Source: Paenibacillus hamazuiensis (GTDB lineage: Bacteria > Bacillota > Bacilli > Paenibacillales > NBRC-103111). From it: a DNA stretch of 64,000 nucleotides. A program made the translations under genes and the position numbers. Below, piece after piece: positions 1 to 64,000 of this stretch. The stretch's first letter is position 1, and each line of letters opens with the position of its first letter. The stretch spans positions 8,533,501 through 8,597,500 of the forward strand of contig NZ_JALRMO010000001.1 of NCBI RefSeq assembly GCF_023276405.1. Reading direction: 5' to 3'. The notes beneath the pieces were generated by a model, which was not told the origin of the DNA, ran no database searches, and saw only the letters and a program-made list of their open reading frames with translations.

Positions 1-1
1 A

Positions 2-355
2 TTGTCCGGCTCCGAAGCGGAAGAAGTCGGATTTATTCTCAGAGCCTCCGAGGACCGCAAACAGCAAACGGTTCTCAGCTACAATCTGCGCAAAAAAGAG
101 CTGACGTTTGACAGAAACCGGTCGGACGGATGGAGCGAAGGGGTGTGCAGCGTTCGCCTGGAAGCTTCCGAGACGCTGACGCTGCATATTTTTATCGATA
201 CTTGTGTCGTTGAAATATATGTGGACCATTACCGGGTTGCGCTGACGAACAATATTTATCCCGATCCGGCAAGTGTTTTTCTCGATCTATATGCAGTCGG
301 AGATACGGTGATCGTCAAATCTATGGATATTTGGAAATTGAGATCCGCCTGGTAA
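2..355 (+). CDS. Glycoside hydrolase family 32 (sucrose/fructan hydrolase), C-terminal fragment
   Basis: This is the last 117 codons of a gene that begins before the window. The residues match the C-terminal beta-sandwich of GH32 enzymes (invertase, levanase, sucrose-6-phosphate hydrolase). The clearest match is the FIDTCVVEIYVD stretch, equivalent to the usual family pattern D-x-S-V-E-V-F. The catalytic propeller lies outside, so the substrate cannot be read here. The gene stops 25 bases before a fructokinase gene, which supports a role in releasing fructose from sucrose or a fructan. Family assignment is fairly sure; exact enzyme is not. Confidence 0.75.
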   Translation: MSGSEAEEVGFILRASEDRKQQTVLSYNLRKKELTFDRNRSDGWSEGVCSVRLEASETLTLHIFIDTCVVEIYVDHYRVALTNNIYPDPASVFLDLYAVGDTVIVKSMDIWKLRSAW

Positions 356-380
356 ATATGCGGAAAATGGGGGATTCATC

Positions 381-1289
381 TTGCGTATCGGCGCTATCGA
401 AGCGGGCGGGACAAAATTTGTTTGCGGAGTAGGCGATGAAGCCGGAAACATCGAGGATAAGGCGAGCTTTCCGACCGGGCATCCGGAGAAAACGATGGAG
501 CGGGCGATTCAATATTTTAACGGCAAAGGAGTGGAGGCAATCGGCATCGGATCGTTCGGTCCCGTCGACCTGGATCCTGCCAGCCCGACCTATGGGTATA
601 TAACGACCACTCCGAAGCCCGGCTGGGCGGGCTTTCCGTTCCTGGATACGCTTCGGCAGGCGTTCGACGTTCCGTTCGGATGGGATACGGACGTAAATGC
701 CGCTGCCTTCGGGGAGGCCATGTGGGGGGCGGCCAAAGGACTGGGCAGCTGCTTGTACTTTACCGTCGGCACGGGAATCGGGATAGGGGTATATACGGAA
801 GGGAATTTGGCGCACGGGCTCGTCCACCCGGAAGGCGGCCATATGCTGACAAGACGCCATGTCGAAGACCATGCGGATGGACAGCCCTTTCCGGGCATAT
901 GTCCTTATCACGGGGATTGTTTGGAAGGGATGGCTTCGGGCCCGGCTATCGAAAAACGTTGGAAGCGGAAGGGAAGCGAGCTTCCGAACGATCACCCGGC
1001 ATGGGCCTTGGAGGCGTATTACGTCGGCCAGGCCGTAACCAACGCCATATTGATGCTCTCTCCGAAAAAAATCATTCTTGGAGGAGGCGTCATGCACCAG
1101 ACCCAATTGTTCCCGATGATTCGTACCGAGATTCAAAACAACCTGAACGGATATGTAAGCGCGAAAGCGATATCGGCCCGAATTGACGAGTATATCGTAC
1201 CGCCGGGCTTGGGAGACGATGCCGGACTTTGCGGAGCGCTCGCGCTAGGATTGAAGGCAGCCGGCCGCATGCAGCAGCAAAAACCATAG
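381..1289 (+). CDS. scrK: ROK-family fructokinase
   Basis: 302 residues, TTG start behind a GGGGG ribosome binding site. The enzyme would phosphorylate fructose to fructose 6-phosphate in the cytoplasm. Seen in the sequence: the N-terminal phosphate-binding loop (GAIEAGGTKF, residues 4-13), the WDTDVNAAAFGE segment (101-112) containing the catalytic Asp region of ROK kinases, the GTGIGIG motif (130-136), and a zinc site of H160, C174, H177 and C180. Length and motifs fit the Bacillus fructokinase/GmuE type. It follows the GH32 gene closely and ends in a strong terminator, so the pair probably forms the tail of an operon for fructose-containing sugars. A fructokinase is favoured over a mannokinase from context only. 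Confidence 0.9.
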   Translation: MRIGAIEAGGTKFVCGVGDEAGNIEDKASFPTGHPEKTMERAIQYFNGKGVEAIGIGSFGPVDLDPASPTYGYITTTPKPGWAGFPFLDTLRQAFDVPFGWDTDVNAAAFGEAMWGAAKGLGSCLYFTVGTGIGIGVYTEGNLAHGLVHPEGGHMLTRRHVEDHADGQPFPGICPYHGDCLEGMASGPAIEKRWKRKGSELPNDHPAWALEAYYVGQAVTNAILMLSPKKIILGGGVMHQTQLFPMIRTEIQNNLNGYVSAKAISARIDEYIVPPGLGDDAGLCGALALGLKAAGRMQQQKP

Positions 1290-1303
1290 TATGAAGTACA
1301 TTG

Positions 1304-1329
1304 AAGAGGGGGCAACCCCTCTTTTTTTG
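1304..1329 (+). terminator. Intrinsic terminator after fructokinase
   Basis: AGAGGGG pairs with CCCCTCT around a GCAA loop and is followed by a run of T. It separates the fructokinase operon from the sensor kinase operon. Confidence 0.9.
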
Positions 1330-1337
1330 CTTGAGGG

Positions 1338-1401
1338 TAAAAAAATACAATAAATTTGGGTAATTCCTTCTAATCTATCGGATCTGTTTCCATATTATAA
1401 T
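1338..1401 (+). promoter_or_regulatory. 64-bp promoter box A (shared with box B), ends in TATAAT
   Basis: This block aligns without gaps to 4394-4457, with about 42 of 64 identical positions. Conserved islands are TAAAAAAAT at the left end, CAAT, GGGTAA, TCTAAT, and TATAAT at the right end. The TATAAT at 1396-1401 is a likely -10 element. No good -35 is visible, which fits activator dependence. Since both copies precede genes of the same cluster, the AraC-type response regulator at 3338-4396 is the natural candidate to bind here; that is inference. Confidence 0.6.
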
Positions 1402-1472
1402 AGCAGTACAGATGCCGGTGGTAAGGGGTAAATCTGTTTGGCAGACAGCTATAGCGTTTCATTATGACGTCC

Positions 1473-1519
1473 TTAGACCGGGTTCCTCAAAGTTATGGGG
1501 TCCGGTCTAATGTTATAAT
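1473..1519 (+). promoter_or_regulatory. Inverted repeat abutting an extended -10 promoter
   Basis: TTAGACCGG (1473-1481) and CCGGTCTAA (1502-1510) form a perfect 9-bp inverted repeat. It is followed at once by TGTTATAAT (1511-1519), a textbook extended -10. The repeat covers the place of the -35 and spacer, so it may be an operator for the sensor kinase operon, or a hairpin in a transcript started at the upstream TATAAT (1396-1401). It has no T-run and is not a normal terminator. Confidence 0.5.
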
Positions 1520-1551
1520 GAATGATGCAAGTGACTTCGTAGAAAAAGGCT

Positions 1552-3345
1552 GTGAGTTCATTGAGAATAATGACCAGGATTATCCAGTTCATTCTGGATC
1601 CTTTTCAACGCAGTATTCGAAATAAATTGATTGTCACGATGATCGGTATTTCTTGCGTCCCCTTGATCTTCATCTCTTTGCTTGCCGCCGAAAATACAAG
1701 AAGATCGGTTGAAGCGGAGGTCATTGAGTCCAACTCGTCAAAAATCGAATGGACTGCGGGTTATTTGGGGGAACGGTTCGAGCAAATGAACAATATTATT
1801 TACACCCAGCTTATTAACGAAAGCTACAACGATTATATCCGCAAGATGGGGGATGCCAATCCTTCCATTGCTTTTAACGCTCAAAAAGGTTTCGTGAATG
1901 CCGTTACCTCGATTTTTTATTCCAACGTCAATTATTTATCCGGGATTCAAATCTATTTGAACGATACGAATAAACAATTTCTCGTCAGCGGCAGCAATAT
2001 CGAGGTTTTCACGCCACCGCGGATTCCGGAACCGTTCGGCGATTTTTTCAAGAAGCACGTGGATTTCATCATCGAAAATAAAGAACATACCGGCGTCTTT
2101 TATCTCATGCGGACCATCAATCGGTTCGAAGACCGGAAACGACTTGGCGGCATTGCGCTTGAAATCAATTGGTCCAATCTGGACAATACGCTGAATTTGC
2201 TGACTCCGGGAAGCGAACAAACGGTCATCATCGCCAATCAACAAGGCGAGATCCTATACTCCCTCGGAGGTCAGCCCGTTTCTGCCGATCAATTGATAAA
2301 GCTTCAAAACCGCATGCACTCCGGTTCGGGTTATTTTCGAACGGAAGAAGAATATGTGTTTTACGGCAACATCCCGCCATGGAATTTGAACGTCATCAAA
2401 GTGATACCCAGCAGTTTTATTAACGACAGCGCGAGAAGAACTTGGCAGTACGCGATCATTATCGGCGCGGTTTCGATCCTCCTTTCCGTCCTCGTTGCTA
2501 TTATCATTGCCTGGAAGACATCGAAGCCCATTGTGAAATTGGCTAGGGCCATGCAAGGGATGGTCCCTCCGAAAGAGGATGAAACTCCGCCCGTTACGAG
2601 GAAAGATGAAATCGGACTGCTGGAGATGCGCTACTACAATATGTCCAAAAGGATCAAAGAATATATCAAGACGGAATACAGCATGAATTTGGAGAAAAAG
2701 ACCGCCCAATTGAAGGCGCTGCAGGCCCAGGTCAACCCGCATTTTCTGCAAAATACGCTGCAGTTGATCGGCAGTATGGCGTTCTCCAAAAGACCGGACG
2801 AAATTTATGATGTCATCCGTTCGTTAAGCGACATGTTCCGCTATATTATCCGGGATCCGGAAGAGCTGACGACGCTTCAGCAGGAACTCGATCACGTTCA
2901 AAATTACTTGCACATTCAGAAGCAAAGATTTACTTCCCGCATATCGACGTACATCTTTCTGGAACCGGGCGTAGAATCCTGTGCGATCCCGAAGCTCACT
3001 TTGCAGCCTATTGTGGAGAATGCATTCATTCACGGCTTGGATAAGAAAACCGGAGCTTGGGAAATTCATATTACGGTCAAGCATACTGCGGAAGGCATCT
3101 TCATCTTGATTGAAGATAACGGGGTGGGCATTCCTCCCGAACGCCTGCTTCAGCTTCAGCACCAGCTGGAGACACAAATCGAACCGTTTCGGGCAGGCAA
3201 CGAACGGATCGGCTTGAATAATGTGGCCGCGAGAATTCGCATGCATTTCGGGTCCCTCTATGGACTGTCCATCGACAGTCAACCCGGCAAAGGGACCGCC
3301 ATTCGGCTGCTGCTGCCTAAGGAAAGGAGCGTCACCAGTGATTAA
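1552..3345 (+). CDS. Sensor histidine kinase, YesM type
   Basis: 597 residues with a GTG start; an ATG at 1570 is a possible alternative. A first membrane helix (about 20-45) and a second (about 300-322) bracket a large extracellular sensing region. A HAMP-like linker follows, then the His_kinase domain with the phospho-acceptor in QVNPHFLQNT (His397). The ATPase domain shows PIVENAFIHG, EDNGVGIP and a final glycine-rich segment. This layout is typical of kinases that sense extracellular sugars or sugar-loaded binding proteins. The stop overlaps the start of the response regulator by 8 bases, so the two are co-translated. The ligand is probably a fructan or sucrose-like sugar, judged from neighbours only. 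Confidence 0.92.
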   Translation: MSSLRIMTRIIQFILDPFQRSIRNKLIVTMIGISCVPLIFISLLAAENTRRSVEAEVIESNSSKIEWTAGYLGERFEQMNNIIYTQLINESYNDYIRKMGDANPSIAFNAQKGFVNAVTSIFYSNVNYLSGIQIYLNDTNKQFLVSGSNIEVFTPPRIPEPFGDFFKKHVDFIIENKEHTGVFYLMRTINRFEDRKRLGGIALEINWSNLDNTLNLLTPGSEQTVIIANQQGEILYSLGGQPVSADQLIKLQNRMHSGSGYFRTEEEYVFYGNIPPWNLNVIKVIPSSFINDSARRTWQYAIIIGAVSILLSVLVAIIIAWKTSKPIVKLARAMQGMVPPKEDETPPVTRKDEIGLLEMRYYNMSKRIKEYIKTEYSMNLEKKTAQLKALQAQVNPHFLQNTLQLIGSMAFSKRPDEIYDVIRSLSDMFRYIIRDPEELTTLQQELDHVQNYLHIQKQRFTSRISTYIFLEPGVESCAIPKLTLQPIVENAFIHGLDKKTGAWEIHITVKHTAEGIFILIEDNGVGIPPERLLQLQHQLETQIEPFRAGNERIGLNNVAARIRMHFGSLYGLSIDSQPGKGTAIRLLLPKERSVTSD

Positions 3346-4396
3346 GGTGCTTATTGTCGATGATGAAGAATGGAATCGGGACATCATCAAGAGGTTCGGC
3401 AACTGGGAAGCCTACGGGATGCGCATTATAGCGGAAGCCGCCGATGGGCTGGAGGCGATTCGGTTCGTTGAGGAACAGTCTCCCGATATTGTGATTACGG
3501 ATATGCGCATGCCGGGCATGGACGGGACTGAATTGCTGCAACAGATCCATAGCCGGTTTTCGGCAATCAAGCTGATCGTGGTTAGCGGGCATGACGATTT
3601 TGTATATATGAAGCAAGCGATTCTCTCGAAAGCAAAAGATTACTTGTTGAAACCGATCGATCCCAGAGAACTGAATGCCGTATTGCGAAAGTGCAAAGAG
3701 GAGATAGAATCTGCCGTTGCGGCGGGGCAGAACGCTGCGTTCGATATCGAGCTGACGAAGATGATCAAAAATGCGATGCCCGCCATCGCTTCTTCCTTTG
3801 CCGATCTGGATGCGGACAACGTTCAATCCGCTTTCCGGCAGCTGGGGGCCCAAATCGATGCCTATAAGCGATTGGAAGCGTTCGAGATGGAACACGTGTA
3901 TCAGGAGTATTTATTTTTACTGAAAGAGCTTATGGCGAAAAACTTGGTTGATGGCGATCCCCTGCCCTTAGAATCATGCGGATTTTCTTCATGGGAAGCG
4001 GTCGTGGAGGAATTGTCCAAGCTTTATGTTTCTATCATCGAAGATTTGATCCATCAACGGAAAAATAAGAAAAAGTTGAATTTGCGGGATATTAAAAGGT
4101 ATATCGAAAACAATTTCACCAGGCCCATTACGGTGGAGAAGATCGCCCAAGTTTATTTTGTCAGCTATGTCTACCTCAGCCGGGCATTCAAAAGCGAGTT
4201 TGCCGTCAATATTACGGACTATATGCAACAGCTGCGAATGGAGAAGGCCAAAGAGCTGATCGTCATCAATCGGATTCCGATTAAAGCGGTGGCTGAAATG
4301 TGCGGGTACGAAGATGTCGCTTATTTCTACAGAGTGTTTAAGAAATATTTCGGCATAGCTCCCGGAGAAATGCGCAAAAATCAAGAAGAAGGTTAA
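3338..4396 (+). CDS. Response regulator, YesN type (receiver plus AraC DNA-binding domain)
   Basis: 352 residues. The GTG at 3338 is chosen because AAGGAAAGGAG lies just upstream and the receiver motif (IKVLIVDDEEW) begins immediately. Asp55 in VITDMRMPG is the phosphorylation site. The C-terminal AraC-type double helix-turn-helix spans roughly 250-350, with a typical second helix around CGYEDVAYFYRVFKKYFG. It is shorter than many YesN proteins, which often exceed 500 residues, because the central region is reduced. It should activate the transporter promoter at 4394-4476, and possibly its own operon, through the shared 64-bp box. Confidence 0.92.
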   Translation: MIKVLIVDDEEWNRDIIKRFGNWEAYGMRIIAEAADGLEAIRFVEEQSPDIVITDMRMPGMDGTELLQQIHSRFSAIKLIVVSGHDDFVYMKQAILSKAKDYLLKPIDPRELNAVLRKCKEEIESAVAAGQNAAFDIELTKMIKNAMPAIASSFADLDADNVQSAFRQLGAQIDAYKRLEAFEMEHVYQEYLFLLKELMAKNLVDGDPLPLESCGFSSWEAVVEELSKLYVSIIEDLIHQRKNKKKLNLRDIKRYIENNFTRPITVEKIAQVYFVSYVYLSRAFKSEFAVNITDYMQQLRMEKAKELIVINRIPIKAVAEMCGYEDVAYFYRVFKKYFGIAPGEMRKNQEEG

Positions 4397-4457
4397 AAAA
4401 ATGCAATGAAAGCGGGTAAATTCATCTAATTAACTGATTCCGGTATTCCTTTATAAT
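4394..4457 (+). promoter_or_regulatory. 64-bp promoter box B upstream of the binding-protein gene
   Basis: Second copy of the block seen at 1338-1401, same length and no gaps. It begins on the stop codon of the response regulator and ends in TATAAT (4452-4457), a likely -10 for the transport operon. The recurrence suggests a shared activator site occupying the region upstream of RNA polymerase. Confidence 0.6.
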
Positions 4458-4462
4458 CAAAA

Positions 4463-4476
4463 TGTAATCCATTACA
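4463..4476 (+). promoter_or_regulatory. Palindrome at the transcription start, cre-like
   Basis: TGTAATCCATTACA is a perfect dyad around CC. It begins six bases after the -10 element, so it covers the expected start point. It differs from the CcpA cre consensus only at the central CG, where CC is found. Catabolite repression of the transport operon is plausible but unproven. Confidence 0.45.
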
Positions 4477-4491
4477 GGGAGGTCGCAATAT

Positions 4492-5793
4492 ATGAGAAAA
4501 AGTTGGAAGGTCATGTTGAGTACGGCGGCTGCGATCTCGCTGCTCGCGGGATGCTCGGCAAAAGGCGATGGCGGCGGGAATACCGGCAATCAAGCTTCGG
4601 GAAGCGGCGTGGCCGCGCCGAAGGAAGTCACCTTGAAGGTCTTTCTGGCTCAGCCGCGATTCAAAGAGCAATACGACAAGTTTGTCGCCGACTTCACGGC
4701 CAAAGAGAAAGCGGAGAAAAACATCAATGTCAAAGTGCAGATGGAAATGCCGCCGATCGATCAAGCGCCGCAAATTTTGAAAACAAGACTGGCGGCCAAC
4801 GATGGTCCGGATGTGTTCTCCTTGCACGCGATCAACGATCTGCCGACTTATTATAAAGCCGGTTATGTAGATGATCTGTCCAAGCAGCCATTCGCGGGTA
4901 AAATTCTGGATAGCGTCAGACCGGCTGTCACGATTGACAACAAGGTGCTGGCCGTACCGCTTGAAACGCTGAACTGGGGTTATTTGTACAATAAGAAAAT
5001 ATTTGCCGATCTCGGGCTGAAGCCGCCGACAACCGTTACCGAAATGAAGTCGGTGATCGAGACGTTGAAGAAAAATAAAATTACGCCTTTCCAGCTGGCC
5101 TATAAAGAAGCGGGATCGCCGCAGCTCTTCTTGCCGCTAACCGTCGGTGCACTGGTCAATACGGAAAACAAGGACTTCGTCGACCGGATGAACAGCGACA
5201 AAGGTTCGTTCTCGGAGATCAAAAATCAGCTGTTTGGCAATTTTGACCTGGTGAATGCCAACGGAACCGAACGGGCGCTGGAAGTATCCGCAGCCGAAGG
5301 CGCGGCGGCGTTCGCTCAAGGAAAAGCGGCGATGTGGGTGATGGGACCCTGGTATGCCGATACGCTTCTGAAGTCGAACCCGGATCTGCAGTTCGGCGTT
5401 GCGCCGCTGCCGGTCAACGATAATCCGAACGCCACGATGATCAATATGAGCGTCTCCACTTCGCTCGCTGTCGCTGCGGGCAGCAAAAACAAAGAAGTGG
5501 CGTACGATTTCGTAAACTTTGTGCTGGACGATAAGGTAACGAACGATTTGTTCAAGAGCTTGAAGTACAATCCGAATGCCAAAAATCATACGTTCGAAAG
5601 CTATCCGTGGATTAACGAAGCGCTGACTTATGTTAAAGAGGGCAAAGCGTACAAAGATCCGACCATGCCGCCTGCGGTCAAGGACGAGGTCGGGAAGCTG
5701 CTGCAAGCGTACTATTCCAAATCGATTTCGCAGGATGACGTCATCAGCGTCTTGGACAAGGCTTGGAAGAACGCCAATAAAATCAACAAATAG
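4492..5793 (+). CDS. Sugar ABC transporter solute-binding lipoprotein (family 1)
   Basis: 433 residues, ATG behind GGGAGG. A signal peptide ends in the lipobox LLAGC, with Cys21 as the lipid-anchored residue. The mature part has the Venus-flytrap pattern of the MalE/UgpB group (for example GKAAMWVMGPWYADTL about two thirds in). It would capture an oligosaccharide outside the membrane and pass it to the two permeases that follow. The gene is separated from them by a perfect hairpin that probably lets the binding protein be made in excess. Substrate unknown; linkage to GH32 and fructokinase suggests fructose-containing sugars. Confidence 0.92.
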   Translation: MRKSWKVMLSTAAAISLLAGCSAKGDGGGNTGNQASGSGVAAPKEVTLKVFLAQPRFKEQYDKFVADFTAKEKAEKNINVKVQMEMPPIDQAPQILKTRLAANDGPDVFSLHAINDLPTYYKAGYVDDLSKQPFAGKILDSVRPAVTIDNKVLAVPLETLNWGYLYNKKIFADLGLKPPTTVTEMKSVIETLKKNKITPFQLAYKEAGSPQLFLPLTVGALVNTENKDFVDRMNSDKGSFSEIKNQLFGNFDLVNANGTERALEVSAAEGAAAFAQGKAAMWVMGPWYADTLLKSNPDLQFGVAPLPVNDNPNATMINMSVSTSLAVAAGSKNKEVAYDFVNFVLDDKVTNDLFKSLKYNPNAKNHTFESYPWINEALTYVKEGKAYKDPTMPPAVKDEVGKLLQAYYSKSISQDDVISVLDKAWKNANKINK

Positions 5794-5810
5794 TTCTGCG
5801 AACGAACAAC

Positions 5811-5840
5811 GATAAAGACAGCAGAAATGCTGTCTTTATC
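5811..5840 (+). other. Perfect 13-bp hairpin between binding protein and permease genes
   Basis: GATAAAGACAGCA pairs with TGCTGTCTTTATC around a GAAA loop. No T-run follows, so it is more likely an RNA-stabilising or processing hairpin than a full terminator. Confidence 0.75.
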
Positions 5841-5863
5841 CCTTCCTGGAGGTGCACGTAATA

Positions 5864-6736
5864 ATGAAAAACAGCCATCTGTCCTTGCTCGCATTCGTCG
5901 CCCCGGCATTCATCACCTATTTGGTAATGCTGATGATTCCGACTCTAGGCGGCTTTTATTACAGCTTTACGGATTGGAACGGGCTCGCCAAAAGCTATCG
6001 TTTCGTCGGCTTAGACAACTTCGTTGAAGCGATCACGGAAGATTCCGACTTTCTTCATGCAATTAGGTTTACTCTCAAATACGTCGTCTTCATGGTCATC
6101 GCGCAAAATGCGATCGCGCTCCTGCTTGCGATTCTCATCGAATCGCGGCGGAAGACGAAAGGTTTGTTCAGAACGATCTTTTTTATGCCGAATATGGTCA
6201 GCTTGATTATTAGCGCATTCATATGGACCTTCGTGTTTTCTCAAGTGCTGCCTCAGCTAGCCGCCAAGACGGGGATGTTGTTTCTGAATCAAGAGTGGGT
6301 CGGGAATCCGAAGGTGGCCTTCTTCTCCATCGCCATCGTTTCCTTATGGCACGGCGTCGGGTATATGATGATTATTTATTTGGCCGCCCTGCAGGGAGTG
6401 CCGCAATCGCTTCGCGAGGCCGCCACGATCGACGGCGCCACTCCCGTTCAGACGCTTGTTCATATCACGCTGCCCATGATCACGCATGCGCTTACGATAT
6501 GCTTCTTTCTTACTTTAAACAGCGCATTTAAGGTTTACGACGTCGTTTATGGATTGACCGGCGGAGGGCCGGGCAGAGCGACGCAGGTGATCACCATGAA
6601 TATTTTTGAGGAAGCGTTCTCGAGCAACTTCCGTTACGGCTATGCCAGCGCGAAATCGGTGCTTCTCTTCGTTATGATCATGCTGTTTACCTTTGTTCAG
6701 GTTTTTGTGATGAAGAAGCGGGAGGTGGAAGCGTGA
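5864..6736 (+). CDS. Sugar ABC transporter permease, MalF/UgpA type
   Basis: 290 residues. The ATG at 5864 is preferred over the GTG at 5852, because the GTG lies inside the CTGGAGG ribosome binding site. Six hydrophobic helices are apparent. The cytoplasmic EAA loop that docks to the ATPase reads EAATIDGATPVQTLVHITLP. It pairs with the next gene, whose start overlaps this stop by 4 bases. No ATPase gene is nearby, so the pair probably uses a shared MsmX-type ATPase. Confidence 0.93.
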   Translation: MKNSHLSLLAFVAPAFITYLVMLMIPTLGGFYYSFTDWNGLAKSYRFVGLDNFVEAITEDSDFLHAIRFTLKYVVFMVIAQNAIALLLAILIESRRKTKGLFRTIFFMPNMVSLIISAFIWTFVFSQVLPQLAAKTGMLFLNQEWVGNPKVAFFSIAIVSLWHGVGYMMIIYLAALQGVPQSLREAATIDGATPVQTLVHITLPMITHALTICFFLTLNSAFKVYDVVYGLTGGGPGRATQVITMNIFEEAFSSNFRYGYASAKSVLLFVMIMLFTFVQVFVMKKREVEA

Positions 6737-7560
6737 GGACGGCGAGGCTGTATTCCTTTATCATTACCATCGTACTGTCGCTGTTTGCGGTTGTTTCCTT
6801 CTTTCCTTTGTACATGACCGTCTTGAACTCTTTCAAAACGGAAAAAGAAATATTCGGCTCCATCTTGTCGCTGCCGACTGCAATGCATATCGAGAATTAT
6901 ACGGATGCCCTTCAGAAGACTCAACTGCTGTCCAGTCTCGGAAATACGGTGATTGTCTCGGTGCTCGGGATTGCCGGCATCTTACTGTTCGCTTCTTTGG
7001 CAGGCTATAAGCTGTCCCGAACGCCCGGCAAGCTGAGCGGTTTGATTTTCTTCCTGTTCATCTCTTCCATGCTGGTGCCTTTCCACTCGATCATGATCCC
7101 GCTGGTGAAGACGGCAAAAAGCCTGTCGTTGCAAGGCAGCATCTACGGACTTGCCGTCATTTATATCGGTCTGGGCGTGAACATGGCGATCTTCTTATAC
7201 CATGGGTTTGTGAAGTCTATTCCCCGCGAGCTGGAGGAATCGGCTTATATGGACGGCTGCGGGCAATTCAGAACGTTTACGACCATCATTCTCCCTTTGC
7301 TTCTGCCGATTACCGTTACTGCAGGCATCTTGAATTTTTTGTGGATTTGGAACGATTTCCTGCTGCCATTGCTGATGATTCAGGATGCTAACGATTATAC
7401 GCTGATCCTCTCTACCAATAAATTATTCGGTGAATATACGAAAGACTGGTCGCTAATTTTGGCGGCCTTGGTGCTGACGGCGATTCCGGTTATTCTCATT
7501 TATGCGATTTTCCAGAAATTCATTGTATCGGGGATAGCGGAAGGTGCGGTTAAAGGTTGA
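6733..7560 (+). CDS. Sugar ABC transporter permease, MalG type
   Basis: 275 residues, GTG start overlapping the previous stop, with GGAGGTGG just upstream. It has six predicted helices and an EAA loop (EESAYMDGCGQFRTF). It forms the heterodimeric channel with the preceding MalF-type subunit. The C-terminal segment ending GAVKG is the usual ending of this permease family. Confidence 0.93.
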   Translation: MRTARLYSFIITIVLSLFAVVSFFPLYMTVLNSFKTEKEIFGSILSLPTAMHIENYTDALQKTQLLSSLGNTVIVSVLGIAGILLFASLAGYKLSRTPGKLSGLIFFLFISSMLVPFHSIMIPLVKTAKSLSLQGSIYGLAVIYIGLGVNMAIFLYHGFVKSIPRELEESAYMDGCGQFRTFTTIILPLLLPITVTAGILNFLWIWNDFLLPLLMIQDANDYTLILSTNKLFGEYTKDWSLILAALVLTAIPVILIYAIFQKFIVSGIAEGAVKG

Positions 7561-7615
7561 GCGTTTGCCCGCAAACAGGTGGTCCCGGATGATTACGGAG
7601 AGAGGATCGACACAT

Positions 7616-8500
7616 GTGAAAAACGGAAAGATATATTTGATGCTCATCGGATCAGCTATTTTATGGGGAGTGAGCTTTAATTTAGGGAAAATAGCCGTTA
7701 GTGCTATCGGTCCGATGAATGTGGTAGGCTGGAGATTTTTAATAGCCGCATGCTGTTTGCTCCTTATTTATTACCTGAAGGAGAGGCCGACCTATCGGCA
7801 GCTGAAGCCCAATTTAATAAGATATTTCTTCATAGGAGTCATTGGAATTTTCATGACCAACGCATTGGTTTTTAGCGGATTGTCATCTACTTCGGCTGTA
7901 AACACGGCACTAATCACGGCGGCGAATCCAGCGGTAACCTTAATTTGTTCATTTTTGCTGCTAAGGGAACGGATGAGCAGGCAACAACTGCTGGGCATGA
8001 TCCTTTCCTTGATAGGAGTCTGGTTTGTCATTACGGCAGGCTCCATAACAAAGTTGAGCTCAGTATCTGTTGGAGATTTGTTAGTGTTGTGCGGAAATTC
8101 TTGTTGGGCTCTCTATGGAGTGTTAGGAAGAAAATATTTAAAAGATAGTACTCCTCAAAAAACAACGGCACTTACTATGTGTTTTGGAGCCATTTGTTTT
8201 ATTCCATTTATGAACTTCCCACTTGAGCCAAAACCTGATCATTTGGTTAACTTGGCGGACGTTTGGATGATTATTGGTTTCATCGCATTATTCGGTTCCG
8301 TGCTGGCCTATTTATGGTGGAACAAAGGTATATCCCAACTTGGAGTTTCTCGCACGGGGCTATTTTTTAACTTCGTTCCTATTACCTCCATGATGATGAG
8401 TATTTTCATGGGAGAGGATGTGCTGGTCAGTCAAATAGCTGGTGCTTTCCTTGTTATTACAGGCGTCATTGTTTCATTAATTCGAAATAAACAACTTTGA
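7616..8500 (+). CDS. DMT-superfamily (EamA) transporter
   Basis: 294 residues from the GTG at 7616, chosen because GAGAGG lies upstream and the first helix begins right after (NGKIYLMLIGSAILWGVSF). An ATG at 7589 would add nine residues. Ten hydrophobic helices in two EamA repeats are visible. Such proteins export small metabolites or amino acids; the cargo here is unknown. Its AT-rich codons (many TTA, ATA) differ from the flanking ABC genes, hinting at separate acquisition. It probably shares a transcript with the isomerase gene 15 bases downstream. Confidence 0.85.
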   Translation: MKNGKIYLMLIGSAILWGVSFNLGKIAVSAIGPMNVVGWRFLIAACCLLLIYYLKERPTYRQLKPNLIRYFFIGVIGIFMTNALVFSGLSSTSAVNTALITAANPAVTLICSFLLLRERMSRQQLLGMILSLIGVWFVITAGSITKLSSVSVGDLLVLCGNSCWALYGVLGRKYLKDSTPQKTTALTMCFGAICFIPFMNFPLEPKPDHLVNLADVWMIIGFIALFGSVLAYLWWNKGISQLGVSRTGLFFNFVPITSMMMSIFMGEDVLVSQIAGAFLVITGVIVSLIRNKQL

Positions 8501-8515
8501 CGGAGGGGATGGAAT

Positions 8516-9367
8516 ATGAGTTTATCCATGGGACTGCAGCTGTATTCGGTCAAAAATGCACTGAAGCAAGATTTTATAGGGACATTGGAAAAATTAGCGG
8601 CCATCGGCTATGAGAACCTGGAAATGGTCATCCGAAAAACTGACGAAGGCTTAAGCCTAATCGGCGGGCTGTCGGCGAAGGAAGTACGGGCACAGCTTGA
8701 TCGGCTCGGGATGAAAGTGGTCGGCTGTCATACCCATATCAATGAAGAAACGGAATGGGAAGGGATCATCGAGGCTAACCATACGATCGGCAGCACGGCC
8801 ATCGGCTGCTCCGTTGCCTTTTTCTCCAATAAGGACGATGTGCTCCGGTTTTGCGAAACCTTCAACCGTTACGGCGAGCTTTGCAAAACGAACGGGCTGG
8901 GCCTGTATTACCATAACCATTTTCAGGAATTTCAGCAGTTTGAAGGCGAGACGGTGATGGACATCTTGCTGAACAACATGGAGAAAGATTTGATTCATTT
9001 TGAATTCGATTCGTACTGGGCGGTGAGGGGGGGAGCTAACCCGATCGTATGGCTTCATGAATTGGGGGATCGCTGCAAAAAGCTGCATCAAAAGGATTTG
9101 CCGGTCACTGTGCAGCCTGTGAACTGGTTTGATGTGTTTGGAGCAACGAGCAGCATTACGATCAACGAGCTGTATAAAACGCAGGATCCCGCCCATTTTT
9201 GCGAGATCGGCACCGGCACGCTGAATATACGTGCGATTATTGAAGCAGCGCGAAGCATCGGCTCCGCAGAGTATATTTTTGTCGAGCAGGATGTAACGGC
9301 CAAAGATGAGGTGGAAGGCGTGGCCATCAGCTACGGCAATTTGGAGCGGTTATTGAAGGAAGACTAG
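8516..9367 (+). CDS. Xylose-isomerase-like TIM-barrel protein (sugar phosphate isomerase/epimerase family)
   Basis: 283 residues, ATG behind GGAGGGG. Strand-end motifs of the AP endonuclease/IolE fold are present: a histidine cluster in CHTHIN, YHNHFQEF, acidic residues in HFEFDSYW, LHQKD, and a late Glu in EIGTGTLN. Together these form the usual divalent metal site. Members isomerise or epimerise sugars, dehydrate inosose, or cleave 3-keto-glycosides. It is clearly related to the partial gene at 63531, sharing the start M-S-L-S-x-G-L-Q. The nearby broken Gfo/Idh gene (9731) suggests an oxidoreductase partner once existed here. Confidence 0.85.
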   Translation: MSLSMGLQLYSVKNALKQDFIGTLEKLAAIGYENLEMVIRKTDEGLSLIGGLSAKEVRAQLDRLGMKVVGCHTHINEETEWEGIIEANHTIGSTAIGCSVAFFSNKDDVLRFCETFNRYGELCKTNGLGLYYHNHFQEFQQFEGETVMDILLNNMEKDLIHFEFDSYWAVRGGANPIVWLHELGDRCKKLHQKDLPVTVQPVNWFDVFGATSSITINELYKTQDPAHFCEIGTGTLNIRAIIEAARSIGSAEYIFVEQDVTAKDEVEGVAISYGNLERLLKED

Positions 9368-9394
9368 ATCAACTTATGTCTATGTCAGCTGTTT

Positions 9395-9418
9395 CCCATG
9401 TACGTTATTGTACATGGG
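9395..9418 (+). other. Hairpin after isomerase gene
   Basis: CCCATGTAC pairs perfectly with GTACATGGG around a GTTATT loop. There is no T-run, so it may be an RNA-end hairpin or part of a decayed terminator. Confidence 0.5.
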
Positions 9419-9459
9419 GACGTAGCAGCGGCGGTGTCTCCCGCTCCTCGGCCCTTACG

Positions 9460-9580
9460 GGATTCAACCGGATGTAAACCATTTCGAAGCGTCAAAGCCC
9501 TTTGATATCGCCGGCGTTATATGCTGCTCCAGATGAACTTCTTCACCGGTTGAACCGGTTTGTGGAAAACGGGGGGTTGC
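9460..9580 (+). pseudogene. Remnant of a GH42 beta-galactosidase
   Basis: No open frame is left, but two adjacent frames read like the GH42 trimerisation-domain region. One gives GIQPDVNHFEASKP. The next, after a frame change, gives LISPALYAAPDELLHRLNRF followed by VENGG. The family usually shows a segment with similar order: V-D-V-V, then P-A-L-Y, then L-x-x-F-V-E-x-G-G. Only about 40 codons survive. The identification rests on this short match, so it is moderate at best. Confidence 0.45.
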
Positions 9581-9621
9581 CGAATGGGATGATCCGGTTG
9601 TTAATCAAATTTAAATTAATG

Positions 9622-9647
9622 ACCGTCACATAAGTGGCGGTTTTTTT
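9622..9647 (+). terminator. Intrinsic terminator
   Basis: ACCGTCAC pairs with GTGGCGGT (one G-T pair) around ATAA, followed by seven T. It ends the transcript coming from the isomerase gene or the GH42 remnant. Confidence 0.8.
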
Positions 9648-9730
9648 GCGTTTAAGATATAAATCCAAAAAAATATAAATTACTCACTCGCCTGCATCAT
9701 GGGTGGCGGTGGTGGTGTTATTCCGTCGTA

Positions 9731-10237
9731 ATGGAGGCAGTATTTGGTTGCGGATCTATCGCACAGCGCAGACATATTCCGGAATATGCCGCCAATCCAA
9801 ATGTGGAGCTGGTTGCATATCCGATCCGAAAACCGAGCGTTCAGAAGAGATGGCAGCAGCTTATGGAGGGAAAAGCTACTCTTCTTTTGAAGAATTATTT
9901 GGAAAATGAAAAAGTGGACGCAGTGAGTGTATGTACGCCGAACTATTTGCATGCTCGAATGACGATTGCCGCTGCAAATGCCGGTGCACATGTTCTGGTT
10001 GAAAAACCGATGGCTTCTACTGTAGAAGAAGGTGAACAGATAATAGAAGCTGCGCGAAGGAATAGCGTCTTTTTGATGGTTGGCCATAATCAGCGGTTTA
10101 TGCCTCCGCATGTTCGCTCAAGGTTATATTGGCGGCTTTTGAATCTCAAGCAACTGGCAAATTTATTAAGTTGTAGTGAACAATTTTTTTACAAATGTTC
10201 ATCGCATCTCAGGAATTCAAGCGTTCATGATTTTTGA
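9731..10237 (+). pseudogene. Broken Gfo/Idh/MocA oxidoreductase
   Basis: The N-terminal Rossmann region is recognisable: GCGSIAQRRHIPEYAANPNV, then VDAVSVCTPNYLH, then GAHVLVEKPMA and GHNQRF. However the reading frame changes at least three times. Between about 9820 and 9905 the correct sequence continues in another frame (DPKTERSEEMAAAYGGKSYS). After about 10110 it moves again (VILAAFESQATGKF). The C-terminal substrate domain is missing. This is a decayed NAD(P)-dependent sugar dehydrogenase, likely the former partner of the isomerase at 8516. Confidence 0.85.
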
Positions 10238-10317
10238 GTCTTCGAGAAAATCCAAACTGCCTTAACCGGAAGCACCAAGGTGCAATTTGATAACATTGGA
10301 ATACATGGAAACGAGGG

Positions 10318-10353
10318 AAAGAGTGAAGCGTGAAATTTGGCTTCACTCTTTTA
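10318..10353 (+). terminator. Intrinsic terminator
   Basis: AAAGAGTGAAGC pairs perfectly with GCTTCACTCTTT around a 10-base loop and is followed by T. It closes the region of decayed genes. Confidence 0.85.
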
Positions 10354-10487
10354 ACTAACAAATGAAAAATTAACATATCTTTAGAATACAAAAGAATAAT
10401 GAGAAGATGAATTTATAGTGCCTGACCGAATGGAATAAGAAGAAGTAGCGGAACTGCATAATCTTGGCCAGACACGACTCGTTAAGT

Positions 10488-11387
10488 TTATTTTGTTTGA
10501 ATAAAATCGGGTTCCATATGGTTGAAACTACGTTGTGCAGTCCGGATGAACTCAGACACAGCTACACTTTCAAAGGCATCTTTACGGCGAATGAAAAGAG
10601 TCGGTGTTTTGGCGAAATTTTCCGAAATGTCTTGAGATTGCAAGTTATATTTAATCAGGGCTCTCTCAACCACCGAGCGAGGTAATAGGGAGACCCCGAG
10701 GCCAGCGTGAATACATCCAAGGATTCCCTCCAATGTTCCGAATTCCATGATCTTTGCAGGGAGAATTCCTTTCAAATGTAGCCAATCCTCCAGTTTTCGG
10801 CGGTAAGAACAACCAACACGAAACACCAGTAAAGGAAGATTACGCAATTGTTCCGGCCGCTCAATGGAGGGGAACTGTTCTCCTGAGATGAGCGCAAGTT
10901 CCTCAACCCCAACCTCTATAGTTTCGAGCTCTGCATGCTCAACGGGAGCAGCTACAAAAGCTCCATCCAATTCGTACTTCAACACTAAATGGATGAGTTC
11001 TTCGGTCGTTCCCGTTTTTAGTGTCAAGTCGACCTCTGGATAGGATTTATGGTATTCGGTGAGAATAAATGGCAACCGAATGGCTGCTGTGGTTTCAAGA
11101 GATCCGATCCGGAGAGTTCCTCTCGGGATCGAGTTATCTGCCACAACTCGTTCAGCCTCTTGAGTAAGAAAGATAATTTTCTCAGCATAGGACTTTAATG
11201 CCTCACCGGATGTTGTGAGCTTAACCCCTTGTCGCCCACGACGGAATAACTCAGTTTTCAGCTCACTTTCGAGCTGTTGGATACGGATACTTATACTCGA
11301 CTGAACGTATTCCAATTTCTCGGCTGCCCTGGTAATACTCCCCTCGTTTGCAACAGCCAGAAAGATCTGCAAGTCTCGGATGTCCAC
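10488..11387 (-). CDS. LysR-family transcriptional regulator
   Basis: 299 residues from the GTG at 11387, preceded on the minus strand by GGAGGAG; this gives the standard LysR length. The winged helix-turn-helix lies in residues 1-60 (GSITRAAEKLEYVQSSISIR), followed by the two-lobed effector domain. It is divergent from an MFS stub and a nitronate monooxygenase gene, the usual arrangement for a LysR protein controlling its neighbours. Effector unknown. Both target genes are damaged, so the regulator may now have little to control locally. Confidence 0.9.
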   Translation of the reverse strand: MDIRDLQIFLAVANEGSITRAAEKLEYVQSSISIRIQQLESELKTELFRRGRQGVKLTTSGEALKSYAEKIIFLTQEAERVVADNSIPRGTLRIGSLETTAAIRLPFILTEYHKSYPEVDLTLKTGTTEELIHLVLKYELDGAFVAAPVEHAELETIEVGVEELALISGEQFPSIERPEQLRNLPLLVFRVGCSYRRKLEDWLHLKGILPAKIMEFGTLEGILGCIHAGLGVSLLPRSVVERALIKYNLQSQDISENFAKTPTLFIRRKDAFESVAVSEFIRTAQRSFNHMEPDFIQTK

Positions 11388-11497
11388 CGCCGCTCCTCCG
11401 TTCAAGGTATTGAAAATTTTGATGTTTAATATCATTTAGGTTCATTTTACACGATGTCGATCGAGAGATACAATGAGTTTAGAAAGGGGCTGGTCTC

Positions 11498-11700
11498 GTG
11501 GAGAATGCAGGAACAAAGCATACGAAAATGTTAGAATCCACCAAGGCCATGATAAGTGGATTTGTTATGCTCATCATTGCAATGGGAATCGGCCGGTTTT
11601 CATACACTTCCATACTTCCATCATGCAAGCTTTGGGGGGCATAATGCCTGTATGGCTGCCCAATGGTTACAATTTGCCGCTCATTCTTGCTACTCACAAT
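11498..11700 (+). pseudogene. N-terminal stub of a YbfB/YjiJ-family MFS transporter
   Basis: A GTG start with AAAGGGG upstream leads into a frame reading SGFVMLIIAMGIGRFSYTSI followed by LPS. This is the first helix and GIGRF signature of the YbfB/YjiJ major facilitator group. The frame is lost near 11622 and only fragments such as LPSMQALGG in another frame continue. Most of the transporter (about 350 residues) is deleted before the next gene starts at 11719. Confidence 0.65.
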
Positions 11701-11718
11701 AACAGGAGGCGTTGGGCA

Positions 11719-12805
11719 ATGTTTGAAACTGAATTAACACGCACGCTAAAAATTCGATACCCAATATTCCAGGCACCGATGGCAGGTGGACCTACAACGC
11801 CCGACCTAGTAGCAGCAGTTTCAAATGCCGGAGGCTTAGGCAATCTGGGAGCAGCATATTTAACGCCGGAACAACTTCGCGGAGCGATCCGAAAGATCAG
11901 GGAATTAACAGACAAGCCTTTCGGGGTAAACTTGTTTGTACCTGAGCAACCTGAAGAATCGGAAGAAGCGGTCGGTCAAATGACAGATTATCTCAATAGA
12001 TACCGCGTCAAACTTGGCATTACACCAGATCCATCGATTCCGAAGTTTTCAGAAGCGTTTGAAGAGCAAGTGCAAGTATTGCTGGAAGAACAAATTTCGG
12101 TATTTAGTTTCACTTTGCATACCGCCACATGACGTGATCCAAGCCATGAAGCAGCGGGGTACAGTCGTAGTAGGCACTGCTACAACAGTTGAAGAAGCTA
12201 AACATCTGGAAGTGGCTGGCGTAACGGCAATTGTGGCTCAGGGATGTGAAGCAGGAGGTCACCGGGGCACATTCTTGAAAAATGTTTCCGAATCACTGAT
12301 TGGCACTATGGCACTTGTTCCGCAGATCGTCGATCATGTTTCGATTCCGGTTATCGCATCGGGGGGCATCATGGATGGACGGGGACTTGTAGCAAGCCTC
12401 GCATTAGGGGCCGCTGCTGTACAGATGGGAACCGCGTTTCTGGCTTGCCCTGAGAGCGGCGCCCATGAAGTATACAAACAAAAGATCCTTTCAGCAAATG
12501 AGGACTCCACTGAAATTACACGTGCATACTCGGGTAAAGCGGCAAGGGGCATTCGAACAACGTTTATGAATGACATGCATCAGTATCCCGGAACAATCCC
12601 TGCCTTTCCAATTCAAAACGCATTGACGCGAGACATTCGACAGGCAGCTGCAAAAGCCAATGACCCGGAGTATATGTCACTCTGGGCGGGACAGGGTCTA
12701 AGGTTAGCCAAAGACCAATCTGCAGCTGAAATCGTCAAACAAACTATTGAGCAAGCAGATGCTCTTGTTAAAAAGAGTTTTCTCTATTCAGGGGAACGGT
12801 TCTGA
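11719..12805 (+). pseudogene. Nitronate monooxygenase (2-nitropropane dioxygenase), frameshifted
   Basis: The ATG at 11719 follows AGGAGG. The enzyme would oxidise alkyl nitronates with FMN. The first frame runs to 12132 and covers FQAPMAGGPT and NAGGLGNLG. The second frame carries IPPHDVIQAMKQRG, the FMN-contacting GCEAGGHRG, ASGGIMDGRG and the C-terminus to 12805. The break is at about 12112-12117, where a two-base gain would restore the usual F-G-I-P motif. With that repaired the protein is about 362 residues, normal for the family. A single recent mutation or a sequencing error are both possible. Confidence 0.85.
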
Positions 12806-12867
12806 TTCGAGCCATAAATTCGTAGGACAATGTAGTAATAATTCAAAAAATGAAGGAGCATAAATTA

Positions 12868-13266
12868 ATGCCGTTACTTCGTTTTGATCTTATAAAAGGG
12901 CGAGATAAAGAAAGTCTTAAAAAGCTTTTAGACGTTGTTCATGCCGTTATCGTAGAAGTTTTCGAAGTTCCCGAGCGGGATCGTTACCAAATCGTTCACG
13001 AACATCCAGCAGATCATATGATTATTGAAGATACTGGGTTAGGGTTTAAACGAAGCGACAAACTGGTTGTTCTTTCCATTGTAAGTAAAGCTCGACCCAA
13101 AGATAAGAAACAAAAACTATATTCCTTATTATCCGAACGGCTAGAAGTCGAGTGCGGTATATCGCCAAGCGATTTAATGGTGTCAATCGTTGAAAATACT
13201 GATTCTGATTGGAGTTTTGGACTAGGTGAGGCACAATTTTTAACCGGTAAGTTACGAGGCGATTAA
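12868..13266 (+). CDS. Tautomerase-superfamily protein (YrdN-like)
   Basis: 132 residues. The ATG at 12868 is chosen because AAGGAG lies nine bases upstream and because it places Pro directly after Met, as needed for the catalytic N-terminal proline of 4-oxalocrotonate tautomerase-like enzymes. The following [13 protein letters not shown] and [13 protein letters not shown] segments resemble Bacillus YrdN. It would catalyse keto-enol isomerisation of an unknown substrate in the cytoplasm. It sits 62 bases after the nitronate monooxygenase gene and may be co-transcribed. Confidence 0.85.
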
Positions 13267-13315
13267 ATACAAGGGGGCGATTTTAAGGCCATAACATTTC
13301 AAGTTTTGATTCCGT

Positions 13316-13453
13316 TTACTGCTCTGCAGAACGAAGAGTAAATTTATGGAAAAATATGCACCGATATAGAAGGATAAAAAAAACACCAGCAATAAGCACA
13401 ATAATCCCGATAAGTACTGTGGGTGCGATTATTCCTGCTTTCTTATCATCCAT
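13316..13453 (-). CDS. Small membrane protein, 45 residues
   Basis: ATG at 13453 on the minus strand preceded by GAGGTGA at ideal spacing. The product begins MDDKKAG and continues as one hydrophobic helix rich in Ile, Val and Leu (about residues 8-29), followed by a short basic tail ending RSAEQ. No family is recognised. The strong ribosome binding site and clean single-helix pattern support a real gene. It faces the tautomerase gene tail to tail, with no clear terminator between them. Confidence 0.6.
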   Translation of the reverse strand: MDDKKAGIIAPTVLIGIIVLIAGVFFILLYRCIFFHKFTLRSAEQ

Positions 13454-13689
13454 GGAATCACCTCAAAAAAAGAATTGATTATTAGCTTGACGCTAAAACT
13501 ACTGATTTTAAGTAAAATTAAGTAATCTCAACTGTATATCAATACAATTAACATACCAATACGAGTTGTTTGCTTATGATGAAAACATAGATATATAGAC
13601 TTATTGCTTCTTTTTCGATTTATTTTATAATCAATAGGGAGAGCTGGATGATTTTGTCTTTATACTTTTGCTAAAAGGAGAACGACACA

Positions 13690-14367
13690 TTGCCAAACAA
13701 GAAGTTAGCTGCCTCGATCGTGGGATTGTCTTTACTTGTCGGAGCTGGGGCGGGCGCATATGCCGGCGCCAATTTGCAAGAAATCAAAGCTTATTTAAAC
13801 GCAGATCTCAAAGTTCGGGTCAACGGTTCCGTGGTCCAACTTAATGACCAGCAAGGTTCGGCGATTCTTCCTATAACTTACGAGGGTAATACGTATTTGC
13901 CGGTCAGAGCGGTTGCAAATGCTTTGCAAGTAGCCGTTGATTACGATGCGGCGAATCAGGAAGTCATCCTCGGGGAGAAAGTGAATGGAACCCCCTTGAA
14001 TGCAGAGAAGTTTAATGACTACACTTATACGAAAGATCCGACGCAAACGACTTACAAAAATAAAGACTATAAGGAAGCTTACTATTATCACGACGGGTCT
14101 GGCGGACCGACACTCATCATCACTCCGGACAAAAAATACCAAACGCTGCACTTGAAAATTGCGGCGCTCGATAAAGATTTAACCGATATTAAAATCAAGG
14201 ATCTTGATAGCAATGCGCTTCTCAAGGATGTTGGGACCATCTCGCCGAATGACGGGCTGAAAGACATCGAGGTCAATATCGGCAACGTGAAAACAGTAAC
14301 CATTTCCCTTCAGGTTAAAGATGGCGGCGGTTACTTCGTTCCATTGATCGACTCTTACTATAAATGA
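13690..14367 (+). CDS. Secreted protein with copper amine oxidase N-terminal domain
   Basis: 225 residues, TTG start behind AAAAGGAG. A signal peptide (about 1-26, ending AGAYA) is followed by the copper amine oxidase-like N-terminal domain (about 40-96). Its signature is VRVNGSVVQ, then the TYLPVRAVANAL segment. This domain is common in Paenibacillus wall proteins and does not imply oxidase activity. The rest (100-225) is a beta-rich region of unknown function with alternating charged and hydrophobic residues. It probably acts in the cell envelope. The gene stands alone between two non-coding stretches and has its own terminator. Confidence 0.85.
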   Translation: MPNKKLAASIVGLSLLVGAGAGAYAGANLQEIKAYLNADLKVRVNGSVVQLNDQQGSAILPITYEGNTYLPVRAVANALQVAVDYDAANQEVILGEKVNGTPLNAEKFNDYTYTKDPTQTTYKNKDYKEAYYYHDGSGGPTLIITPDKKYQTLHLKIAALDKDLTDIKIKDLDSNALLKDVGTISPNDGLKDIEVNIGNVKTVTISLQVKDGGGYFVPLIDSYYK

Positions 14368-14372
14368 TAATG

Positions 14373-14420
14373 AAAACGGCCTTGGTCCAAATTTTGATTG
14401 GACTTAAGGCCGTTTTCATT
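14373..14420 (+). terminator. Long intrinsic terminator
   Basis: AAAACGGCCTTGGTCCAA pairs with TTGGACTTAAGGCCGTTTT with a short internal mismatch, followed by CATTTT. It closes the 13690 gene. Confidence 0.9.
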
Positions 14421-14422
14421 TT

Positions 14423-14821
14423 GGTTTGCAGCTTAATTCCGCCGGATGAAGTCCACGACGAGGTGTTACGAACAAATAGGACAAAGGACTCGTTTGAAAT
14501 AGATATAATTATATACCGTGGGACCATACATTTTTTTAAGTTTTTAGGAACCCGCGACAATGGGAGTATTGGAATCTTATGTACTGAAAGAAATAGATGG
14601 AGACATTGAATCTGTGGCAACGCAAGCAGTGCAGCTCTATAAGCGCTTGAATCCCTTGAAACATTGGTATTGGATTTACCTATATCCAATGATACAATTA
14701 TTTTGCTTCCGTTACAAAAGCATACTGATACTCTGAAATAGATTTTCAGGTAGACTAAAAAGGGTGTCTGTTTCCAGGCATCCTCTGTTGTTAAACGCAG
14801 TTTTATACGAGGTGGATTTGA
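14423..14821 (+). other. About 400 bases without a convincing gene
   Basis: Frames are interrupted by stops. One frame near 14644-14736 reads LESLETLVLDLPISNDTIIL, which has a protein-like texture but no family I recognise, so this may be decayed coding DNA. A weak hairpin (AGGGTGTCTG with CAGGCATCCT, about 14761-14782) precedes the regulator gene at 14822. Confidence 0.35.
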
Positions 14822-17185
14822 ATGCGCTTTATTAATAAAAATATCCGTCGAGCGGCCGGAATGATCTACGCAGTAATCTTTCTCGTCATTATCTCGGCCA
14901 CTGTACTGCTATCCTACATGAACACGACCAAGAGCCTAAAGCAGGAGCTCGTTTATTCGAATACAGCCTTATTGCATCAAATCATGGAGAAAACGGAAAT
15001 GATCTTCCATGAAGTGGACAAGGATGCACTGGGGCTGCTGCAAGAACCGGAAGTCCGCATGTTTGTCGACGGTAACTATGCAACGGATTTGGAGCGTATG
15101 CAAAGGCACAGCGACCTGATGAAGAAACTTGAAAATGTGATGAATTCGAATACCCAAGTCCATTCCATCTATTTTTACGCTTATGGCCAAAAATTGTATT
15201 TATCGCCCTATACTTCATCTGAAGAGGCTGCGTTTTTCGATAAAGGTTGGAGAGAGGGCTTCGATTCATTCGATGGCTACTTCAAATGGTTGGGCGTTCG
15301 CAGTATCGAAGATAGGACGGCCCCTTTTCCGGTAAGCAAGCAAGTGTTGACATTGGTACGATCCTACCCTACGCTCAGCAGCCCTTCCTTTCGCAAAGGA
15401 GCGTTGATTATCAATATGGACGAGAGTATGATTTATAACTCGGCTTTAAATGAAGACGTCAGAAGGCTCGGTCAAGCCTTTGTCATCGATAAAGACGGGG
15501 TGGTCATTTCTCATTCGGATAAGAGTATGCTCGGAAAAAATATAAGTTCCCGAAAGGAAATCGATCGAATCCTGGGCAGTGCCGGAGAAGGAAACTTCAC
15601 CGAGACGGTGAGCGGCGTACCGAGTTTGATTTTCTATGCGTCATCCGGCTATACCGGATGGAAATACGTCAGTGTCATTCCAAGCCTGCAGCTGAACCGC
15701 GAGCTGCTGACCGTCCGCAATTGGCTGTTCATCATCTCTCTTCTTATGTTCGTTGCGGCGATCGCGGCCGTATTTACGGTTAACGCGATTACATATCGGC
15801 CGATTGAAAGCTTCGTCCGCTCGATTAATAAACAGTTGAATTCCCGGAAGAGTACGGGGACGGAACGTAACAACGAGAAGCTTGACGGTAATCTTGAAGC
15901 GGCGGAAGGGTTGTTTGATAGCTTTCTTCTGGAGCATGACAACATACAACAGCAGGTGAGGCAAAATATACCGGCTATGAAGTGGAGACTTGTTTCCGAC
16001 ATGTTAATGGGTTACCGGACTCAGTATAAGGATGTAAAATCTTCTCTGGACTGGCTCGGCATCCGCCTTCATTCCGCTCATTATATCGTATTGTCGGCGG
16101 AGCTCGATTACAAGTCCCGGATTCCCTCAAAAGATTTACAGCTGTATTCCTACGCCATGTGCAACGTGGCTGAGGAGTTGATCCATTCCGAAAGTCACGG
16201 AATGGCTGTCGAGATGTTCGACGGGCGCGTCGTCATGATCATGAGCTTCGAACAAAATGATCCCCAATCGAACATGCTTCGAGCCTTATCGGTCGCCGAT
16301 TTGATCAAGACCTTCGTTCAGGAACAATTCAGGAAGACCGTTTCCATCGGTGTGGGAAGACCGTACGAAAAATTGGAGGATCTGCACCATTCTTTTCGCG
16401 AAGCGAACGAAGCGCTTCAATATCGGATGCTGCTCGGAGCCAATCAAGTCATTTCGATAGAAGATGTGGAGGATTTCGACAGCCAACATTTTTATCGGCT
16501 TTTTGACCTGGAAGAAGCGGTGATGGATGCGATGAGATCGGCGGATGCCGGAACCGTCTACAAGCAGCTGGAGCTTTTGTTCCAAAGGACGCTGCAGGAG
16601 AACATTCCTCCCAAGATGCTGAAGCAAATATGCTTGCAGTTAGTGCATCGCGCCTTAAAAATCGGTTCGGATATCGGGATTGACGTCGATCTGCTCACCG
16701 GAGAGGATACCAGGCTGTACGAAAAAGTCGAGCTCGCCGAAGATGCGGTTGAAATCAAGCGGGATATTACCGGTTTTTTCAAAGATCTGCTGGAGCGTAT
16801 AGCTGAAAAGCGCAACGCACGCGGCAGCAACGAGACCGTTGCCCATATTTTGGAGTATATTTCGAAACATTACATGCAAAGCGACCTTTCCATGAATAGG
16901 ATCGCAGATACGTTCCAGCTCAGCGTACCTTACTTGAGTAAAATATTTAAGGAATACACGGAGAGCAATTTTACCGATTATTTGATTCAATTGCGGGTGA
17001 ACAAAGCGAAACAGCTGCTGGAAGAGGGAAATGCGAAGGTCATTCACATTGCGGAAAAAGTCGGCTACTCCAACTCGCACAGTTTTATCCGCATTTTTAA
17101 AAAGGTTACCGGTCTCACGCCCGGAGAATACCGCGAACAGATGATATTGGAACGCAGCAAAACAAACGTCCATGAGGATAAATAA
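14822..17185 (+). CDS. Membrane-bound AraC-family regulator (YesS-like)
   Basis: 787 residues, ATG after GAGGTGG. One membrane helix lies near residues 12-32 and another near 300-322, enclosing an extracellular Cache-like sensor. A long cytoplasmic linker follows, then an AraC-type double helix-turn-helix at about 685-780 (MNRIADTFQLSVPYLSKIFK, then VGYSNSHSFIRIFKKVTG). Such one-protein receptors sense an extracellular saccharide and activate adjacent transport and hydrolase genes without a separate kinase. Here the targets are likely the permease, binding protein and beta-helix genes at 17455-27358. It has its own terminator. Confidence 0.9.
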   Translation: MRFINKNIRRAAGMIYAVIFLVIISATVLLSYMNTTKSLKQELVYSNTALLHQIMEKTEMIFHEVDKDALGLLQEPEVRMFVDGNYATDLERMQRHSDLMKKLENVMNSNTQVHSIYFYAYGQKLYLSPYTSSEEAAFFDKGWREGFDSFDGYFKWLGVRSIEDRTAPFPVSKQVLTLVRSYPTLSSPSFRKGALIINMDESMIYNSALNEDVRRLGQAFVIDKDGVVISHSDKSMLGKNISSRKEIDRILGSAGEGNFTETVSGVPSLIFYASSGYTGWKYVSVIPSLQLNRELLTVRNWLFIISLLMFVAAIAAVFTVNAITYRPIESFVRSINKQLNSRKSTGTERNNEKLDGNLEAAEGLFDSFLLEHDNIQQQVRQNIPAMKWRLVSDMLMGYRTQYKDVKSSLDWLGIRLHSAHYIVLSAELDYKSRIPSKDLQLYSYAMCNVAEELIHSESHGMAVEMFDGRVVMIMSFEQNDPQSNMLRALSVADLIKTFVQEQFRKTVSIGVGRPYEKLEDLHHSFREANEALQYRMLLGANQVISIEDVEDFDSQHFYRLFDLEEAVMDAMRSADAGTVYKQLELLFQRTLQENIPPKMLKQICLQLVHRALKIGSDIGIDVDLLTGEDTRLYEKVELAEDAVEIKRDITGFFKDLLERIAEKRNARGSNETVAHILEYISKHYMQSDLSMNRIADTFQLSVPYLSKIFKEYTESNFTDYLIQLRVNKAKQLLEEGNAKVIHIAEKVGYSNSHSFIRIFKKVTGLTPGEYREQMILERSKTNVHEDK

Positions 17186-17210
17186 AGTCACTTCTATGCA
17201 TAAACCAACC

Positions 17211-17238
17211 AGCCGGCCGCACGTAGCCCGGCTTTTTT
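17211..17238 (+). terminator. Intrinsic terminator after the AraC regulator
   Basis: AGCCGG pairs with CCGGCT and is followed by six T. The 215 bases between here and 17455 show no gene and no strong promoter match. Confidence 0.8.
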
Positions 17239-17454
17239 AATTTCGGGGCTCCCCGCAAAGTACCTGAATCAGCTTCGAAGCCAAGGCGCCACTTTGTGGG
17301 GTTATAGGGATAATAATCATCCATGATGATAACAAAAGACACCGTTCCAAAGGTGATCATATGCCGATTTAATGATGAAGTGTACATGGTCAAAACCGCC
17401 AGAGGGAGGTAGGATAGGGTCATCACAGAAAGATGGCATGAAGGAGTGGAATGA

Positions 17455-18432
17455 ATGAGAGAAAAATTGGCCGCCGCCCCCGCGAGCCCACATACTGAAC
17501 CTCGGGTATCGGCCCGTTTGAAATCAGGCGGGTTATGGAAATGCATCAAGCGGGACAAGTATTTGTACCTGATGCTGATTCCCGTCATCGCCTATTATCT
17601 TGTATTCAAGTACGCACCGATGTTCGGAGAAATCATCGCATTTAAGGACTACCGGTTTGCGGATGGGATCTGGGGAAGCGACTGGGTGGGACTGAAGCAT
17701 TTTCGCAAGCTGTTCGGCAGTCCCGATTTTTTCAATATCTTGAAAAACACGCTTCTGCTGAACGTATATACGGTCGTTTTCGGTTTCCCGGTGCCGATTA
17801 TTCTGGCGCTGCTGCTTAATGAGCTGCGAATCGAATGGTACAAACGTCTCGTTCAGAATCTGCTGTATGTTCCGCATTTTATCTCGTGGGTCGTCCTCGG
17901 CGGGATCATCATCGCTTTGCTCAGCCCCAGCTCGGGGGCGGTGAACATGGCGCTGCACAATGTATTCGGCATCGAACCGGTGTATTTCCTGGCCAGCCAA
18001 TTTTGGTGGCCTATCGTCTTCGTTTTGTCGGGGATTTGGCATAGTGCGGGCTGGAATACCATTTTATACATGGCCGCGATGACGGGAATCGACCCTCAGC
18101 TTTATGAAGCGGCACGTATCGACGGGGCCGGACGGATTCGCCAAATATGGCATATCACGCTGCCGGGCATCCGCAGCACGATTGCGATTCTGCTCATCCT
18201 GCGCATGGGTTATATGATGGATATCGGCTTTGAACACATTTTTATTTTGCAAAATTCCGCCGTATCCGAAGTGGCCGATGTGATCAGCACTTACGTATAT
18301 CGGATGGGGCTTCAGAACGTGCAGTACAGCTACACGACCGCGCTGGGCTTGTTCCAATCCGTGATCGGGCTCATCCTGATTGTGTCCATGAACCGGGTGG
18401 TCAAACTTTTCGGAGAAAAAGGCTTATGGTGA
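17455..18432 (+). CDS. Polysaccharide ABC transporter permease, LplB type
   Basis: 325 residues, ATG behind AAGGAGTGG. A 30-residue polar head precedes six membrane helices. The EAA loop reads EAARIDGAGRIRQIWHITLP, and the end MNRVVKLFGEKGLW is the usual LplB-type terminus. It forms the channel with the following LplC-type protein. LplB/LplC carriers import oligosaccharides from plant polymers in Bacillus and Paenibacillus. No ATPase is encoded nearby. Confidence 0.93.
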   Translation: MREKLAAAPASPHTEPRVSARLKSGGLWKCIKRDKYLYLMLIPVIAYYLVFKYAPMFGEIIAFKDYRFADGIWGSDWVGLKHFRKLFGSPDFFNILKNTLLLNVYTVVFGFPVPIILALLLNELRIEWYKRLVQNLLYVPHFISWVVLGGIIIALLSPSSGAVNMALHNVFGIEPVYFLASQFWWPIVFVLSGIWHSAGWNTILYMAAMTGIDPQLYEAARIDGAGRIRQIWHITLPGIRSTIAILLILRMGYMMDIGFEHIFILQNSAVSEVADVISTYVYRMGLQNVQYSYTTALGLFQSVIGLILIVSMNRVVKLFGEKGLW

Positions 18433-18445
18433 GGGGGGACGACAG

Positions 18446-19336
18446 ATGATCGAACAAAGAAATCTTGGCAGCCGTGCATTCCATGGAGTGATTGTGATTT
18501 TTCTTGGTTTGACGGGCTTCTTGACGCTCTTTCCGTTCATTCATGTGATAGCCACCTCCTTCAGCGGGGGGCGGGCCATAGCGTCAGGCGAAGTATTTCT
18601 ATGGCCTGTGGACTGGACGCTGCAAGGCTTCCGCAATCTCATAGAAGATGGACAGCTGTTTGTCGGCATGCGCAACACCGTTGTCATTACACTGATCGGA
18701 ACGTGCTTCAACCTGATCGCCACCATTCTGGCGGCGTATCCGCTGTCCCGCAGACGATTGCGCGGACGCGAAGGACTTTTGATGGCGATTACGTTCACGA
18801 TGGTGTTCAGCGGAGGTTTGATCCCGAATTTTATTCTCATCAAAACCTTGGGCATCATGAACAGCTACTGGGCACTTTGGCTGCCCAGTTTAATCAGCAC
18901 CTACAATATGTTCGTGATGAAGACGTTTTTTGAAGGACTGCCGGGCGAGCTGGAGGAATCGGCTTCGATCGACGGGGCTAATGATCTGGTGACACTGGCG
19001 CGTATCATTCTCCCGCTGTCCTTGCCCATTCTTGCCGCACTCGGCCTGTTCTACGCCGTTTATTGGTGGAACGCCTATTTTAACGTATTAATTTACATTA
19101 CCAGCTCCTCGAAGCTTTCTCTCATGATGGTGCTGTACCAGAAGATCAACAACGTCAGTGAAGCGCTCTTAAGCACGGGCGGCGGCTCGGAAGGCGCGGT
19201 GAGCGGCCAAAATTTGACTCCGGAGGGCATCAGAGCGGCGGCGATCGTCACGGCGACCGCACCGATTTTGATCGTATATCCTTTCCTTCAAAGGCATTTC
19301 GTTAAGGGGGTGTTGATAGGCTCGATAAAAGGTTGA
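18446..19336 (+). CDS. Polysaccharide ABC transporter permease, LplC/YtcP type
   Basis: 296 residues, ATG behind GAGGGGGG. It has six predicted helices and an EAA loop (EESASIDGANDLVTLARIIL). The C-terminal VLIGSIKG ending fits the family. Thirteen bases separate it from the partner permease, so they are co-translated. It precedes two solute-binding protein genes. Confidence 0.93.
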   Translation: MIEQRNLGSRAFHGVIVIFLGLTGFLTLFPFIHVIATSFSGGRAIASGEVFLWPVDWTLQGFRNLIEDGQLFVGMRNTVVITLIGTCFNLIATILAAYPLSRRRLRGREGLLMAITFTMVFSGGLIPNFILIKTLGIMNSYWALWLPSLISTYNMFVMKTFFEGLPGELEESASIDGANDLVTLARIILPLSLPILAALGLFYAVYWWNAYFNVLIYITSSSKLSLMMVLYQKINNVSEALLSTGGGSEGAVSGQNLTPEGIRAAAIVTATAPILIVYPFLQRHFVKGVLIGSIKG

Positions 19337-19410
19337 CACTATTCGGATATCTGTAAGACGATAAGTCTTAAAATGATATAAATCGACAGACGACTTAGGA
19401 GGTCAAGGGT

Positions 19411-21000
19411 ATGCAGATCCCAATGAAAAGCAAGCACGTCACTTCAGCTCTGGCTATCGCTCTGGCGATGACCGGACTGACCGCCTGTGGAGACAAAAAG
19501 GAAACGCCCCCGGCGCAGGGTGACGGTAAGGAAACCGACAAGTACGCCAGTCTCCCCAAGGAAATCAGTATTTCCATGTTTGACAGGGGACGCGTACCGG
19601 CTGAAGAAGGAACCTATGAGAAAAACCGTTGGACGGGGTGGATCAACGACAATTCCGGTATCAAGGTGAATTGGGTGCCTGTCCCCCGCAGTACGGCGCA
19701 GCAGAAGCTGAATGTTCTGATTGCCGCGAGCGAAGCGCCGGACCTCATCTGGGAATACGACCGCAACTATATCGCGCTGCTGGCCGCCCAAGGAGCGATT
19801 CAGCCGATTGATGCTTATATTGAGAAGTACAGCACGTCCTATAAGAAATATGTAAGCGAACATCCCGAGCTAAAGCCTTACGTGACGATCGATGGGAAAA
19901 TGGTTGCCGTCTCCAGCAAACGCGGAATCGATACGATCGCCAACCAGGGGATGTGGATTCGCAAGGACTGGCTGGACAAACTCGGTTTGGCGATGCCCCG
20001 AACCGATGAGGAGCTTCTGAGCGTAGCCAAGGCGTTTGTGGAGAAAGATCCGGATGGAAACGGCAAGAACGATACGGTGGGTTTTGCCTTCAACAGCCAA
20101 TTTAAGAGTTACCCGGCGGCTATGTTCGCTTCCAGACCGGACACATGGTACTTGGATAACGGCAAGATGCAGCTGGGCCGGTTGAGTGACCGATATCTGG
20201 ATACCTTGGCAATGTCCAAAAAAATGTACGACGGCGGCATGGTCGACAAGGAATATATCACCGATAAGAATTACCAGCGCGAGCGTCAGCTTTGGATTAC
20301 CGGCAAAGCGGGCATCTATCTGGGCTCGTGGCACCTGGATTCCGAGTACCGGGATTTGAAGCAAAACGTGCCGAATGCGCAGCCGGTTCCTCTGGAATCC
20401 GTGACGACGAAGTACGGCAAATTCGGCTTGCTGCAGGAAGCGCCGGCCTCCATGCTGATTGCTTTTAACAAAAACATGAAAAATCCGAAGGCCGCCGTCG
20501 AATTCCTGGATTGGATGCTGGATAAGGGCTGGTTTACGCTCAAATTCGGCATGGAAGGCACACATTACAAGAAAACGAATGGGGTTGTGCAGGCCATTGA
20601 CGGAGAGAAAAACAAGAAAGAACTGGATTACGCGTATGAATACCCGATCGTTAACCAATGGGATCCGAAGCCGGATGACATTGTAAAAATGGCCGCGTCA
20701 GATCCGCTTTCCCAGGAATATGCCAAGCTGAAGGCGTCGGGCCTGGAAACGGCGATGAAAAACAATTTCAGAAGAGACATTCCGTACGCGCCTTCGTTTC
20801 CGGAGCTGAGCCAGTTTTTAGCCGAGTTTAACCCGAAGGCCGACGAAATCGACAACAAGGTCATTATGGGCGGGCCGCAGTTTACGCCGGAATGGGGAGC
20901 CGCCGAGCTGAAGAAGGAATGGAAGCGGTTGAACGGGGAAAACGTTTGGAAACAGGTGCAGGAGTGGTATGACAAAAACAAAGACAGCTTGAAGCAGTAA
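19411..21000 (+). CDS. Solute-binding lipoprotein, LplA type
   Basis: 529 residues, ATG behind TTAGGAGG. The signal peptide ends in the lipobox LTAC with Cys26 lipidated. The large mature domain has the length and texture of LplA/YtcQ proteins, which partner LplB and LplC. It should deliver an oligosaccharide to the permeases just upstream. A short stem (TAAGAC with GTCTTA) lies in the 74-base gap before the gene and may aid differential expression. The substrate is inferred to be a plant cell-wall oligosaccharide from the neighbouring beta-helix protein. Confidence 0.92.
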   Translation: MQIPMKSKHVTSALAIALAMTGLTACGDKKETPPAQGDGKETDKYASLPKEISISMFDRGRVPAEEGTYEKNRWTGWINDNSGIKVNWVPVPRSTAQQKLNVLIAASEAPDLIWEYDRNYIALLAAQGAIQPIDAYIEKYSTSYKKYVSEHPELKPYVTIDGKMVAVSSKRGIDTIANQGMWIRKDWLDKLGLAMPRTDEELLSVAKAFVEKDPDGNGKNDTVGFAFNSQFKSYPAAMFASRPDTWYLDNGKMQLGRLSDRYLDTLAMSKKMYDGGMVDKEYITDKNYQRERQLWITGKAGIYLGSWHLDSEYRDLKQNVPNAQPVPLESVTTKYGKFGLLQEAPASMLIAFNKNMKNPKAAVEFLDWMLDKGWFTLKFGMEGTHYKKTNGVVQAIDGEKNKKELDYAYEYPIVNQWDPKPDDIVKMAASDPLSQEYAKLKASGLETAMKNNFRRDIPYAPSFPELSQFLAEFNPKADEIDNKVIMGGPQFTPEWGAAELKKEWKRLNGENVWKQVQEWYDKNKDSLKQ

Positions 21001-21025
21001 CCGGATAATGAGGAGGCGTACACGA

Positions 21026-22351
21026 ATGAGGAAACCAATGTTGACGGGGATCTCCATCATGATGGCGCTTGGTTTTACCACGGCGTGCGGTTCGAATCAG
21101 GCGGGGAATGAGGCCCGGAACAACCACGATGAAACAAGGCAAAAGGACGATCCGGAGCCCGTTACTTTAAAGATGTACACTTTCCAGAATTTCACCAGCG
21201 AAGAGATGCTGAACGATTCTATTTTGGAACCGCTTAAGAAAAAATATCCCTACATTTCCGTAGAGGTGATTCGGTCGCAATCGGGCGGAATGACTCTTCC
21301 CGATTTGCTCGCATCCGGCACGACGCCTGATCTGGTCAACGGCTGGCAAGCGGAAATCAAAACGTTGGAAAACTATCACCTGGTCGGCGATATGGCCCCG
21401 CTGGCCAAGCAGCATCATATCGACCTCGACAGATTTGAACCGGTGGCTCTGGGTGCGATAAAAGCATTGTCCGATAAAGGAGAATTGTACGGCATCCCCT
21501 ATAACCAGCAGTTTAACGCACTTTATTACAATAAAGATATCTTTGACAAATTCGGCGTCCCTTATCCGAAAGACGGCATGACCTGGGAAGATGCGATCGA
21601 GCTTGGAAAGCAGGTTTCGCGCCAGGAGAACGGGATTCAGTACCGCGGGCTCGCTTATGAACACGCTTCCCGCCTTTCTTCTCCGCTTTCGCCGAACATC
21701 GTCGACCCGAAGACCGAGAAGGCGAACGTAAATAATGATACGTGGCGCAAAGTTTTTCAGCTGGGCAAAGATATTCTTACCATCCCGAACAATATGCCGC
21801 CGAAGGTGGATTCGGGCGACACGGATGCCTTCTGGAAAAATAAGACGGTGGCCATGTATGCGACGATCAATATGCTGGAAAACTCGAAGGGGGCGATGGA
21901 AAAAGGATTGAATCTCGGCGTGGCTCAATATCCGAGCTATAAGGAGCTGCCGGATACTTACGGATATCTTGACGCTCATTTTATAGTGGTTACCCCGCAG
22001 AGCAAAAACAAGGACGCCGCCATGAAAGTCGTGGAAGTGATGACCTCCGACGAGGTCCAGCTGAAGATTGCACGGAAGTACGGCAAGATGTCGCCGCTCA
22101 AAAATCCTGACATCAAAAAGCAGCTGGCGGCGGATATGCCCCATCTGAAAGGAATCGATCTTCAGTCGATCTTCAAAAGCAAACCCGCCGCAGGCATGAA
22201 CTTATCGAAGTATTATATCGATGCACGGAGGCGGTTGATGGCGGAGTATGTCAATTTCGCGAACGGAGCGTCGGACCTAAACACCGCTTTACGAAACGCG
22301 GAGGAATCGATTAACAAGTTTATCGCTACGGAACAGGCGAAGGAAAAATAG
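21026..22351 (+). CDS. Second solute-binding lipoprotein (family 1, UgpB/MalE-like)
   Basis: 441 residues. The ATG at 21026 is preferred since the upstream ATG at 21008 overlaps the AGGAGG site. Signal peptide with lipobox TTAC; Cys21 is the anchor. The mature protein belongs to the smaller MalE-like class and is not a duplicate of the LplA-type protein 26 bases upstream. Two binding proteins of different classes next to one permease pair is unusual. Either both feed the same channel with different ligands, or this one acts as a sensor component or serves another permease. It is probably co-transcribed with both neighbours. Confidence 0.9.
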   Translation: MRKPMLTGISIMMALGFTTACGSNQAGNEARNNHDETRQKDDPEPVTLKMYTFQNFTSEEMLNDSILEPLKKKYPYISVEVIRSQSGGMTLPDLLASGTTPDLVNGWQAEIKTLENYHLVGDMAPLAKQHHIDLDRFEPVALGAIKALSDKGELYGIPYNQQFNALYYNKDIFDKFGVPYPKDGMTWEDAIELGKQVSRQENGIQYRGLAYEHASRLSSPLSPNIVDPKTEKANVNNDTWRKVFQLGKDILTIPNNMPPKVDSGDTDAFWKNKTVAMYATINMLENSKGAMEKGLNLGVAQYPSYKELPDTYGYLDAHFIVVTPQSKNKDAAMKVVEVMTSDEVQLKIARKYGKMSPLKNPDIKKQLAADMPHLKGIDLQSIFKSKPAAGMNLSKYYIDARRRLMAEYVNFANGASDLNTALRNAEESINKFIATEQAKEK

Positions 22352-22408
22352 CCGGTACGGTTAGTGGAAGCACGTGGATAGAATCCTATCGAGTAAGGGG
22401 AGAATCTT

Positions 22409-25400
22409 ATGCGTTACTTTCGAATCGCCAGGTATGCTATTTTTGTCGCGATGGCCGTGTGGTTTACGGGTCTGCCGTCTCCCGCGCAAGTGTCGGCGGC
22501 CGGGAGCATTGTCGTTCTGGAAGGGCAAGGGACCAATCCGCTTTACGAGTTTGGCATGGCAGTCGGAGCTTCCGGCGGCAACAATAAGTTTATTGAAGCC
22601 GATTTTGACGGAGATGGAGATACGGATTTGGTGAACCGGAATACGTCCAACACCGGAGTACAGTATTGGAGAAATAATGGAGACGGTTCCTTTACGGAAC
22701 TTACCGGCTCCGGCAACCCTTTTCTAAATGTGACGTTTTCCGGAGCTTCTGCGAACTACTTTAGCGCACTTTACTTGATCACAGGCGATTTTGACGGCGA
22801 TGGAGATGTCGACGTATTTAACGGAAATCATCAAGGCTCGTCCGCTTTGTACCGAAATGAGGGAGAGACCTTCGCGGTTCTGCAAGGATCGGGGGTCAAC
22901 CCACTCCATGCATTCGGAACGGCGATCGGTACAGGCAGCTTTCGGGCGATTGCAGCCGACTTTGACGGCGACGGGGATACCGATCTGGTGAACCGCAATA
23001 CGAACAGCACCGGAGTACAGTATTGGAGAAACAACGGCGACGGTACGTTTACCGAATTGACCGGTACCGCAAATCCGCTCGCCGGCGTATCGTTTGCATC
23101 AAACAGCAGCTATTTCACGGCGCCGCTTTTAGCGGCGGGCGATTTCGACGGCGATGGGGACGTGGACATCTTCAACGGCAATCATGGCGGGGCTCCGGCT
23201 ATGTACCGAAATGACGGAGGGAACTTTACGGTTTTGCAAGGTGCGGGAATGAATCCTCTCCACGAATTCGGTATGGCTGTAGGCACAACAGCCGGCAAAT
23301 TTGTTGCGGGGGATTTTGACGGCGACGGATGGATGGATTTGGCAAACCGAAATTCCGCTAACACCGGGGTGCAGTATTGGAAAAATAACGGTAACGGCAC
23401 TTTTGCCGAGCTTACAGGGAGCGGCAATCCTTTCGCGAGCGTATCGTTTACAGCCAATGTCAATTATTTTTTTGCCGGGTTTCTTGCGGTAGGCGATTTC
23501 GACGGTGACGGTGATCAGGATATCTTGAATGTAAATCATGGAGGTACTCCGGCCCTTTATCGGCAAAGCGGGTCGCCGCCAATACTTACGGCAACCGTTC
23601 CAAATGACGATGCGGTTTCCGTTGCTGCAAGCGATCCTATTCAATTGACGTTTAATGAAACGATCGCAAGCGGAGGTCCGGGGGTTATCGAGATTCGTAA
23701 ATATAGTGACGATTCGCTTGTGGAATCCATTGCCGGAAATTCGGCTCAGGTCACCGGGTTCGGATCGAATGTCATCTCCCTTCAACATGCAGCTCCTCTG
23801 CAAAATAATACGATGTACTACATTCTCGTTAACGCCAGGGCATTCTTTGATTCGGATGGACAAACGTTTGCGGGGATATCGAAGAAATCGCAGTTGAATT
23901 ATACCACCCGGGCCAATTCGATCCGGCAGTATCCCGTCAGGTCCGGTGCCGTACCGAGCGGCTCTTATACACTGTCGGTTAACGGGGAGAACATATTCGT
24001 TGAGAAGTTCGGCGATGTCAGCTTCGCCAGGTTTTCCTTTACAGGAGCGGCCCATTTCACAGTGACCGCGAACGAGGCGGTTTCCTCGTTTGGCATCAGT
24101 CCGCAAAGCTATCAAATCCAGGGAACCAGCAGCGGAAACCGTCTTTCTTTCTCCATCGATCAACCGAGAACGCTGATTGTAAGCGTAAACAATTTGGAGA
24201 ACTTGCTTCTATTCGCCGATGGGCTTGAAACCGCCGCACCCGATATTCACGATCCGAACGTGATCAATTTGGCCGACTATTTACCGGCGGGCCGTGATGA
24301 AGAAGCGGCTGTCACCGGCTATTTGCAAGAAGCGATCGACGATACGTCCGCATTGAACAACGGAGCGGGGGGAACTCTGCTTGTTCCGGACGGGAAGTAC
24401 GTGACGGCACAGCTCAAGCTGAAGAGCAACGTGCATCTTTATTTACAAAGCGGCGCCTGGATTAAAGCCGTGTCCGATTCCAGCACCGCGAATTATCCGG
24501 TCCAAAACGGTTCGGACTCCTCCTTCCTTTTCATACAAAACGCAAGTCATGTGAAAATTAGCGGCAGAGGGATAATTGACGGCAGCGGAATGGCGATCAA
24601 AACCTTGAACAACAAAGCGAATATCAAGCTTTTACGGACCGCAGATGTAACGGATTTGCAGATCGAGGACGTCTATTTCGTCGATTCGGCCCGATGGACG
24701 ATTCATCTTCTTTACGCTAAAGATGTTGTCCTGAAAAATATAAAGCTGATCAACGATTTGAGAGGCGGTCCCGATCCGGCGAATCCGAATATTCTGCTTC
24801 CGACGGTGACCAACACCGACGGGGTGGATATCGATTCGTCGCAAAACGTAACCATTGACGGTGCGTTTATCTATACCGGCGACGACGCGATCACGCCTAA
24901 AGTCACGGGCTATTTGAACTTGAAAAGACCGACGTCCGGCTTACAGATCAAAAATAACGTATTATGGTCTTTGAAAGCCGCGTTTAAGGTAGGCGATGAG
25001 ACGCTGATGGATATCGGCGATATCTTGTTCGAGAACAATGATATCGTTCGCGCCGACCGGTTCGTCGCCCTTTGGGCAGGAGATGCTAGCCATATTCAAA
25101 ATATCGACGTGATCAATAATCGGGCCGAATTCATCGGCGGCAACTATAACGAACGCTACTTTTATTTCCGCATCCGGTTATTGAACGGGAATTCCAGGCC
25201 GGGGTGGATCGATCAGGTCCGAGTGAAGGACTTCTATGTTTGGAATAAAGCGGTTCAGGCTTCAACGATAGAAGGTTATGATTCCACCCACCTGGTCAGC
25301 AATGTCACCTTCGATAATATCGTCATACAAGGCGCGCAAGCGGGGAGCAAAGAGGATGTCCCTTTGGACTTCAAAAATACATTTTACAGCAACGTCGTAT

Positions 25401-27358
25401 TCCAGCCGTCCGGCATGGTATACAACGGTACGCAGCCCCCGATTAGCACCACTTTCGTCGAAGCGGAGGACATGACGCTCGCCGGTTATACGCCTGAGGT
25501 TCAATCCGTGGCTTCCGGGGGAAAAGTGATTAAAGTGTCGGGCACAGGAACGGCTGCAATGCCATTTAATGGGCAAATCGGTACCTACGATCTGAAGGTG
25601 CACTATTTTGACGAAAATGACGGTGCCGCAACGTATCGATTGTTTGTTAACGATGTGCAAGTCGATGCGTGGACGGCCAATCAAGACTTGGGCTCGGCTT
25701 CCGTTTCGGACAAATCGAGAACCAGCAGAGGGGTATCGGCTATTCCGCTAAGACAGGGGGATATCGTCAAGCTGGAGGGCACATCGAATGCTTCCGAAGC
25801 GGCAAGGGTCGACCGTCTTGAATTTAATCTCATGACCGAGCCGGATCCGTCTATCCCGCCTTATCTTGACTCCGTCCGGGTAAGCGGGACCATACCCGTT
25901 CTTACCGCGGGCGGCGCAGGGTATGATTTGAACGGACTCACCGTCACCGGCAAGGATCAATTCGGCAGCTCCTATGACCTGGCCGGACTGCCTGCAACGT
26001 GGACGGTAAAAACAGGAACCGCGTTTTCCTCGGTGAACGGTACGACTTTGATTCCGCTCAGCGCAGGATCAGGAACAGTTACACTCACCGTTTACGGCAA
26101 GATGAGCAACCCGGTCGCTTTTACGGTGCAGGCAAGCGGCGAGCCCAGAGTATTGCTTGTGGACCGGCGGGGAATGACGAGCGGAGCGTACACTTCTATT
26201 GCCGCAGCCGTCGCCAGTTCTCCGGCACTCAAACCGGGAGACGTCATTTCCCTGGTACCGGGGAGCGGTCCATACCATGAAACGGTCAAAATACACGCGT
26301 CCGGCGCTCCCGGCAATCCGATTATATTTGAAGGGAACGGCGAGCTGATTAGCGGATTCACTCCGTTTCAGTTCACCCAGGAGGCGAACGGGCAGTGGAC
26401 TTATGCGCTGCCGGCACCCATAGCGAACACGCTTCCGGACGGCAAATCCACCACGTTCCGTCATTTGGTAGCGTATAATGGTCAGCGGCTTTTACTGGAT
26501 CAGCCGTCGGGACAAAATGCCGGGATATTCACAAGCGACTATGCGGTATTGTCTTCGGACGGCAGCAAGCTGATTTTGAACCCGGATAAAGCGTCGCCGA
26601 CTTCGGGCTGGGAAATATCCACATTATCGAACGGAGTTGAAATCGTCACCACCGATTCTTACCAGACGTATCGCAATCTGCGGGTCACCGGGGTACAAAA
26701 CGACGGTTTTAATATTCACGGTACCGGAACGGGGCTAGTGTTCGAAAACATCGAAGCTTTCAACAATTTCGATGAAGGGTTCTCCTCTCATGACAGTACA
26801 AATTCCACGATTAATGGTGGGGAGTTCTGGGGCAACGAGAACGGGATCTACAATCAGTCTCGAGACACCGTTACGTTTGCGGCGTATAATGTCAAAGTTT
26901 ACAACAATATCGGTTACGGAGTGGCGACGCAGATGGGGACCAACTCCTTTTCCAACGTACAAGTCTGGGATAACGGCATCTCCAACCTTCGGGTGGGCGG
27001 CAGAGTCTATACGTCCAATGTGGTCACCTACGACAGCAGATGGTCGCAGCGCCCTTGGGTGGGATACCAGGAATCGCAGAACTATAAATATAACCAGGAA
27101 ATAAAGCCGTACGCTTATTCCGAGTACGTCAAGGCGGATTACCCGATCACGAAAACCGGGACGGCACCGACCGTGCTGCCCGCCTCTCAGCTGCCTCCAT
27201 TTAAAGGTGCGTTCGATGATTGGCGGCATATTTATTTCTCCGCTGCTGACCTAAGCAATTCTGCCATCAGCGGACCGGAGGCCGATCCGGATGGAGACGG
27301 GCTGGATAATTTCGCTGAATACGAGGCAGGACTCCATCCGAAAGTGCATGACAATTAG
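22409..27358 (+). CDS. Giant secreted multidomain protein: FG-GAP repeats, GH28-like beta-helix, CBM and second beta-helix
   Basis: 1649 residues, ATG after AAGGGGAGAATCTT. Signal peptide to about residue 30. Residues 33-385 hold six FG-GAP/VCBS units with calcium-type DFDGDGD loops near 65, 127, 184, 245, 302 and 364. An SbsA-type Ig domain follows (about 390-500). A GH28-like parallel beta-helix spans about 620-1010. It has Asp804 in NTDGVD and Asp825/Asp826 in GDDAI, the spacing of polygalacturonase catalytic acids. The usual GHG histidine motif is absent (LKAAFKVGDE instead), recalling GH49-like relatives. Next come a CBM6/35-like domain (1014-1142), an Ig-like domain (1150-1245), a second beta-helix (1250-1600) and a C-terminal DPDGDGLDNFAEYEAG calcium motif. 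It likely cleaves a pectin-like or other plant polysaccharide for the transporter upstream. Confidence 0.85.
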   Translation: MRYFRIARYAIFVAMAVWFTGLPSPAQVSAAGSIVVLEGQGTNPLYEFGMAVGASGGNNKFIEADFDGDGDTDLVNRNTSNTGVQYWRNNGDGSFTELTGSGNPFLNVTFSGASANYFSALYLITGDFDGDGDVDVFNGNHQGSSALYRNEGETFAVLQGSGVNPLHAFGTAIGTGSFRAIAADFDGDGDTDLVNRNTNSTGVQYWRNNGDGTFTELTGTANPLAGVSFASNSSYFTAPLLAAGDFDGDGDVDIFNGNHGGAPAMYRNDGGNFTVLQGAGMNPLHEFGMAVGTTAGKFVAGDFDGDGWMDLANRNSANTGVQYWKNNGNGTFAELTGSGNPFASVSFTANVNYFFAGFLAVGDFDGDGDQDILNVNHGGTPALYRQSGSPPILTATVPNDDAVSVAASDPIQLTFNETIASGGPGVIEIRKYSDDSLVESIAGNSAQVTGFGSNVISLQHAAPLQNNTMYYILVNARAFFDSDGQTFAGISKKSQLNYTTRANSIRQYPVRSGAVPSGSYTLSVNGENIFVEKFGDVSFARFSFTGAAHFTVTANEAVSSFGISPQSYQIQGTSSGNRLSFSIDQPRTLIVSVNNLENLLLFADGLETAAPDIHDPNVINLADYLPAGRDEEAAVTGYLQEAIDDTSALNNGAGGTLLVPDGKYVTAQLKLKSNVHLYLQSGAWIKAVSDSSTANYPVQNGSDSSFLFIQNASHVKISGRGIIDGSGMAIKTLNNKANIKLLRTADVTDLQIEDVYFVDSARWTIHLLYAKDVVLKNIKLINDLRGGPDPANPNILLPTVTNTDGVDIDSSQNVTIDGAFIYTGDDAITPKVTGYLNLKRPTSGLQIKNNVLWSLKAAFKVGDETLMDIGDILFENNDIVRADRFVALWAGDASHIQNIDVINNRAEFIGGNYNERYFYFRIRLLNGNSRPGWIDQVRVKDFYVWNKAVQASTIEGYDSTHLVSNVTFDNIVIQGAQAGSKEDVPLDFKNTFYSNVVFQPSGMVYNGTQPPISTTFVEAEDMTLAGYTPEVQSVASGGKVIKVSGTGTAAMPFNGQIGTYDLKVHYFDENDGAATYRLFVNDVQVDAWTANQDLGSASVSDKSRTSRGVSAIPLRQGDIVKLEGTSNASEAARVDRLEFNLMTEPDPSIPPYLDSVRVSGTIPVLTAGGAGYDLNGLTVTGKDQFGSSYDLAGLPATWTVKTGTAFSSVNGTTLIPLSAGSGTVTLTVYGKMSNPVAFTVQASGEPRVLLVDRRGMTSGAYTSIAAAVASSPALKPGDVISLVPGSGPYHETVKIHASGAPGNPIIFEGNGELISGFTPFQFTQEANGQWTYALPAPIANTLPDGKSTTFRHLVAYNGQRLLLDQPSGQNAGIFTSDYAVLSSDGSKLILNPDKASPTSGWEISTLSNGVEIVTTDSYQTYRNLRVTGVQNDGFNIHGTGTGLVFENIEAFNNFDEGFSSHDSTNSTINGGEFWGNENGIYNQSRDTVTFAAYNVKVYNNIGYGVATQMGTNSFSNVQVWDNGISNLRVGGRVYTSNVVTYDSRWSQRPWVGYQESQNYKYNQEIKPYAYSEYVKADYPITKTGTAPTVLPASQLPPFKGAFDDWRHIYFSAADLSNSAISGPEADPDGDGLDNFAEYEAGLHPKVHDN
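22520..23560 (+). repeat. Three tandem A-B pairs of FG-GAP repeats (DNA level also recurrent)
   Basis: Each A-B pair is about 355 bases. A units carry the pattern D-L-V/A-N-R-N, then TGVQYW and F-T/A-E-L-T-G. B units carry G-D-F-D-G-D-G-D and N-x-N-H. Codons drift between copies, so the duplication is not recent. Confidence 0.8.
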
Positions 27359-27370
27359 ATTGGTACAATT

Positions 27371-27403
27371 CCGCCGGCCGCACCGATCCTCTGCAGCCGG
27401 CGG
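27371..27403 (+). other. GC-rich hairpin after the giant gene
   Basis: CCGCCGGC pairs with GCCGGCGG around a 17-base loop. No T-run follows; possible weak or decayed terminator. Confidence 0.45.
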
Positions 27404-27411
27404 ACCATTCG

Positions 27412-27490
27412 GTGATAAGCAATCCGAAACCGACTTTCAGGGAAACGCCGAAGCGGGCAGTACGGTATCGTTATGGGAAGTAGTCCGAAT
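27412..27490 (+). pseudogene. Trace of a further Ig-like domain beyond the giant gene
   Basis: One frame reads ISNPKPTFR and the adjacent frame continues GNAEAGSTVSLWEV. Together they match the start of a bacterial Ig-like repeat, which usually shows P-T-F-x-G-x-A-E-x-G-S-T-V. The giant protein, or a neighbouring wall protein, may once have been longer. Confidence 0.4.
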
Positions 27491-27507
27491 AAATACTCAA
27501 TTTTATA

Positions 27508-27593
27508 TATAATCGTTTACAAAGAAAATGGTATGGATTATAATTGTTGTATGACAAGTTGTTATAAATAAACTAATAACTTGTATGACATGA
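27508..27593 (+). promoter_or_regulatory. Promoter with cre-like site and two GntR-type operators
   Basis: TTTACA (27516-27521) and TATAAT (27539-27544) are 17 bases apart, a near-consensus vegetative promoter. TATAATCGTTTACA (27508-27521) matches the CcpA cre consensus at all but one position and overlaps the -35. TTGTATGACAA (27547-27557) sits on the expected start point. A second copy, ACTTGTATGACATG (27579-27592), lies 34 bases further on. The same motif precedes the GntR gene, so repression by that protein is likely. Confidence 0.7.
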
Positions 27594-27646
27594 ATTTTGA
27601 AGGATGAATCCTCGACTTGCAAGCAAACCAAAATGGAGGCGTAGAA

Positions 27647-28657
27647 ATGAAAGCCGGACTGTACGTTGGTGAAAAAACAGTTCAATCAGCATTGATCGAT
27701 AAACCAATACCAGGTGAAGGCGAGGCTCTGATTAGGGTAGCCTATGCCGGGATTTGCGGAACAGACATGATGGTCTTTTCGGGAAAGCATCCTCGCGCAA
27801 AAGCTCCGCTTGTGATGGGGCATGAGTTTAGCGGAATCATTGAATCCATTGCAGATCATGTGAGTTTCAAGCCAGGGGACCGGGTGACGGTGGAACCGTA
27901 TTTGACCTGCGGGCGGTGCGCGGCGTGCCGTGCAGGTCAATATCATGTTTGCGCTACATTGAAGTGTATCGGCATTGATAAGAACGGGGGATTCAGTGAG
28001 TATGTAGCGGTCCCGGTGGATCGTCTTCATCATCTGCCTGACAATGTATCCGACGATGAGGCTGCATTAGTGGAACCGCTTGCGATAGCCGTGCATACAG
28101 TGCGCCGTTCTAATCTTAAGGTAGGAGACAGTGTAGCGATATTAGGAGCGGGACCCATTGGCTTGTTAATTGGATTGGTAGCAAAGCAGGCGGGGGCCAG
28201 TGAAATATTTATCTCGGACATAAGTCCATTTCGTTTGCAATTTGCTAAGGAACTGGGTTTTATTTGCGTTAATGCCAAAGAAACGAATATCAAGGAAGTC
28301 GTGCTTGCCCGAACTGATGGAATTGGAGCCGATGTCGTATTCGAAGTAGCGGGTACTCAGAGCACGGCTAAGCAGATGGTTGAATGCATCAAATTTCAAG
28401 GGACGATTGTCGTAGTAAGCGTATACAAACAAGCGCCGGTTGTTGATTTGGCCGCGATGCATTTCAGGGAGATATCTTTGACGACGACTAGATGTGCTAA
28501 TTCGAACGATTTTGCCACAGCCATTCAATTTATGGAAAAAAAGCTCATTGATGTACGTCCCTTGATATCTCACAGGTTGCCGATCGAACAGATCAAGCAA
28601 GGTTTCGGATATATGGAGAATACGGAAATTTCGATGAAAGTTTTATTTCACCTATAA
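27647..28657 (+). CDS. Zinc-dependent alcohol/polyol dehydrogenase (MDR family)
   Basis: 336 residues from the ATG at 27647, which follows GGAGG. Catalytic zinc ligands C37, H59 and E60 are in place (AGICGTD, MGHEFSG). The structural zinc motif is CGRCAACRAGQYHVC, and the NAD loop reads GAGPIGLLIG. The overall pattern fits sorbitol, galactitol or threonine dehydrogenase-like enzymes, which oxidise a secondary alcohol to a ketone in the cytoplasm. It leads an operon with a KduD-like dehydrogenase and lies beside sugar-acid genes, so an aldonate or uronate derivative is a reasonable substrate. Confidence 0.9.
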   Translation: MKAGLYVGEKTVQSALIDKPIPGEGEALIRVAYAGICGTDMMVFSGKHPRAKAPLVMGHEFSGIIESIADHVSFKPGDRVTVEPYLTCGRCAACRAGQYHVCATLKCIGIDKNGGFSEYVAVPVDRLHHLPDNVSDDEAALVEPLAIAVHTVRRSNLKVGDSVAILGAGPIGLLIGLVAKQAGASEIFISDISPFRLQFAKELGFICVNAKETNIKEVVLARTDGIGADVVFEVAGTQSTAKQMVECIKFQGTIVVVSVYKQAPVVDLAAMHFREISLTTTRCANSNDFATAIQFMEKKLIDVRPLISHRLPIEQIKQGFGYMENTEISMKVLFHL

Positions 28658-28674
28658 TTCAGGAGGAATTTTAT

Positions 28675-29427
28675 ATGTTATTGAGCTTAAAAGGCAAAGT
28701 GGCTGCCATCACCGGAGCTACTCGCGGTATTGGACGTTCCGTCGCACTCGGTATGGCAGAAGCGGGAGCGGATATTGCGCTGCTTCAACGTTCCCCGGAG
28801 CAAGAAAACGTGAAGCGGGAGATAGAACAATTGGGCGTGAGATGCGTCATAATTCCATGTGATATAAGTAATTCGCAGCAAGTTAAAGAAGCGGTGCCGA
28901 AGGTAGTGGAAAAGCTCGGCCAAATCGATATTATGGTTAATAATGCCGGTATCCAGCGCCGCTCGCCGGCCGTTGATTTTTCCGAAGAAGATTGGGATGA
29001 AGTGCTGCAGGCCAACCTGAAGGCCGTATGGATACTTTGTCAGCAGGCGGGCAGATATATGGTTGTGCAAAAAAGCGGGAAAATTATTAATATCGCATCG
29101 CTGGTTTCTTATCAAGGAGGAATTTTCGTCCCTGCATATGCATCCGCGAAAGGCGGGGTTGCGCAATTAACGAAAGCATTGGCCAACGAATGGTCTTCGC
29201 AAGGGGTTAATGTAAATGCCATCGTGCCGGGTTACATAGCTACCGATATGAATGAGGCGCTGATGAAAGACCCCGTTCGAAGCAGGCAGATTTTGGAGAG
29301 AATCCCTGCGGGCAGATGGGGGAAGCCGGACGATTTCAAAGGGCCTGCCGTATTCCTTGCATCCGATGCGGCACAATATATTCATGGCCATTTGCTGGCC
29401 GTTGACGGAGGCTGGTTGGGACGATAA
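28675..29427 (+). CDS. kduD: Short-chain dehydrogenase, KduD-like
   Basis: 250 residues, ATG behind AGGAGG. It has the cofactor loop TGATRGIG, the NNAGIQRR segment, and the catalytic S-Y-K set (NIASL, then YASAKGG). The C-terminal HLLAVDGGWLGR is also typical. NNAGIQRR and the late GRWGKPDDFKGPAVFLAS stretch closely resemble 2-dehydro-3-deoxy-D-gluconate 5-dehydrogenase (KduD), which acts in pectin and hexuronate breakdown. Related gluconate 5-dehydrogenases cannot be excluded. The gene follows the zinc dehydrogenase by 17 bases and is co-transcribed. Confidence 0.82.
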   Translation: MLLSLKGKVAAITGATRGIGRSVALGMAEAGADIALLQRSPEQENVKREIEQLGVRCVIIPCDISNSQQVKEAVPKVVEKLGQIDIMVNNAGIQRRSPAVDFSEEDWDEVLQANLKAVWILCQQAGRYMVVQKSGKIINIASLVSYQGGIFVPAYASAKGGVAQLTKALANEWSSQGVNVNAIVPGYIATDMNEALMKDPVRSRQILERIPAGRWGKPDDFKGPAVFLASDAAQYIHGHLLAVDGGWLGR

Positions 29428-29466
29428 TTACTTTGAGCTCGGGTAAGCGGAAGGACGAGGGTGGTG

Positions 29467-29517
29467 TTTACGTGTTCCAACACATGTTATATAATGAAGA
29501 GAACTTGTAAGACATGT
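29467..29517 (+). promoter_or_regulatory. GntR gene promoter with start-point operator
   Basis: TTTACG (29467-29472) and TATAAT (29490-29495) are spaced 17 bases. ACTTGTAAGACATGT (29503-29517) covers the expected start and matches the two operators at 27547 and 27579. This indicates autorepression. Confidence 0.65.
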
Positions 29518-29533
29518 TTGGAGATGGTCAGGA

Positions 29534-30238
29534 ATGAGCATTAAATCCATTCAGAAAAATAATATCGTAAACAGCGTCTTTGAACAAATGAATGAACATA
29601 TTCGCAGCGGGAAATGGAAGGTAGGCAGCAAAATTCCATCGGAAAGCAAACTTTGCGAAATGTTCCAGGTAAGTCGGGTCAGCGTAAGAAGCGCTATTCA
29701 AAAGCTGCGCGATATGGGAGTTGTAGTCACTCATCAGGGCAGAGGAACGTTCGTATCGGAGATGCTGAACGACTTTCATTTTATGGATTCCGGGCCTATC
29801 ATGCACCTGAGCGAGAAGGAATTTTTGGATATGCTGGTATTCCGTCAGACCGTGGAGTTCAAAAGCATGGAGCTTGCGGCGCAGAACGCGACGGAAGACG
29901 ATTTTAAAGAGATTGAGAACATTTTAAATGTGATGATAAATAACCGTAATAATTATAAAAAGTATACGGAAGCCGATTTTGAGTTTCACCTTGCTATCGC
30001 CAAAGCCTCGAAGAATGAAGTCTTCCATAAAGTAACCAAAGGGATCAAAGAACTGTATATTTTTTATCTAGGGGAATTAAATCGGGTTTTTGGTGTGACT
30101 ATCGAAAGTATCGAAGTGCATATTAACTTGTACAGATTGCTTCAGAAGCGCGACAGTGCCGCGGCGCAGCAAATATTGAAAGAAGCCATGGAAGACAATA
30201 TTCCCAAATTTAAGCAACTGTTGAAATCAAATAGTTAA
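29534..30238 (+). CDS. GntR-family repressor, FadR/FCD subgroup
   Basis: 234 residues, ATG start. The N-terminal winged helix (residues 1-75) includes PSESKLCEMFQVSRVSVRSA. The C-terminal FCD domain holds the usual Asp/His metal-binding residues (ADFEFHLAIAKAS, then VEVHINLYRLL-like helix). FCD regulators commonly bind uronates, aldonates or their breakdown products. It sits in the middle of the sugar-acid locus, and identical motifs at its own promoter and the dehydrogenase promoter mark it as the local regulator. Confidence 0.9.
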   Translation: MSIKSIQKNNIVNSVFEQMNEHIRSGKWKVGSKIPSESKLCEMFQVSRVSVRSAIQKLRDMGVVVTHQGRGTFVSEMLNDFHFMDSGPIMHLSEKEFLDMLVFRQTVEFKSMELAAQNATEDDFKEIENILNVMINNRNNYKKYTEADFEFHLAIAKASKNEVFHKVTKGIKELYIFYLGELNRVFGVTIESIEVHINLYRLLQKRDSAAAQQILKEAMEDNIPKFKQLLKSNS

Positions 30239-30260
30239 AATGGCCCCAGGTGAGGCCATT
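30238..30260 (+). other. Short hairpin after the GntR gene
   Basis: ATGGCC pairs with GGCCAT across a short loop. Only a weak T-rich tail follows, so termination is likely partial. Confidence 0.45.
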
Positions 30261-30316
30261 CATTTGCCGAAACATGTAGGACGACTAACAAGAAATTATA
30301 GATAAGGAAGATACGG

Positions 30317-31570
30317 ATGAACAATGTAAGGATTGAGAATGTAAAAGTGATTTTAACAGCCCCCGGCGGGATTGATTTGGTTGTTGTGAAAATCGAGACG
30401 AACAAACAAGGATTGTACGGACTTGGCTGTGCGACATTTACACAAAGAATTTACGCAGTGAAATCGGCAATAGAGCATTATTTAAAGCCATTCTTAGTCG
30501 GCAAGGATCCGTCCAGAATAGAAGATATATGGCACAGCGCAAATGTAAGCGGTTACTGGAGGAATGGGCCGATTATGAATAATGCCTTGTCGGGAGTCGA
30601 TATGGCTTTATGGGACCTGAAGGGGAAAATAGCCGAGCTGCCGGTATATGAGTTGCTGGGAGGAAAATGCCGTGACGGGGTTGCACTCTACCGGCATGTG
30701 GACGGAAGCGATGAGACCCAAGTAGAGCAGAACGCAAGAAGGTTAATGGATGAGGGATATCAATACCTTCGGGTGCAAATGGGGATGTATGGCGGTTCCG
30801 GCACGGAGGATACTCGCCTTATTGCCAGTGTCATTTCTCGCGCGACGAATATTCAAGCGAAGCGTTCCCCGGAAAACAGACAGGAAGGAGTGTACTTCGA
30901 CCCGGAAGCATACGCGAAAAGCATTGAGCATTTATTTGCTCATCTGCGCTCAAAGCTTGGTTACAATATTGAACTGATTCACGATGTTCATGAAAGAGTT
31001 GCACCCATCGAAGCGGTCCGATTGGCCAAAAAGCTCGAGCCGTATCATCTGTTCTATTTGGAGGATCCGACTTCCCCGGAGAATCTGGATTGGATAGAGA
31101 TGATCCGGCAGCAGACCTCCACCCCTATCGCGATGGGCGAGCTGTTTACGAATGTGAACGAGTGGAAGCCTTTGATATCAAACCGCCATATTGACTTTAT
31201 ACGTGCTCATGTGAGCGCTATCGGCGGCATAACGCCGGCAAAGAAATTGGCGATTTTCGGGGAGTTCTACGGTGTCAGAACAGCTTGGCACGGGCCCGGA
31301 GATATTTCGCCGGTAGGCGTCGCGGCTAATCTGCATTTATCCATCAGCACGCCAAACTTCGGTATACAGGAATGGACACCGCTAAATGAGCAACTGCATA
31401 CCGTATTCCCTGGGTGCCCAATAGTTCGGAATGGCTACGCCTATGTAAATGACCGTCCTGGACTCGGCATCGATATCATAGAGGAAGAAGCCGCTAACTA
31501 TCCGGTTCAGGGAACGATACCAACTTGGACGCTCGCGCGAACACCGGACGGTACTTCGGCAAAACCGTAA
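30317..31570 (+). CDS. ManD/RspA-family sugar-acid dehydratase (enolase superfamily)
   Basis: 417 residues, ATG start. The TIM-barrel metal ligands of the ManD group are visible: Asp and His in HDVHER, Glu in YLEDPTSPEN, Glu in MGELFTN. The catalytic His is in WHGPGDISPV. The mandelate racemase-type N-terminal lid and the full length match RspA/ManD. These proteins dehydrate D-mannonate or D-gluconate to 2-keto-3-deoxygluconate, some with very low activity. Together with KduD and the TRAP genes it suggests import and breakdown of a hexonate. The exact sugar acid cannot be read from the sequence. Confidence 0.88.
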   Translation: MNNVRIENVKVILTAPGGIDLVVVKIETNKQGLYGLGCATFTQRIYAVKSAIEHYLKPFLVGKDPSRIEDIWHSANVSGYWRNGPIMNNALSGVDMALWDLKGKIAELPVYELLGGKCRDGVALYRHVDGSDETQVEQNARRLMDEGYQYLRVQMGMYGGSGTEDTRLIASVISRATNIQAKRSPENRQEGVYFDPEAYAKSIEHLFAHLRSKLGYNIELIHDVHERVAPIEAVRLAKKLEPYHLFYLEDPTSPENLDWIEMIRQQTSTPIAMGELFTNVNEWKPLISNRHIDFIRAHVSAIGGITPAKKLAIFGEFYGVRTAWHGPGDISPVGVAANLHLSISTPNFGIQEWTPLNEQLHTVFPGCPIVRNGYAYVNDRPGLGIDIIEEEAANYPVQGTIPTWTLARTPDGTSAKP

Positions 31571-31608
31571 GGAAATTCTAAAAACTAATTGGGGAGAGGT
31601 AAAAATAA

Positions 31609-32676
31609 ATGAAAACATGGTGGAAAACGGCAGTATCGGGTTTAGCAGTTTCTTGTCTTCTCGTTTCAGTGATCGGATGTGGGGGCCAACCGAGCAATCA
31701 ACCGTCCGCTCAATCCGGAACTGCGGGAAACAAGGATATACAGGAACGTAAAATTAAACTGTCCATCGGCTTGGTTGAAGAGCATCCGGAAGGAATAGCG
31801 GGAAAGAAGTTCAAAGAAATCGTGGAGAAAAACAGTGGAGGGAAATTTCAGGTCAGCGTCTACTTCAACAATCAGCTTGGTGATGACAAAAAAGTGGCTG
31901 ACTCTCTTGCTTCAGGCACTTTGGAATTCGGAGTCATCTCTACTTCTCCATTGACTGCAAGCGTGAAAGAATTCGGTGTTTTCGATTTGCCGTTTGTGTT
32001 TAATACAGAGAAAGAAGCCGATGCCGTCTTGGACGGTCCGGTAGGTAAATCTTTGCTTGACAAACTGCCCGCTCACCGCATAGTCGGCCTTGGCTACTGG
32101 GAAAACGGTTTCCGTAACCTTACCAACAGCAAGAGACCTGTGGCCACTCTGGAGGACTTTAAAGGATTAAAAATAAGAACGATTCCGAACGAAGTTCATC
32201 TTGACGTATTTAAGGCTATAGGAGCAAATCCTACACCGATGCCATTTACGGAATTATTCACGGCAATGGAGTCGAAAACCATCGATGGACAGGAAAATCC
32301 GTTAACCGTCATTGAATCGAACAAGTTTTATGAGGTTCAGTCCTATTTAAGTATTTCCAAGCATTTATATACTCCCTTTATCTTCCTGGGCAGCAAAAAA
32401 TTTTGGGATCAGCTCTCCGATCAAGAAAGGAAAATCATTCAAGATGCAGTCATCGAATCCGGCAAGTTTGAACGTGAACTGATCCGGGGAGAAAACAAAA
32501 AATCGCTCGATAATTTGAAAGCAAAAGGGATGAAAGTATCCGAAATTTCCGAGGCGGAAACGAAGAAGATCCAGGATGTTGTGAAACCTGTGATCGATAA
32601 GTACTCGAAAAGCCTTGGCGAGGACCTGGTAAAGCAAATGATGGATGAAATTCAAAAAGCAAGAGGACAAAAGTAA
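31609..32676 (+). CDS. dctP: TRAP transporter solute-binding lipoprotein, DctP family
   Basis: 355 residues, ATG behind GGGGAGAGG. A signal peptide ends in the lipobox VIGC (Cys24), followed by a Gly/Ser/Gln spacer. The DctP fold shows the family segment around KGLKIRTIPNEVHLDVFKAI, which includes the conserved arginine that binds the carboxylate of the ligand. It captures an organic or sugar acid outside the membrane. TRAP systems are ion driven and need the Q and M subunits, found at 33854-35730. The next gene is a dehydrogenase, after a hairpin that may raise binding-protein levels. Confidence 0.92.
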   Translation: MKTWWKTAVSGLAVSCLLVSVIGCGGQPSNQPSAQSGTAGNKDIQERKIKLSIGLVEEHPEGIAGKKFKEIVEKNSGGKFQVSVYFNNQLGDDKKVADSLASGTLEFGVISTSPLTASVKEFGVFDLPFVFNTEKEADAVLDGPVGKSLLDKLPAHRIVGLGYWENGFRNLTNSKRPVATLEDFKGLKIRTIPNEVHLDVFKAIGANPTPMPFTELFTAMESKTIDGQENPLTVIESNKFYEVQSYLSISKHLYTPFIFLGSKKFWDQLSDQERKIIQDAVIESGKFERELIRGENKKSLDNLKAKGMKVSEISEAETKKIQDVVKPVIDKYSKSLGEDLVKQMMDEIQKARGQK

Positions 32677-32701
32677 TCGACTGATAAGAGTCTGTGGAAA
32701 C

Positions 32702-32733
32702 GGACGAAGCTGGTAAGCTAAACTGCTTCGTCC
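32702..32733 (+). other. Hairpin between dctP and the dehydrogenase gene
   Basis: GGACGAAGC pairs perfectly with GCTTCGTCC around a 14-base loop. There is no T-run. A role in mRNA stability after the highly expressed binding-protein gene is likely. Confidence 0.65.
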
Positions 32734-32767
32734 CGCTTCTCTTTCAAACGAACATGAGGGGGACCCC

Positions 32768-33796
32768 ATGAAAAGATGGAAAGTGGTTGTTACGGATTCG
32801 GAGTATGAGGATTTGCGGTATGAAAAATCTTTACTGAATATGGATCCTATCGATCTCGTTTCGGCTCAATGCCGTACCGAAGATGAAGTCATCGCTGTAT
32901 GTCACGATGCAGATGCAATTATGAATCAGTACGCTCCGATCAGCCGAAAGGTTATTCTGGCGCTGAACAACTGCAAGGTGATAACCCGGTACGGCGTCGG
33001 AGTGAATACGATCGATCTGGATGCAGCGACAGAGAAGGGGATATGTGTAGCCAATGTCCCGGACTATTGCGCGGACGAAGTATCCGATCATGCATTAGCT
33101 CTGATGCTCAGTTGGTTGAGGAAGGTTACCGCTGCCAATCGTGCAGTCAAGAGCGGCGAATGGGATTATAAAATGACGCAGCCTATTTACCGTCTGAGAG
33201 GGCGTACGTTGGGGCTTGTCGGATTCGGGAAAATACCTCGAGCCCTTGCCGAAAAAGTGAAGCCGCTCGGCCTGAACGTGATTGCATACGATCCCTATTG
33301 TCCTTGCGAAATAGCGGAGAATGGGGGAGTCGCTCTGTTATCATTGGATGAATTGTGCCGGGAGGCGGACATTATTTCCGTTCATGCTCCCTTAATGGCA
33401 TCTACCGAAGGGATGATCGGAAAACGGCAGTTTGACCTGATGAAGTCGGAAGCCATTATAATCAACACATCACGCGGTCATGTGATTGATGAAGCGGCCT
33501 TAATTGAAGCCTTGCGAAATAAACGGATTTCAGGAGCGGCTCTTGATGTGGTGGAGTACGAGCCGATTCATTGGAACAACACGCTACTAACCATGGACAA
33601 TGTTATACTTACTCCACATATGGCTTGGTATTCCGAGGAAGCGATTTCCGAATTGCGCCTCAAGGCTGCAATGGGAGTGCTGGATGTGTTGATAGACGGC
33701 GCATATCCCAAGTATTTGGTTAACAAAGATGTGAAAAAGAAATCCTTGTTATCGGAATGCCATTCGGATAAGCGTTATAGCTCCATTGTAAAATGA
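32768..33796 (+). CDS. D-2-hydroxyacid dehydrogenase, C-terminal-binding-protein type
   Basis: 342 residues, ATG behind GAGGGGG. It has the Rossmann loop GLVGFGKI and the catalytic triad: Arg in NTSRGHVID, Glu in DVVEYEP and His in TPHMAWYSE. TPHMAWYSEEA and the APLMASTEGMIG stretch are typical of the CtBP branch. The enzyme would interconvert a 2-keto acid and a D-2-hydroxy acid with NAD(H). Its position between the TRAP P and Q genes suggests it acts on the imported acid or its first product. Polar tail residues 325-342 look poorly conserved. Confidence 0.88.
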   Translation: MKRWKVVVTDSEYEDLRYEKSLLNMDPIDLVSAQCRTEDEVIAVCHDADAIMNQYAPISRKVILALNNCKVITRYGVGVNTIDLDAATEKGICVANVPDYCADEVSDHALALMLSWLRKVTAANRAVKSGEWDYKMTQPIYRLRGRTLGLVGFGKIPRALAEKVKPLGLNVIAYDPYCPCEIAENGGVALLSLDELCREADIISVHAPLMASTEGMIGKRQFDLMKSEAIIINTSRGHVIDEAALIEALRNKRISGAALDVVEYEPIHWNNTLLTMDNVILTPHMAWYSEEAISELRLKAAMGVLDVLIDGAYPKYLVNKDVKKKSLLSECHSDKRYSSIVK

Positions 33797-33853
33797 ATCA
33801 ATAAAGTCGGGAATATCAGGGGCCAATGAAGAGAAGAGCGAGGAGTGATGATT

Positions 33854-34456
33854 GTGGCGAAAATAATCAAAGGGATAAGCGGCATGCTGAATTTTTTCAT
33901 AGCTGCTGCCATCTCCTTGATGACCATATTCGTGTTTGGAAACGTTGTATTGAGATATGTTTTTAATTCCGGGATTACTTGGTCGGAGGAACTGTCGAGG
34001 TTTTTATTTATATGGATGATTTTTTTGGGATCCATTCTCGGGCTAAAAGACAATGAACATCTGGGTGTGGATATGCTTGTAAAGAAGCTCTCCGCGAAGG
34101 GCAGGAAGTTATTATATGTCATCAGCAATCTTCTCATAATGGTTACGCTTGTGCTCTTGTTTGACGGCAGTTGGAAGTTAACGATGATTAATTTGGATCA
34201 AACCGCTCCGGCAACGGGAATGCCTTATTTCTTTATTTATGGAATCGGTCTTGTCACAAGTGTCGGCATGATGATTATCGTGCTGGCCAATCTGTATCGG
34301 GTTCTGTCTGCTTCGCATGATGATAATGATTTCGTTATGACTACGGATTCCGAAGAGCTTACCCTGCAGGAGGAGCTTGAACATGCGGAAGGGGAAGCAG
34401 AAAGCGAGATGCCGCATAAGGTCAATCGGCTGGCAAATGGAGGGACTTTCAGATGA
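33854..34456 (+). CDS. dctQ: TRAP transporter small permease, DctQ family
   Basis: 200 residues from the GTG at 33854, eight bases after the GAGGAG site; GTG 33845 and ATG 33848 overlap that site. Four membrane helices are predicted. The DctQ signature around WSEELSRFLFIWMIFLGSI is present. A charged, Glu-rich cytoplasmic tail (about 155-190) is longer than usual. The stop overlaps the start of dctM by 4 bases. Confidence 0.9.
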   Translation: MAKIIKGISGMLNFFIAAAISLMTIFVFGNVVLRYVFNSGITWSEELSRFLFIWMIFLGSILGLKDNEHLGVDMLVKKLSAKGRKLLYVISNLLIMVTLVLLFDGSWKLTMINLDQTAPATGMPYFFIYGIGLVTSVGMMIIVLANLYRVLSASHDDNDFVMTTDSEELTLQEELEHAEGEAESEMPHKVNRLANGGTFR

Positions 34457-35730
34457 CTTTAGCGGTATTTACCGTTTCGTTGTTGGGAGTAATGGCTTTA
34501 GGGGTTCCGATCGCCTTCGCGCTTTTAATAAGCGGATTGGCTTTGATGCTGGTCATGAGTAATTTCGACACGCAAATTCTGGCTTCCAACTTGTTCGATG
34601 GTGCCGATAATTTTGCGCTTATGGCGATTCCTTTTTTTATCCTTGCAGGCGAATTAATGAACGCAGGAGGAATCTCCAAACGAATTATTAATTTTGCCAT
34701 GGCTTTCGTCGGCCATTTTCGCGGGGGACTTGGATACGTAGCTATCATTGGAAGCGTTATATTTGCGGGATTATCCGGTTCTGCAGCTGCCGATACGGCC
34801 GCGTTGGGAGCCATTTTAATTCCAATGATGGTGAAGGCGGGTTATAATCGCAGCCGCTCGGCAGGTCTGATTGCAGCAGGAGGAATAATTGCGCCTGTCA
34901 TCCCTCCGAGCATCCCAATGATCATATTCGGGGTGACAAGCGGCGTATCGATTTCCAAACTATTTATGGCGGGAATCATACCGGGGCTTTTTTTGGCCGT
35001 CGCACTTATCATTACCTGGACATGGATCGTGCGTAAAGATAAAGTGGAGGTTCAGCCGCGGAAATCACCAAAAGAAATGTGGCAGGCAACACGAGCAGCC
35101 ATATGGGCACTGCTGCTTCCGGCGATTATCATTGGCGGCTTGCGTGGCGGGATTTTTACACCTACGGAAGCGGCAGCCGTGGCGGCGGTCTATGCCTTGG
35201 TCATTGGATTGGTAGTGTACCGGGAGTTAAAGCTGCAGCAGTTGTACAAAGTATTGATCGCAGCCGGGAAAACAACGAGTGTGGTCATGCTTCTGGCTGC
35301 ATCTGCGATGGTGTCGGCTTGGTTAATCACGGTAGCTAATATACCAGATCAAGTCAGCGTTCTTCTTACTCCTTTTATTGCAAATAAGGTTCTGCTGTTG
35401 CTTGTCATTAATGCACTTGTATTTATTGTAGGTACGGCAATGGATTTGACGCCTACAATTTTGATTCTGACTCCCGTGTTGATGCCGATTATACAACATG
35501 CAGGTATTGATCCCGTTTTTTTTGGTATGTTGTTTGTGCTCAACAATTGCATTGGTTTGCTGACACCACCTGTCGGAACAGTGCTTAATGTCGCCGCAGG
35601 AGTTGGAAAGGTCGGAATGGACGACGTCATGAAAGGAGTCATGCCATTTTTGATAGCGGAAGTGCTGGTTCTTCTTTTGCTCACGATGTTTCCTCAAATT
35701 GTTATGGTTCCCCTCGGGTGGCTGCATTAG
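34453..35730 (+). CDS. dctM: TRAP transporter large permease, DctM family
   Basis: 425 residues, ATG overlapping the dctQ stop. It has about 12 membrane helices and the DctM motifs GLSGSAAADTAALGAILIPMM and IIAPVIPPSIPMI. It carries the substrate across the membrane using an ion gradient, together with DctQ. This is the last intact gene of the sugar-acid locus; no clear terminator follows, and gene remnants begin about 40 bases downstream. Confidence 0.95.
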   Translation: MTLAVFTVSLLGVMALGVPIAFALLISGLALMLVMSNFDTQILASNLFDGADNFALMAIPFFILAGELMNAGGISKRIINFAMAFVGHFRGGLGYVAIIGSVIFAGLSGSAAADTAALGAILIPMMVKAGYNRSRSAGLIAAGGIIAPVIPPSIPMIIFGVTSGVSISKLFMAGIIPGLFLAVALIITWTWIVRKDKVEVQPRKSPKEMWQATRAAIWALLLPAIIIGGLRGGIFTPTEAAAVAAVYALVIGLVVYRELKLQQLYKVLIAAGKTTSVVMLLAASAMVSAWLITVANIPDQVSVLLTPFIANKVLLLLVINALVFIVGTAMDLTPTILILTPVLMPIIQHAGIDPVFFGMLFVLNNCIGLLTPPVGTVLNVAAGVGKVGMDDVMKGVMPFLIAEVLVLLLLTMFPQIVMVPLGWLH

Positions 35731-35771
35731 GCCAGTTTTTGTAAAAATAGTCACTAATCATGATTGATCTG

Positions 35772-35985
35772 CATGGTTGTCCGGCAGAGGAAGGCGGGGC
35801 GCGGCAAGGTTTTTATGGTCAAAAACGGTCTGTTCGACGTTGTGGTTGCCGTCGTCATCTGGCATCCCGTAACGGCAAATCATATCATGAGCAGTTCCAG
35901 ACTTGCAACCTGCCAAATGTATTTCCGGTCTCACAGACGCAGCGCACACGCTGGCGGAGCTGCTCACTTGGGCCGATTCCAGGCG
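35772..35985 (+). pseudogene. Fragment of an M20 amidohydrolase (AbgB-like)
   Basis: Two frames together read GCPAEEGG, then KVFMVKNGLFDVVVAVVIWH and SSSRLATCQMYFR, then RSAHAGGAAHLGR. This is the same region as residues 144-212 of the intact amidohydrolase at 50344 (GCPAEEGGGGKAYMARAGLF and onward). Only the metal-site core survives, with at least two frame changes. The sequence is clearly related but not identical to the intact gene, so it comes from a different paralog. Confidence 0.75.
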
Positions 35986-35995
35986 GATCGGTCAA

Positions 35996-36028
35996 AGAAG
36001 TCCTTGAGTTCAAGGGCTTCTTTTTTTT
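35996..36028 (+). terminator. Intrinsic terminator
   Basis: AAGAAGTCCTTG pairs with CAAGGGCTTCTT (one G-T pair) around AGTT, followed by a long T-run. It ends transcription through the amidohydrolase fragment. Confidence 0.9.
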
Positions 36029-36081
36029 AAAAAAAATTCGTCAATCATCGATATCGATTTTTCATAAATTATGATCGTGTT

Positions 36082-36635
36082 TTGACATTTACATTCCAGT
36101 TTAAAGGGAGAAACTTCTGGTTCGCCGTCCTGCTTGCTTCCATGATGATCCCCTACGAGGTCACACTTATTCCGCTTTATGTGGAATTTAACATCCTGGG
36201 CTGGATTGATACGCTACGCTGTCTCATCATTCCTTCTTTCTTCGGTTCGGCGTTCAATATTTTCCTGCTTCGGCAGTATTTTTTGACAATTCCCTACGAT
36301 CTCGACGAGGCGGCCATAATCGATGGATGCGGCACGTTTCAGGTCTACTCGCGGATCCTGCTGCCGATTGTTTTTCCCTCCCTGGTAACGGTGGCCATTT
36401 TTCAAGCGATGAATGCGTGGACCGATTTTATGGGGCCGGTGATTTTCTTGAACGACCAGCGGAAATACACGCTGACGCTTGGACTTAATCTGTTCCGGAA
36501 CAGTTATTTGACCGAATGGAACAACTTGATGGCCATTACATTGCAAGCCTGGTGACCGTCGTTCCGCTGATTATTTTCTTCATTGGCTAAAAATATTTGA
36601 TCGGCGGCATTGCTGCCAGCGTCATTAAGGGGTAG
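36082..36635 (+). pseudogene. Truncated MalG-type sugar permease
   Basis: The frame from 36082 gives the C-terminal half of an ABC sugar permease, including FKGRNFWFAVLLASMMIP and the EAA loop DEAAIIDGCGTFQVY. Near 36545 the frame is lost, and the proper ending continues in another frame as SLVTVVPLIIFFIG. A TAA then replaces the usual Gln codon before KYLIGGIAASVIKG. About 100 N-terminal residues are missing. The remnant points to a former sugar ABC operon here. The bases from 36636 to 36785 hold no gene I can recognise. Confidence 0.85.
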
Positions 36636-36786
36636 GGGAGGGGAGTATTGGCGGGCTGCAGCAATGTCGGAGGAGATACTAAAGTTAAGACACGAGGGTT
36701 TTACCGAGATGAAAATGTCTTCCAATAAGATTTCGCCTGGACCCCTACTGGACAGATTATTTTTTGTTGATTGTTCGAAAATAATC

Positions 36787-36817
36787 TTTACAATAGGGTA
36801 GGGGACTATACTATAAT
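36787..36817 (+). promoter_or_regulatory. MFS gene promoter with G-rich CsoR-like operator (site S1)
   Basis: TTTACA (36787-36792) and TATAAT (36812-36817) are 19 bases apart. The spacer is exactly ATAGGGTAGGGGACTATAC. The same kind of G-rich element occurs at 38442, 38897 and 38936 near the two CsoR genes. A CsoR-family repressor is the likely ligand. Confidence 0.6.
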
Positions 36818-36842
36818 CAAATCGTGAGCTCCGGAAAAATTT

Positions 36843-36903
36843 GGTTTCCCGATAACCTCGTTTGAAGACGGCCGTCACGAGTTGTTATCGTATTGGGAAA
36901 GCC
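36843..36903 (+). other. Structured leader RNA before the MFS gene
   Basis: Nested pairing can be drawn: TTTCC with GGAAA, CGATAAC with GTTATCG, and CTCGT with ACGAG, with a short bulge. The self-complementary GACGGCCGTC lies in the loop. It sits between the promoter and the ribosome binding site (36921). Its function is unknown. Confidence 0.5.
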
Positions 36904-36937
36904 ACCGGAGGATCTTAATGAGGTGGAGGTTATAGTC

Positions 36938-38383
36938 ATGTCTATGGAATCACAGGTTTTATCACAAGCCGATCCCAAACGTTGGAAAGCATTGGCTTTA
37001 CTATGCCTGGCCAATTTTATGGTAATTATGGATACCTCGATTATCGGGGTTGCCTTGCCGGCCATTAAAGATGCGCTCGGCTATACTCAGGAAAGTTTGC
37101 AGTGGGTATTTAACGCTTATGTGATTTTCTTTGGCGGTTTGCTGCTGCTCGGAGGCAGGTTATCGGATCTATTCGGACAACGAAGCATCTTCATGTGGGG
37201 ATTCACGATTTTGACTTTAGCCTCCTTGCTTGCGGGGTTGGCTTGGAGCGACGGAGCGCTTAACGTCGGCCGTGCATTGCAGGGGTTCGGTTCCGCTCTG
37301 ATTGCCCCATCGGCTCTGACGATCGTCATGATGTTGTTTAGCGGCAACCCCAAGGAACTGGGCAAAGCCCTTGGTTTCTGGGGAGCTTCGGCAGCGGCCG
37401 GAGGATCGGCAGGTGTTTTTCTTGGAGGAGTGATTACCGAGTGGCTGAGCTGGAAATGGACATTTCTGATCAACGTCCCGGTCGGTATTCTTGCTTTGCT
37501 CCTAGCACCGGGATTATTGTCGAAAGGGATTCGGAGAAAAGGGAGCATTGACGTCGCAGGCGCCATCTTCGTTACGGCGGCATTGGTATTGATTGTATAC
37601 GGCATTGTTACCGCAGAACACAATGGATGGGGATCGCCGTCCACCTTATGGACGATCATTTCGGGAGCAGTTCTTTTCATTCTGTTTCTCATCATTCAAG
37701 CAGTGAAGAAAGAACCGCTTGTTCCGCTGCGAATATTTAAAGCACCTAACCTGGCTGCCGGCAATATCGCCCTTATCATGCTGTCCGGGGGATGGATACC
37801 GCTTTGGTATTTCCTCAACCTCTACATGCAGCAGGTTCTGAAATTTTCCGCTTTTGCCGGCGGGGTTGCATTGCTTCCGATGACGATTCTGATTGCGATT
37901 TTCATGATGTTCATTACCGGCAAATTGATCGGGAAGTTCGGTATGAAAGCCAATCTGGTGATCGGACTCATTGCTCTTGGGGTGTCGATGTTGCTGTTCT
38001 CCGGAAATACGCCAGTGGACGGTACCTTCGTTGCAAATGTCCTTCCGGCATCCTTATTAGGAGCGTTGGGAATGTCGCTCGCCTATATACCGGCAACGAT
38101 GGCGTCCATGTCGGGAGCCAAGCCGGAAGAGGCGGGGTTGGCATCCGGCCTTGCCAATACGAGCTATCAGATCGGCTCGGCCATCAGCCTCGCTATCATG
38201 GTTGCGATTTCCGCAGGGACGACAGCATCCCAGGCCGGAACCGATACATTAACCGCTTTGAATGCAGGATTTCATCAAGCCTTTTTCTGGTCGAGTATGG
38301 TTGCTTTTGCGGGTGCAATTTTAGCAATACTCTTTATCCGTTCGCCAAAACAAGGAGAATCCAGCAGTTCGGTGGCTATATAG
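36938..38383 (+). CDS. MFS drug/metal efflux transporter, EmrB/QacA (DHA2) family
   Basis: 481 residues from the ATG at 36938, eight bases after AGGTGGAGG. About 14 membrane helices are predicted. Family motifs include LDTSIIGVALPAI-like helix 1 (here MDTSIIGVALPAIKDAL), WVFNAYVIFFGGLLLLGGRL and SDLFGQR. These pumps export drugs or other small compounds using protons. Its promoter carries the same G-rich element as the copper regulators next door. That suggests metal-responsive expression, which is uncommon for this family. Confidence 0.9.
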   Translation: MSMESQVLSQADPKRWKALALLCLANFMVIMDTSIIGVALPAIKDALGYTQESLQWVFNAYVIFFGGLLLLGGRLSDLFGQRSIFMWGFTILTLASLLAGLAWSDGALNVGRALQGFGSALIAPSALTIVMMLFSGNPKELGKALGFWGASAAAGGSAGVFLGGVITEWLSWKWTFLINVPVGILALLLAPGLLSKGIRRKGSIDVAGAIFVTAALVLIVYGIVTAEHNGWGSPSTLWTIISGAVLFILFLIIQAVKKEPLVPLRIFKAPNLAAGNIALIMLSGGWIPLWYFLNLYMQQVLKFSAFAGGVALLPMTILIAIFMMFITGKLIGKFGMKANLVIGLIALGVSMLLFSGNTPVDGTFVANVLPASLLGALGMSLAYIPATMASMSGAKPEEAGLASGLANTSYQIGSAISLAIMVAISAGTTASQAGTDTLTALNAGFHQAFFWSSMVAFAGAILAILFIRSPKQGESSSSVAI

Positions 38384-38392
38384 TCAGATGAT

Positions 38393-38427
38393 ATCTCCAG
38401 CCAATCTGCGTGTTGGTTGGAGATTTC
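38393..38427 (+). terminator. Hairpin terminator after the MFS gene (weak T-run)
   Basis: ATCTCCAGCCAA pairs with TTGGTTGGAGAT (one G-T pair) around 8 bases. Only TTCC follows, so termination may be partial. Confidence 0.6.
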
Positions 38428-38438
38428 CATTAAACTCA

Positions 38439-38467
38439 TTGTATAGGGGGTGGGAGTATTGTATAAT
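38439..38467 (+). promoter_or_regulatory. csoR promoter with G-rich operator (site S2)
   Basis: TTGTAT (38439-38444) and TATAAT (38462-38467) are 17 bases apart. The element TATAGGGGGTGGGAGTATTG begins in the -35 and fills most of the spacer. This is consistent with autorepression by a CsoR-type protein. Confidence 0.65.
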
Positions 38468-38491
38468 ACTCTTATTAAGGAGGCGAGTCAT

Positions 38492-38845
38492 ATGAGCGTT
38501 GACATGGAAATGGTGGATTCAACTATAAGTGAACATGATTCGAATTGCTGTTCTTCCGACGGCTCCGGACGTAAAAGCCATCATTCGGATAAAGTAAAAA
38601 ACAGTTTGATCAGCCGATTGAATCGGATCGAAGGACAGGTTCGCGGCATTAAAGGGTTAATTGAGAAAGACACGTATTGTGATGATGTGTTGAACCAAAT
38701 CGCCTCGGTCCAATCTGCTTTGAACGGAGTCGGAAAGCTTTTGCTGGAGCATCATCTCAAAAGCTGCGTTATCGAGCGGATCCAAGAAGGGGACACTGAG
38801 GTTTTGGCGGAACTTATGATCACCATGAACAAACTGATGAAGTAA
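38492..38845 (+). CDS. csoR: Copper-sensing repressor CsoR
   Basis: 117 residues from the ATG at 38492 behind AAGGAGG. The all-helical DUF156 core is preceded by a variable polar tail containing two adjacent cysteines (19-20) and two histidines. The copper(I) ligands of CsoR are all present: Cys63, His88 and Cys92, with the same 25 and 4 residue spacings as in the characterised Mycobacterium protein. It should release DNA when copper(I) binds. It is transcribed alone, from its own promoter to its own terminator. Confidence 0.92.
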   Translation: MSVDMEMVDSTISEHDSNCCSSDGSGRKSHHSDKVKNSLISRLNRIEGQVRGIKGLIEKDTYCDDVLNQIASVQSALNGVGKLLLEHHLKSCVIERIQEGDTEVLAELMITMNKLMK

Positions 38846-38861
38846 CATGTCAAGATCCATC

Positions 38862-38885
38862 AAGCAGCGTTTGCTGCTTTTTCTT
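38862..38885 (+). terminator. Intrinsic terminator after csoR
   Basis: AAGCAGC pairs with GCTGCTT around GTTT, followed by a T-rich run. Confidence 0.9.
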
Positions 38886-38896
38886 TGAACAAAAAT

Positions 38897-38955
38897 ATAG
38901 GGTACACGGGTATTGTAAAAAGTTCTTGACTAATAATAGGGTAGCGGGGTATGCT
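38897..38955 (+). promoter_or_regulatory. Copper operon promoter with two G-rich operators (S3, S4)
   Basis: TTGACT (38926-38931) and TATGCT (38950-38955) are spaced 18 bases. AATAGGGTAGCGGGGTATGC begins at 38936 inside the spacer. A second element, TATAGGGTACACGGGTATTG, lies upstream from about 38897. Both share TAGGGTA then GGGTAT. Confidence 0.65.
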
Positions 38956-38977
38956 ACAAACAAGGAGATTGATGGAA

Positions 38978-39322
38978 ATGAATGCTAAGGAATCGACGAA
39001 GTCATTTCCTGAACATCCGGAATTAAGCAGCTTCAATCCAAAGGCAAAGCTCGCTGTCGAACAGAGATTGAACCGGATTGAAGGGCAGGTTCGCGGCGTA
39101 CAAAGGCAAATCGAGCGGGATGAATATTGCGACAAGATTTTGAATCAGATTGAGGCCATTCATTCCGCTTTAAATGCAGTGGGCATTCTGCTTCTGGCGA
39201 ACCACTTGAAATCATATGTCTCATACGTCGCAAGCGCGGACCCCAAGAGTAACGAATCCATGACTAAGGAAATGCTAAAAACAATTAACATTTTAATTAA
39301 TCGAAGGGATGATGAAAAATGA
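38978..39322 (+). CDS. Second CsoR/FrmR-family regulator, lacking the third copper ligand
   Basis: 114 residues from the ATG at 38978, ten bases after AAGGAG; the ATG at 38972 is an alternative adding two residues. The DUF156 core is intact (EQRLNRIEGQVRGVQRQIER). Cys51 and His76 keep the 25-residue spacing, but the position of the third ligand is Tyr80 instead of Cys. It therefore resembles FrmR-type proteins in ligand set more than copper-type CsoR. Even so, it leads the copZ-copA operon and overlaps copZ by 4 bases. It may sense another metal, aldehydes or reactive sulfur, or may form mixed tetramers with the true CsoR. Confidence 0.85.
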   Translation: MNAKESTKSFPEHPELSSFNPKAKLAVEQRLNRIEGQVRGVQRQIERDEYCDKILNQIEAIHSALNAVGILLLANHLKSYVSYVASADPKSNESMTKEMLKTINILINRRDDEK

Positions 39323-39519
39323 AAAACATCACATTGCAAGTAGAAGGTATGAGCTGCCAACATTGTGTCATTTCCATCGAAGGAGCACTCAAAGAAGTCG
39401 GTGCAACCGGGAAGGTCGATCTTAAGAACAATTCGGTGGATGTAGCGTTTGACGAAAATCAGCTTACTATCGACCGCATCAAAGAAACCATCGAAGAACA
39501 AGGCTACGACGTCTTGTAA
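39319..39519 (+). CDS. copZ: Copper chaperone CopZ (HMA domain)
   Basis: 66 residues, ATG overlapping the previous stop. One ferredoxin-like HMA domain with the metal site MSCQHC (Cys13, Cys16). It binds copper(I) in the cytoplasm and passes it to CopA or to CsoR. It sits directly before copA, the common order in Bacilli. Confidence 0.93.
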   Translation: MKNITLQVEGMSCQHCVISIEGALKEVGATGKVDLKNNSVDVAFDENQLTIDRIKETIEEQGYDVL

Positions 39520-39549
39520 TTTTATTCAAAAAATACGAGGTGAACGATT

Positions 39550-41985
39550 GTGGAAACAACCGCTACGCAGGGAACCAAGCAAACGATTTTGCAAATCACG
39601 GGGATGACTTGCGCCGCATGCGCGAACCGGATCGAGAAAGGCTTAAATAAATTGGATGGAGTCTCTTCTGCGAATGTCAACTTTGCCCTGGAAAAAGCAA
39701 GCGTCACTTACGATCCGGCGAAAATTGGCGTAGAAAATTTGGAAGCGACGATTAAAAAGCTTGGCTACGATACGGCGAAAGAGGTTGCCCAGTTTAAGCT
39801 GGAAGGGATGACTTGCGCCGCGTGCGCAAACCGGATCGAAAAAGGGCTCAGCAAGCTGCCGGGCGTGACGAGCGCTTCCGTCAACTTTGCGATGGAAACC
39901 GCCCGCGTCGAATATTCGCCCGGTGAAGTCTCGATCGAAGATATGCAAAACAAGGTTAAACAGCTTGGCTACAAAGCGATTTCAAAAGAAGAAAATGCGA
40001 CCGCAGAAGATCACCGCGGCCATGAGGTCAAGAATCAGAAACGGAAACTGCTCATTTCGGCCATTCTTTCCTTCCCTCTGCTCTGGAGCATGGTTGCCCA
40101 CTTCTCGTTTACCTCATGGATCTACATGCCGGAAATGCTGATGAATCCATGGTTCCAGCTTATTTTGGCCACACCGGTGCAATTTTATGTCGGAAGGCAG
40201 TTTTATGTGGGTGCTTATAAGGCGCTGCGCAATGGCAGTGCGAATATGGACGTTCTGGTCTCTCTGGGCACCTCGGCCGCTTACTTCTACAGTTTGTACC
40301 TGACCGTCGATTGGGCCGCTCGCGGAGGCAGCGTACATCACGGACCTTCTTTGTACTATGAAACGAGTGCAATCCTGATTACGCTGGTGATCCTGGGAAA
40401 ACTGTTCGAATCGCTGGCCAAAGGCCGCACATCGGAAGCGATCAAATCGCTCATGGGACTGCAGGCGAAAACGGCTTTGGTTGTACGCGACGGCCGGGAG
40501 CTGACCGTTCCGGTAGATGAAGTCATCGTGGGAGATATCGTGCTTGTCCGTCCCGGAGACAAAGTACCGGTGGACGGCGTAGTGCTCGAAGGCGTATCGT
40601 CGGTCGACGAATCGATGCTGACAGGCGAAAGTCTTCCGGTAGAGAAAAAAGCCGGCGATGCGGTGATCGGAGCGACGTTCAACAAAAACGGCATGCTGCG
40701 GATTCAAGCAACGAAAGTCGGCAAAGAAACGGCGCTGGCGCAAATCATTAAAGTCGTGGAAGAAGCGCAGGGCTCTAAAGCGCCGATTCAGCGGGTAGCG
40801 GACATCATCTCCGGCATTTTTGTTCCGATTGTTGTCGGAATCGCAGTCGTCGCTTTCCTGGTATGGTATTTCTTCGTGACGCCGGGTAATTTTTCAGAGG
40901 CTTTGGAAAAAGCGATCGCCATCCTTGTCATCGCTTGCCCTTGCGCACTCGGTCTGGCCACTCCGACATCGATCATGGCGGGATCCGGACGCGCCGCGGA
41001 GCTCGGCATTTTGTTCAAAGGCGGCGAGCATCTGGAGCAAACGCATAAGATCGACGCGATCATTTTGGATAAAACCGGTACCGTCACGAAAGGTAAACCG
41101 GAACTGACCGATGTGTTAACCGAAGGGAACGAAACGGAATTTCTTAAACTCGTCGGCGCGGCGGAAAAAAATTCCGAGCATCCGCTGGCGGAAGCGATCG
41201 TTGCCGGCATCCGCGAACGGAATATCGAGCTGCCGGGAACGGAATCCTTCGAAGCGATTCCGGGATTCGGAATCAAAGCGGCGGTGGAAGGCAAGCAGCT
41301 GCTCGTCGGCACACGCAGACTGATGGAGAAATACGAAGTGGATGCAAAGCATGCTTACGAGACGATGGCCCGTTTGGAAGAAGCCGGCAAGACGGCGATG
41401 CTTGTCGCGATCGATGGCCGCTATGCAGGAATGGTCGCTGTGGCGGATACGATCAAGGAAACCTCGCAGGCCGCAGTTAGCCGGCTGAAAGAGATGGGCA
41501 TCCAGGTGATCATGATCACCGGCGATAACGAAAGAACAGCCAAGGCGATCGCAGCCCAAGTCGGGATCGATCATGTACGCGCGGAAGTTCTTCCGGAAGG
41601 AAAGGCAGAGGAAGTGAAGAAACTGCAGGCGCAAGGCAAAAAAGTAGCCATGGTCGGGGACGGCATCAACGATGCGCCGGCACTGGCGACGGCGGACATC
41701 GGTATGGCCATCGGCACCGGAACCGATGTGGCGATGGAAGCGGCGGATGTCACCCTCATGCGCGGCGACCTGGCGAGCATCCCGGATGCGATTTATATGA
41801 GCCGCAAGACGATGAGCAACATCAAGCAAAACCTGTTCTGGGCGCTCGGTTATAACACCCTTGGCATTCCGATTGCAGCGATTGGTTTGCTCGCACCGTG
41901 GGTAGCGGGCGCGGCCATGGCGCTCAGCTCCGTTTCCGTTGTTCTCAATGCGCTTCGCCTGCAGCGTGTCAAAGTGCGTCACTAA
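39550..41985 (+). CDS. copA: Copper(I)-exporting P-type ATPase CopA
   Basis: 811 residues, GTG start behind GAGGTGA. Two N-terminal HMA domains carry MTCAACANR at Cys21/Cys24 and Cys89/Cys92. The membrane part contains the CPC metal site (463-465), the actuator TGES motif, the phosphorylation site DKTGT (Asp507), SEHPLAEAI and [10 protein letters not shown]. Eight helices are expected. It pumps copper(I) out of the cell using ATP. It is co-transcribed with copZ upstream and probably with the lipoprotein gene 38 bases downstream. Confidence 0.97.
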
Positions 41986-42023
41986 TTTTTTACTCATGAA
42001 AATAGGAATGGAGAGTATACCAT

Positions 42024-42890
42024 ATGAACAAGAAAATGATCGTGATTTCAAGCATTCTTGCCCTCGGTTTGCTGTCTGCATGCGGCAACGCGAATAAAAG
42101 CGAGCATCCGGCCGGTCACGAGACCGGCCAGCATCAAAGCAGCACCGGTGCGGAGGCCGGCGGCCATAGCGGCCATGGTGCGGAAGCGCAATCTGCGCCG
42201 GCTAACTTCAAAGCGTCGTTTTCGTTTGCATCGGGAGGAGCCAAAGCGGGCGAAAATACGGAGCTGAGCATTCAAATCACCGATAAAGACGGCAAGGCGG
42301 TGGGCGATTTTGAGGTCAACCATGAGAAGCTGCTGCATCTCATTATCGTCAATAAAGACCTTTCCTTCTTTAACCATATTCATCCCGATTTCAAAGGAAA
42401 CGGAACGTTTACGATCAATACCTCCTTTCCGGCCGGCGGGGAGTATAAAGTGTTTGCCGATTTCGTTCCGAAAGGCGGAGCCGCCACGACGCTGAGCGAA
42501 TGGAAGAAGGTGGAGGGCAAGGCGGCCGAACCTGCCGCGGTCAAAGCGGACACCAAGCTGGTGAAAACGGTCGACGGCAAAGAAGTCGAGCTCACTTTAA
42601 GCAGCATGAAGTCAAAAGAGGACGTTACCCTTACATTTAACATCAATGACGCGCAAACCAAAAAAGGGATCAGCAACCTGGAACCGTATTTGGGCGCTGT
42701 CGGACACGTCGTTATTTTATCGGCCGATGCGGAGCAGTACATTCATGTCCACCCGCTCGATGAAAAAGCAACCGGCCCGAAAGCGCAGTTCGCCACTTCT
42801 TTTCCGAAGAGCGGCACCTATAAAATATGGGGACAATTTCAGCATCAAGGAAAAGTGCTTACCGTACCTTACGTAGTCGAAATTAAATAA
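42024..42890 (+). CDS. Histidine-rich copper-linked lipoprotein
   Basis: 288 residues, ATG behind GGAATGGAGA. Signal peptide with lipobox LSAC (Cys20). A His-rich stretch follows (about 28-55, including GHETGQH and GGHSGHG). Two Ig/FixH-like beta domains then carry histidine motifs LLHLIIVN with FFNHIHPDF, and YIHVHPLD. It is probably anchored on the outer face of the membrane and binds or buffers copper delivered by CopA. Similar proteins occur in Firmicute copper operons. Molecular function is inferred from motifs and position only. Confidence 0.8.
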   Translation: MNKKMIVISSILALGLLSACGNANKSEHPAGHETGQHQSSTGAEAGGHSGHGAEAQSAPANFKASFSFASGGAKAGENTELSIQITDKDGKAVGDFEVNHEKLLHLIIVNKDLSFFNHIHPDFKGNGTFTINTSFPAGGEYKVFADFVPKGGAATTLSEWKKVEGKAAEPAAVKADTKLVKTVDGKEVELTLSSMKSKEDVTLTFNINDAQTKKGISNLEPYLGAVGHVVILSADAEQYIHVHPLDEKATGPKAQFATSFPKSGTYKIWGQFQHQGKVLTVPYVVEIK

Positions 42891-42922
42891 TTCGGCAAGA
42901 TCGAAGATGGGGTGGATGGGTC

Positions 42923-43543
42923 ATGGGAGAAAAAACAAAAATCGCGATAAGCCCGGCGATTCAAGTCGGAGGCAGCTTGTTTACGCCGGAGCAGCTAGCA
43001 CAAATCGGTGCCGCTGCAGGAAAGGATGCCCGAATTGAAATGACGCCGTTCAAACAGCTTTATGTTGAAGTGCCGCTCGAACGGCGCGATGCTGTCAAGG
43101 AAGCGCTTGAGCGTTATGGACTTGAAGTATATCCGGCGGGGGCCGCGACGAAAAGTCTTATCGCCTGCAATTTCTGTAAAGGGGCCGAAGAGGCCGGTTT
43201 GGAAACGGCACGAACCTTAAATCAAGCGATTGCCGGCATTGAAACGCCAACGCCGCTTAAGATCGGATATGCGGGATGTGCGCTTGGAACGAGCGAACCG
43301 CTACTAAAGGATATAGGGGTTGTGAAAATGCGCGATACGTTTGATATCTACGTTGGCGGTGAACCGAAGGGGCTTAAAACGTCCTTTGCCAAGCTGCTCG
43401 TGTCCGGATTAACGGAAGACCGGCTCGTTCCCGCCATTACCGCCATCGTCGATTACTATAAGGCCCAAGCTAAAGGCAAAGAAAAATTCAGCAAATTCGT
43501 GGATCGAGTAACGCTTGAACAGCTGCAGCAAATCGCCGGTTAA
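42923..43543 (+). CDS. Half-size nitrite/sulfite reductase-like protein
   Basis: 206 residues, ATG start. Residues 10-75 resemble the ferredoxin-like half domain of siroheme nitrite/sulfite reductases (FTPEQLAQIGAAAGKDARIE). Residues 80-200 resemble the 4Fe-4S half domain. Full enzymes hold the cluster with four cysteines as two pairs. Here only Cys82, Cys85 and Cys119 are seen (ACNFCKG, AGCALGTSEP), in a different spacing. A normal siroheme enzyme is therefore unlikely. It lies between a copper lipoprotein and an HMA protein, so a role in copper-linked redox chemistry or thiol handling is possible. Confidence 0.75.
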   Translation: MGEKTKIAISPAIQVGGSLFTPEQLAQIGAAAGKDARIEMTPFKQLYVEVPLERRDAVKEALERYGLEVYPAGAATKSLIACNFCKGAEEAGLETARTLNQAIAGIETPTPLKIGYAGCALGTSEPLLKDIGVVKMRDTFDIYVGGEPKGLKTSFAKLLVSGLTEDRLVPAITAIVDYYKAQAKGKEKFSKFVDRVTLEQLQQIAG

Positions 43544-43575
43544 TGCTAAGTCGAATAAGAGGAGGTGAACCTATC

Positions 43576-43779
43576 ATGCAAGAAGCTACGGTTAAAGTAC
43601 AAGGTATGTCTTGCCGTTCCTGCATACGAAAAATTGAAGGAGCCCTTGATTCGATCGGCGCTGCCGGCCGCGTTAACTTTGAACAGGGCACCGTACATGT
43701 CCAATTTGACGAAGCAAACTTACAATTAGCCGATATCAAAGCAGCCATCCGAAACAAAGGATATGACGTTGTAGCATAA
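43576..43779 (+). CDS. Second HMA-domain metal-binding protein (CopZ-like)
   Basis: 67 residues from the ATG at 43576, behind GGAGGTGA. One HMA domain with MSCRSC (Cys13, Cys16). The loop is more basic than that of the first CopZ (CRSC against CQHC). It may serve as a dedicated donor to the reductase-like protein just upstream, or as a general copper or mercury chaperone. Confidence 0.88.
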   Translation: MQEATVKVQGMSCRSCIRKIEGALDSIGAAGRVNFEQGTVHVQFDEANLQLADIKAAIRNKGYDVVA

Positions 43780-43812
43780 ATTACATTCGACGGTGAGCAA
43801 GGGGAGTGTGAT

Positions 43813-44058
43813 TTGAAAATGAATGAATCCGTAAAAATATATACGATACCGACTTGCAGCGATTGTAATTATGCAAAACGGTACTTCAAAGAACGCGAGA
43901 TACCCTATACGGATTATAACTGCGAAGATGACGTCAAGTATGCAGAGGAAGTATGGAATTTGACGGGAAAGCAGATTGTTCCGACAATTGTCATCGGCGA
44001 CAAGGTGTTTGTCGGTTTTGCGGAAAATCTGCATGAGATTAGTGAACTGTTAAAATAA
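43813..44058 (+). CDS. Glutaredoxin/NrdH-like protein
   Basis: 81 residues from the TTG at 43813, six bases after GGGGAG; ATG 43819 is possible. Thioredoxin fold with the active site CSDC (PTCSDCNYAKRYF), a cis-proline segment IVPTIVIGDK, and the end typical of YruB/NrdH-type proteins. It would reduce disulfides or glutathione/bacillithiol mixed disulfides. It is the last gene of the copper operon and may keep the metal-binding cysteines of the preceding proteins reduced. Confidence 0.88.
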   Translation: MKMNESVKIYTIPTCSDCNYAKRYFKEREIPYTDYNCEDDVKYAEEVWNLTGKQIVPTIVIGDKVFVGFAENLHEISELLK

Positions 44059-44073
44059 ATTTAGCGTAAACCG

Positions 44074-44113
44074 GACCTCCATCCCCATTTCATTGGTGGA
44101 TGGAGGTCATTTT
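44074..44113 (+). terminator. Intrinsic terminator of the copper operon
   Basis: GACCTCCATCC pairs perfectly with GGATGGAGGTC around 13 bases, then ATTTTA. Confidence 0.9.
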
Positions 44114-44131
44114 ACATTTAAGATGCTCATT

Positions 44132-44161
44132 TTGTTGCAAATGCAACATAATTATTATAAT
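44132..44161 (+). promoter_or_regulatory. MarR gene promoter with palindromic operator
   Basis: TGTTGCAAATGCAACA (44133-44148) is a perfect dyad. It covers the -35-like TTGTTG (44132-44137). TATAAT (44156-44161) is the -10, spaced 18 bases. This is the usual form of autorepression by a MarR protein. Confidence 0.65.
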
Positions 44162-44186
44162 ATGTATGATGAGGAGTGATCAGAAA

Positions 44187-44213
44187 ATGAAAGAAATGAA
44201 GGTGCATAGATGA
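44187..44213 (+). CDS. Eight-residue leader ORF overlapping the MarR start
   Basis: ATG behind GAGGAGTGATC, product MKEMKVHR, with its stop overlapping the MarR ATG as ATGA. It may couple translation of the regulator to this short peptide. It could also be accidental. Confidence 0.35.
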   Translation: MKEMKVHR

Positions 44214-44662
44214 AAGAAATCCTGCGCGAAATTGGAATGATTGCCCGGGCCTTGGATTCTATAAGCAATATAGAATTTAAAGAATATGACCTTACCAAAG
44301 GTCAGTATTTGTACCTTGTCCGAATATGTGAAAACCCGGGAATCATTCAGGAGAAGTTAGCTGAAATGATTAAAGTAGACCGAACAACCGCAGCCCGCGC
44401 AATAAAAAAACTTGAAATGAACGGCTTTATTGAAAAGAAAGATGACGAACATAACAAAAAAATAAATAAGCTCTTTCCAACAGAAAAAGGGAAACAGGTA
44501 TTTCCTTTCATAAAAAGAGAAAATGATCATTCGAATAAAGTCGCATTGGCGGGATTTTCCGAAGAAGAAGCAGAAACCATTTTTCAACTTTTGCAAAGAG
44601 TTAGAAAAAATATAGAAGTTGACTGGGAATTTGTAAAAAAGGGCAACAAGAGAAATTACTGA
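44210..44662 (+). CDS. MarR-family transcriptional regulator
   Basis: 150 residues, ATG behind AAGGTG. The winged helix is clear (IIQEKLAEMIKVDRTTAARA, then KLEMNGFIEKKDDEHNKK). It probably represses its own promoter through the dyad at 44133-44148 and controls the acetyltransferase 22 bases downstream. Effector unknown. The gene is markedly more AT-rich than the copper operon, hinting at a different origin. Confidence 0.9.
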   Translation: MKEILREIGMIARALDSISNIEFKEYDLTKGQYLYLVRICENPGIIQEKLAEMIKVDRTTAARAIKKLEMNGFIEKKDDEHNKKINKLFPTEKGKQVFPFIKRENDHSNKVALAGFSEEEAETIFQLLQRVRKNIEVDWEFVKKGNKRNY

Positions 44663-44672
44663 TTTGATATAA

Positions 44673-45218
<546 letters not shown>

Positions 45219-45221
45219 AAA

Positions 45222-45260
45222 GCTGGGAGATAGCCTGCGCTATGCGGTTTATCTCCCGGC
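45222..45260 (-). terminator. Intrinsic terminator for the minus-strand PucR gene
   Basis: GCTGGGAGATA pairs with TATCTCCCGGC. On the minus strand the stem is followed by TTTT. It lies between two convergent genes. Confidence 0.75.
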
Positions 45261-45271
45261 AGCCTGCCCAT

Positions 45272-47350
45272 TCATATGAACGTATTTTTCAGATGGCAAG
45301 CAAGCTGGATCTTGAGCATATCTTCAGGATCGTCAAACCGCAGATTGAGCAGCTCCTCGATTTTTTTCAATCGCTGATACAAAGAATTGATATGAATATG
45401 AAGCTTCTTGGCCGATTCCACAGCAGATTTATTAGAAGAAATATACACCATCAACGTTTTTTCCAAATCTTTATTTTGAATTTTGTCCGAACGCAGCGGT
45501 GCCAGTATCTCCTCGATATATTTCTCTATTTCCTGAATCGGCTGATTCAGGAAGAAGCGGTTGAGGCTGATTTCCTCGTATCGCATCAGCCCGAATTTAT
45601 TTCGGTTTGTGGCAAAAGCGACGGTTTTGTTCGCTTCGCTATTGCTTTTTATAATGTCCTCCGGCTCTTTATAGGCCGTACCGATTCCTCCACGCAATAA
45701 ATGGTTATCGCCGCTCTCCCATTCTTTGATGACCGCCTTCATTTGGTGAATCGCTTTTTCAATTTCCGCGATATCATTTACCGAAATGAGCAATGTCACT
45801 TTGTTATGATCTCCAAAAACCAACTTGCTGATGTTCGCAAGCTCTTTATCGAACTTGGCTATGAGGCGCTGTATCTTTGCTTCCACTTCGTACGGCTCGA
45901 ACAATCCGGGAATTTCACATAAAACAACGAAAGTATATGAATAGAACGTGAAATGAAATTGCCGTCCTTTCGAGATGATCTGCTCCCGATCCTGCATGTC
46001 CAGTATTTGTTGAAAGTACTCTTTTGTCTTTTTATAATACAGTTCGGTGATCGAGAACTTTTTAATAATTTCAAGCGTAAGCACCGAACCGCTTTGCTCT
46101 ACGGTGATGGTGTCCATCGGCGTCAGCGGGTGAGACGCCGTTACAATAATGCAGCCGAGCAATACGGTTCCGATCGTAATGGGATAGACGAAGTAGTCCT
46201 GGTTAAACCATGAAACGGACATTGGCGCTTTCTGCCGATTTTCGAACATTTCGGAAATCGCGGCAAAGCTGATCTTATTTTTGCTTTGCGGACCTGTATA
46301 AATTTCGTTATCGAGACAATCCACATATGAGACAGGCATTCCGAGAATACGGTTAATTTCATTGACCAAGTTTTTAATGCCCTTGTTTTTCAAGGAAAGC
46401 TGGGTTAACGTATCATGAACATGAATCCTTTTTTGCAAAAGCCGGTTGTTTTCTTCCAGTTTCGTGCTTAGCTCGGTAACCTGTTTCAGCCTCAAGCTCG
46501 TTTCCTCATAAAGCTTCGCATTATGAATGGCGATGGCGACTTGCGAAGCGAAGCCCTGCAGCAGCTGCAAATCCCGGTTGGTGAAATTTCTCTTCTTGGA
46601 AAATTGAAGGATGGTCAGCGTTCCGATCCGGGTTTCGCCTAATGAGACAGGAACGCTCATCAACGCGTTGGCTTTCTTTTCATTTTTCACATAATCGATG
46701 TTTTCTTCCGAGATGTTCGTGTAATCGCGCAGCATCTCTTGCTTGGATTGATAGATTCTCGGAATGCCGTCGGCAAACACTTTGCCCGAAATAGCTTCTC
46801 CTTTTTTTGTTTTATATCGGGCAAAAGAATCGTCAAAGCCAATCAGAGCAAGTGGAACGAGCAGCGAGGACTGACGGTCGAACAAGCGGAAAATCCCGGC
46901 GTCTCCAGCCGAAATGACCGTTATTGCGCTTCGGATAATGGTTTGAAGCAATTCATTCAAATCAAGCGTGGAGGTCAGCATACGGATGCCTTCGATCATT
47001 TTTTCCAATTCCATGTCCCTGGATTTATTCAATTCCTGATGGCAAAGATCGGAACATAGAAGATATACATAGTCCAGCTCGTATTCCGTGAAGGCAGCGG
47101 CCGCATCTCCAAGGCAAATGACTAATTGAAACTGGTTTTCCAAGGTAATGTTCATATAAGAGTTGCCGTTTCGGCAAAAAAAAGAATAATGCGAAGCGGG
47201 ATCTGAAAGTGACGGCAAAAGCGGAAGACTTTCCTCGTTCCCTACGGTTAAAACGGGCTCCAATGCGTTGTGCTGGCCGAACCATATGCGAAAGGAGAAA
47301 CAGCCAAGTTTTTTTGAAATATATGTCTGCAGTGATGTAAGGTTTAACAA
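45272..47350 (-). CDS. GAF-domain regulator with PucR-type DNA-binding C-terminus
   Basis: 692 residues on the minus strand, TTG start behind GAGGTGAG. A GAF domain is centred at about 150-275 (SAITVISAGDAGIFRLFDRQ, then FASQVAIAIHNAKLYEE). It is followed by a coiled linker, a GGDEF-like degenerate region and a C-terminal PucR helix-turn-helix (SAVESAKKLHIHINSLYQRL). PucR/CdaR proteins activate catabolic operons in response to small metabolites. It is divergent from the MFS-aspA-amidohydrolase operon, its likely target. The ligand is probably the compound those genes break down. Confidence 0.88.
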   Translation of the reverse strand: MLNLTSLQTYISKKLGCFSFRIWFGQHNALEPVLTVGNEESLPLLPSLSDPASHYSFFCRNGNSYMNITLENQFQLVICLGDAAAAFTEYELDYVYLLCSDLCHQELNKSRDMELEKMIEGIRMLTSTLDLNELLQTIIRSAITVISAGDAGIFRLFDRQSSLLVPLALIGFDDSFARYKTKKGEAISGKVFADGIPRIYQSKQEMLRDYTNISEENIDYVKNEKKANALMSVPVSLGETRIGTLTILQFSKKRNFTNRDLQLLQGFASQVAIAIHNAKLYEETSLRLKQVTELSTKLEENNRLLQKRIHVHDTLTQLSLKNKGIKNLVNEINRILGMPVSYVDCLDNEIYTGPQSKNKISFAAISEMFENRQKAPMSVSWFNQDYFVYPITIGTVLLGCIIVTASHPLTPMDTITVEQSGSVLTLEIIKKFSITELYYKKTKEYFQQILDMQDREQIISKGRQFHFTFYSYTFVVLCEIPGLFEPYEVEAKIQRLIAKFDKELANISKLVFGDHNKVTLLISVNDIAEIEKAIHQMKAVIKEWESGDNHLLRGGIGTAYKEPEDIIKSNSEANKTVAFATNRNKFGLMRYEEISLNRFFLNQPIQEIEKYIEEILAPLRSDKIQNKDLEKTLMVYISSNKSAVESAKKLHIHINSLYQRLKKIEELLNLRFDDPEDMLKIQLACHLKNTFI

Positions 47351-47650
47351 CGTATACTCACCTCTTGTTGTGTAAAAAACTACAATATAACAATGAAATT
47401 ATGTTAATGAACTACATAGCTTTTGCTAGAAAAAAGTATAAACTATTTTGTAAGCGTTGCACATTAAAAATTTTTGGAGACGATTTTGCAGCGTTATGTC
47501 ATGTTATTTAACAAAGAGAAGGAGTGGGGTTAAAGAAGGGTTGTTTGGCTGAAAAAAAAAGATCATTGCGGAAGCGAAAGCACAATGAAGCGGGCGTTTT
47601 TTTCAATGGACTTTTGAAGACTCTAAAAAAATTGCGGCGGAGTGATGAAT
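47351..47650. other. Divergent intergenic control region
   Basis: 300 AT-rich bases between the PucR-type regulator and the MFS operon. A pair GG-N10-GC at 47476-47489 resembles a sigma-54 promoter, but no sigma-54 activator gene is near. TGTAAGCGTTGCACA (about 47450) is only a poor cre match. No clear operator was found by eye. Confidence 0.4.
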
Positions 47651-48889
47651 ATGAAGCGAGCCCTGGCAAGCAAAAGAAATTATGCAGTTCTTTTGGTTTT
47701 ATTTCTGGCTTGGATCGTAGGTTATTTTGACAAAGTTTCGATAAACGTTGCCATCATTCCGATAACGAAGGAGCTTAATTTGACGCCGGACAAAGCGGGT
47801 CTCATCTTAAGCAGCTTTTTCCTCAGCTACGCCGTTATGCAGCTGGTGGGAGGGTATTTGGCCGATAAATTCGGGTCCAAAAAAGTATTGACGGGCGCCA
47901 TTTTTACATGGTCGATTTTTACCGGAATAACCGGGTGGGCGAACTCGTTTTTCGGTATGATCGCTTCCCGGTTTATGGTGGGTGCCGGAGAAGGCTCTTT
48001 TCCGACGGCGAGCTCCGTAACCATTGCCAATACGTTTCCTAAGGAACAGCGGGCCCGGGCCAAGTCGGTCGTGCAATCGGGAAGCTCCGTGGGGATTGCC
48101 ATCGGCTCGATCGTCATCGCTTCGCTAACGGCGTCTTTTGGCTGGAGGATCATGTTTTATTCGCTAGCGGTGCTGGGTGTTCTCCTTGCGATTTTGGTCT
48201 GGTTCGTGCTCGGGGCGTCCGATCAAAAGCAGGAGGGCGAGAACGAACGGAGGGCAAACAAAGTCCCGGTCAACATGCTGCTCAAAACACCCCTGGTGTG
48301 GAAATTGCTCGTTGTGTATTTTTTCGCCAATTTCGTTTTCTGGGGGCTGCAAAGCTGGCTGCCATCTTATTGGGTGAAGGTTAAGGGCATGAGCATGGTC
48401 TCGATGGGCGCTTATTCATCCATTCCGGCTATTCTGGGTTTTATTTCGTTCCTTGTAAGCGGCTGGGTATTGGATAAATATATGCTGGGCAAAGAGAAAT
48501 ATATTATTATCGGCGGTGCGTTTTTATCCGCGATATTTATCTACCTCATGTTTAATGCGACCTCGATACCCTTGGCGTTTACGTATTTGACTTTATCGAA
48601 TGTATTTTTGAATCCGATCAGCATTACCGTATTTATTATGCCGCTCAAGCATATGGCGAAGGAATCGGTAGGCACGGCAACAGGCATTATTAATGCCGGG
48701 GCGCAAGTGGGCTCTATTTTGTCACCGACCGTCATGGGTTATTTGATCAGCTCATCGGGCAACAACTACAATGCAGCTTTCATGTTCCTGGTCTTTTCCT
48801 GCATTGTGATGCTGATTGCAGGTCTGACGATTAACACGAAGAAAAGCGCCAATGAGATGGGCCCGGATAGCCCGGCAATAGCCGACTAA
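47651..48889 (+). CDS. MFS transporter, anion:cation symporter type
   Basis: 412 residues from the ATG at 47651, after GCGGAGTG; GTG 47642 overlaps that site. Twelve helices are predicted. Motifs GYFDKVSINVAIIPI in helix 1, GGYLADKFGSKKVL between helices 2 and 3, and FMVGAGEGSFPTA resemble the family that imports organic and sugar acids. It probably imports the acidic substrate used by the lyase and amidohydrolase encoded next. Confidence 0.9.
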   Translation: MKRALASKRNYAVLLVLFLAWIVGYFDKVSINVAIIPITKELNLTPDKAGLILSSFFLSYAVMQLVGGYLADKFGSKKVLTGAIFTWSIFTGITGWANSFFGMIASRFMVGAGEGSFPTASSVTIANTFPKEQRARAKSVVQSGSSVGIAIGSIVIASLTASFGWRIMFYSLAVLGVLLAILVWFVLGASDQKQEGENERRANKVPVNMLLKTPLVWKLLVVYFFANFVFWGLQSWLPSYWVKVKGMSMVSMGAYSSIPAILGFISFLVSGWVLDKYMLGKEKYIIIGGAFLSAIFIYLMFNATSIPLAFTYLTLSNVFLNPISITVFIMPLKHMAKESVGTATGIINAGAQVGSILSPTVMGYLISSSGNNYNAAFMFLVFSCIVMLIAGLTINTKKSANEMGPDSPAIAD

Positions 48890-48922
48890 CCAAGGGCTGC
48901 GAACGTAGAGGAGAGTGCGGGT

Positions 48923-50347
48923 ATGCTGCGCGAATCGATGAGGCTGGAGAAGGATTTTCTTGGTGAGAAGGAGGTGCCTGCGGATGCTTACTATGGGATA
49001 CAGACGGTAAGGGCTGTGGAAAATTTCCCGATTACAGGGTATACGATTCATAAAGAATTGATCATTGCAATGGCTATGGTCAAAAAAGCGGCCGCCACGG
49101 CCAATATGGAGATTAAGCAGCTGACTCCGCGGATTGGCCAAGCCGTTGTGCAGGCGGCCGAAGAAATTATATCCGGCAAATGGCACGATCAATTTATTGT
49201 AGATCCCATTCAGGGCGGCGCCGGCACTTCCATTAATATGAATGCGAACGAGGTTATCGCCAATCGCGCGATCGAGCTGATCGGTGGTACGAAGGGAGAT
49301 TATGGCGCGATTAGTCCGAATACGCATGTGAACATGTCCCAATCGACCAACGATACCTTCCCGACGGCGCTCCATATTGCCGTTTTGTCCTTGCTCGAGA
49401 AGCTTCTCGCGACGATGAAGGAGTTGCACGAAGCCTTCCGGCGAAAGGCCAAGCAATTTGATCACGTAATCAAAATGGGCCGAACCCACCTGCAGGATGC
49501 CGTTCCGATCCGGCTTGGCCAGGAATTCGAAGCTTACAGCCGGGTGCTGGAGAGAGACATCGTTCGAATTCAGCGCACCCGGGAGCATTTGCATGAGGTC
49601 AATTTGGGAGCTACGGCGGTAGGCACCGGGCTGAATGCGGACCCCCGGTACATTCGAAGAGCTGTCGAGGTTTTGGCCGACATAAGCGGTTTTCCGCTTA
49701 AAAATGCCGGGCATCTTCCGGACGCAACGCAAAATACGGACGTCTATACGGAAGTATCCGCCGCCCTTAAGGTTTGCATGATCAACATGTCCAAGGTGGC
49801 CGGCGATTTGCGGTTGATGGCGTCCGGGCCGCGGGCAGGCTTGGGCGAAATCAGCCTTCCGGCCCGCCAGCCCGGTTCCTCCATTATGCCCGGCAAAGTA
49901 AACCCGGTAATGTGCGAAGTCGTCAATCAGGTTGCATTTCAAGTGATCGGCAACGATCATACGATTTGCCTGGCTTCGGAGGCGGGGCAGTTGGAACTGA
50001 ATGTAATGGAGCCGGTGCTCATGTTCAATCTTCTTCAATCGTTAAGTATGATGAATCAGGTGTTTCGCGTTTTCCGTACGCATTGCTTGGAAGGCATTGA
50101 AGCCAACGAGCAGCGATGTAAGGAGTATGTAGATAAAAGCGTAGGCATTATGACAGCCTTAAATCCTCATCTTGGTTATGAAGCGTCGGCACGAATCGCA
50201 CGCGAAGCCATATTGACCGGGAAGTCTGTCCGCGAGCTCGTCTTGCTGCATAATGTGCTGACCGAAGATGAGCTTGAACTCATTCTGGATCCTTACCAAA
50301 TGACCGAACCCGGCATAGCGGGGAAAACTTTATTGGAAGCGAAGTGA
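48923..50347 (+). CDS. aspA: Aspartate ammonia-lyase or close relative
   Basis: 474 residues, ATG start. All fumarase/aspartase landmarks are present: HVNMSQSTNDTFPTALHIAV, GRTHLQDAVPIRLGQEF and the flexible-loop signature GSSIMPGKVNPVMCE. Length matches aspartase. The reaction would be aspartate to fumarate plus ammonia. Because the operon also encodes an importer and an M20 amidohydrolase, a relative acting on N-substituted or methylated aspartate is also possible. The stop overlaps the GTG of the next gene. Confidence 0.88.
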   Translation: MLRESMRLEKDFLGEKEVPADAYYGIQTVRAVENFPITGYTIHKELIIAMAMVKKAAATANMEIKQLTPRIGQAVVQAAEEIISGKWHDQFIVDPIQGGAGTSINMNANEVIANRAIELIGGTKGDYGAISPNTHVNMSQSTNDTFPTALHIAVLSLLEKLLATMKELHEAFRRKAKQFDHVIKMGRTHLQDAVPIRLGQEFEAYSRVLERDIVRIQRTREHLHEVNLGATAVGTGLNADPRYIRRAVEVLADISGFPLKNAGHLPDATQNTDVYTEVSAALKVCMINMSKVAGDLRLMASGPRAGLGEISLPARQPGSSIMPGKVNPVMCEVVNQVAFQVIGNDHTICLASEAGQLELNVMEPVLMFNLLQSLSMMNQVFRVFRTHCLEGIEANEQRCKEYVDKSVGIMTALNPHLGYEASARIAREAILTGKSVRELVLLHNVLTEDELELILDPYQMTEPGIAGKTLLEAK

Positions 50348-51753
50348 ACCTTATGAATCATCAAACATTCATTGCAGATATGATCGAACGGAAGAGACAG
50401 AAGCTGATTGAGGTGAGCGACACCATCTGGGGATTTTGCGAAACCCGTTACGAAGAATTTCAATCCGCCGAGCTTATCGCCAAGACGCTTGAGGGAGAGG
50501 GATTTCGTGTCGATCGTCGCGCCGGAGGGGTTGAAACGGCTCTTGTAGGGAGTTATGGGAGCGGAAAGCCGGTCGTTGCGATATTGGGAGAGTTTGATGC
50601 CTTGTCCGGTTTGAGCCAGCAGAGCAACCTAACGTTCAAAAAGCCCATTCTGGAAGGAGGCAACGGACACGGATGCGGCCATAATCTGCTGGGGACGGGG
50701 GCGCTTGCCGCGGCGATTGCGATTCGCCATTATATGGAGCATCATGGGCTTGAAGGAACGGTGCGCTATTACGGTTGTCCGGCGGAAGAAGGCGGCGGCG
50801 GGAAGGCATACATGGCCCGGGCCGGTCTATTCGACGATGTTGACGTTGCGTTCACATGGCATCCTTGGGATGAGAATCTGGCCTACAACGCGAGAATGCT
50901 GGCCACTTGCCAGGTTTATTTCAAATTTATCGGGATCAGTGCTCATGCCGCGGCAAGTCCCGAATTGGGCCGCAGCGCGCTGGACGCCGTAGAGCTGATG
51001 AACGTGGGGGCCAACTTCTTGCGGGAGCATATCATTCAGGATGCAAGACTCCATTATGCCATTACGAATGCGGGCGGATTCGCACCGAACGTCGTTCAGG
51101 CGGAGGCGGAAGTATTGTATAAGATTCGCGCTCCCAGGATGGATCAGGTGCGGGAGATTTTGGATAGAGTCTACGATGTTGCCCGAGGAGCCGCCTTGAT
51201 GACAGGGACAAAACTGGAGACGCAATTCGATGCGGCTTCGGCGGACTTGATTCCGAATATTACGTTAGGGGCGATGATGCACAAGCAGTTTGTGCAAATC
51301 GGCGGCGAATCTTACACGGAAGAGGAATTAAACTTTGCCAAAGAGATTCAGGCCAGCTTCTCGGAAGCGGAAATGAAAGCCGTTCATAAAAGTAACGGAA
51401 AAGTACTGTCCGAGCAGGTAAATCCGTACTCTCCGGAGCCGGGCTTCCTTGCCGGATCGACGGATGTCGGCGATGTAAGTTGGATCGTTCCGACAGGACA
51501 GGTTTATGTGACGACTTGCGCTTACGGCACCCCTCCGCATAGCTGGCAAATGGTTACGCAGGGGAAATCGTCCATTGCCCACAAAGGGATGCTGCTTGCC
51601 GGTAAAGTTTTGGCGTCCTCGGCGATAGAGGCCATGTTGAATCCTTCGATCATAGAGCAAGCGAAAGCGGAACATAAGGAACGGCTAGGCGGGGAAGCGT
51701 ATCAGTCCATGATTCCTCCGGAAGCGATGCCGGCCCCTATCCGGCGAACGTAG
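50344..51753 (+). CDS. M20-family amidohydrolase, AbgB-like
   Basis: 469 residues. GTG at 50344 overlaps the aspA stop; ATG 50353 is an alternative. Two-metal ligands are in place: H109, C111 and H113 in GNGHGCGHN, E148/E149 in CPAEEGG, a later His in FTWHPWDE, and GISAHAA in the lid domain. The relatives AbgB and AmhX cleave amide bonds of aminobenzoyl-glutamate or similar acyl amino acids. Here it could release an amino acid, perhaps aspartate, that the adjacent lyase then deaminates. A decayed paralog lies at 35772. Confidence 0.88.
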   Translation: MNLMNHQTFIADMIERKRQKLIEVSDTIWGFCETRYEEFQSAELIAKTLEGEGFRVDRRAGGVETALVGSYGSGKPVVAILGEFDALSGLSQQSNLTFKKPILEGGNGHGCGHNLLGTGALAAAIAIRHYMEHHGLEGTVRYYGCPAEEGGGGKAYMARAGLFDDVDVAFTWHPWDENLAYNARMLATCQVYFKFIGISAHAAASPELGRSALDAVELMNVGANFLREHIIQDARLHYAITNAGGFAPNVVQAEAEVLYKIRAPRMDQVREILDRVYDVARGAALMTGTKLETQFDAASADLIPNITLGAMMHKQFVQIGGESYTEEELNFAKEIQASFSEAEMKAVHKSNGKVLSEQVNPYSPEPGFLAGSTDVGDVSWIVPTGQVYVTTCAYGTPPHSWQMVTQGKSSIAHKGMLLAGKVLASSAIEAMLNPSIIEQAKAEHKERLGGEAYQSMIPPEAMPAPIRRT

Positions 51754-51805
51754 AAATCCGGTACCGGATTTCCAGCGGTTGTTACAACCAAGAGGAGATA
51801 CTTAC

Positions 51806-52723
51806 ATGGTGAAGCTTTCAACCTTCCAAAAAACGATGCTCGTTATCGCGCTCGTTTTATTGTGGGGTTTATCATTTCCAATTAATAAAATGACCTTGAG
51901 CCATACTCCGCCAATGCTGTTTGCAGGGATGCGTACATTGGCGGGCGGTCTTCTGCTCGTATTATTCATGCTGGGGAAACGGCAGCAACTGCAATGGAAA
52001 CGGAACTGGAAAATCTATACGATTTCCGCGCTGCTTAACGTGGTATTATTTTTCGGGCTGCAGACCTTGGGGTTGAAATTTATGCCCTCAGGGTTATTTT
52101 CCGTGCTCGTCTATTTGCAGCCTGTTCTTATCTCCCTATTCGCTTGGATTTGGCTTGGCGAACGCATGTCATCGTATAAAGTGATCGGCCTCCTCTTCGG
52201 ATTTTTCGGCGTAGCCGTTGTTAGCGTGAAAGGGGCGTCCGGTCCGGTTTCCGGTATTGGAATTGTCATTGGGTTATGTACGTCCGTCAGTTGGGCGCTC
52301 GGAACCGTGTTCGCCAAAAAAGTCAGCTCTCATGTTAATTTCATGTGGCTTGCCGCATTGCAGTGCATGATTGGCGGGACCGTTTTAACCGCCGCAGGCT
52401 CCTTATGGGAGCAATGGAGCGCTATTGACTGGAATGCAGCCTATCTGGAGGGGATGTTGTTCAGCAGTGTTCTGGGGGTATCCGGTTCATGGTTTCTGTA
52501 TTTTACGCTTGTGAATTCCGGAGAAGCCAGCGTCGTGACGTCTTATACATTCCTTGTGCCGCTTGTCTCCGTTTTGACCGGCATTTTGTTTTTGAATGAA
52601 TCGTTTACTTTCTATTTACTGCTGGGGTTATTTTTTATCGTGGTTAGTATTATTATGGTCAACCGCAAACCTCGCAAACCTGGATCAACTACCACACGGC
52701 CTTTCAAGACAAAAGGGGGGTAA
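51806..52723 (+). CDS. DMT-superfamily (EamA) transporter
   Basis: 305 residues from the ATG at 51806, behind AGAGGAG. Ten helices in two EamA repeats (LVLLWGLSFPINKM at the start). It follows the amidohydrolase by 52 bases and may export a product of the pathway, such as an aromatic amine or surplus amino acid. The tail is basic and proline-rich. Cargo unknown. Confidence 0.87.
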   Translation: MVKLSTFQKTMLVIALVLLWGLSFPINKMTLSHTPPMLFAGMRTLAGGLLLVLFMLGKRQQLQWKRNWKIYTISALLNVVLFFGLQTLGLKFMPSGLFSVLVYLQPVLISLFAWIWLGERMSSYKVIGLLFGFFGVAVVSVKGASGPVSGIGIVIGLCTSVSWALGTVFAKKVSSHVNFMWLAALQCMIGGTVLTAAGSLWEQWSAIDWNAAYLEGMLFSSVLGVSGSWFLYFTLVNSGEASVVTSYTFLVPLVSVLTGILFLNESFTFYLLLGLFFIVVSIIMVNRKPRKPGSTTTRPFKTKGG

Positions 52724-52726
52724 CAT

Positions 52727-52849
52727 ATGGCTTATAACAACTTGGTCGTCTGAAGGCTGAATCATTAGCTTTATTATGGTAAAATACAACATATTAGTTA
52801 GAGGGAAGGAGGTTAACAATTGATGAAGACCTTGTTGGATAAATTATAA
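52727..52849 (+). other. Two eight-residue ORFs with strong ribosome binding sites
   Basis: ATG at 52727 after AAAGGGGGG encodes MAYNNLVV. ATG at 52823 after AAGGAGG encodes MKTLLDKL. The second lies about 100 bases before the adenylyltransferase gene and could be a leader peptide; the first may be a gene remnant. A TAAAAT -10-like element (about 52779-52784) lies between them. Confidence 0.35.
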
Positions 52850-52944
52850 CGATTATTCAGAAGAGAGTTTTGTTGTATTCGAAATCGCGGACCACCTTCC
52901 TTTATTAGTATCAGGAAATAAAAATATTGGAGGTTGGAACCAAG

Positions 52945-53814
52945 ATGAGAAGCGAACAAGAAATGATGGATTTGATCTTGGACTATGCAAGAAATGACGA
53001 GCGGGTCCGGGCAGTTGGAATGAACGGATCCCGAACGAATCCGAACGTTCCGAAAGATATGTTTCAGGATTATGATATTGTGTTTATCGTCACGGATATG
53101 AATTCTTTTATCGCGGACAAAAATTGGGTGGACTGCTTCGGAAGCCGGATCATCATGCAAACGCCGGAAGACATGGATTTGTTCCCGCCCGAGTCGGATG
53201 GCAGATTCTCTTATCTGATGTTGTTTTCCGATGGCAACCGTATAGATCTTACCCTTTGTCCGATCGCGAAAAAAGAGAACTGGAATGGCGGCGACAAACT
53301 TTCTATTGTGCTGATGGATAAAGATCAAATTCTGCCGAATCTCCCGGCGCCAACCGATCAAGATTATTGGGTGAAACGTCCGTCATCCGCTTTTTTTGCG
53401 GATTGCTGCAACGAGTTTTGGTGGGTTTCAACCTATGTGGCCAAAGGCTTGTGGAGACAAGAAATTACTTACGCGATGGACCACTTGAATATGGTTGTAA
53501 GACCGATGCTGATCAAAATGCTCGAGTGGAAGGTTGGCATTGACACTAATTTCTCGCTGAGCACCGGGAAAAATGGAAAATATTTAGAAAAGCACCTGCC
53601 AAAGCAAACCTGGCTGGCATTGCTGTCGACCTATCCGGAGGGGACATATGAAGGTGTGTGGAATGCCTTGTTTGTCGCAATGGATTTATTTCGCAGCACG
53701 GCGAAAGAGGTTGCGGAACTATTGAATTTCGAGTATCCGCTCGATGATGACAGAAAGGTCACGGCATACTTGATCCAGGTGCAGCAATTGGAGTCGGGAG
53801 CAAACTCAATGTAA
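52945..53814 (+). CDS. aadK: Aminoglycoside 6-adenylyltransferase, AadK-like
   Basis: 289 residues from the ATG at 52945, after GGAGG. The nucleotidyltransferase motif is complete: Gly-Ser in MNGSRTNPN and Asp-x-Asp in FQDYDIVFIV. LFSDGNRIDLTLCPI supplies the third acidic position. The length and overall sequence match Bacillus subtilis AadK, which transfers AMP to the 6-hydroxyl of streptomycin. Many soil Firmicutes carry it on the chromosome without it being mobile. No mobile-element signs are seen beside it. Confidence 0.88.
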   Translation: MRSEQEMMDLILDYARNDERVRAVGMNGSRTNPNVPKDMFQDYDIVFIVTDMNSFIADKNWVDCFGSRIIMQTPEDMDLFPPESDGRFSYLMLFSDGNRIDLTLCPIAKKENWNGGDKLSIVLMDKDQILPNLPAPTDQDYWVKRPSSAFFADCCNEFWWVSTYVAKGLWRQEITYAMDHLNMVVRPMLIKMLEWKVGIDTNFSLSTGKNGKYLEKHLPKQTWLALLSTYPEGTYEGVWNALFVAMDLFRSTAKEVAELLNFEYPLDDDRKVTAYLIQVQQLESGANSM

Positions 53815-53837
53815 TCATTTATATCGTGAAATAAGCC

Positions 53838-53875
53838 AAAACCAGTCAAGCATATATTTGTTTGGCTGGTTTTTG
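53838..53875 (+). terminator. Intrinsic terminator after aadK
   Basis: AAAACCAGTCAA pairs with TTGGCTGGTTTT (one G-T pair), followed by TTG. The next 180 bases before the direct repeats show no gene. Confidence 0.85.
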
Positions 53876-54052
53876 TATGGAAGTGCAATTCCTTAAACCC
53901 CGCAACGAACGGGATGTGTGCTTCCGAAAGCTTTTCTGAATTTTTGAAAAATAGACAATAATGTTAACCTGCAGCTCCATTACGGTTGAGTCGGATGTAA
54001 GCATCGTGCTCGCCAGTAAAACTACTCGTTACAACGCATCGTTTCAATAAAA

Positions 54053-54091
54053 AGTCGTAAAACGCACAAACGAAAGTCGTAAAATGCACAA
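54053..54091 (+). promoter_or_regulatory. Direct repeat pair I upstream of the second sensor kinase operon
   Basis: AGTCGTAAAACGCACAA (54053-54069) and AGTCGTAAAATGCACAA (54075-54091) differ at one base and start exactly 22 bases apart, two helical turns. This is the form of AraC-family sites. TAAAC follows at 54104. Confidence 0.75.
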
Positions 54092-54224
54092 TCAAATGAC
54101 GTGTAAACAATGATAACATACTACAAAATTTGATGTGGTTTATGTTATCATCATGTTAAGAATAATAGGGACTGCCCAAGTACGCTCACGGCAGTTCTTT
54201 TCTTTTATCCAAGGGGGACAGACG

Positions 54225-55964
54225 ATGGGGGGAACAATCCCGCGAATTTCATGGAATTCCATCCGTTTCAAGCTGGTGGTCGGTTTATTGGCCGTTACCG
54301 TTCCGTTAATCACGCTGCTGATTTACAGCAATTATTACAGCATAGGCGTCGTTCACAACCAAGTGGCGCTGTCCAGCAAAAATATGGTGTCTTTGTACAT
54401 GGGGCAGATCGATACCCAGCTTCAGGATGCGGACCGTAATTTGCTCAGTTTGGTCAATTCCAATTTCGATATCGCCTCCATGGACAACCCTAAATCGGAT
54501 GACGAGTATGTGCTCGCCAAACATCGCGTTTCGAATACGTTAGGGAGAGATATTGTTCTTTATAAATCAGTCGATGCTTTTTTTGTATACTCTGAGTCCA
54601 GGCGGGATTTATTGGACGTTTTCAAATCCGCCGTCACATTTGCGGAACGCGATCAAGTGGAGCAGTATATACAGCGTTATTTAAGCGGAAATCCCGATCA
54701 TGCGGATGCAGGCAATAACAGCTGGTTTGTGCAGTCAATTGGACAAGACTACTACATGCTGCGCATCGTCAAATCAGGGACTTTATATGTCGGGGCGTGG
54801 GTAAACGCGAAGACGCTGCTCGTACCGCTCAACTTGATCGATCTCGGCAGTGAGGGGAGCTCGCTGTTCGTAACCGATCAGGGAATACCTATGGTCAGCA
54901 CCAAGCCGCTGCCGGATGAAACGGTCGATTTCACGAAGGGATTCGGGCAATATTACATGTCAGGAAGCAAGAATAATTTGCTCATTGTCGGGGAACCTTC
55001 TCAGGAAGGTAATTTCAGTCTGGCCGCCGTCATTCCGGACCGGCAAATTTTGCAAAACCTGCCGATGATATCCCGGGTCATTGAGACGATATCGTTCGCT
55101 TCTATCGGACTGCTGCCTATCAGTTTTTTATTTCTTCATAAAATTGTGCTCGTTCCGCTTCAACGTTTGATTGCTGTCATGAGAAGAATCAATGACGGGA
55201 ATGTCAATGTCCGGATCGAATCTTACCCGGCCTCCGATGAATTTCAATTGGTCAATCAAACCTTTAATAAAATGATGGCGCAAATCGAACAGCTCAAGAT
55301 CAACGTTTACGAAGAGCAGCTGAGCAAGCAAAAGGCGGAGCTTCAGCATTTGCAGCTGCAGATCAATCCTCATTTCTTTATGAATTCTTTGAATATCTTG
55401 TTTAATTTGGCGCAAGTGAAAAACTATGAATTGATTCAAGAGATGACCTTGTGTCTGGTCCGATATTTTCGTTTCATGTTTCGCAGCAATTTGACGTTCG
55501 TCTCTTTGCATGATGAGCTGCAGCATGTTCGCAACTATGTCCGAATTCAGGAGCTCCGGTTCCCGGGCAGCTTGACCTGTAACATCGACGCACCGGACTT
55601 CCTGGAAAATGTCCCGATACCGCCGCTGCTGATCCAAACGTTCCTGGAAAATTCGATCAAGCACGCTGTTACGCTGGAGGAGCCTGTACGCATTTCCGTT
55701 GATATCGATTTGAACGAAAAGGGCCTTGAGCCATGCATCGAAATCGTGATCCGCGATACGGGCAAAGGCTTTTCCGAGGAAGTATTGACGGAGATCCAAT
55801 CCGGGAATCGCGTGATTGATCAGCAAGATGAGCATATCGGAATCTGGAATGTTCGCCGGAGGTTGCAGCTCCTTTATGACGGGAAAGCGGCTATTTCCTG
55901 CTATAACGGTTACCCACGCGGCGCAGTTGTCGAAATCAAGCTTCCGTATCAACCGGAGCGATAG
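54225..55964 (+). CDS. Sensor histidine kinase, YesM type (second system)
   Basis: 579 residues from the ATG at 54225, behind AAGGGGG; a longer frame from 54135 has no ribosome binding site. Membrane helices near 18-40 and 285-310 enclose an extracellular sensor. HAMP region and phospho-acceptor His383 in QINPHFFMNSLN follow. The ATPase domain has FLENSIKHAV, RDTGKGFSEE and IGIWNVRRRL. A hairpin (ACTGCC with GGCAGT, 54171-54195) followed by a T-rich run lies just before the gene and may attenuate it. It pairs with the response regulator 22 bases downstream. Confidence 0.92.
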   Translation: MGGTIPRISWNSIRFKLVVGLLAVTVPLITLLIYSNYYSIGVVHNQVALSSKNMVSLYMGQIDTQLQDADRNLLSLVNSNFDIASMDNPKSDDEYVLAKHRVSNTLGRDIVLYKSVDAFFVYSESRRDLLDVFKSAVTFAERDQVEQYIQRYLSGNPDHADAGNNSWFVQSIGQDYYMLRIVKSGTLYVGAWVNAKTLLVPLNLIDLGSEGSSLFVTDQGIPMVSTKPLPDETVDFTKGFGQYYMSGSKNNLLIVGEPSQEGNFSLAAVIPDRQILQNLPMISRVIETISFASIGLLPISFLFLHKIVLVPLQRLIAVMRRINDGNVNVRIESYPASDEFQLVNQTFNKMMAQIEQLKINVYEEQLSKQKAELQHLQLQINPHFFMNSLNILFNLAQVKNYELIQEMTLCLVRYFRFMFRSNLTFVSLHDELQHVRNYVRIQELRFPGSLTCNIDAPDFLENVPIPPLLIQTFLENSIKHAVTLEEPVRISVDIDLNEKGLEPCIEIVIRDTGKGFSEEVLTEIQSGNRVIDQQDEHIGIWNVRRRLQLLYDGKAAISCYNGYPRGAVVEIKLPYQPER

Positions 55965-55986
55965 GTAGGAGAGGGGAAGGATACCG

Positions 55987-57588
55987 ATGCTTCAAATATT
56001 GATTGTGGATGACGAAATTCATGCCGTTGAAGGAATCCGATCGGGAATCGATTGGCAGAAGCTGGGTATCACCTCTGTATGCACGGCTATTACAGTCAAT
56101 CAGGCGAAAGCGATATTTGAACATCAGCGAGTCGATATCATGCTGTGCGATATCGAAATGCCGCAGGCTACAGGGCTGGAGCTGGCGGAATGGGTAAGGG
56201 AGCGGTATCCGCAGACGGAAACGATTTTTTTGACGTGTCATGCCGATTTCAAATTTGCCAAGCAAGCGCTGCAGCTCGGAAGCCTGGATTACATTCTGAA
56301 GCCGATCCCGTTCGGCGAGCTGGAGAAAGTGATTCTTAAAGCAATCGAAAAAATCAACAAGGATACGGAACTGGCTCAATACAGCCAATACGGCCGCTTT
56401 TGGTTTCAGCATCAACCGGTGCTGATCGAGCGGTTTTGGCTGGATATCATCCAACAAGCGATACCTCCCAGAGCGGAGGAGGTTCGTCGTGCCGCTGCCG
56501 ACCGCAACATCCCTTTTGCCGAACAAATGACATTTGTGCCGGTGCTTATCAGTATTCAAAGATGGCATAAACCTGTGACTTTGCAAGATGAGAGGACATT
56601 GGAATTCGCGCTGAAAAATTCCGCTGAGGAAATTTTGCTGGGGAACAGCCGAAACGGTCAAGTGATCACGCTGGACAACGGCAGATTGCTTGCCATCATA
56701 CCTTCCAACAGCTTAGCCAACTTTGAATCGTCGCTAAAGCAAACGTGCGAACGTTATATTGACGCGTGCAGACAATATTTTTATTGCGACCTATCCTGTT
56801 ATATCGGAGAAAACGTACATGGACACGAAATGTTTGCGGTGGTAACCCGTCTGCATGAGTCGGAGAGAAATAATGTGGCTTACAATAATAAGGTTTTCCA
56901 GATTTCGGATTTTCCATTACAACCTTCCACGGAACAGCTTCCCGACATGGGATTATGGGCTGTCATGCTTCAGGAGGGAAGGGACAACAAAGTTTTGGAG
57001 GAATCGTCCGGTTATTTGGAGCGGCTGATGCAGCTCAATATATTGGATGCGAGGCTGCTGCGCCAATTTTATCAGGATTATCAGCAAATGATTTATTATG
57101 TTCTTCAGATGAAAGGAATACGAGCACATCAATTGTTTAGCGATAACGTCTCGCTGGGTTATGCCGCAAACGCGATCCGTTCCGTCACCGATCTGATCGC
57201 CTGGATGAAACACGCGGTAAACAAAGCGATGGAGTATATAAGAACGGTTGAACAGTCCGGTAGTGTTGTCGAAAGGGCTATCAGCTACATGAAAAAACAT
57301 ATAGCGGAAGATTTGACCCGGGAAGACATTGCCAATCATGTATTTTTGAATCCGGACTATTTGACCCGCATATTCAAGAAGGAAACCGGGATGGCCGTCT
57401 CGGACTATCTGTTTCAAGAGCGTCTCAAGCTTGCGCAGGAGCTGCTCGCGAAGACCGATATGCCGATCGGCGCCGTCGCTTCGCATATCGGGTACGCCAA
57501 TTTCTCGCATTTTTCCCGGATGTTCAAGAAGCATACCGATTTGAATCCCAATGAATACCGCCAACTGCATCAGCAAGATCGCAAGTGA
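55987..57588 (+). CDS. Response regulator, YesN type (second system)
   Basis: 533 residues, ATG behind GGAGAGGGGAAGG. Receiver domain with phospho-acceptor Asp55 in MLCDIEMPQ. A long middle region follows, then the AraC domain at about 430-530 (TREDIANHVFLNPDYLTRIF, then IGYANFSHFSRMFKKHTDL). It is the natural ligand for the AGTCG repeat pairs at 54053, 57594 and 59329, which precede its own operon, the binding protein and the permeases. Confidence 0.93.
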   Translation: MLQILIVDDEIHAVEGIRSGIDWQKLGITSVCTAITVNQAKAIFEHQRVDIMLCDIEMPQATGLELAEWVRERYPQTETIFLTCHADFKFAKQALQLGSLDYILKPIPFGELEKVILKAIEKINKDTELAQYSQYGRFWFQHQPVLIERFWLDIIQQAIPPRAEEVRRAAADRNIPFAEQMTFVPVLISIQRWHKPVTLQDERTLEFALKNSAEEILLGNSRNGQVITLDNGRLLAIIPSNSLANFESSLKQTCERYIDACRQYFYCDLSCYIGENVHGHEMFAVVTRLHESERNNVAYNNKVFQISDFPLQPSTEQLPDMGLWAVMLQEGRDNKVLEESSGYLERLMQLNILDARLLRQFYQDYQQMIYYVLQMKGIRAHQLFSDNVSLGYAANAIRSVTDLIAWMKHAVNKAMEYIRTVEQSGSVVERAISYMKKHIAEDLTREDIANHVFLNPDYLTRIFKKETGMAVSDYLFQERLKLAQELLAKTDMPIGAVASHIGYANFSHFSRMFKKHTDLNPNEYRQLHQQDRK

Positions 57589-57593
57589 AAGGT

Positions 57594-57632
57594 AGTCGGC
57601 AAATGCATATTGAAAAGTCGTGAGCGGAGCAG
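57594..57632 (+). promoter_or_regulatory. Direct repeat pair II upstream of the binding-protein gene
   Basis: AGTCGGCAAATGCATAT begins at 57594 and AGTCGTGAGCGGAGCAG at 57616, exactly 22 bases apart. The first copy matches pair I at AGTCG, AAA and TGCA. TAAAC follows at 57653. Confidence 0.65.
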
Positions 57633-57738
57633 TGGTTATACCGCAGTGTAAGTAAACTGAATGTAGTTCCGCCGATGATTCCCGTTGAGTAGAATGCGGT
57701 TTCATGCGGGGGCCACCAAAATGAAGTGGGGGATTGCC

Positions 57739-59247
57739 ATGAAAAAGAGATTCACGTCGGCAAGCGCGCTTGTTATCGGATCCATGCTGTTGTTATCCGC
57801 TTGCGGCGGCAGTAACGGGAGCGGGGCACCGGCGGCGGGGGATAAAACTTCTGCAAAACCGGCCGAAAAACCGACGGAGCTGACCGTAGCTTATCCGATT
57901 TTCGGCCCGGTACCTAAAGATTTGCCCTTGGTACAGGAGGCCATTAATAAAATCGCGCAGCAGAAAATCAATGCGACCGTGAAATTGACGCCGATCAGCT
58001 TCGGGAACTGGCATCAACAGGTTAACTTGATGCTGAGCAGCAATGAAAAATTGGATTTAATGCTCGTATACGGTAGCAGATACAGCGGATATGTAGCGAA
58101 AGGGCAAATCGTTGCGCTCGACAAACTGATCGAGCAGCAGGGTCAAGGGATTAAAAAAGCGATGGACCCGGCATATCTGGATGCTTCCAAAATTGGAGGA
58201 TCCATCTATGCGGTCCCGACGATACGCGACTTTGCCGGCAGTTATGGAATTGTGATGCGGAAAGATCTCGTCGATAAGTACCAGATCGATGTCAATAAAA
58301 TACGTACATTGGACGATTTGGAACCGGTGCTCAAAACGATCAAGGATAAAGAGCCGAATATGGCGCCGCTGGTGCCTTCGACTGTAGGCTCGTCATTTCT
58401 CGATTTCTATCGCACGTATGATCAGCTGGGCGATACGATCGGCGTGCTGCCGAACTTCGATAATAATTTGAAGGTAGTGGATTTATACGAGACGCAGGAA
58501 TATAAGGAGCTTCTAAAAAAATTAAGAGGCTGGTATACTTCAGGCCTGATTCTGAAAGATGCGGCCACGAACAAAACATCCCAGTACGATTTGATCAAGT
58601 CGAATCGCGGCTTTGCCTACTTTGCCCAGTTGAAACCCGGATTTGAGCAGCAGGAAACGAGGGGCAGCGGTATGGAGATGGTTTCCGCCACCTTTATTCA
58701 GCCGACAACGGCAACCAAAAACGTCACGAGCCAAATGTGGGGGATTCCGGCCAACTCCAAGACACCGGAAAAAGCGATGGAATTCCTGAACCTGATGTAT
58801 TCCGACAAAGATATCGTCAACCTGATCGATTGGGGTATCGAAGGAAAACACTACGTCAAATCGGATAATGTCATTGACTACCCTCAAGGTGTTGACGCTC
58901 AATCATCAGGCTATAACGTGAATCAGGGATTCATGTTTGGAAATCAATTTCTTTCCTATGTATTTAAGGGTGATGACCCGAAAATTTGGGAGAAAACGGA
59001 ACAATTCAACAAGTCTGCGCTGAAATCCAAAGCGCTCGGCTTTCAGTTCGATGCCGAGCGGGTGAAATCGGAGTTTGCCGCGGTGAGCAACGTCGTCGCG
59101 GAGTACAAGCTGCCGCTTGAAACCGGCAGTGTCGATCCGGATACGATTCTACCGCAATTTATTTCCAAACTGAAATCCGCCGGAGTCGATAAAGTCATCG
59201 CGGAGAAACAAAAACAGCTCGACGAATGGGCCAAAAACAAAAAATAA
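57739..59247 (+). CDS. Solute-binding lipoprotein, LplA-like (second YesMN system)
   Basis: 502 residues from the ATG at 57739, behind GGGGG. Signal peptide with lipobox LLSAC; Cys22 is the anchor. The mature domain has the size and texture of LplA/YtcQ proteins, with the segment MQFLNLMY-like helix near the C-terminal half (here AMEFLNLMYSDKDIVNLIDW). It would bring an oligosaccharide or glycoside to the permeases at 59445-61279. A terminator follows, so the permease operon has its own promoter. Confidence 0.92.
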   Translation: MKKRFTSASALVIGSMLLLSACGGSNGSGAPAAGDKTSAKPAEKPTELTVAYPIFGPVPKDLPLVQEAINKIAQQKINATVKLTPISFGNWHQQVNLMLSSNEKLDLMLVYGSRYSGYVAKGQIVALDKLIEQQGQGIKKAMDPAYLDASKIGGSIYAVPTIRDFAGSYGIVMRKDLVDKYQIDVNKIRTLDDLEPVLKTIKDKEPNMAPLVPSTVGSSFLDFYRTYDQLGDTIGVLPNFDNNLKVVDLYETQEYKELLKKLRGWYTSGLILKDAATNKTSQYDLIKSNRGFAYFAQLKPGFEQQETRGSGMEMVSATFIQPTTATKNVTSQMWGIPANSKTPEKAMEFLNLMYSDKDIVNLIDWGIEGKHYVKSDNVIDYPQGVDAQSSGYNVNQGFMFGNQFLSYVFKGDDPKIWEKTEQFNKSALKSKALGFQFDAERVKSEFAAVSNVVAEYKLPLETGSVDPDTILPQFISKLKSAGVDKVIAEKQKQLDEWAKNKK

Positions 59248-59268
59248 ACGTTTCGATGCAGGTTCTTT

Positions 59269-59304
59269 TGCCCCGGTCCATTTATCTAGGATCGGGGCAT
59301 TTTT
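59269..59304 (+). terminator. Intrinsic terminator after the binding-protein gene
   Basis: TGCCCCGGTC pairs with GATCGGGGCA (one G-T pair) around 11 bases, followed by five T. Confidence 0.9.
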
Positions 59305-59328
59305 ATTTGTAGACCGGTGCGAAAGGAT

Positions 59329-59367
59329 AGTCGGCAAAGTGCTAACCGGAAGTCGTCGGAACGGTAG
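59329..59367 (+). promoter_or_regulatory. Direct repeat pair III upstream of the permease operon
   Basis: AGTCGGCAAAGTGCTAA begins at 59329 and AGTCGTCGGAACGGTAG at 59351, again exactly 22 bases apart. TAAAC follows at 59384. Confidence 0.65.
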
Positions 59368-59444
59368 TGAGTGTGGCGGGTTTTAAACTATGATGAGTTT
59401 ACAGCAAGAAAACATTCATCCTTAAGGGAAGGGGAACGTACGGA

Positions 59445-60377
59445 ATGCCAGGACACGCACTCAGTTTAATCAGGAAGAGAATTTGGAAGTACAGTCCGCT
59501 CTATCTGATGATGCTCCCGGGAATTGTCTACATGATCATTAATAATTATTTGCCTATGTTCGGTTTGTTCATCGCCTTTAAGGACATTAATTTCGTCAAA
59601 GGGATTTGGGCGAGCGATTGGGTCGGTCTTCAAAACTTCAAGTTTTTGTTCCAATCGACGGAAGCTTATGTCATTACCCGCAATACGCTTCTGTACAACG
59701 CGGCTTTCATCGTGATCGGTCTCGTCGTTGCAATAAGTTTTGCGATTCTTCTTAACGAAATTAAGAGCAGATTAGCCTCCCGTCTGTATCAAAGCATCAT
59801 CATATTGCCTTTTTTGATTTCCATGGTATTGGTCAGCTATCTTGTGTATTCCCTGCTTAGCATCGAGAGCGGATTTTTGAACAAAACGATTTTGCCTGCC
59901 TTGGGCATCGAGCCCATCTCTTGGTACAACGAGCCGAAATATTGGCCGTTCATTCTTACGGTAGTCCATACCTGGAAGGGAGCCGGGTACGCATGTATCG
60001 TTTACTTGGCGGCCATCGTCGGCATCGATCCGGAGTATTATGAGGCGGCGACGCTGGACGGAGCTTCCAAATGGCAGCAAATTCGCATGATCACGATACC
60101 TTTGATCACCCCAGTCATTATCATATTGACACTTTTGGCGATCGGACGAATCTTCTACTCCGACTTCGGCCTTTTCTACCAAGTTCCGATGAACGCGGGT
60201 GCTCTCTTCAGCACCACGAACGTCGTCGATACGTATGTGTTCCGCGGACTTTTGCAGCTAGGCGATATCGGAATGTCATCCGCGGCAGGCTTCTATCAAT
60301 CGCTCGTGGGCTTCGTGCTTGTTATCGTGTCCAACTATGTGATCCGAAAAGTCAATAAAGAAAACGCGTTGTTCTAG
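59445..60377 (+). CDS. Polysaccharide/glycoside ABC transporter permease, LplB type
   Basis: 310 residues, ATG about 16 bases after AAGGGAAGGGG. It has six predicted helices and an EAA loop (YEAATLDGASKWQQIRMITI). IASLEGWFAMOUS-type extras are absent; the chain is a plain LplB-type protein ending NYVIRKVNKENALF. It pairs with the next gene. The repeats at 59329-59367 give it a separate, co-regulated promoter. Confidence 0.93.
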   Translation: MPGHALSLIRKRIWKYSPLYLMMLPGIVYMIINNYLPMFGLFIAFKDINFVKGIWASDWVGLQNFKFLFQSTEAYVITRNTLLYNAAFIVIGLVVAISFAILLNEIKSRLASRLYQSIIILPFLISMVLVSYLVYSLLSIESGFLNKTILPALGIEPISWYNEPKYWPFILTVVHTWKGAGYACIVYLAAIVGIDPEYYEAATLDGASKWQQIRMITIPLITPVIIILTLLAIGRIFYSDFGLFYQVPMNAGALFSTTNVVDTYVFRGLLQLGDIGMSSAAGFYQSLVGFVLVIVSNYVIRKVNKENALF

Positions 60378-60388
60378 GGGTGAACATC

Positions 60389-61279
60389 ATGAATAAGGAA
60401 AATCAGGTTTGGCAGTGGGCTGCGCATATCGTTATGGGGTTGTTTTCTGTTACCTGCTTGCTTCCGTTTATCCTTTTGGCGATGTCTTCGATCACCGAAG
60501 AAAAGACCATCTTCCAAAATGGGTATTCCTTCTTTCCGAAGCAGTTCAGCTTTGCCGCTTACGAATATTTGTGGCAGCAATCGTCGCTTATTTTCAACGC
60601 TTACGGGATTACGGTTCTCGTTACGTTAGTGGGAACGACGGCAAGCCTCCTGATCACGTCGATGCTGGCGTATCCGTTATCGCGACGCGACTTGCCAGGC
60701 GGTATGTTCTTCGCCTTCCTGCTGTTTTTCACCTTGTTGTTTAATGGCGGACTCGTTCCGACTTACTTGATTTACACCCAGGTGTTCCATATCAAAAATA
60801 CGATTTGGGCGCTGATCGTTCCGGGACTGTTAATGAACGGATTTAACGTGCTCCTTATGCGTACCTTCTTCATGACCACCGTCCCCGTTCCGGTACTTGA
60901 AGCGGCAAGTATGGACGGCGCGAGCGAGTTTAAGATGTATTACAAAATTGTCATGCCGCTGTCGCTTCCGATTTTGGCCACTGTCGGTTTGTTTCAAGGG
61001 CTTGCGTACTGGAACGATTGGAACAACGGTTTAATTTATGTCACCGACCCCAAATTGTTCAGTCTGCAGAACGTGCTCAATCGGATTATGAGCGATATCC
61101 AATTTTTAGCCAGCAACAGCGAAGCAAGCGCGCAAGCGGGTACGGCGATCGCTCAGCTTCCGAGCGAGACGTTCCGCATGGCGATCGCGGTCATAGCGGT
61201 TGTCCCGATCCTGATCACGTATCCGTTCTTTCAGAAATACTTCATCAAAGGCATGACCATCGGCGCTGTCAAAGGCTGA
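60389..61279 (+). CDS. Polysaccharide/glycoside ABC transporter permease, LplC type
   Basis: 296 residues. ATG at 60389 follows GGGGTGA; the GTG at 60380 overlaps that site. It has six predicted helices, an EAA loop (LEAASMDGASEFKMYYKIVM) and the typical C-terminus MTIGAVKG. It completes the importer with the LplB-type partner and needs an ATPase from elsewhere. Confidence 0.93.
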   Translation: MNKENQVWQWAAHIVMGLFSVTCLLPFILLAMSSITEEKTIFQNGYSFFPKQFSFAAYEYLWQQSSLIFNAYGITVLVTLVGTTASLLITSMLAYPLSRRDLPGGMFFAFLLFFTLLFNGGLVPTYLIYTQVFHIKNTIWALIVPGLLMNGFNVLLMRTFFMTTVPVPVLEAASMDGASEFKMYYKIVMPLSLPILATVGLFQGLAYWNDWNNGLIYVTDPKLFSLQNVLNRIMSDIQFLASNSEASAQAGTAIAQLPSETFRMAIAVIAVVPILITYPFFQKYFIKGMTIGAVKG

Positions 61280-61310
61280 TCCAAATACACTAAGAAGGAA
61301 GTTGATCTAC

Positions 61311-62405
61311 ATGAACAAAAAGCTGAATATCGGAATTATCGGCTGCGGAGCCATTGCCAATCAAAAACATATGCCTTCGCTCGCGAAGCTGGGTCATTTG
61401 GGCAGGATGGTCGCTTTTTGCGATGTGGTGGCGGAAAGAGCAAGCAAAGCGGCAGCTGATTTCGGCGATGCGGATGCCAAGGTCTTCGAGGATTATAAGG
61501 AGCTCTTGAAGGACGGCTCTATCGATGTGGTTCATGTTCTGACCCCCAATCTGTATCATTCCCAAATTACAGTAGATGCATTGGAAGCAGGCAAGCATGT
61601 CATGTGCGAAAAGCCGATGGCGATTAACTCGATGGAAGCGAAAAGAATGCTGGATGCAGCGAAGAAGAGCGGCAAAAGACTGACGATCGGTTATCAAAAC
61701 CGGTTTAAGGAAGAGTCGCAGGTGCTGAAGCGTGCCTGCATCTCCGGCGATATGGGTGAAATCTATATGGCCAAAGCCCATGCCGTTCGCAGAAAGGCAG
61801 TGCCCACCTGGGGCGTTTTTACGGATAAAAAGCTGCAGGGCGGCGGAGCACTCATCGATATCGGCACCCATGCTTTGGATTTGACGCTTTGGTGTATGGA
61901 CAATTATAAGCCGAAATCGGTCACAGGTTCCGTCTATTATAAGCTGAAAGACAACATGGAAGGCAATTTATTCGGGCCTTGGGACCCGGCAACCTTCGAT
62001 GTCGAGGATTCCGCGTTCGCCTTTATCAAAATGGAGGACGGTGCCACCATTTTCCTGGAATGCTCCTGGGCTCTGAACACGACGGATGCGAAAGAAGCCA
62101 AAACTTCATTGTTCGGCGTCACAGGCGGGGCCGAAATGAAGTTGGGACCGGACCGGAAAACGGAGCTCGTCTTCAATACGGCCAAGTACGGCAAATTGAT
62201 GGAGATGAAGCCGAATTCGCTCTCGAGTGTCGCTTATTTCAGCGGCGCGGATGACAATCCCGGAGTATTGGAGGCGAAGCAATGGCTGGAATCCATTCTC
62301 CAGGATACGGAGCCGCTCGTCACTGCAGAACAGGCCTATGTGGTCACCCAAATCTTGGAGGCCGTTTATTTATCGGCCGAGACCGGGAAAGCGGTGGAGT
62401 TATGA
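61311..62405 (+). CDS. Gfo/Idh/MocA-family oxidoreductase (first of two)
   Basis: 364 residues from the ATG at 61311, behind AGAAGGAAG. N-terminal Rossmann fold (IGIIGCGAIANQKHMPSLAK), then HVLTPNLYH and the conserved GKHVMCEKPMA motif carrying the catalytic Lys. The C-terminal substrate domain has GGGALIDIGTHALDL. Such enzymes oxidise hydroxyl groups on sugars, inositols or glycosides with NAD(P). It is in line with the transporter genes and overlaps the next oxidoreductase by 4 bases. Confidence 0.92.
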   Translation: MNKKLNIGIIGCGAIANQKHMPSLAKLGHLGRMVAFCDVVAERASKAAADFGDADAKVFEDYKELLKDGSIDVVHVLTPNLYHSQITVDALEAGKHVMCEKPMAINSMEAKRMLDAAKKSGKRLTIGYQNRFKEESQVLKRACISGDMGEIYMAKAHAVRRKAVPTWGVFTDKKLQGGGALIDIGTHALDLTLWCMDNYKPKSVTGSVYYKLKDNMEGNLFGPWDPATFDVEDSAFAFIKMEDGATIFLECSWALNTTDAKEAKTSLFGVTGGAEMKLGPDRKTELVFNTAKYGKLMEMKPNSLSSVAYFSGADDNPGVLEAKQWLESILQDTEPLVTAEQAYVVTQILEAVYLSAETGKAVEL

Positions 62406-63517
62406 GTAAAGTGAAAGTAGGCGTTATCGGCTGCGGAAATATTAGCTCGATTTATTTTCAAGCCGGGCAAACCTTTGCCAATTTCGAAATCGCCGCTTGT
62501 GCCGACTTGAATCTGGAGAGGGCACAGGCGTGCGCGGAGCAGTTTCAAATTCCAAAAGCCTGTACGGTGGAACAGCTTCTGGCCGATCCGGACATTCAGC
62601 TCATTATTAACTTGACGATTCCGGCTTCGCATGCCGACATTCATTTGCGTGCTCTGGAGGCGGGAAAACATACCTATGGGGAAAAACCGCTGGCCGTCGA
62701 GCTCGAAGACGGACGCCGCATCCTCTCGCTAGCGAAGGAAAAAAATCTGCTCGTCGGCGCCGCTCCCGATACGTTCTTGGGCGGCGGCATCCAAACCTGC
62801 CGCAAACTGATCGATGACGGCTGGATTGGTGAGCCCATCGCGGCAACCGCGTTTATGATGTACCACGGCCCGGAGAAATTTCATCCGAATCCGGATTTTC
62901 TGTATCAAAAAGGAGCCGGTCCGATGTTTGACATGGGCCCTTATTATCTTACCGCTTTAATCAACCTGATTGGACCTGTATGCCGCGTTACCGGCGCAGC
63001 CCGAACGACGTTTAAAGAACGTATGGTGCGCAATGAAACGAATTACGGCAGGAGGTTTCCGGTGGAAACCCCGACTCATATCGCCGGTATATTGGAATTT
63101 GAAAATGGAGCCGTAGGGACGATCGTCACCAGCTTCGATGTTTGGGGGACGCGCGTTCCGCACATTGAAATTCATGGTACGACGGGATCGCTTATTGTCC
63201 CTGATCCGAACCACTTTGGCGGTCCGATCTATATCAAGAGACAGGATTATACCGAATTCATCGAGGTGCCGTTAACCCACGGCTTTACGACGAACAGCCG
63301 GGGCCTCGGCGTTATGGACATGGCAAACGCAATTCTTCATGGGGGCGGGCATCGTGCAAATGGAGAGCTGGCCTATCATGTACTGGAAATCATGCATGGT
63401 TTCCATTTCGCCGCAAACGAAGGAAAGCATTACGAGATAAAGAGCACCTGCTCGAAACCGGCGCCTTTGAACATGAATTTGCTCAAAAACGGAATGGCGA
63501 ACGGGTATACAATCTAA
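62402..63517 (+). CDS. Gfo/Idh/MocA-family oxidoreductase (second of two)
   Basis: 371 residues, ATG overlapping the previous stop. The cofactor loop reads VGVIGCGNISSIYFQAG. The usual EKPLA motif is present as GKHTYGEKPLAVEL with its catalytic Lys. The substrate domain includes GAGPMFDMGPYYLTALINLI. It is only distantly related to the preceding enzyme, so the two are not a recent duplication and probably act on different forms of the substrate. Confidence 0.92.
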   Translation: MSKVKVGVIGCGNISSIYFQAGQTFANFEIAACADLNLERAQACAEQFQIPKACTVEQLLADPDIQLIINLTIPASHADIHLRALEAGKHTYGEKPLAVELEDGRRILSLAKEKNLLVGAAPDTFLGGGIQTCRKLIDDGWIGEPIAATAFMMYHGPEKFHPNPDFLYQKGAGPMFDMGPYYLTALINLIGPVCRVTGAARTTFKERMVRNETNYGRRFPVETPTHIAGILEFENGAVGTIVTSFDVWGTRVPHIEIHGTTGSLIVPDPNHFGGPIYIKRQDYTEFIEVPLTHGFTTNSRGLGVMDMANAILHGGGHRANGELAYHVLEIMHGFHFAANEGKHYEIKSTCSKPAPLNMNLLKNGMANGYTI

Positions 63518-63530
63518 GGGAGAAATCAAA

Positions 63531-64000
63531 ATGAGCTTATCTATCGGACTGCAAGTGTTTTCGATTCGAAAGGAATTGGCCAAAGATTTCTGGGGAACGC
63601 TCGAGAAAGTGGCCGAAATCGGGTATAAACATATTGAGTTTGCGAACCATACGGCCGGCACGGATTATGGCGTAGGTTTTCATATCGATGCCGATACGCT
63701 GAGGCAAGGGTTGGACCGGCTGGGGCTGAAAGCGATATCCGCTCATATTCATCCGATAAGCCTGGACATTATCGATGGTACGATCGATTACCATCAGGCC
63801 ATCGGCAACAACTCTCTAGTGTGCGGTATCGGTTTTTGGAAAAACAAAGATGACGTTTTGGCCTTCAGCAAGAACCTGAATGTGATCGGCGAAAAATGCC
63901 GCAAGCGGGGGATGGACTTTTATTATCACAATCATTTTATGGAATTTCAGGAATTCGACGGACAAACCGTGATGGATCTCATTCTGGAACATACGGACAA
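63531..64000 (+). CDS. Xylose-isomerase-like TIM-barrel protein, N-terminal part
   Basis: ATG behind AAGGGAG; the frame stays open to the window edge (about 156 codons). The start MSLSIGLQVFSIRKELAKDF and the motifs SAHIHP, KNKDDVLAF and YHNHFMEFQEF align with the complete protein at 8516. The YHNHF histidines belong to the metal site. It completes an oxidoreductase-oxidoreductase-isomerase set. The remainder lies outside the window. Confidence 0.88.
   Translation, partial: MSLSIGLQVFSIRKELAKDFWGTLEKVAEIGYKHIEFANHTAGTDYGVGFHIDADTLRQGLDRLGLKAISAHIHPISLDIIDGTIDYHQAIGNNSLVCGIGFWKNKDDVLAFSKNLNVIGEKCRKRGMDFYYHNHFMEFQEFDGQTVMDLILEHTD

Follow-up and report, generated by a model that had tools for sequence, protein, structure and literature searches.

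The window analysed here, 64,000 nucleotides of the genome of the soil bacterium Paenibacillus hamazuiensis, contains a gene cluster with a YesMN-type layout (Table 1), in which a His_kinase (PF06580) sensor kinase and a receiver-AraC response regulator are neighbours beside a sugar ABC transporter. The best solved-structure matches of the regulator are AraC-family domains, and the genome also encodes three other close YesN paralogs, at 43-46% identity, giving four close relatives when the adjacent regulator is counted. The kinase frame is open from 54135; judged by eye, the ATG at 54225, which follows AAGGGGG, is the likelier start. From their close spacing, the two oxidoreductase genes are probably part of the permease operon.

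Table 1. Genes and predicted regulatory elements of the cluster (positions in the window)
Feature	Position	Strand	Details
Operator 1 (kinase-regulator operon), predicted	54053..54093	+	boxes AGTCG at 54053 and 54075
Weak -10 candidate GATAAC, operator 1	54112..54117	+	at 37-bp offset
YesM-type sensor kinase	54225..55964	+	His_kinase (PF06580), HAMP, HATPase_c domains
YesN/AraC-type response regulator, 533 aa	55987..57588	+	Response_reg, HTH_18, HTH_AraC; proposed to bind the three operators
Operator 2 (binding-protein gene), predicted	57594..57634	+	boxes 57594, 57616; profile E 1.4e-8
-10 hexamer TAAACT, operator 2	57653..57658	+	37 bp from proximal box
Solute-binding protein, putative target gene	57739..59247	+	SBP_bac_1, DUF3502
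Operator 3 (permease operon), predicted	59329..59369	+	boxes 59329, 59351; profile E 1.9e-10
-10 hexamer TATGAT, operator 3	59389..59394	+	38 bp from proximal box
Two ABC permease genes, putative target operon	59445-60377, 60380-61279 (59445..61279)	+	BPD_transp_1 twice
Two GFO/IDH/MocA oxidoreductases	61302-62405, about 62402-63517 (61302..63517)	+	domain matches

Repeat pairs, their conservation and their specificity

A sequence-only reading of this DNA had noticed three pairs of AGTCG, each spaced by 22 bp, before the second sensor kinase operon, the binding-protein gene and the permease operon, and had taken them as the mark of one regulon and as an AraC-type dimer site. Its coordinates, the exact pitch and the placement 5' of these genes were all borne out: a pattern scan found AGTCG-N17-AGTCG three times in the window, at 54053, 57594 and 59329, always on the + strand. 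Dinucleotide shuffles of the window (n=100) contained 0.10 such matches on average, and none reached three. When all 5-mers at pitches of 10-40 were compared among the three upstream regions (410, 150 and 197 bases), AGTCG at 22 was the sole pair common to them, and 0 of 2000 shuffle sets gave any shared spaced 5-mer pair.

The first pair was rightly described as near-perfect, its two 22-bp units matching at 19 of 22 bases, so that operator 1 reads as a tandem of this unit; a faint third box, TGACG, lies in register at 54097. Operator 1 is without the GGTAG inner box, and its profile match (E 3.3e-5) covers model positions 2-35 only. An alternative -10, AATGAT, lies three bases 5' of its GATAAC. 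The proximal inner boxes of operators 2 and 3 are GGAGCAG and ACGGTAG, respectively.

Comparison of orthologous clusters strongly supports, at the level of sequence, both one regulon and a direct-repeat site of AraC type next to a receiver-AraC regulator gene. Five orthologous clusters carry a site before each of the same three genes (15/15); a profile matrix was trained on 8 of these 15 sites. In held-out orthologous clusters, whose regulators are 69-76% identical, a site was found at all three positions in 6/6 clusters (18/18 cases), and profile matches in this test (71 loci) fell on the coding strand in 53 of 53 instances. The aligned sites keep the 22 bp pitch without exception (18/18). 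Measured from the proximal box, TANNNT falls at exactly 37 bp in 14/18 sites and at 38 bp in another 3.

Two details of the original description were modified by these comparisons. The AGTCG pentamer occurs in all three pairs, yet the conserved unit is GTCG plus an inner box. Likewise TAAAC follows the second repeat at distances of 29, 37 and 33 bases but is not conserved in orthologs, which carry a -10 hexamer there, 37 or 38 bp out; we therefore rejected it as an element in its own right, and it merely overlaps the -10 region of the window's sites.

Random occurrence of the motif throughout the genome had been named in advance as grounds for abandoning the idea. The bare pentamer pair does behave in this way, with 11 copies genome-wide versus 21 for a reversed-pattern control, and it was rejected as a genome-wide marker; the case rests accordingly on clustering, strand, position and flanks. 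The full motif does not: over the 8.8 Mb genome the profile finds only the window's three strong sites, the next best having an E of 0.11, and it skips the operators of paralogous clusters within one genome. Among 98 genomes, strong matches (E 3.3e-5 or lower) are confined to six clusters with this regulator plus two genomes, G009 and G037, which carry the orthologous transporter. Both keep sites before the permease, though no regulator of >36% identity was found in either; G037 is a 78% complete genome, and in G009 only a kinase fragment lies alongside.

Promoter architecture and the recognition helix across the family

The three sites in the window appear to be an instance of a promoter design found widely. 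In 130 related clusters, with 395 upstream regions among them, GTC pairs accompanied by a -10 occurred at a pitch of 22 in 132 and of 23 in 30, with at most 9 at any other pitch; the signal fell to 2/395 in reverse complements and to 0/144 upstream of the regulator gene itself. Hexamers resembling a -10, scored in 122 regions, were concentrated at offsets of 37 (n=77) and 38 (n=36), against a mean of 1.2 at other offsets. At the place of the -35, similarity to TTGACA averaged 2.3/6 versus 2.2/6 at control positions, and no real -35 was found there. A repeat-lag spectrum computed without a word filter was dropped in favor of these word-specific tests, since codon periodicity raises its multiples of three and makes it uninformative.

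The unit defined by these comparisons is a pair of half-sites (GTCG plus inner box) that point the same way at a pitch of 22 bp, roughly two turns of the helix, with a -10 located 37-38 bp past the proximal box and without a -35. Its geometry is that of class II promoters, the proximal half-site lying at the place of a poor -35 and at a fixed distance from the -10. As a predicted design, the GTC pair is family-wide; an aligned regulator was available for 125 clusters, and 29 of these had no readable, labelled site by our test, which indicates that other designs or weaker sites exist.

The fourth base of the half-site (GTCG or GTCA) tracks regulator residues 455, 457 and 460 of the recognition helix, in 94/94 cases and then in 20/21 on new clusters, although there are only 3 changes of this label across the tree, which provide 2-3 independent pairs, fewer than the 6 concordant ones needed at minimum for significance. 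Left out of the 94/94 count were L182 for its GTCC site, L196 because its helix is gapped in the alignment, and L085, which lacks its own partner gene and would have been a miss, its sole aligned regulator being an AraC protein 27% identical. The mutual information of regulator columns with the fourth base was not used as evidence, because its top columns lie outside the DNA-binding domain, which spans residues about 425-533, and the signal is therefore mostly ancestry. By phmmer alignment ranges, Trp42, Gln45 and Arg46 of MarA correspond to regulator residues 457, 460 and 461; residues aligned to MarA 42/45/46 may set the base preference of the first box, the counts for this being those of the rule above (94/94, 20/21), with its 2-3 independent pairs. 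One molecule of MarA occupies each of its sites.

With somewhat more confidence than doubt, we suggest that the YesN-type regulators of Paenibacillaceae and their relatives share one architecture (GTCN, 20-23 bp, GTCN, and a -10 at 37-38 bp), in which three residues of the first recognition helix determine the fourth base. In that reading, N455 with D457 would specify GTCG, as would H455 with T or N at 460; GTCA would be specified by A or S at 457 and by the combination of H455 and S460. Arg461, which hardly varies, would recognise the shared GTC; further insulation among the many coexisting paralogs would come from the inner box. If this relationship is causal, the protein sequence of a YesN paralog could be used to predict its operators and regulon.

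Proposed regulation and its alternatives

We consider it very probable that the adjacent AraC-type regulator (55987-57588) has its operators in the three pairs and acts there by class II activation, with positive autoregulation. Once its partner kinase has phosphorylated the regulator, two molecules of it would bind in head-to-tail orientation along the same face of the DNA, at a distance of 22 bp or two turns. In each, the first helix-turn-helix would contact GTCG and the second the inner box, located about 11 bp beyond. The proximal molecule would take the place of the missing -35, and its position there, at a fixed distance from the -10, suggests class II recruitment of polymerase. This would let the regulator turn on its own kinase-regulator operon, in positive feedback, together with the binding protein and the permease/oxidoreductase operon. 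Weighing against this activator model are the weaker features of operator 1 (no GGTAG, a partial profile match, a poor -10), the sites in G009 and G037, and the clusters without a readable site.

It is improbable that the sites belong instead to another AraC/YesN paralog encoded elsewhere, the neighbour being a bystander or acting at other sites. The three close paralogs, the GTCG core common to paralogs, and the persistence of sites in G009 and G037 without a detected orthologous regulator are compatible with such an arrangement; however, strong matches otherwise follow this regulator's own clusters, the profile misses the operators of paralogous clusters in the same genome, and, under the helix rule, the fourth base goes with the cluster's own regulator. 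Repression, with a dimer blocking polymerase until phosphorylation releases it, is less probable still: the proximal half-site does overlap the place of the -35, but with almost no -35 match there polymerase would require assistance, the spacing to the -10 shows the rigidity of class II activation, and, in the accessible text of one study, AraC-type two-component regulators are mostly predicted to be activators (PMC8579813). Chance repeats in A-rich leader DNA, to which the abundance of the bare pattern (not above its control) and the resemblance of operator 1 to a tandem duplication might point, are scarcely credible beside the shuffle tests, the same positions in other species and the fixed -10 distance, and were already refuted by the held-out clusters.

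Genomes of the Paenibacillus type carry several to many YesMN systems, whose DNA sites are left undefined in the accessible literature. An operator predicted at base level, with a fixed promoter geometry, makes their targets assignable by sequence, and with a helix-to-base rule single substitutions could test how paralogs of one two-component family are insulated from each other.

Relation to known systems

Direct-repeat operators of AraC type are already known as a kind. No paper naming this motif was found in the accessible literature listings and text passages, and the portions available of PMC10766802 and PMC8457756 contain nothing on it. Two regulators share the architecture of the one described here: YesN/TCS09 of pneumococcus, for which the accessible text reports no clear repeat motif (PMC11034029), and XydR of Clostridium cellulolyticum, for which it lists shared sequences and no defined site (PMC3572039). 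In MarA, whose AraC-family domain is, unlike our regulator, without a receiver, the helix-3 residues Trp42, Gln45 and Arg46 contact bases, according to the available text (PMC3315485).

Closer in layout are BxgRS and other systems of Caldicellulosiruptor bescii, where, as here, a separate kinase and AraC regulator lie beside an oligosaccharide ABC transporter; the available account describes predicted regulons of AraC-domain activators with tandem-repeat sites searched at a periodicity of 21 or 32 bp, in an organism of a different order of bacteria, the likeness being one of layout rather than of compared motif letters (PMC8579813). The AraC-type hybrid two-component (HTCS) regulators of Bacteroides thetaiotaomicron are membrane hybrids, whereas kinase and regulator are separate here, and neither a fixed -10 distance nor a helix-to-base rule was found described in the accessible text (PMC3878776). 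Their predicted operators are nonetheless direct repeats, averaging 21 bp between sites, that resemble those of the window in lying on the same DNA face, in serving carbohydrate gene clusters, and in a motif similarity that tracks the regulator tree (PMC3878776, accessible text).

The three pairs and their orthologs

The sequence-only reading had placed three AGTCG pairs, as operators of one regulon, ahead of a kinase-regulator operon, a binding-protein gene and a permease operon. All three were confirmed, with a pitch (the start-to-start distance of two boxes) of exactly 22 bp. The pair pattern has three matches in the window, all on the + strand, against a mean of 0.10 in 100 shuffles of the window, none of which (0/100) reached three. 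In a word-free search for any 5-mer at any pitch of 10-40 recurring across all three upstream regions, AGTCG at 22 was the sole common combination, and none of 2000 dinucleotide shuffles shared any. The bare pentamer pair fails as a genome-wide signal: the 8.8-Mb genome (2 contigs, with the window at 8533501-8597500) holds 11 copies, 8 of them outside the three operators, versus 21 of the reversed pattern, and the pentamers alone mean nothing.

Features of the regulon and related loci
Feature	Location	Remark
Second kinase/AraC-regulator pair and binding protein	window 1552-5790	presumably the first sensor operon of the sequence-only reading
Streptomycin adenylyltransferase family gene	window 52927-53814	PF04439, E 1.2e-131; directly upstream of the regulon
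Operator 1 (kinase-regulator operon)	window 54053/54075
Faint third box, TGACG	window 54097-54101	keeps to operator 1's 22-bp pitch
YesM-type kinase	window 54225-55964 (+)	54225 is the likelier start
Response regulator	window 55987-57588 (+)	YesN/AraC type, 533 aa
Operator 2 (binding-protein gene)	window 57594/57616
Operator 3 (permease operon)	window 59329/59351
Kinase fragment (residues 31-125 only) and permease, each with operator pair kept	L085 (genome G009), 1759-4748
Regulator gene with one in-frame TGA within the stretch aligned to the window's regulator	L043, 7549-9147	three operator sites intact despite the TGA
Held-out clusters with all three sites		L125, L127-L130, L133

The window's gene row, by Pfam, comprises a YesM-type kinase, a receiver-AraC regulator, a DUF3502 solute-binding protein, two permeases and two GFO/IDH/MocA oxidoreductases. 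The regulator was searched in 98 relatives and the five best clusters (L039-L043, 70-76% identity) were examined. A beta-linked oligosaccharide is a plausible substrate, since in L039, the one cluster scanned for this, a gene of glycoside hydrolase family 2 separates the binding protein from the permease, and a family 3 gene comes after; in the window no such gene separates the two.

In each of these five clusters, a weight matrix placed a site ahead of the kinase, the binding protein and the permease (15/15, although 8 of these had belonged to its 11 training sites). With the window included, GTCG is invariant in both boxes at 18/18 sites, and TANNNT follows the proximal (second) box at exactly 37 bp in 14/18; in three permease sites it is shifted by one base, and the window's operator 1 has GATAAC instead. 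A sequence profile built from these 18 sites recovered the three sites in the window's own genome (E 1.9e-10, 1.4e-8 and 3.3e-5; next best 0.11) and, across the 98 genomes, 31 matches at E <= 0.1. Twenty of the 31 reach E <= 3.3e-5; 18 are the training sites themselves, whose match is built in, and the other two, from G037 and G009 (one per genome), each precede the orthologous permease. Among the 11 weaker matches (E 6.5e-4 to 0.075), G040 has a fourth site that precedes a MocA gene, and G082 has two, separated by about 26 kb, each with a binding-protein gene close by. No regulator with >36% identity was found in the G009 genome; the locus may have lost the two-component system naturally and kept its operators, or may contain an assembly join.

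A scan of named genomes yielded 79 loci, mostly from Paenibacillus with some from Cohnella, Bacillus, Robertmurraya and Clostridium; 8 were dropped as repeats of used genomes (L126, L148, L153, L156, L168, L169, L200 and L202), and the remaining 71 were searched with the profile. All three sites were present in 6/6 held-out clusters whose regulator is 69-76% identical (18/18, E <= 0.0033), and common descent explains part of this agreement, because some held-out species are close to training species. In L131 and L132 (61-63% identical), where the permease comes within about 120 bases after the binding protein, the kinase and binding-protein sites are present, the L132 kinase site being weak (E 0.21). 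Every held-out match at E <= 1 (53/53) lies on the regulator-gene strand.

Pitch and -10 geometry across the family

From 130 clusters we took 395 regions, near-copies included, each covering 350 bases upstream of and 60 inside a kinase, binding-protein or first-permease homolog. At pitch 22, 132/395 contain a GTC pair with a -10 located 36-38 bp away; the figures are 30 for pitch 23, 9 for pitch 20, 8 for 21 and at most 6 for any remaining pitch in the range 12-39. None of the other 63 trinucleotides scores as high as GTC at pitch 22. The set of 130 includes three loci (L085, L086 and L088) that were chosen through profile matches, and these contribute 4 of the 132. That bias is absent from the 190 held-out regions of more distant clusters, where GTCG pairs accompanied by a -10 number 44 at pitch 22, 12 at 23 and at most 3 elsewhere. 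Controls gave 2/395 at pitch 22 in reverse complements and 0/144 upstream of the regulator gene. Regions ahead of other genes from these loci gave 17/860 at pitch 22 and 15 at 23, more than the 0-8 at other pitches; judged by their protein starts, some of these 17 genes resemble carbohydrate enzymes and may be real targets.

When GTCN pairs were taken without the -10 filter (122 regions), -10-like hexamers numbered 77 at 37 and 36 at 38, versus 1.2 on average at the remaining offsets. The logo from 84 non-redundant sites of 61 clusters, all with a -10 by selection, reads rGTCG, A at +15, A at +21, rGTCG, gGTAG at 34-38, a 20-base gap and the -10. Where a -35 would lie, TTGACA is matched at 2.3/6 bases on average, versus 2.2 at control positions; the proximal half-site thus occupies the place expected for a -35. 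In the simplest account, the three pairs would be class II activator operators, on whose two direct half-sites a dimer of the phosphorylated regulator would sit, the proximal half-site replacing the -35, and the regulator would thereby drive its own operon, the binding protein and the permeases. Operator 1 departs from this pattern, being a near-perfect duplication of a 22-bp unit with no GGTAG, a weak -10 and the faint third box; one may speculate that its promoter is tuned differently.

Some GTCG operators (in L053, L090, L154, L162, L166 and L171) have a pitch of 23 bp rather than 22 bp, and most of the regulators concerned share an NPDYLSR helix. Upstream of its permease homolog, L090 carries three tandem boxes at 23 bp pitch (TGTCG, TGTCG, AGTCG), that is, two overlapping operators.

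A helix-to-base rule

The fourth base of GTCN is mostly the same in both boxes (at pitch 22, GG 100, AA 14, mixed pairs at most 18). A concordant site together with a readable first recognition helix was available for 96 clusters, of which 72 have GTCG, 23 GTCA and 1 GTCC. All 23 GTCA regulators carry A or S at residue 457, or H455 with S460; no GTCG regulator has such residues, except an unrelated protein aligned in L085, which was left out of the count. The rule fits 94/94 clusters, a figure that by itself proves little, because a tree that omits the DNA-binding domain shows just three changes of label, leaving 2-3 independent pairs.

The rule was fixed before a test on 60 new clusters, from which 23 were dropped for identity of >=90% to clusters already used and 3 because they repeated one another. 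In the 34 that were left, 103 regions gave 21 pairs at pitch 22, 7 at 23 and at most 2 elsewhere. A readable site was not found in 13/34; the rule was obeyed in 20 of the 21 others, a sample not fully independent, since the new regulators are 41-90% identical to earlier ones. H455/T460 accompanied G in 4/4 cases and H455/S460 accompanied A in 4/4; the single failure is L242, with a GTCT site. The GTCT box pair of L242 and the GTCC of L182, one cluster each, are possibly further specificity classes. By phmmer, query residues 7-106 align with MarA 16-115; if it has no gaps, which the equal lengths suggest, regulator residues 457, 460 and 461 would correspond to MarA 42, 45 and 46, which PMC3315485 gives as helix-3 residues contacting bases.

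Relation to known systems

Taken together, these comparisons of sequence argue that the element is real, conserved and regulatory, and the original reading of it was correct in kind. The value of the finding lies in a family-wide architecture and a testable recognition rule. An earlier report of the motif was not found in a literature search that covered few subscription journals; this analysis adds the motif of the Paenibacillus family, the helix rule and the constant placement of the -10. Direct repeats two turns apart are common to the Paenibacillus operators, to those predicted for AraC-type hybrid systems of Bacteroides (average 21 bp; PMC3878776) and to those predicted for two-component regulators of Caldicellulosiruptor (PMC8579813).
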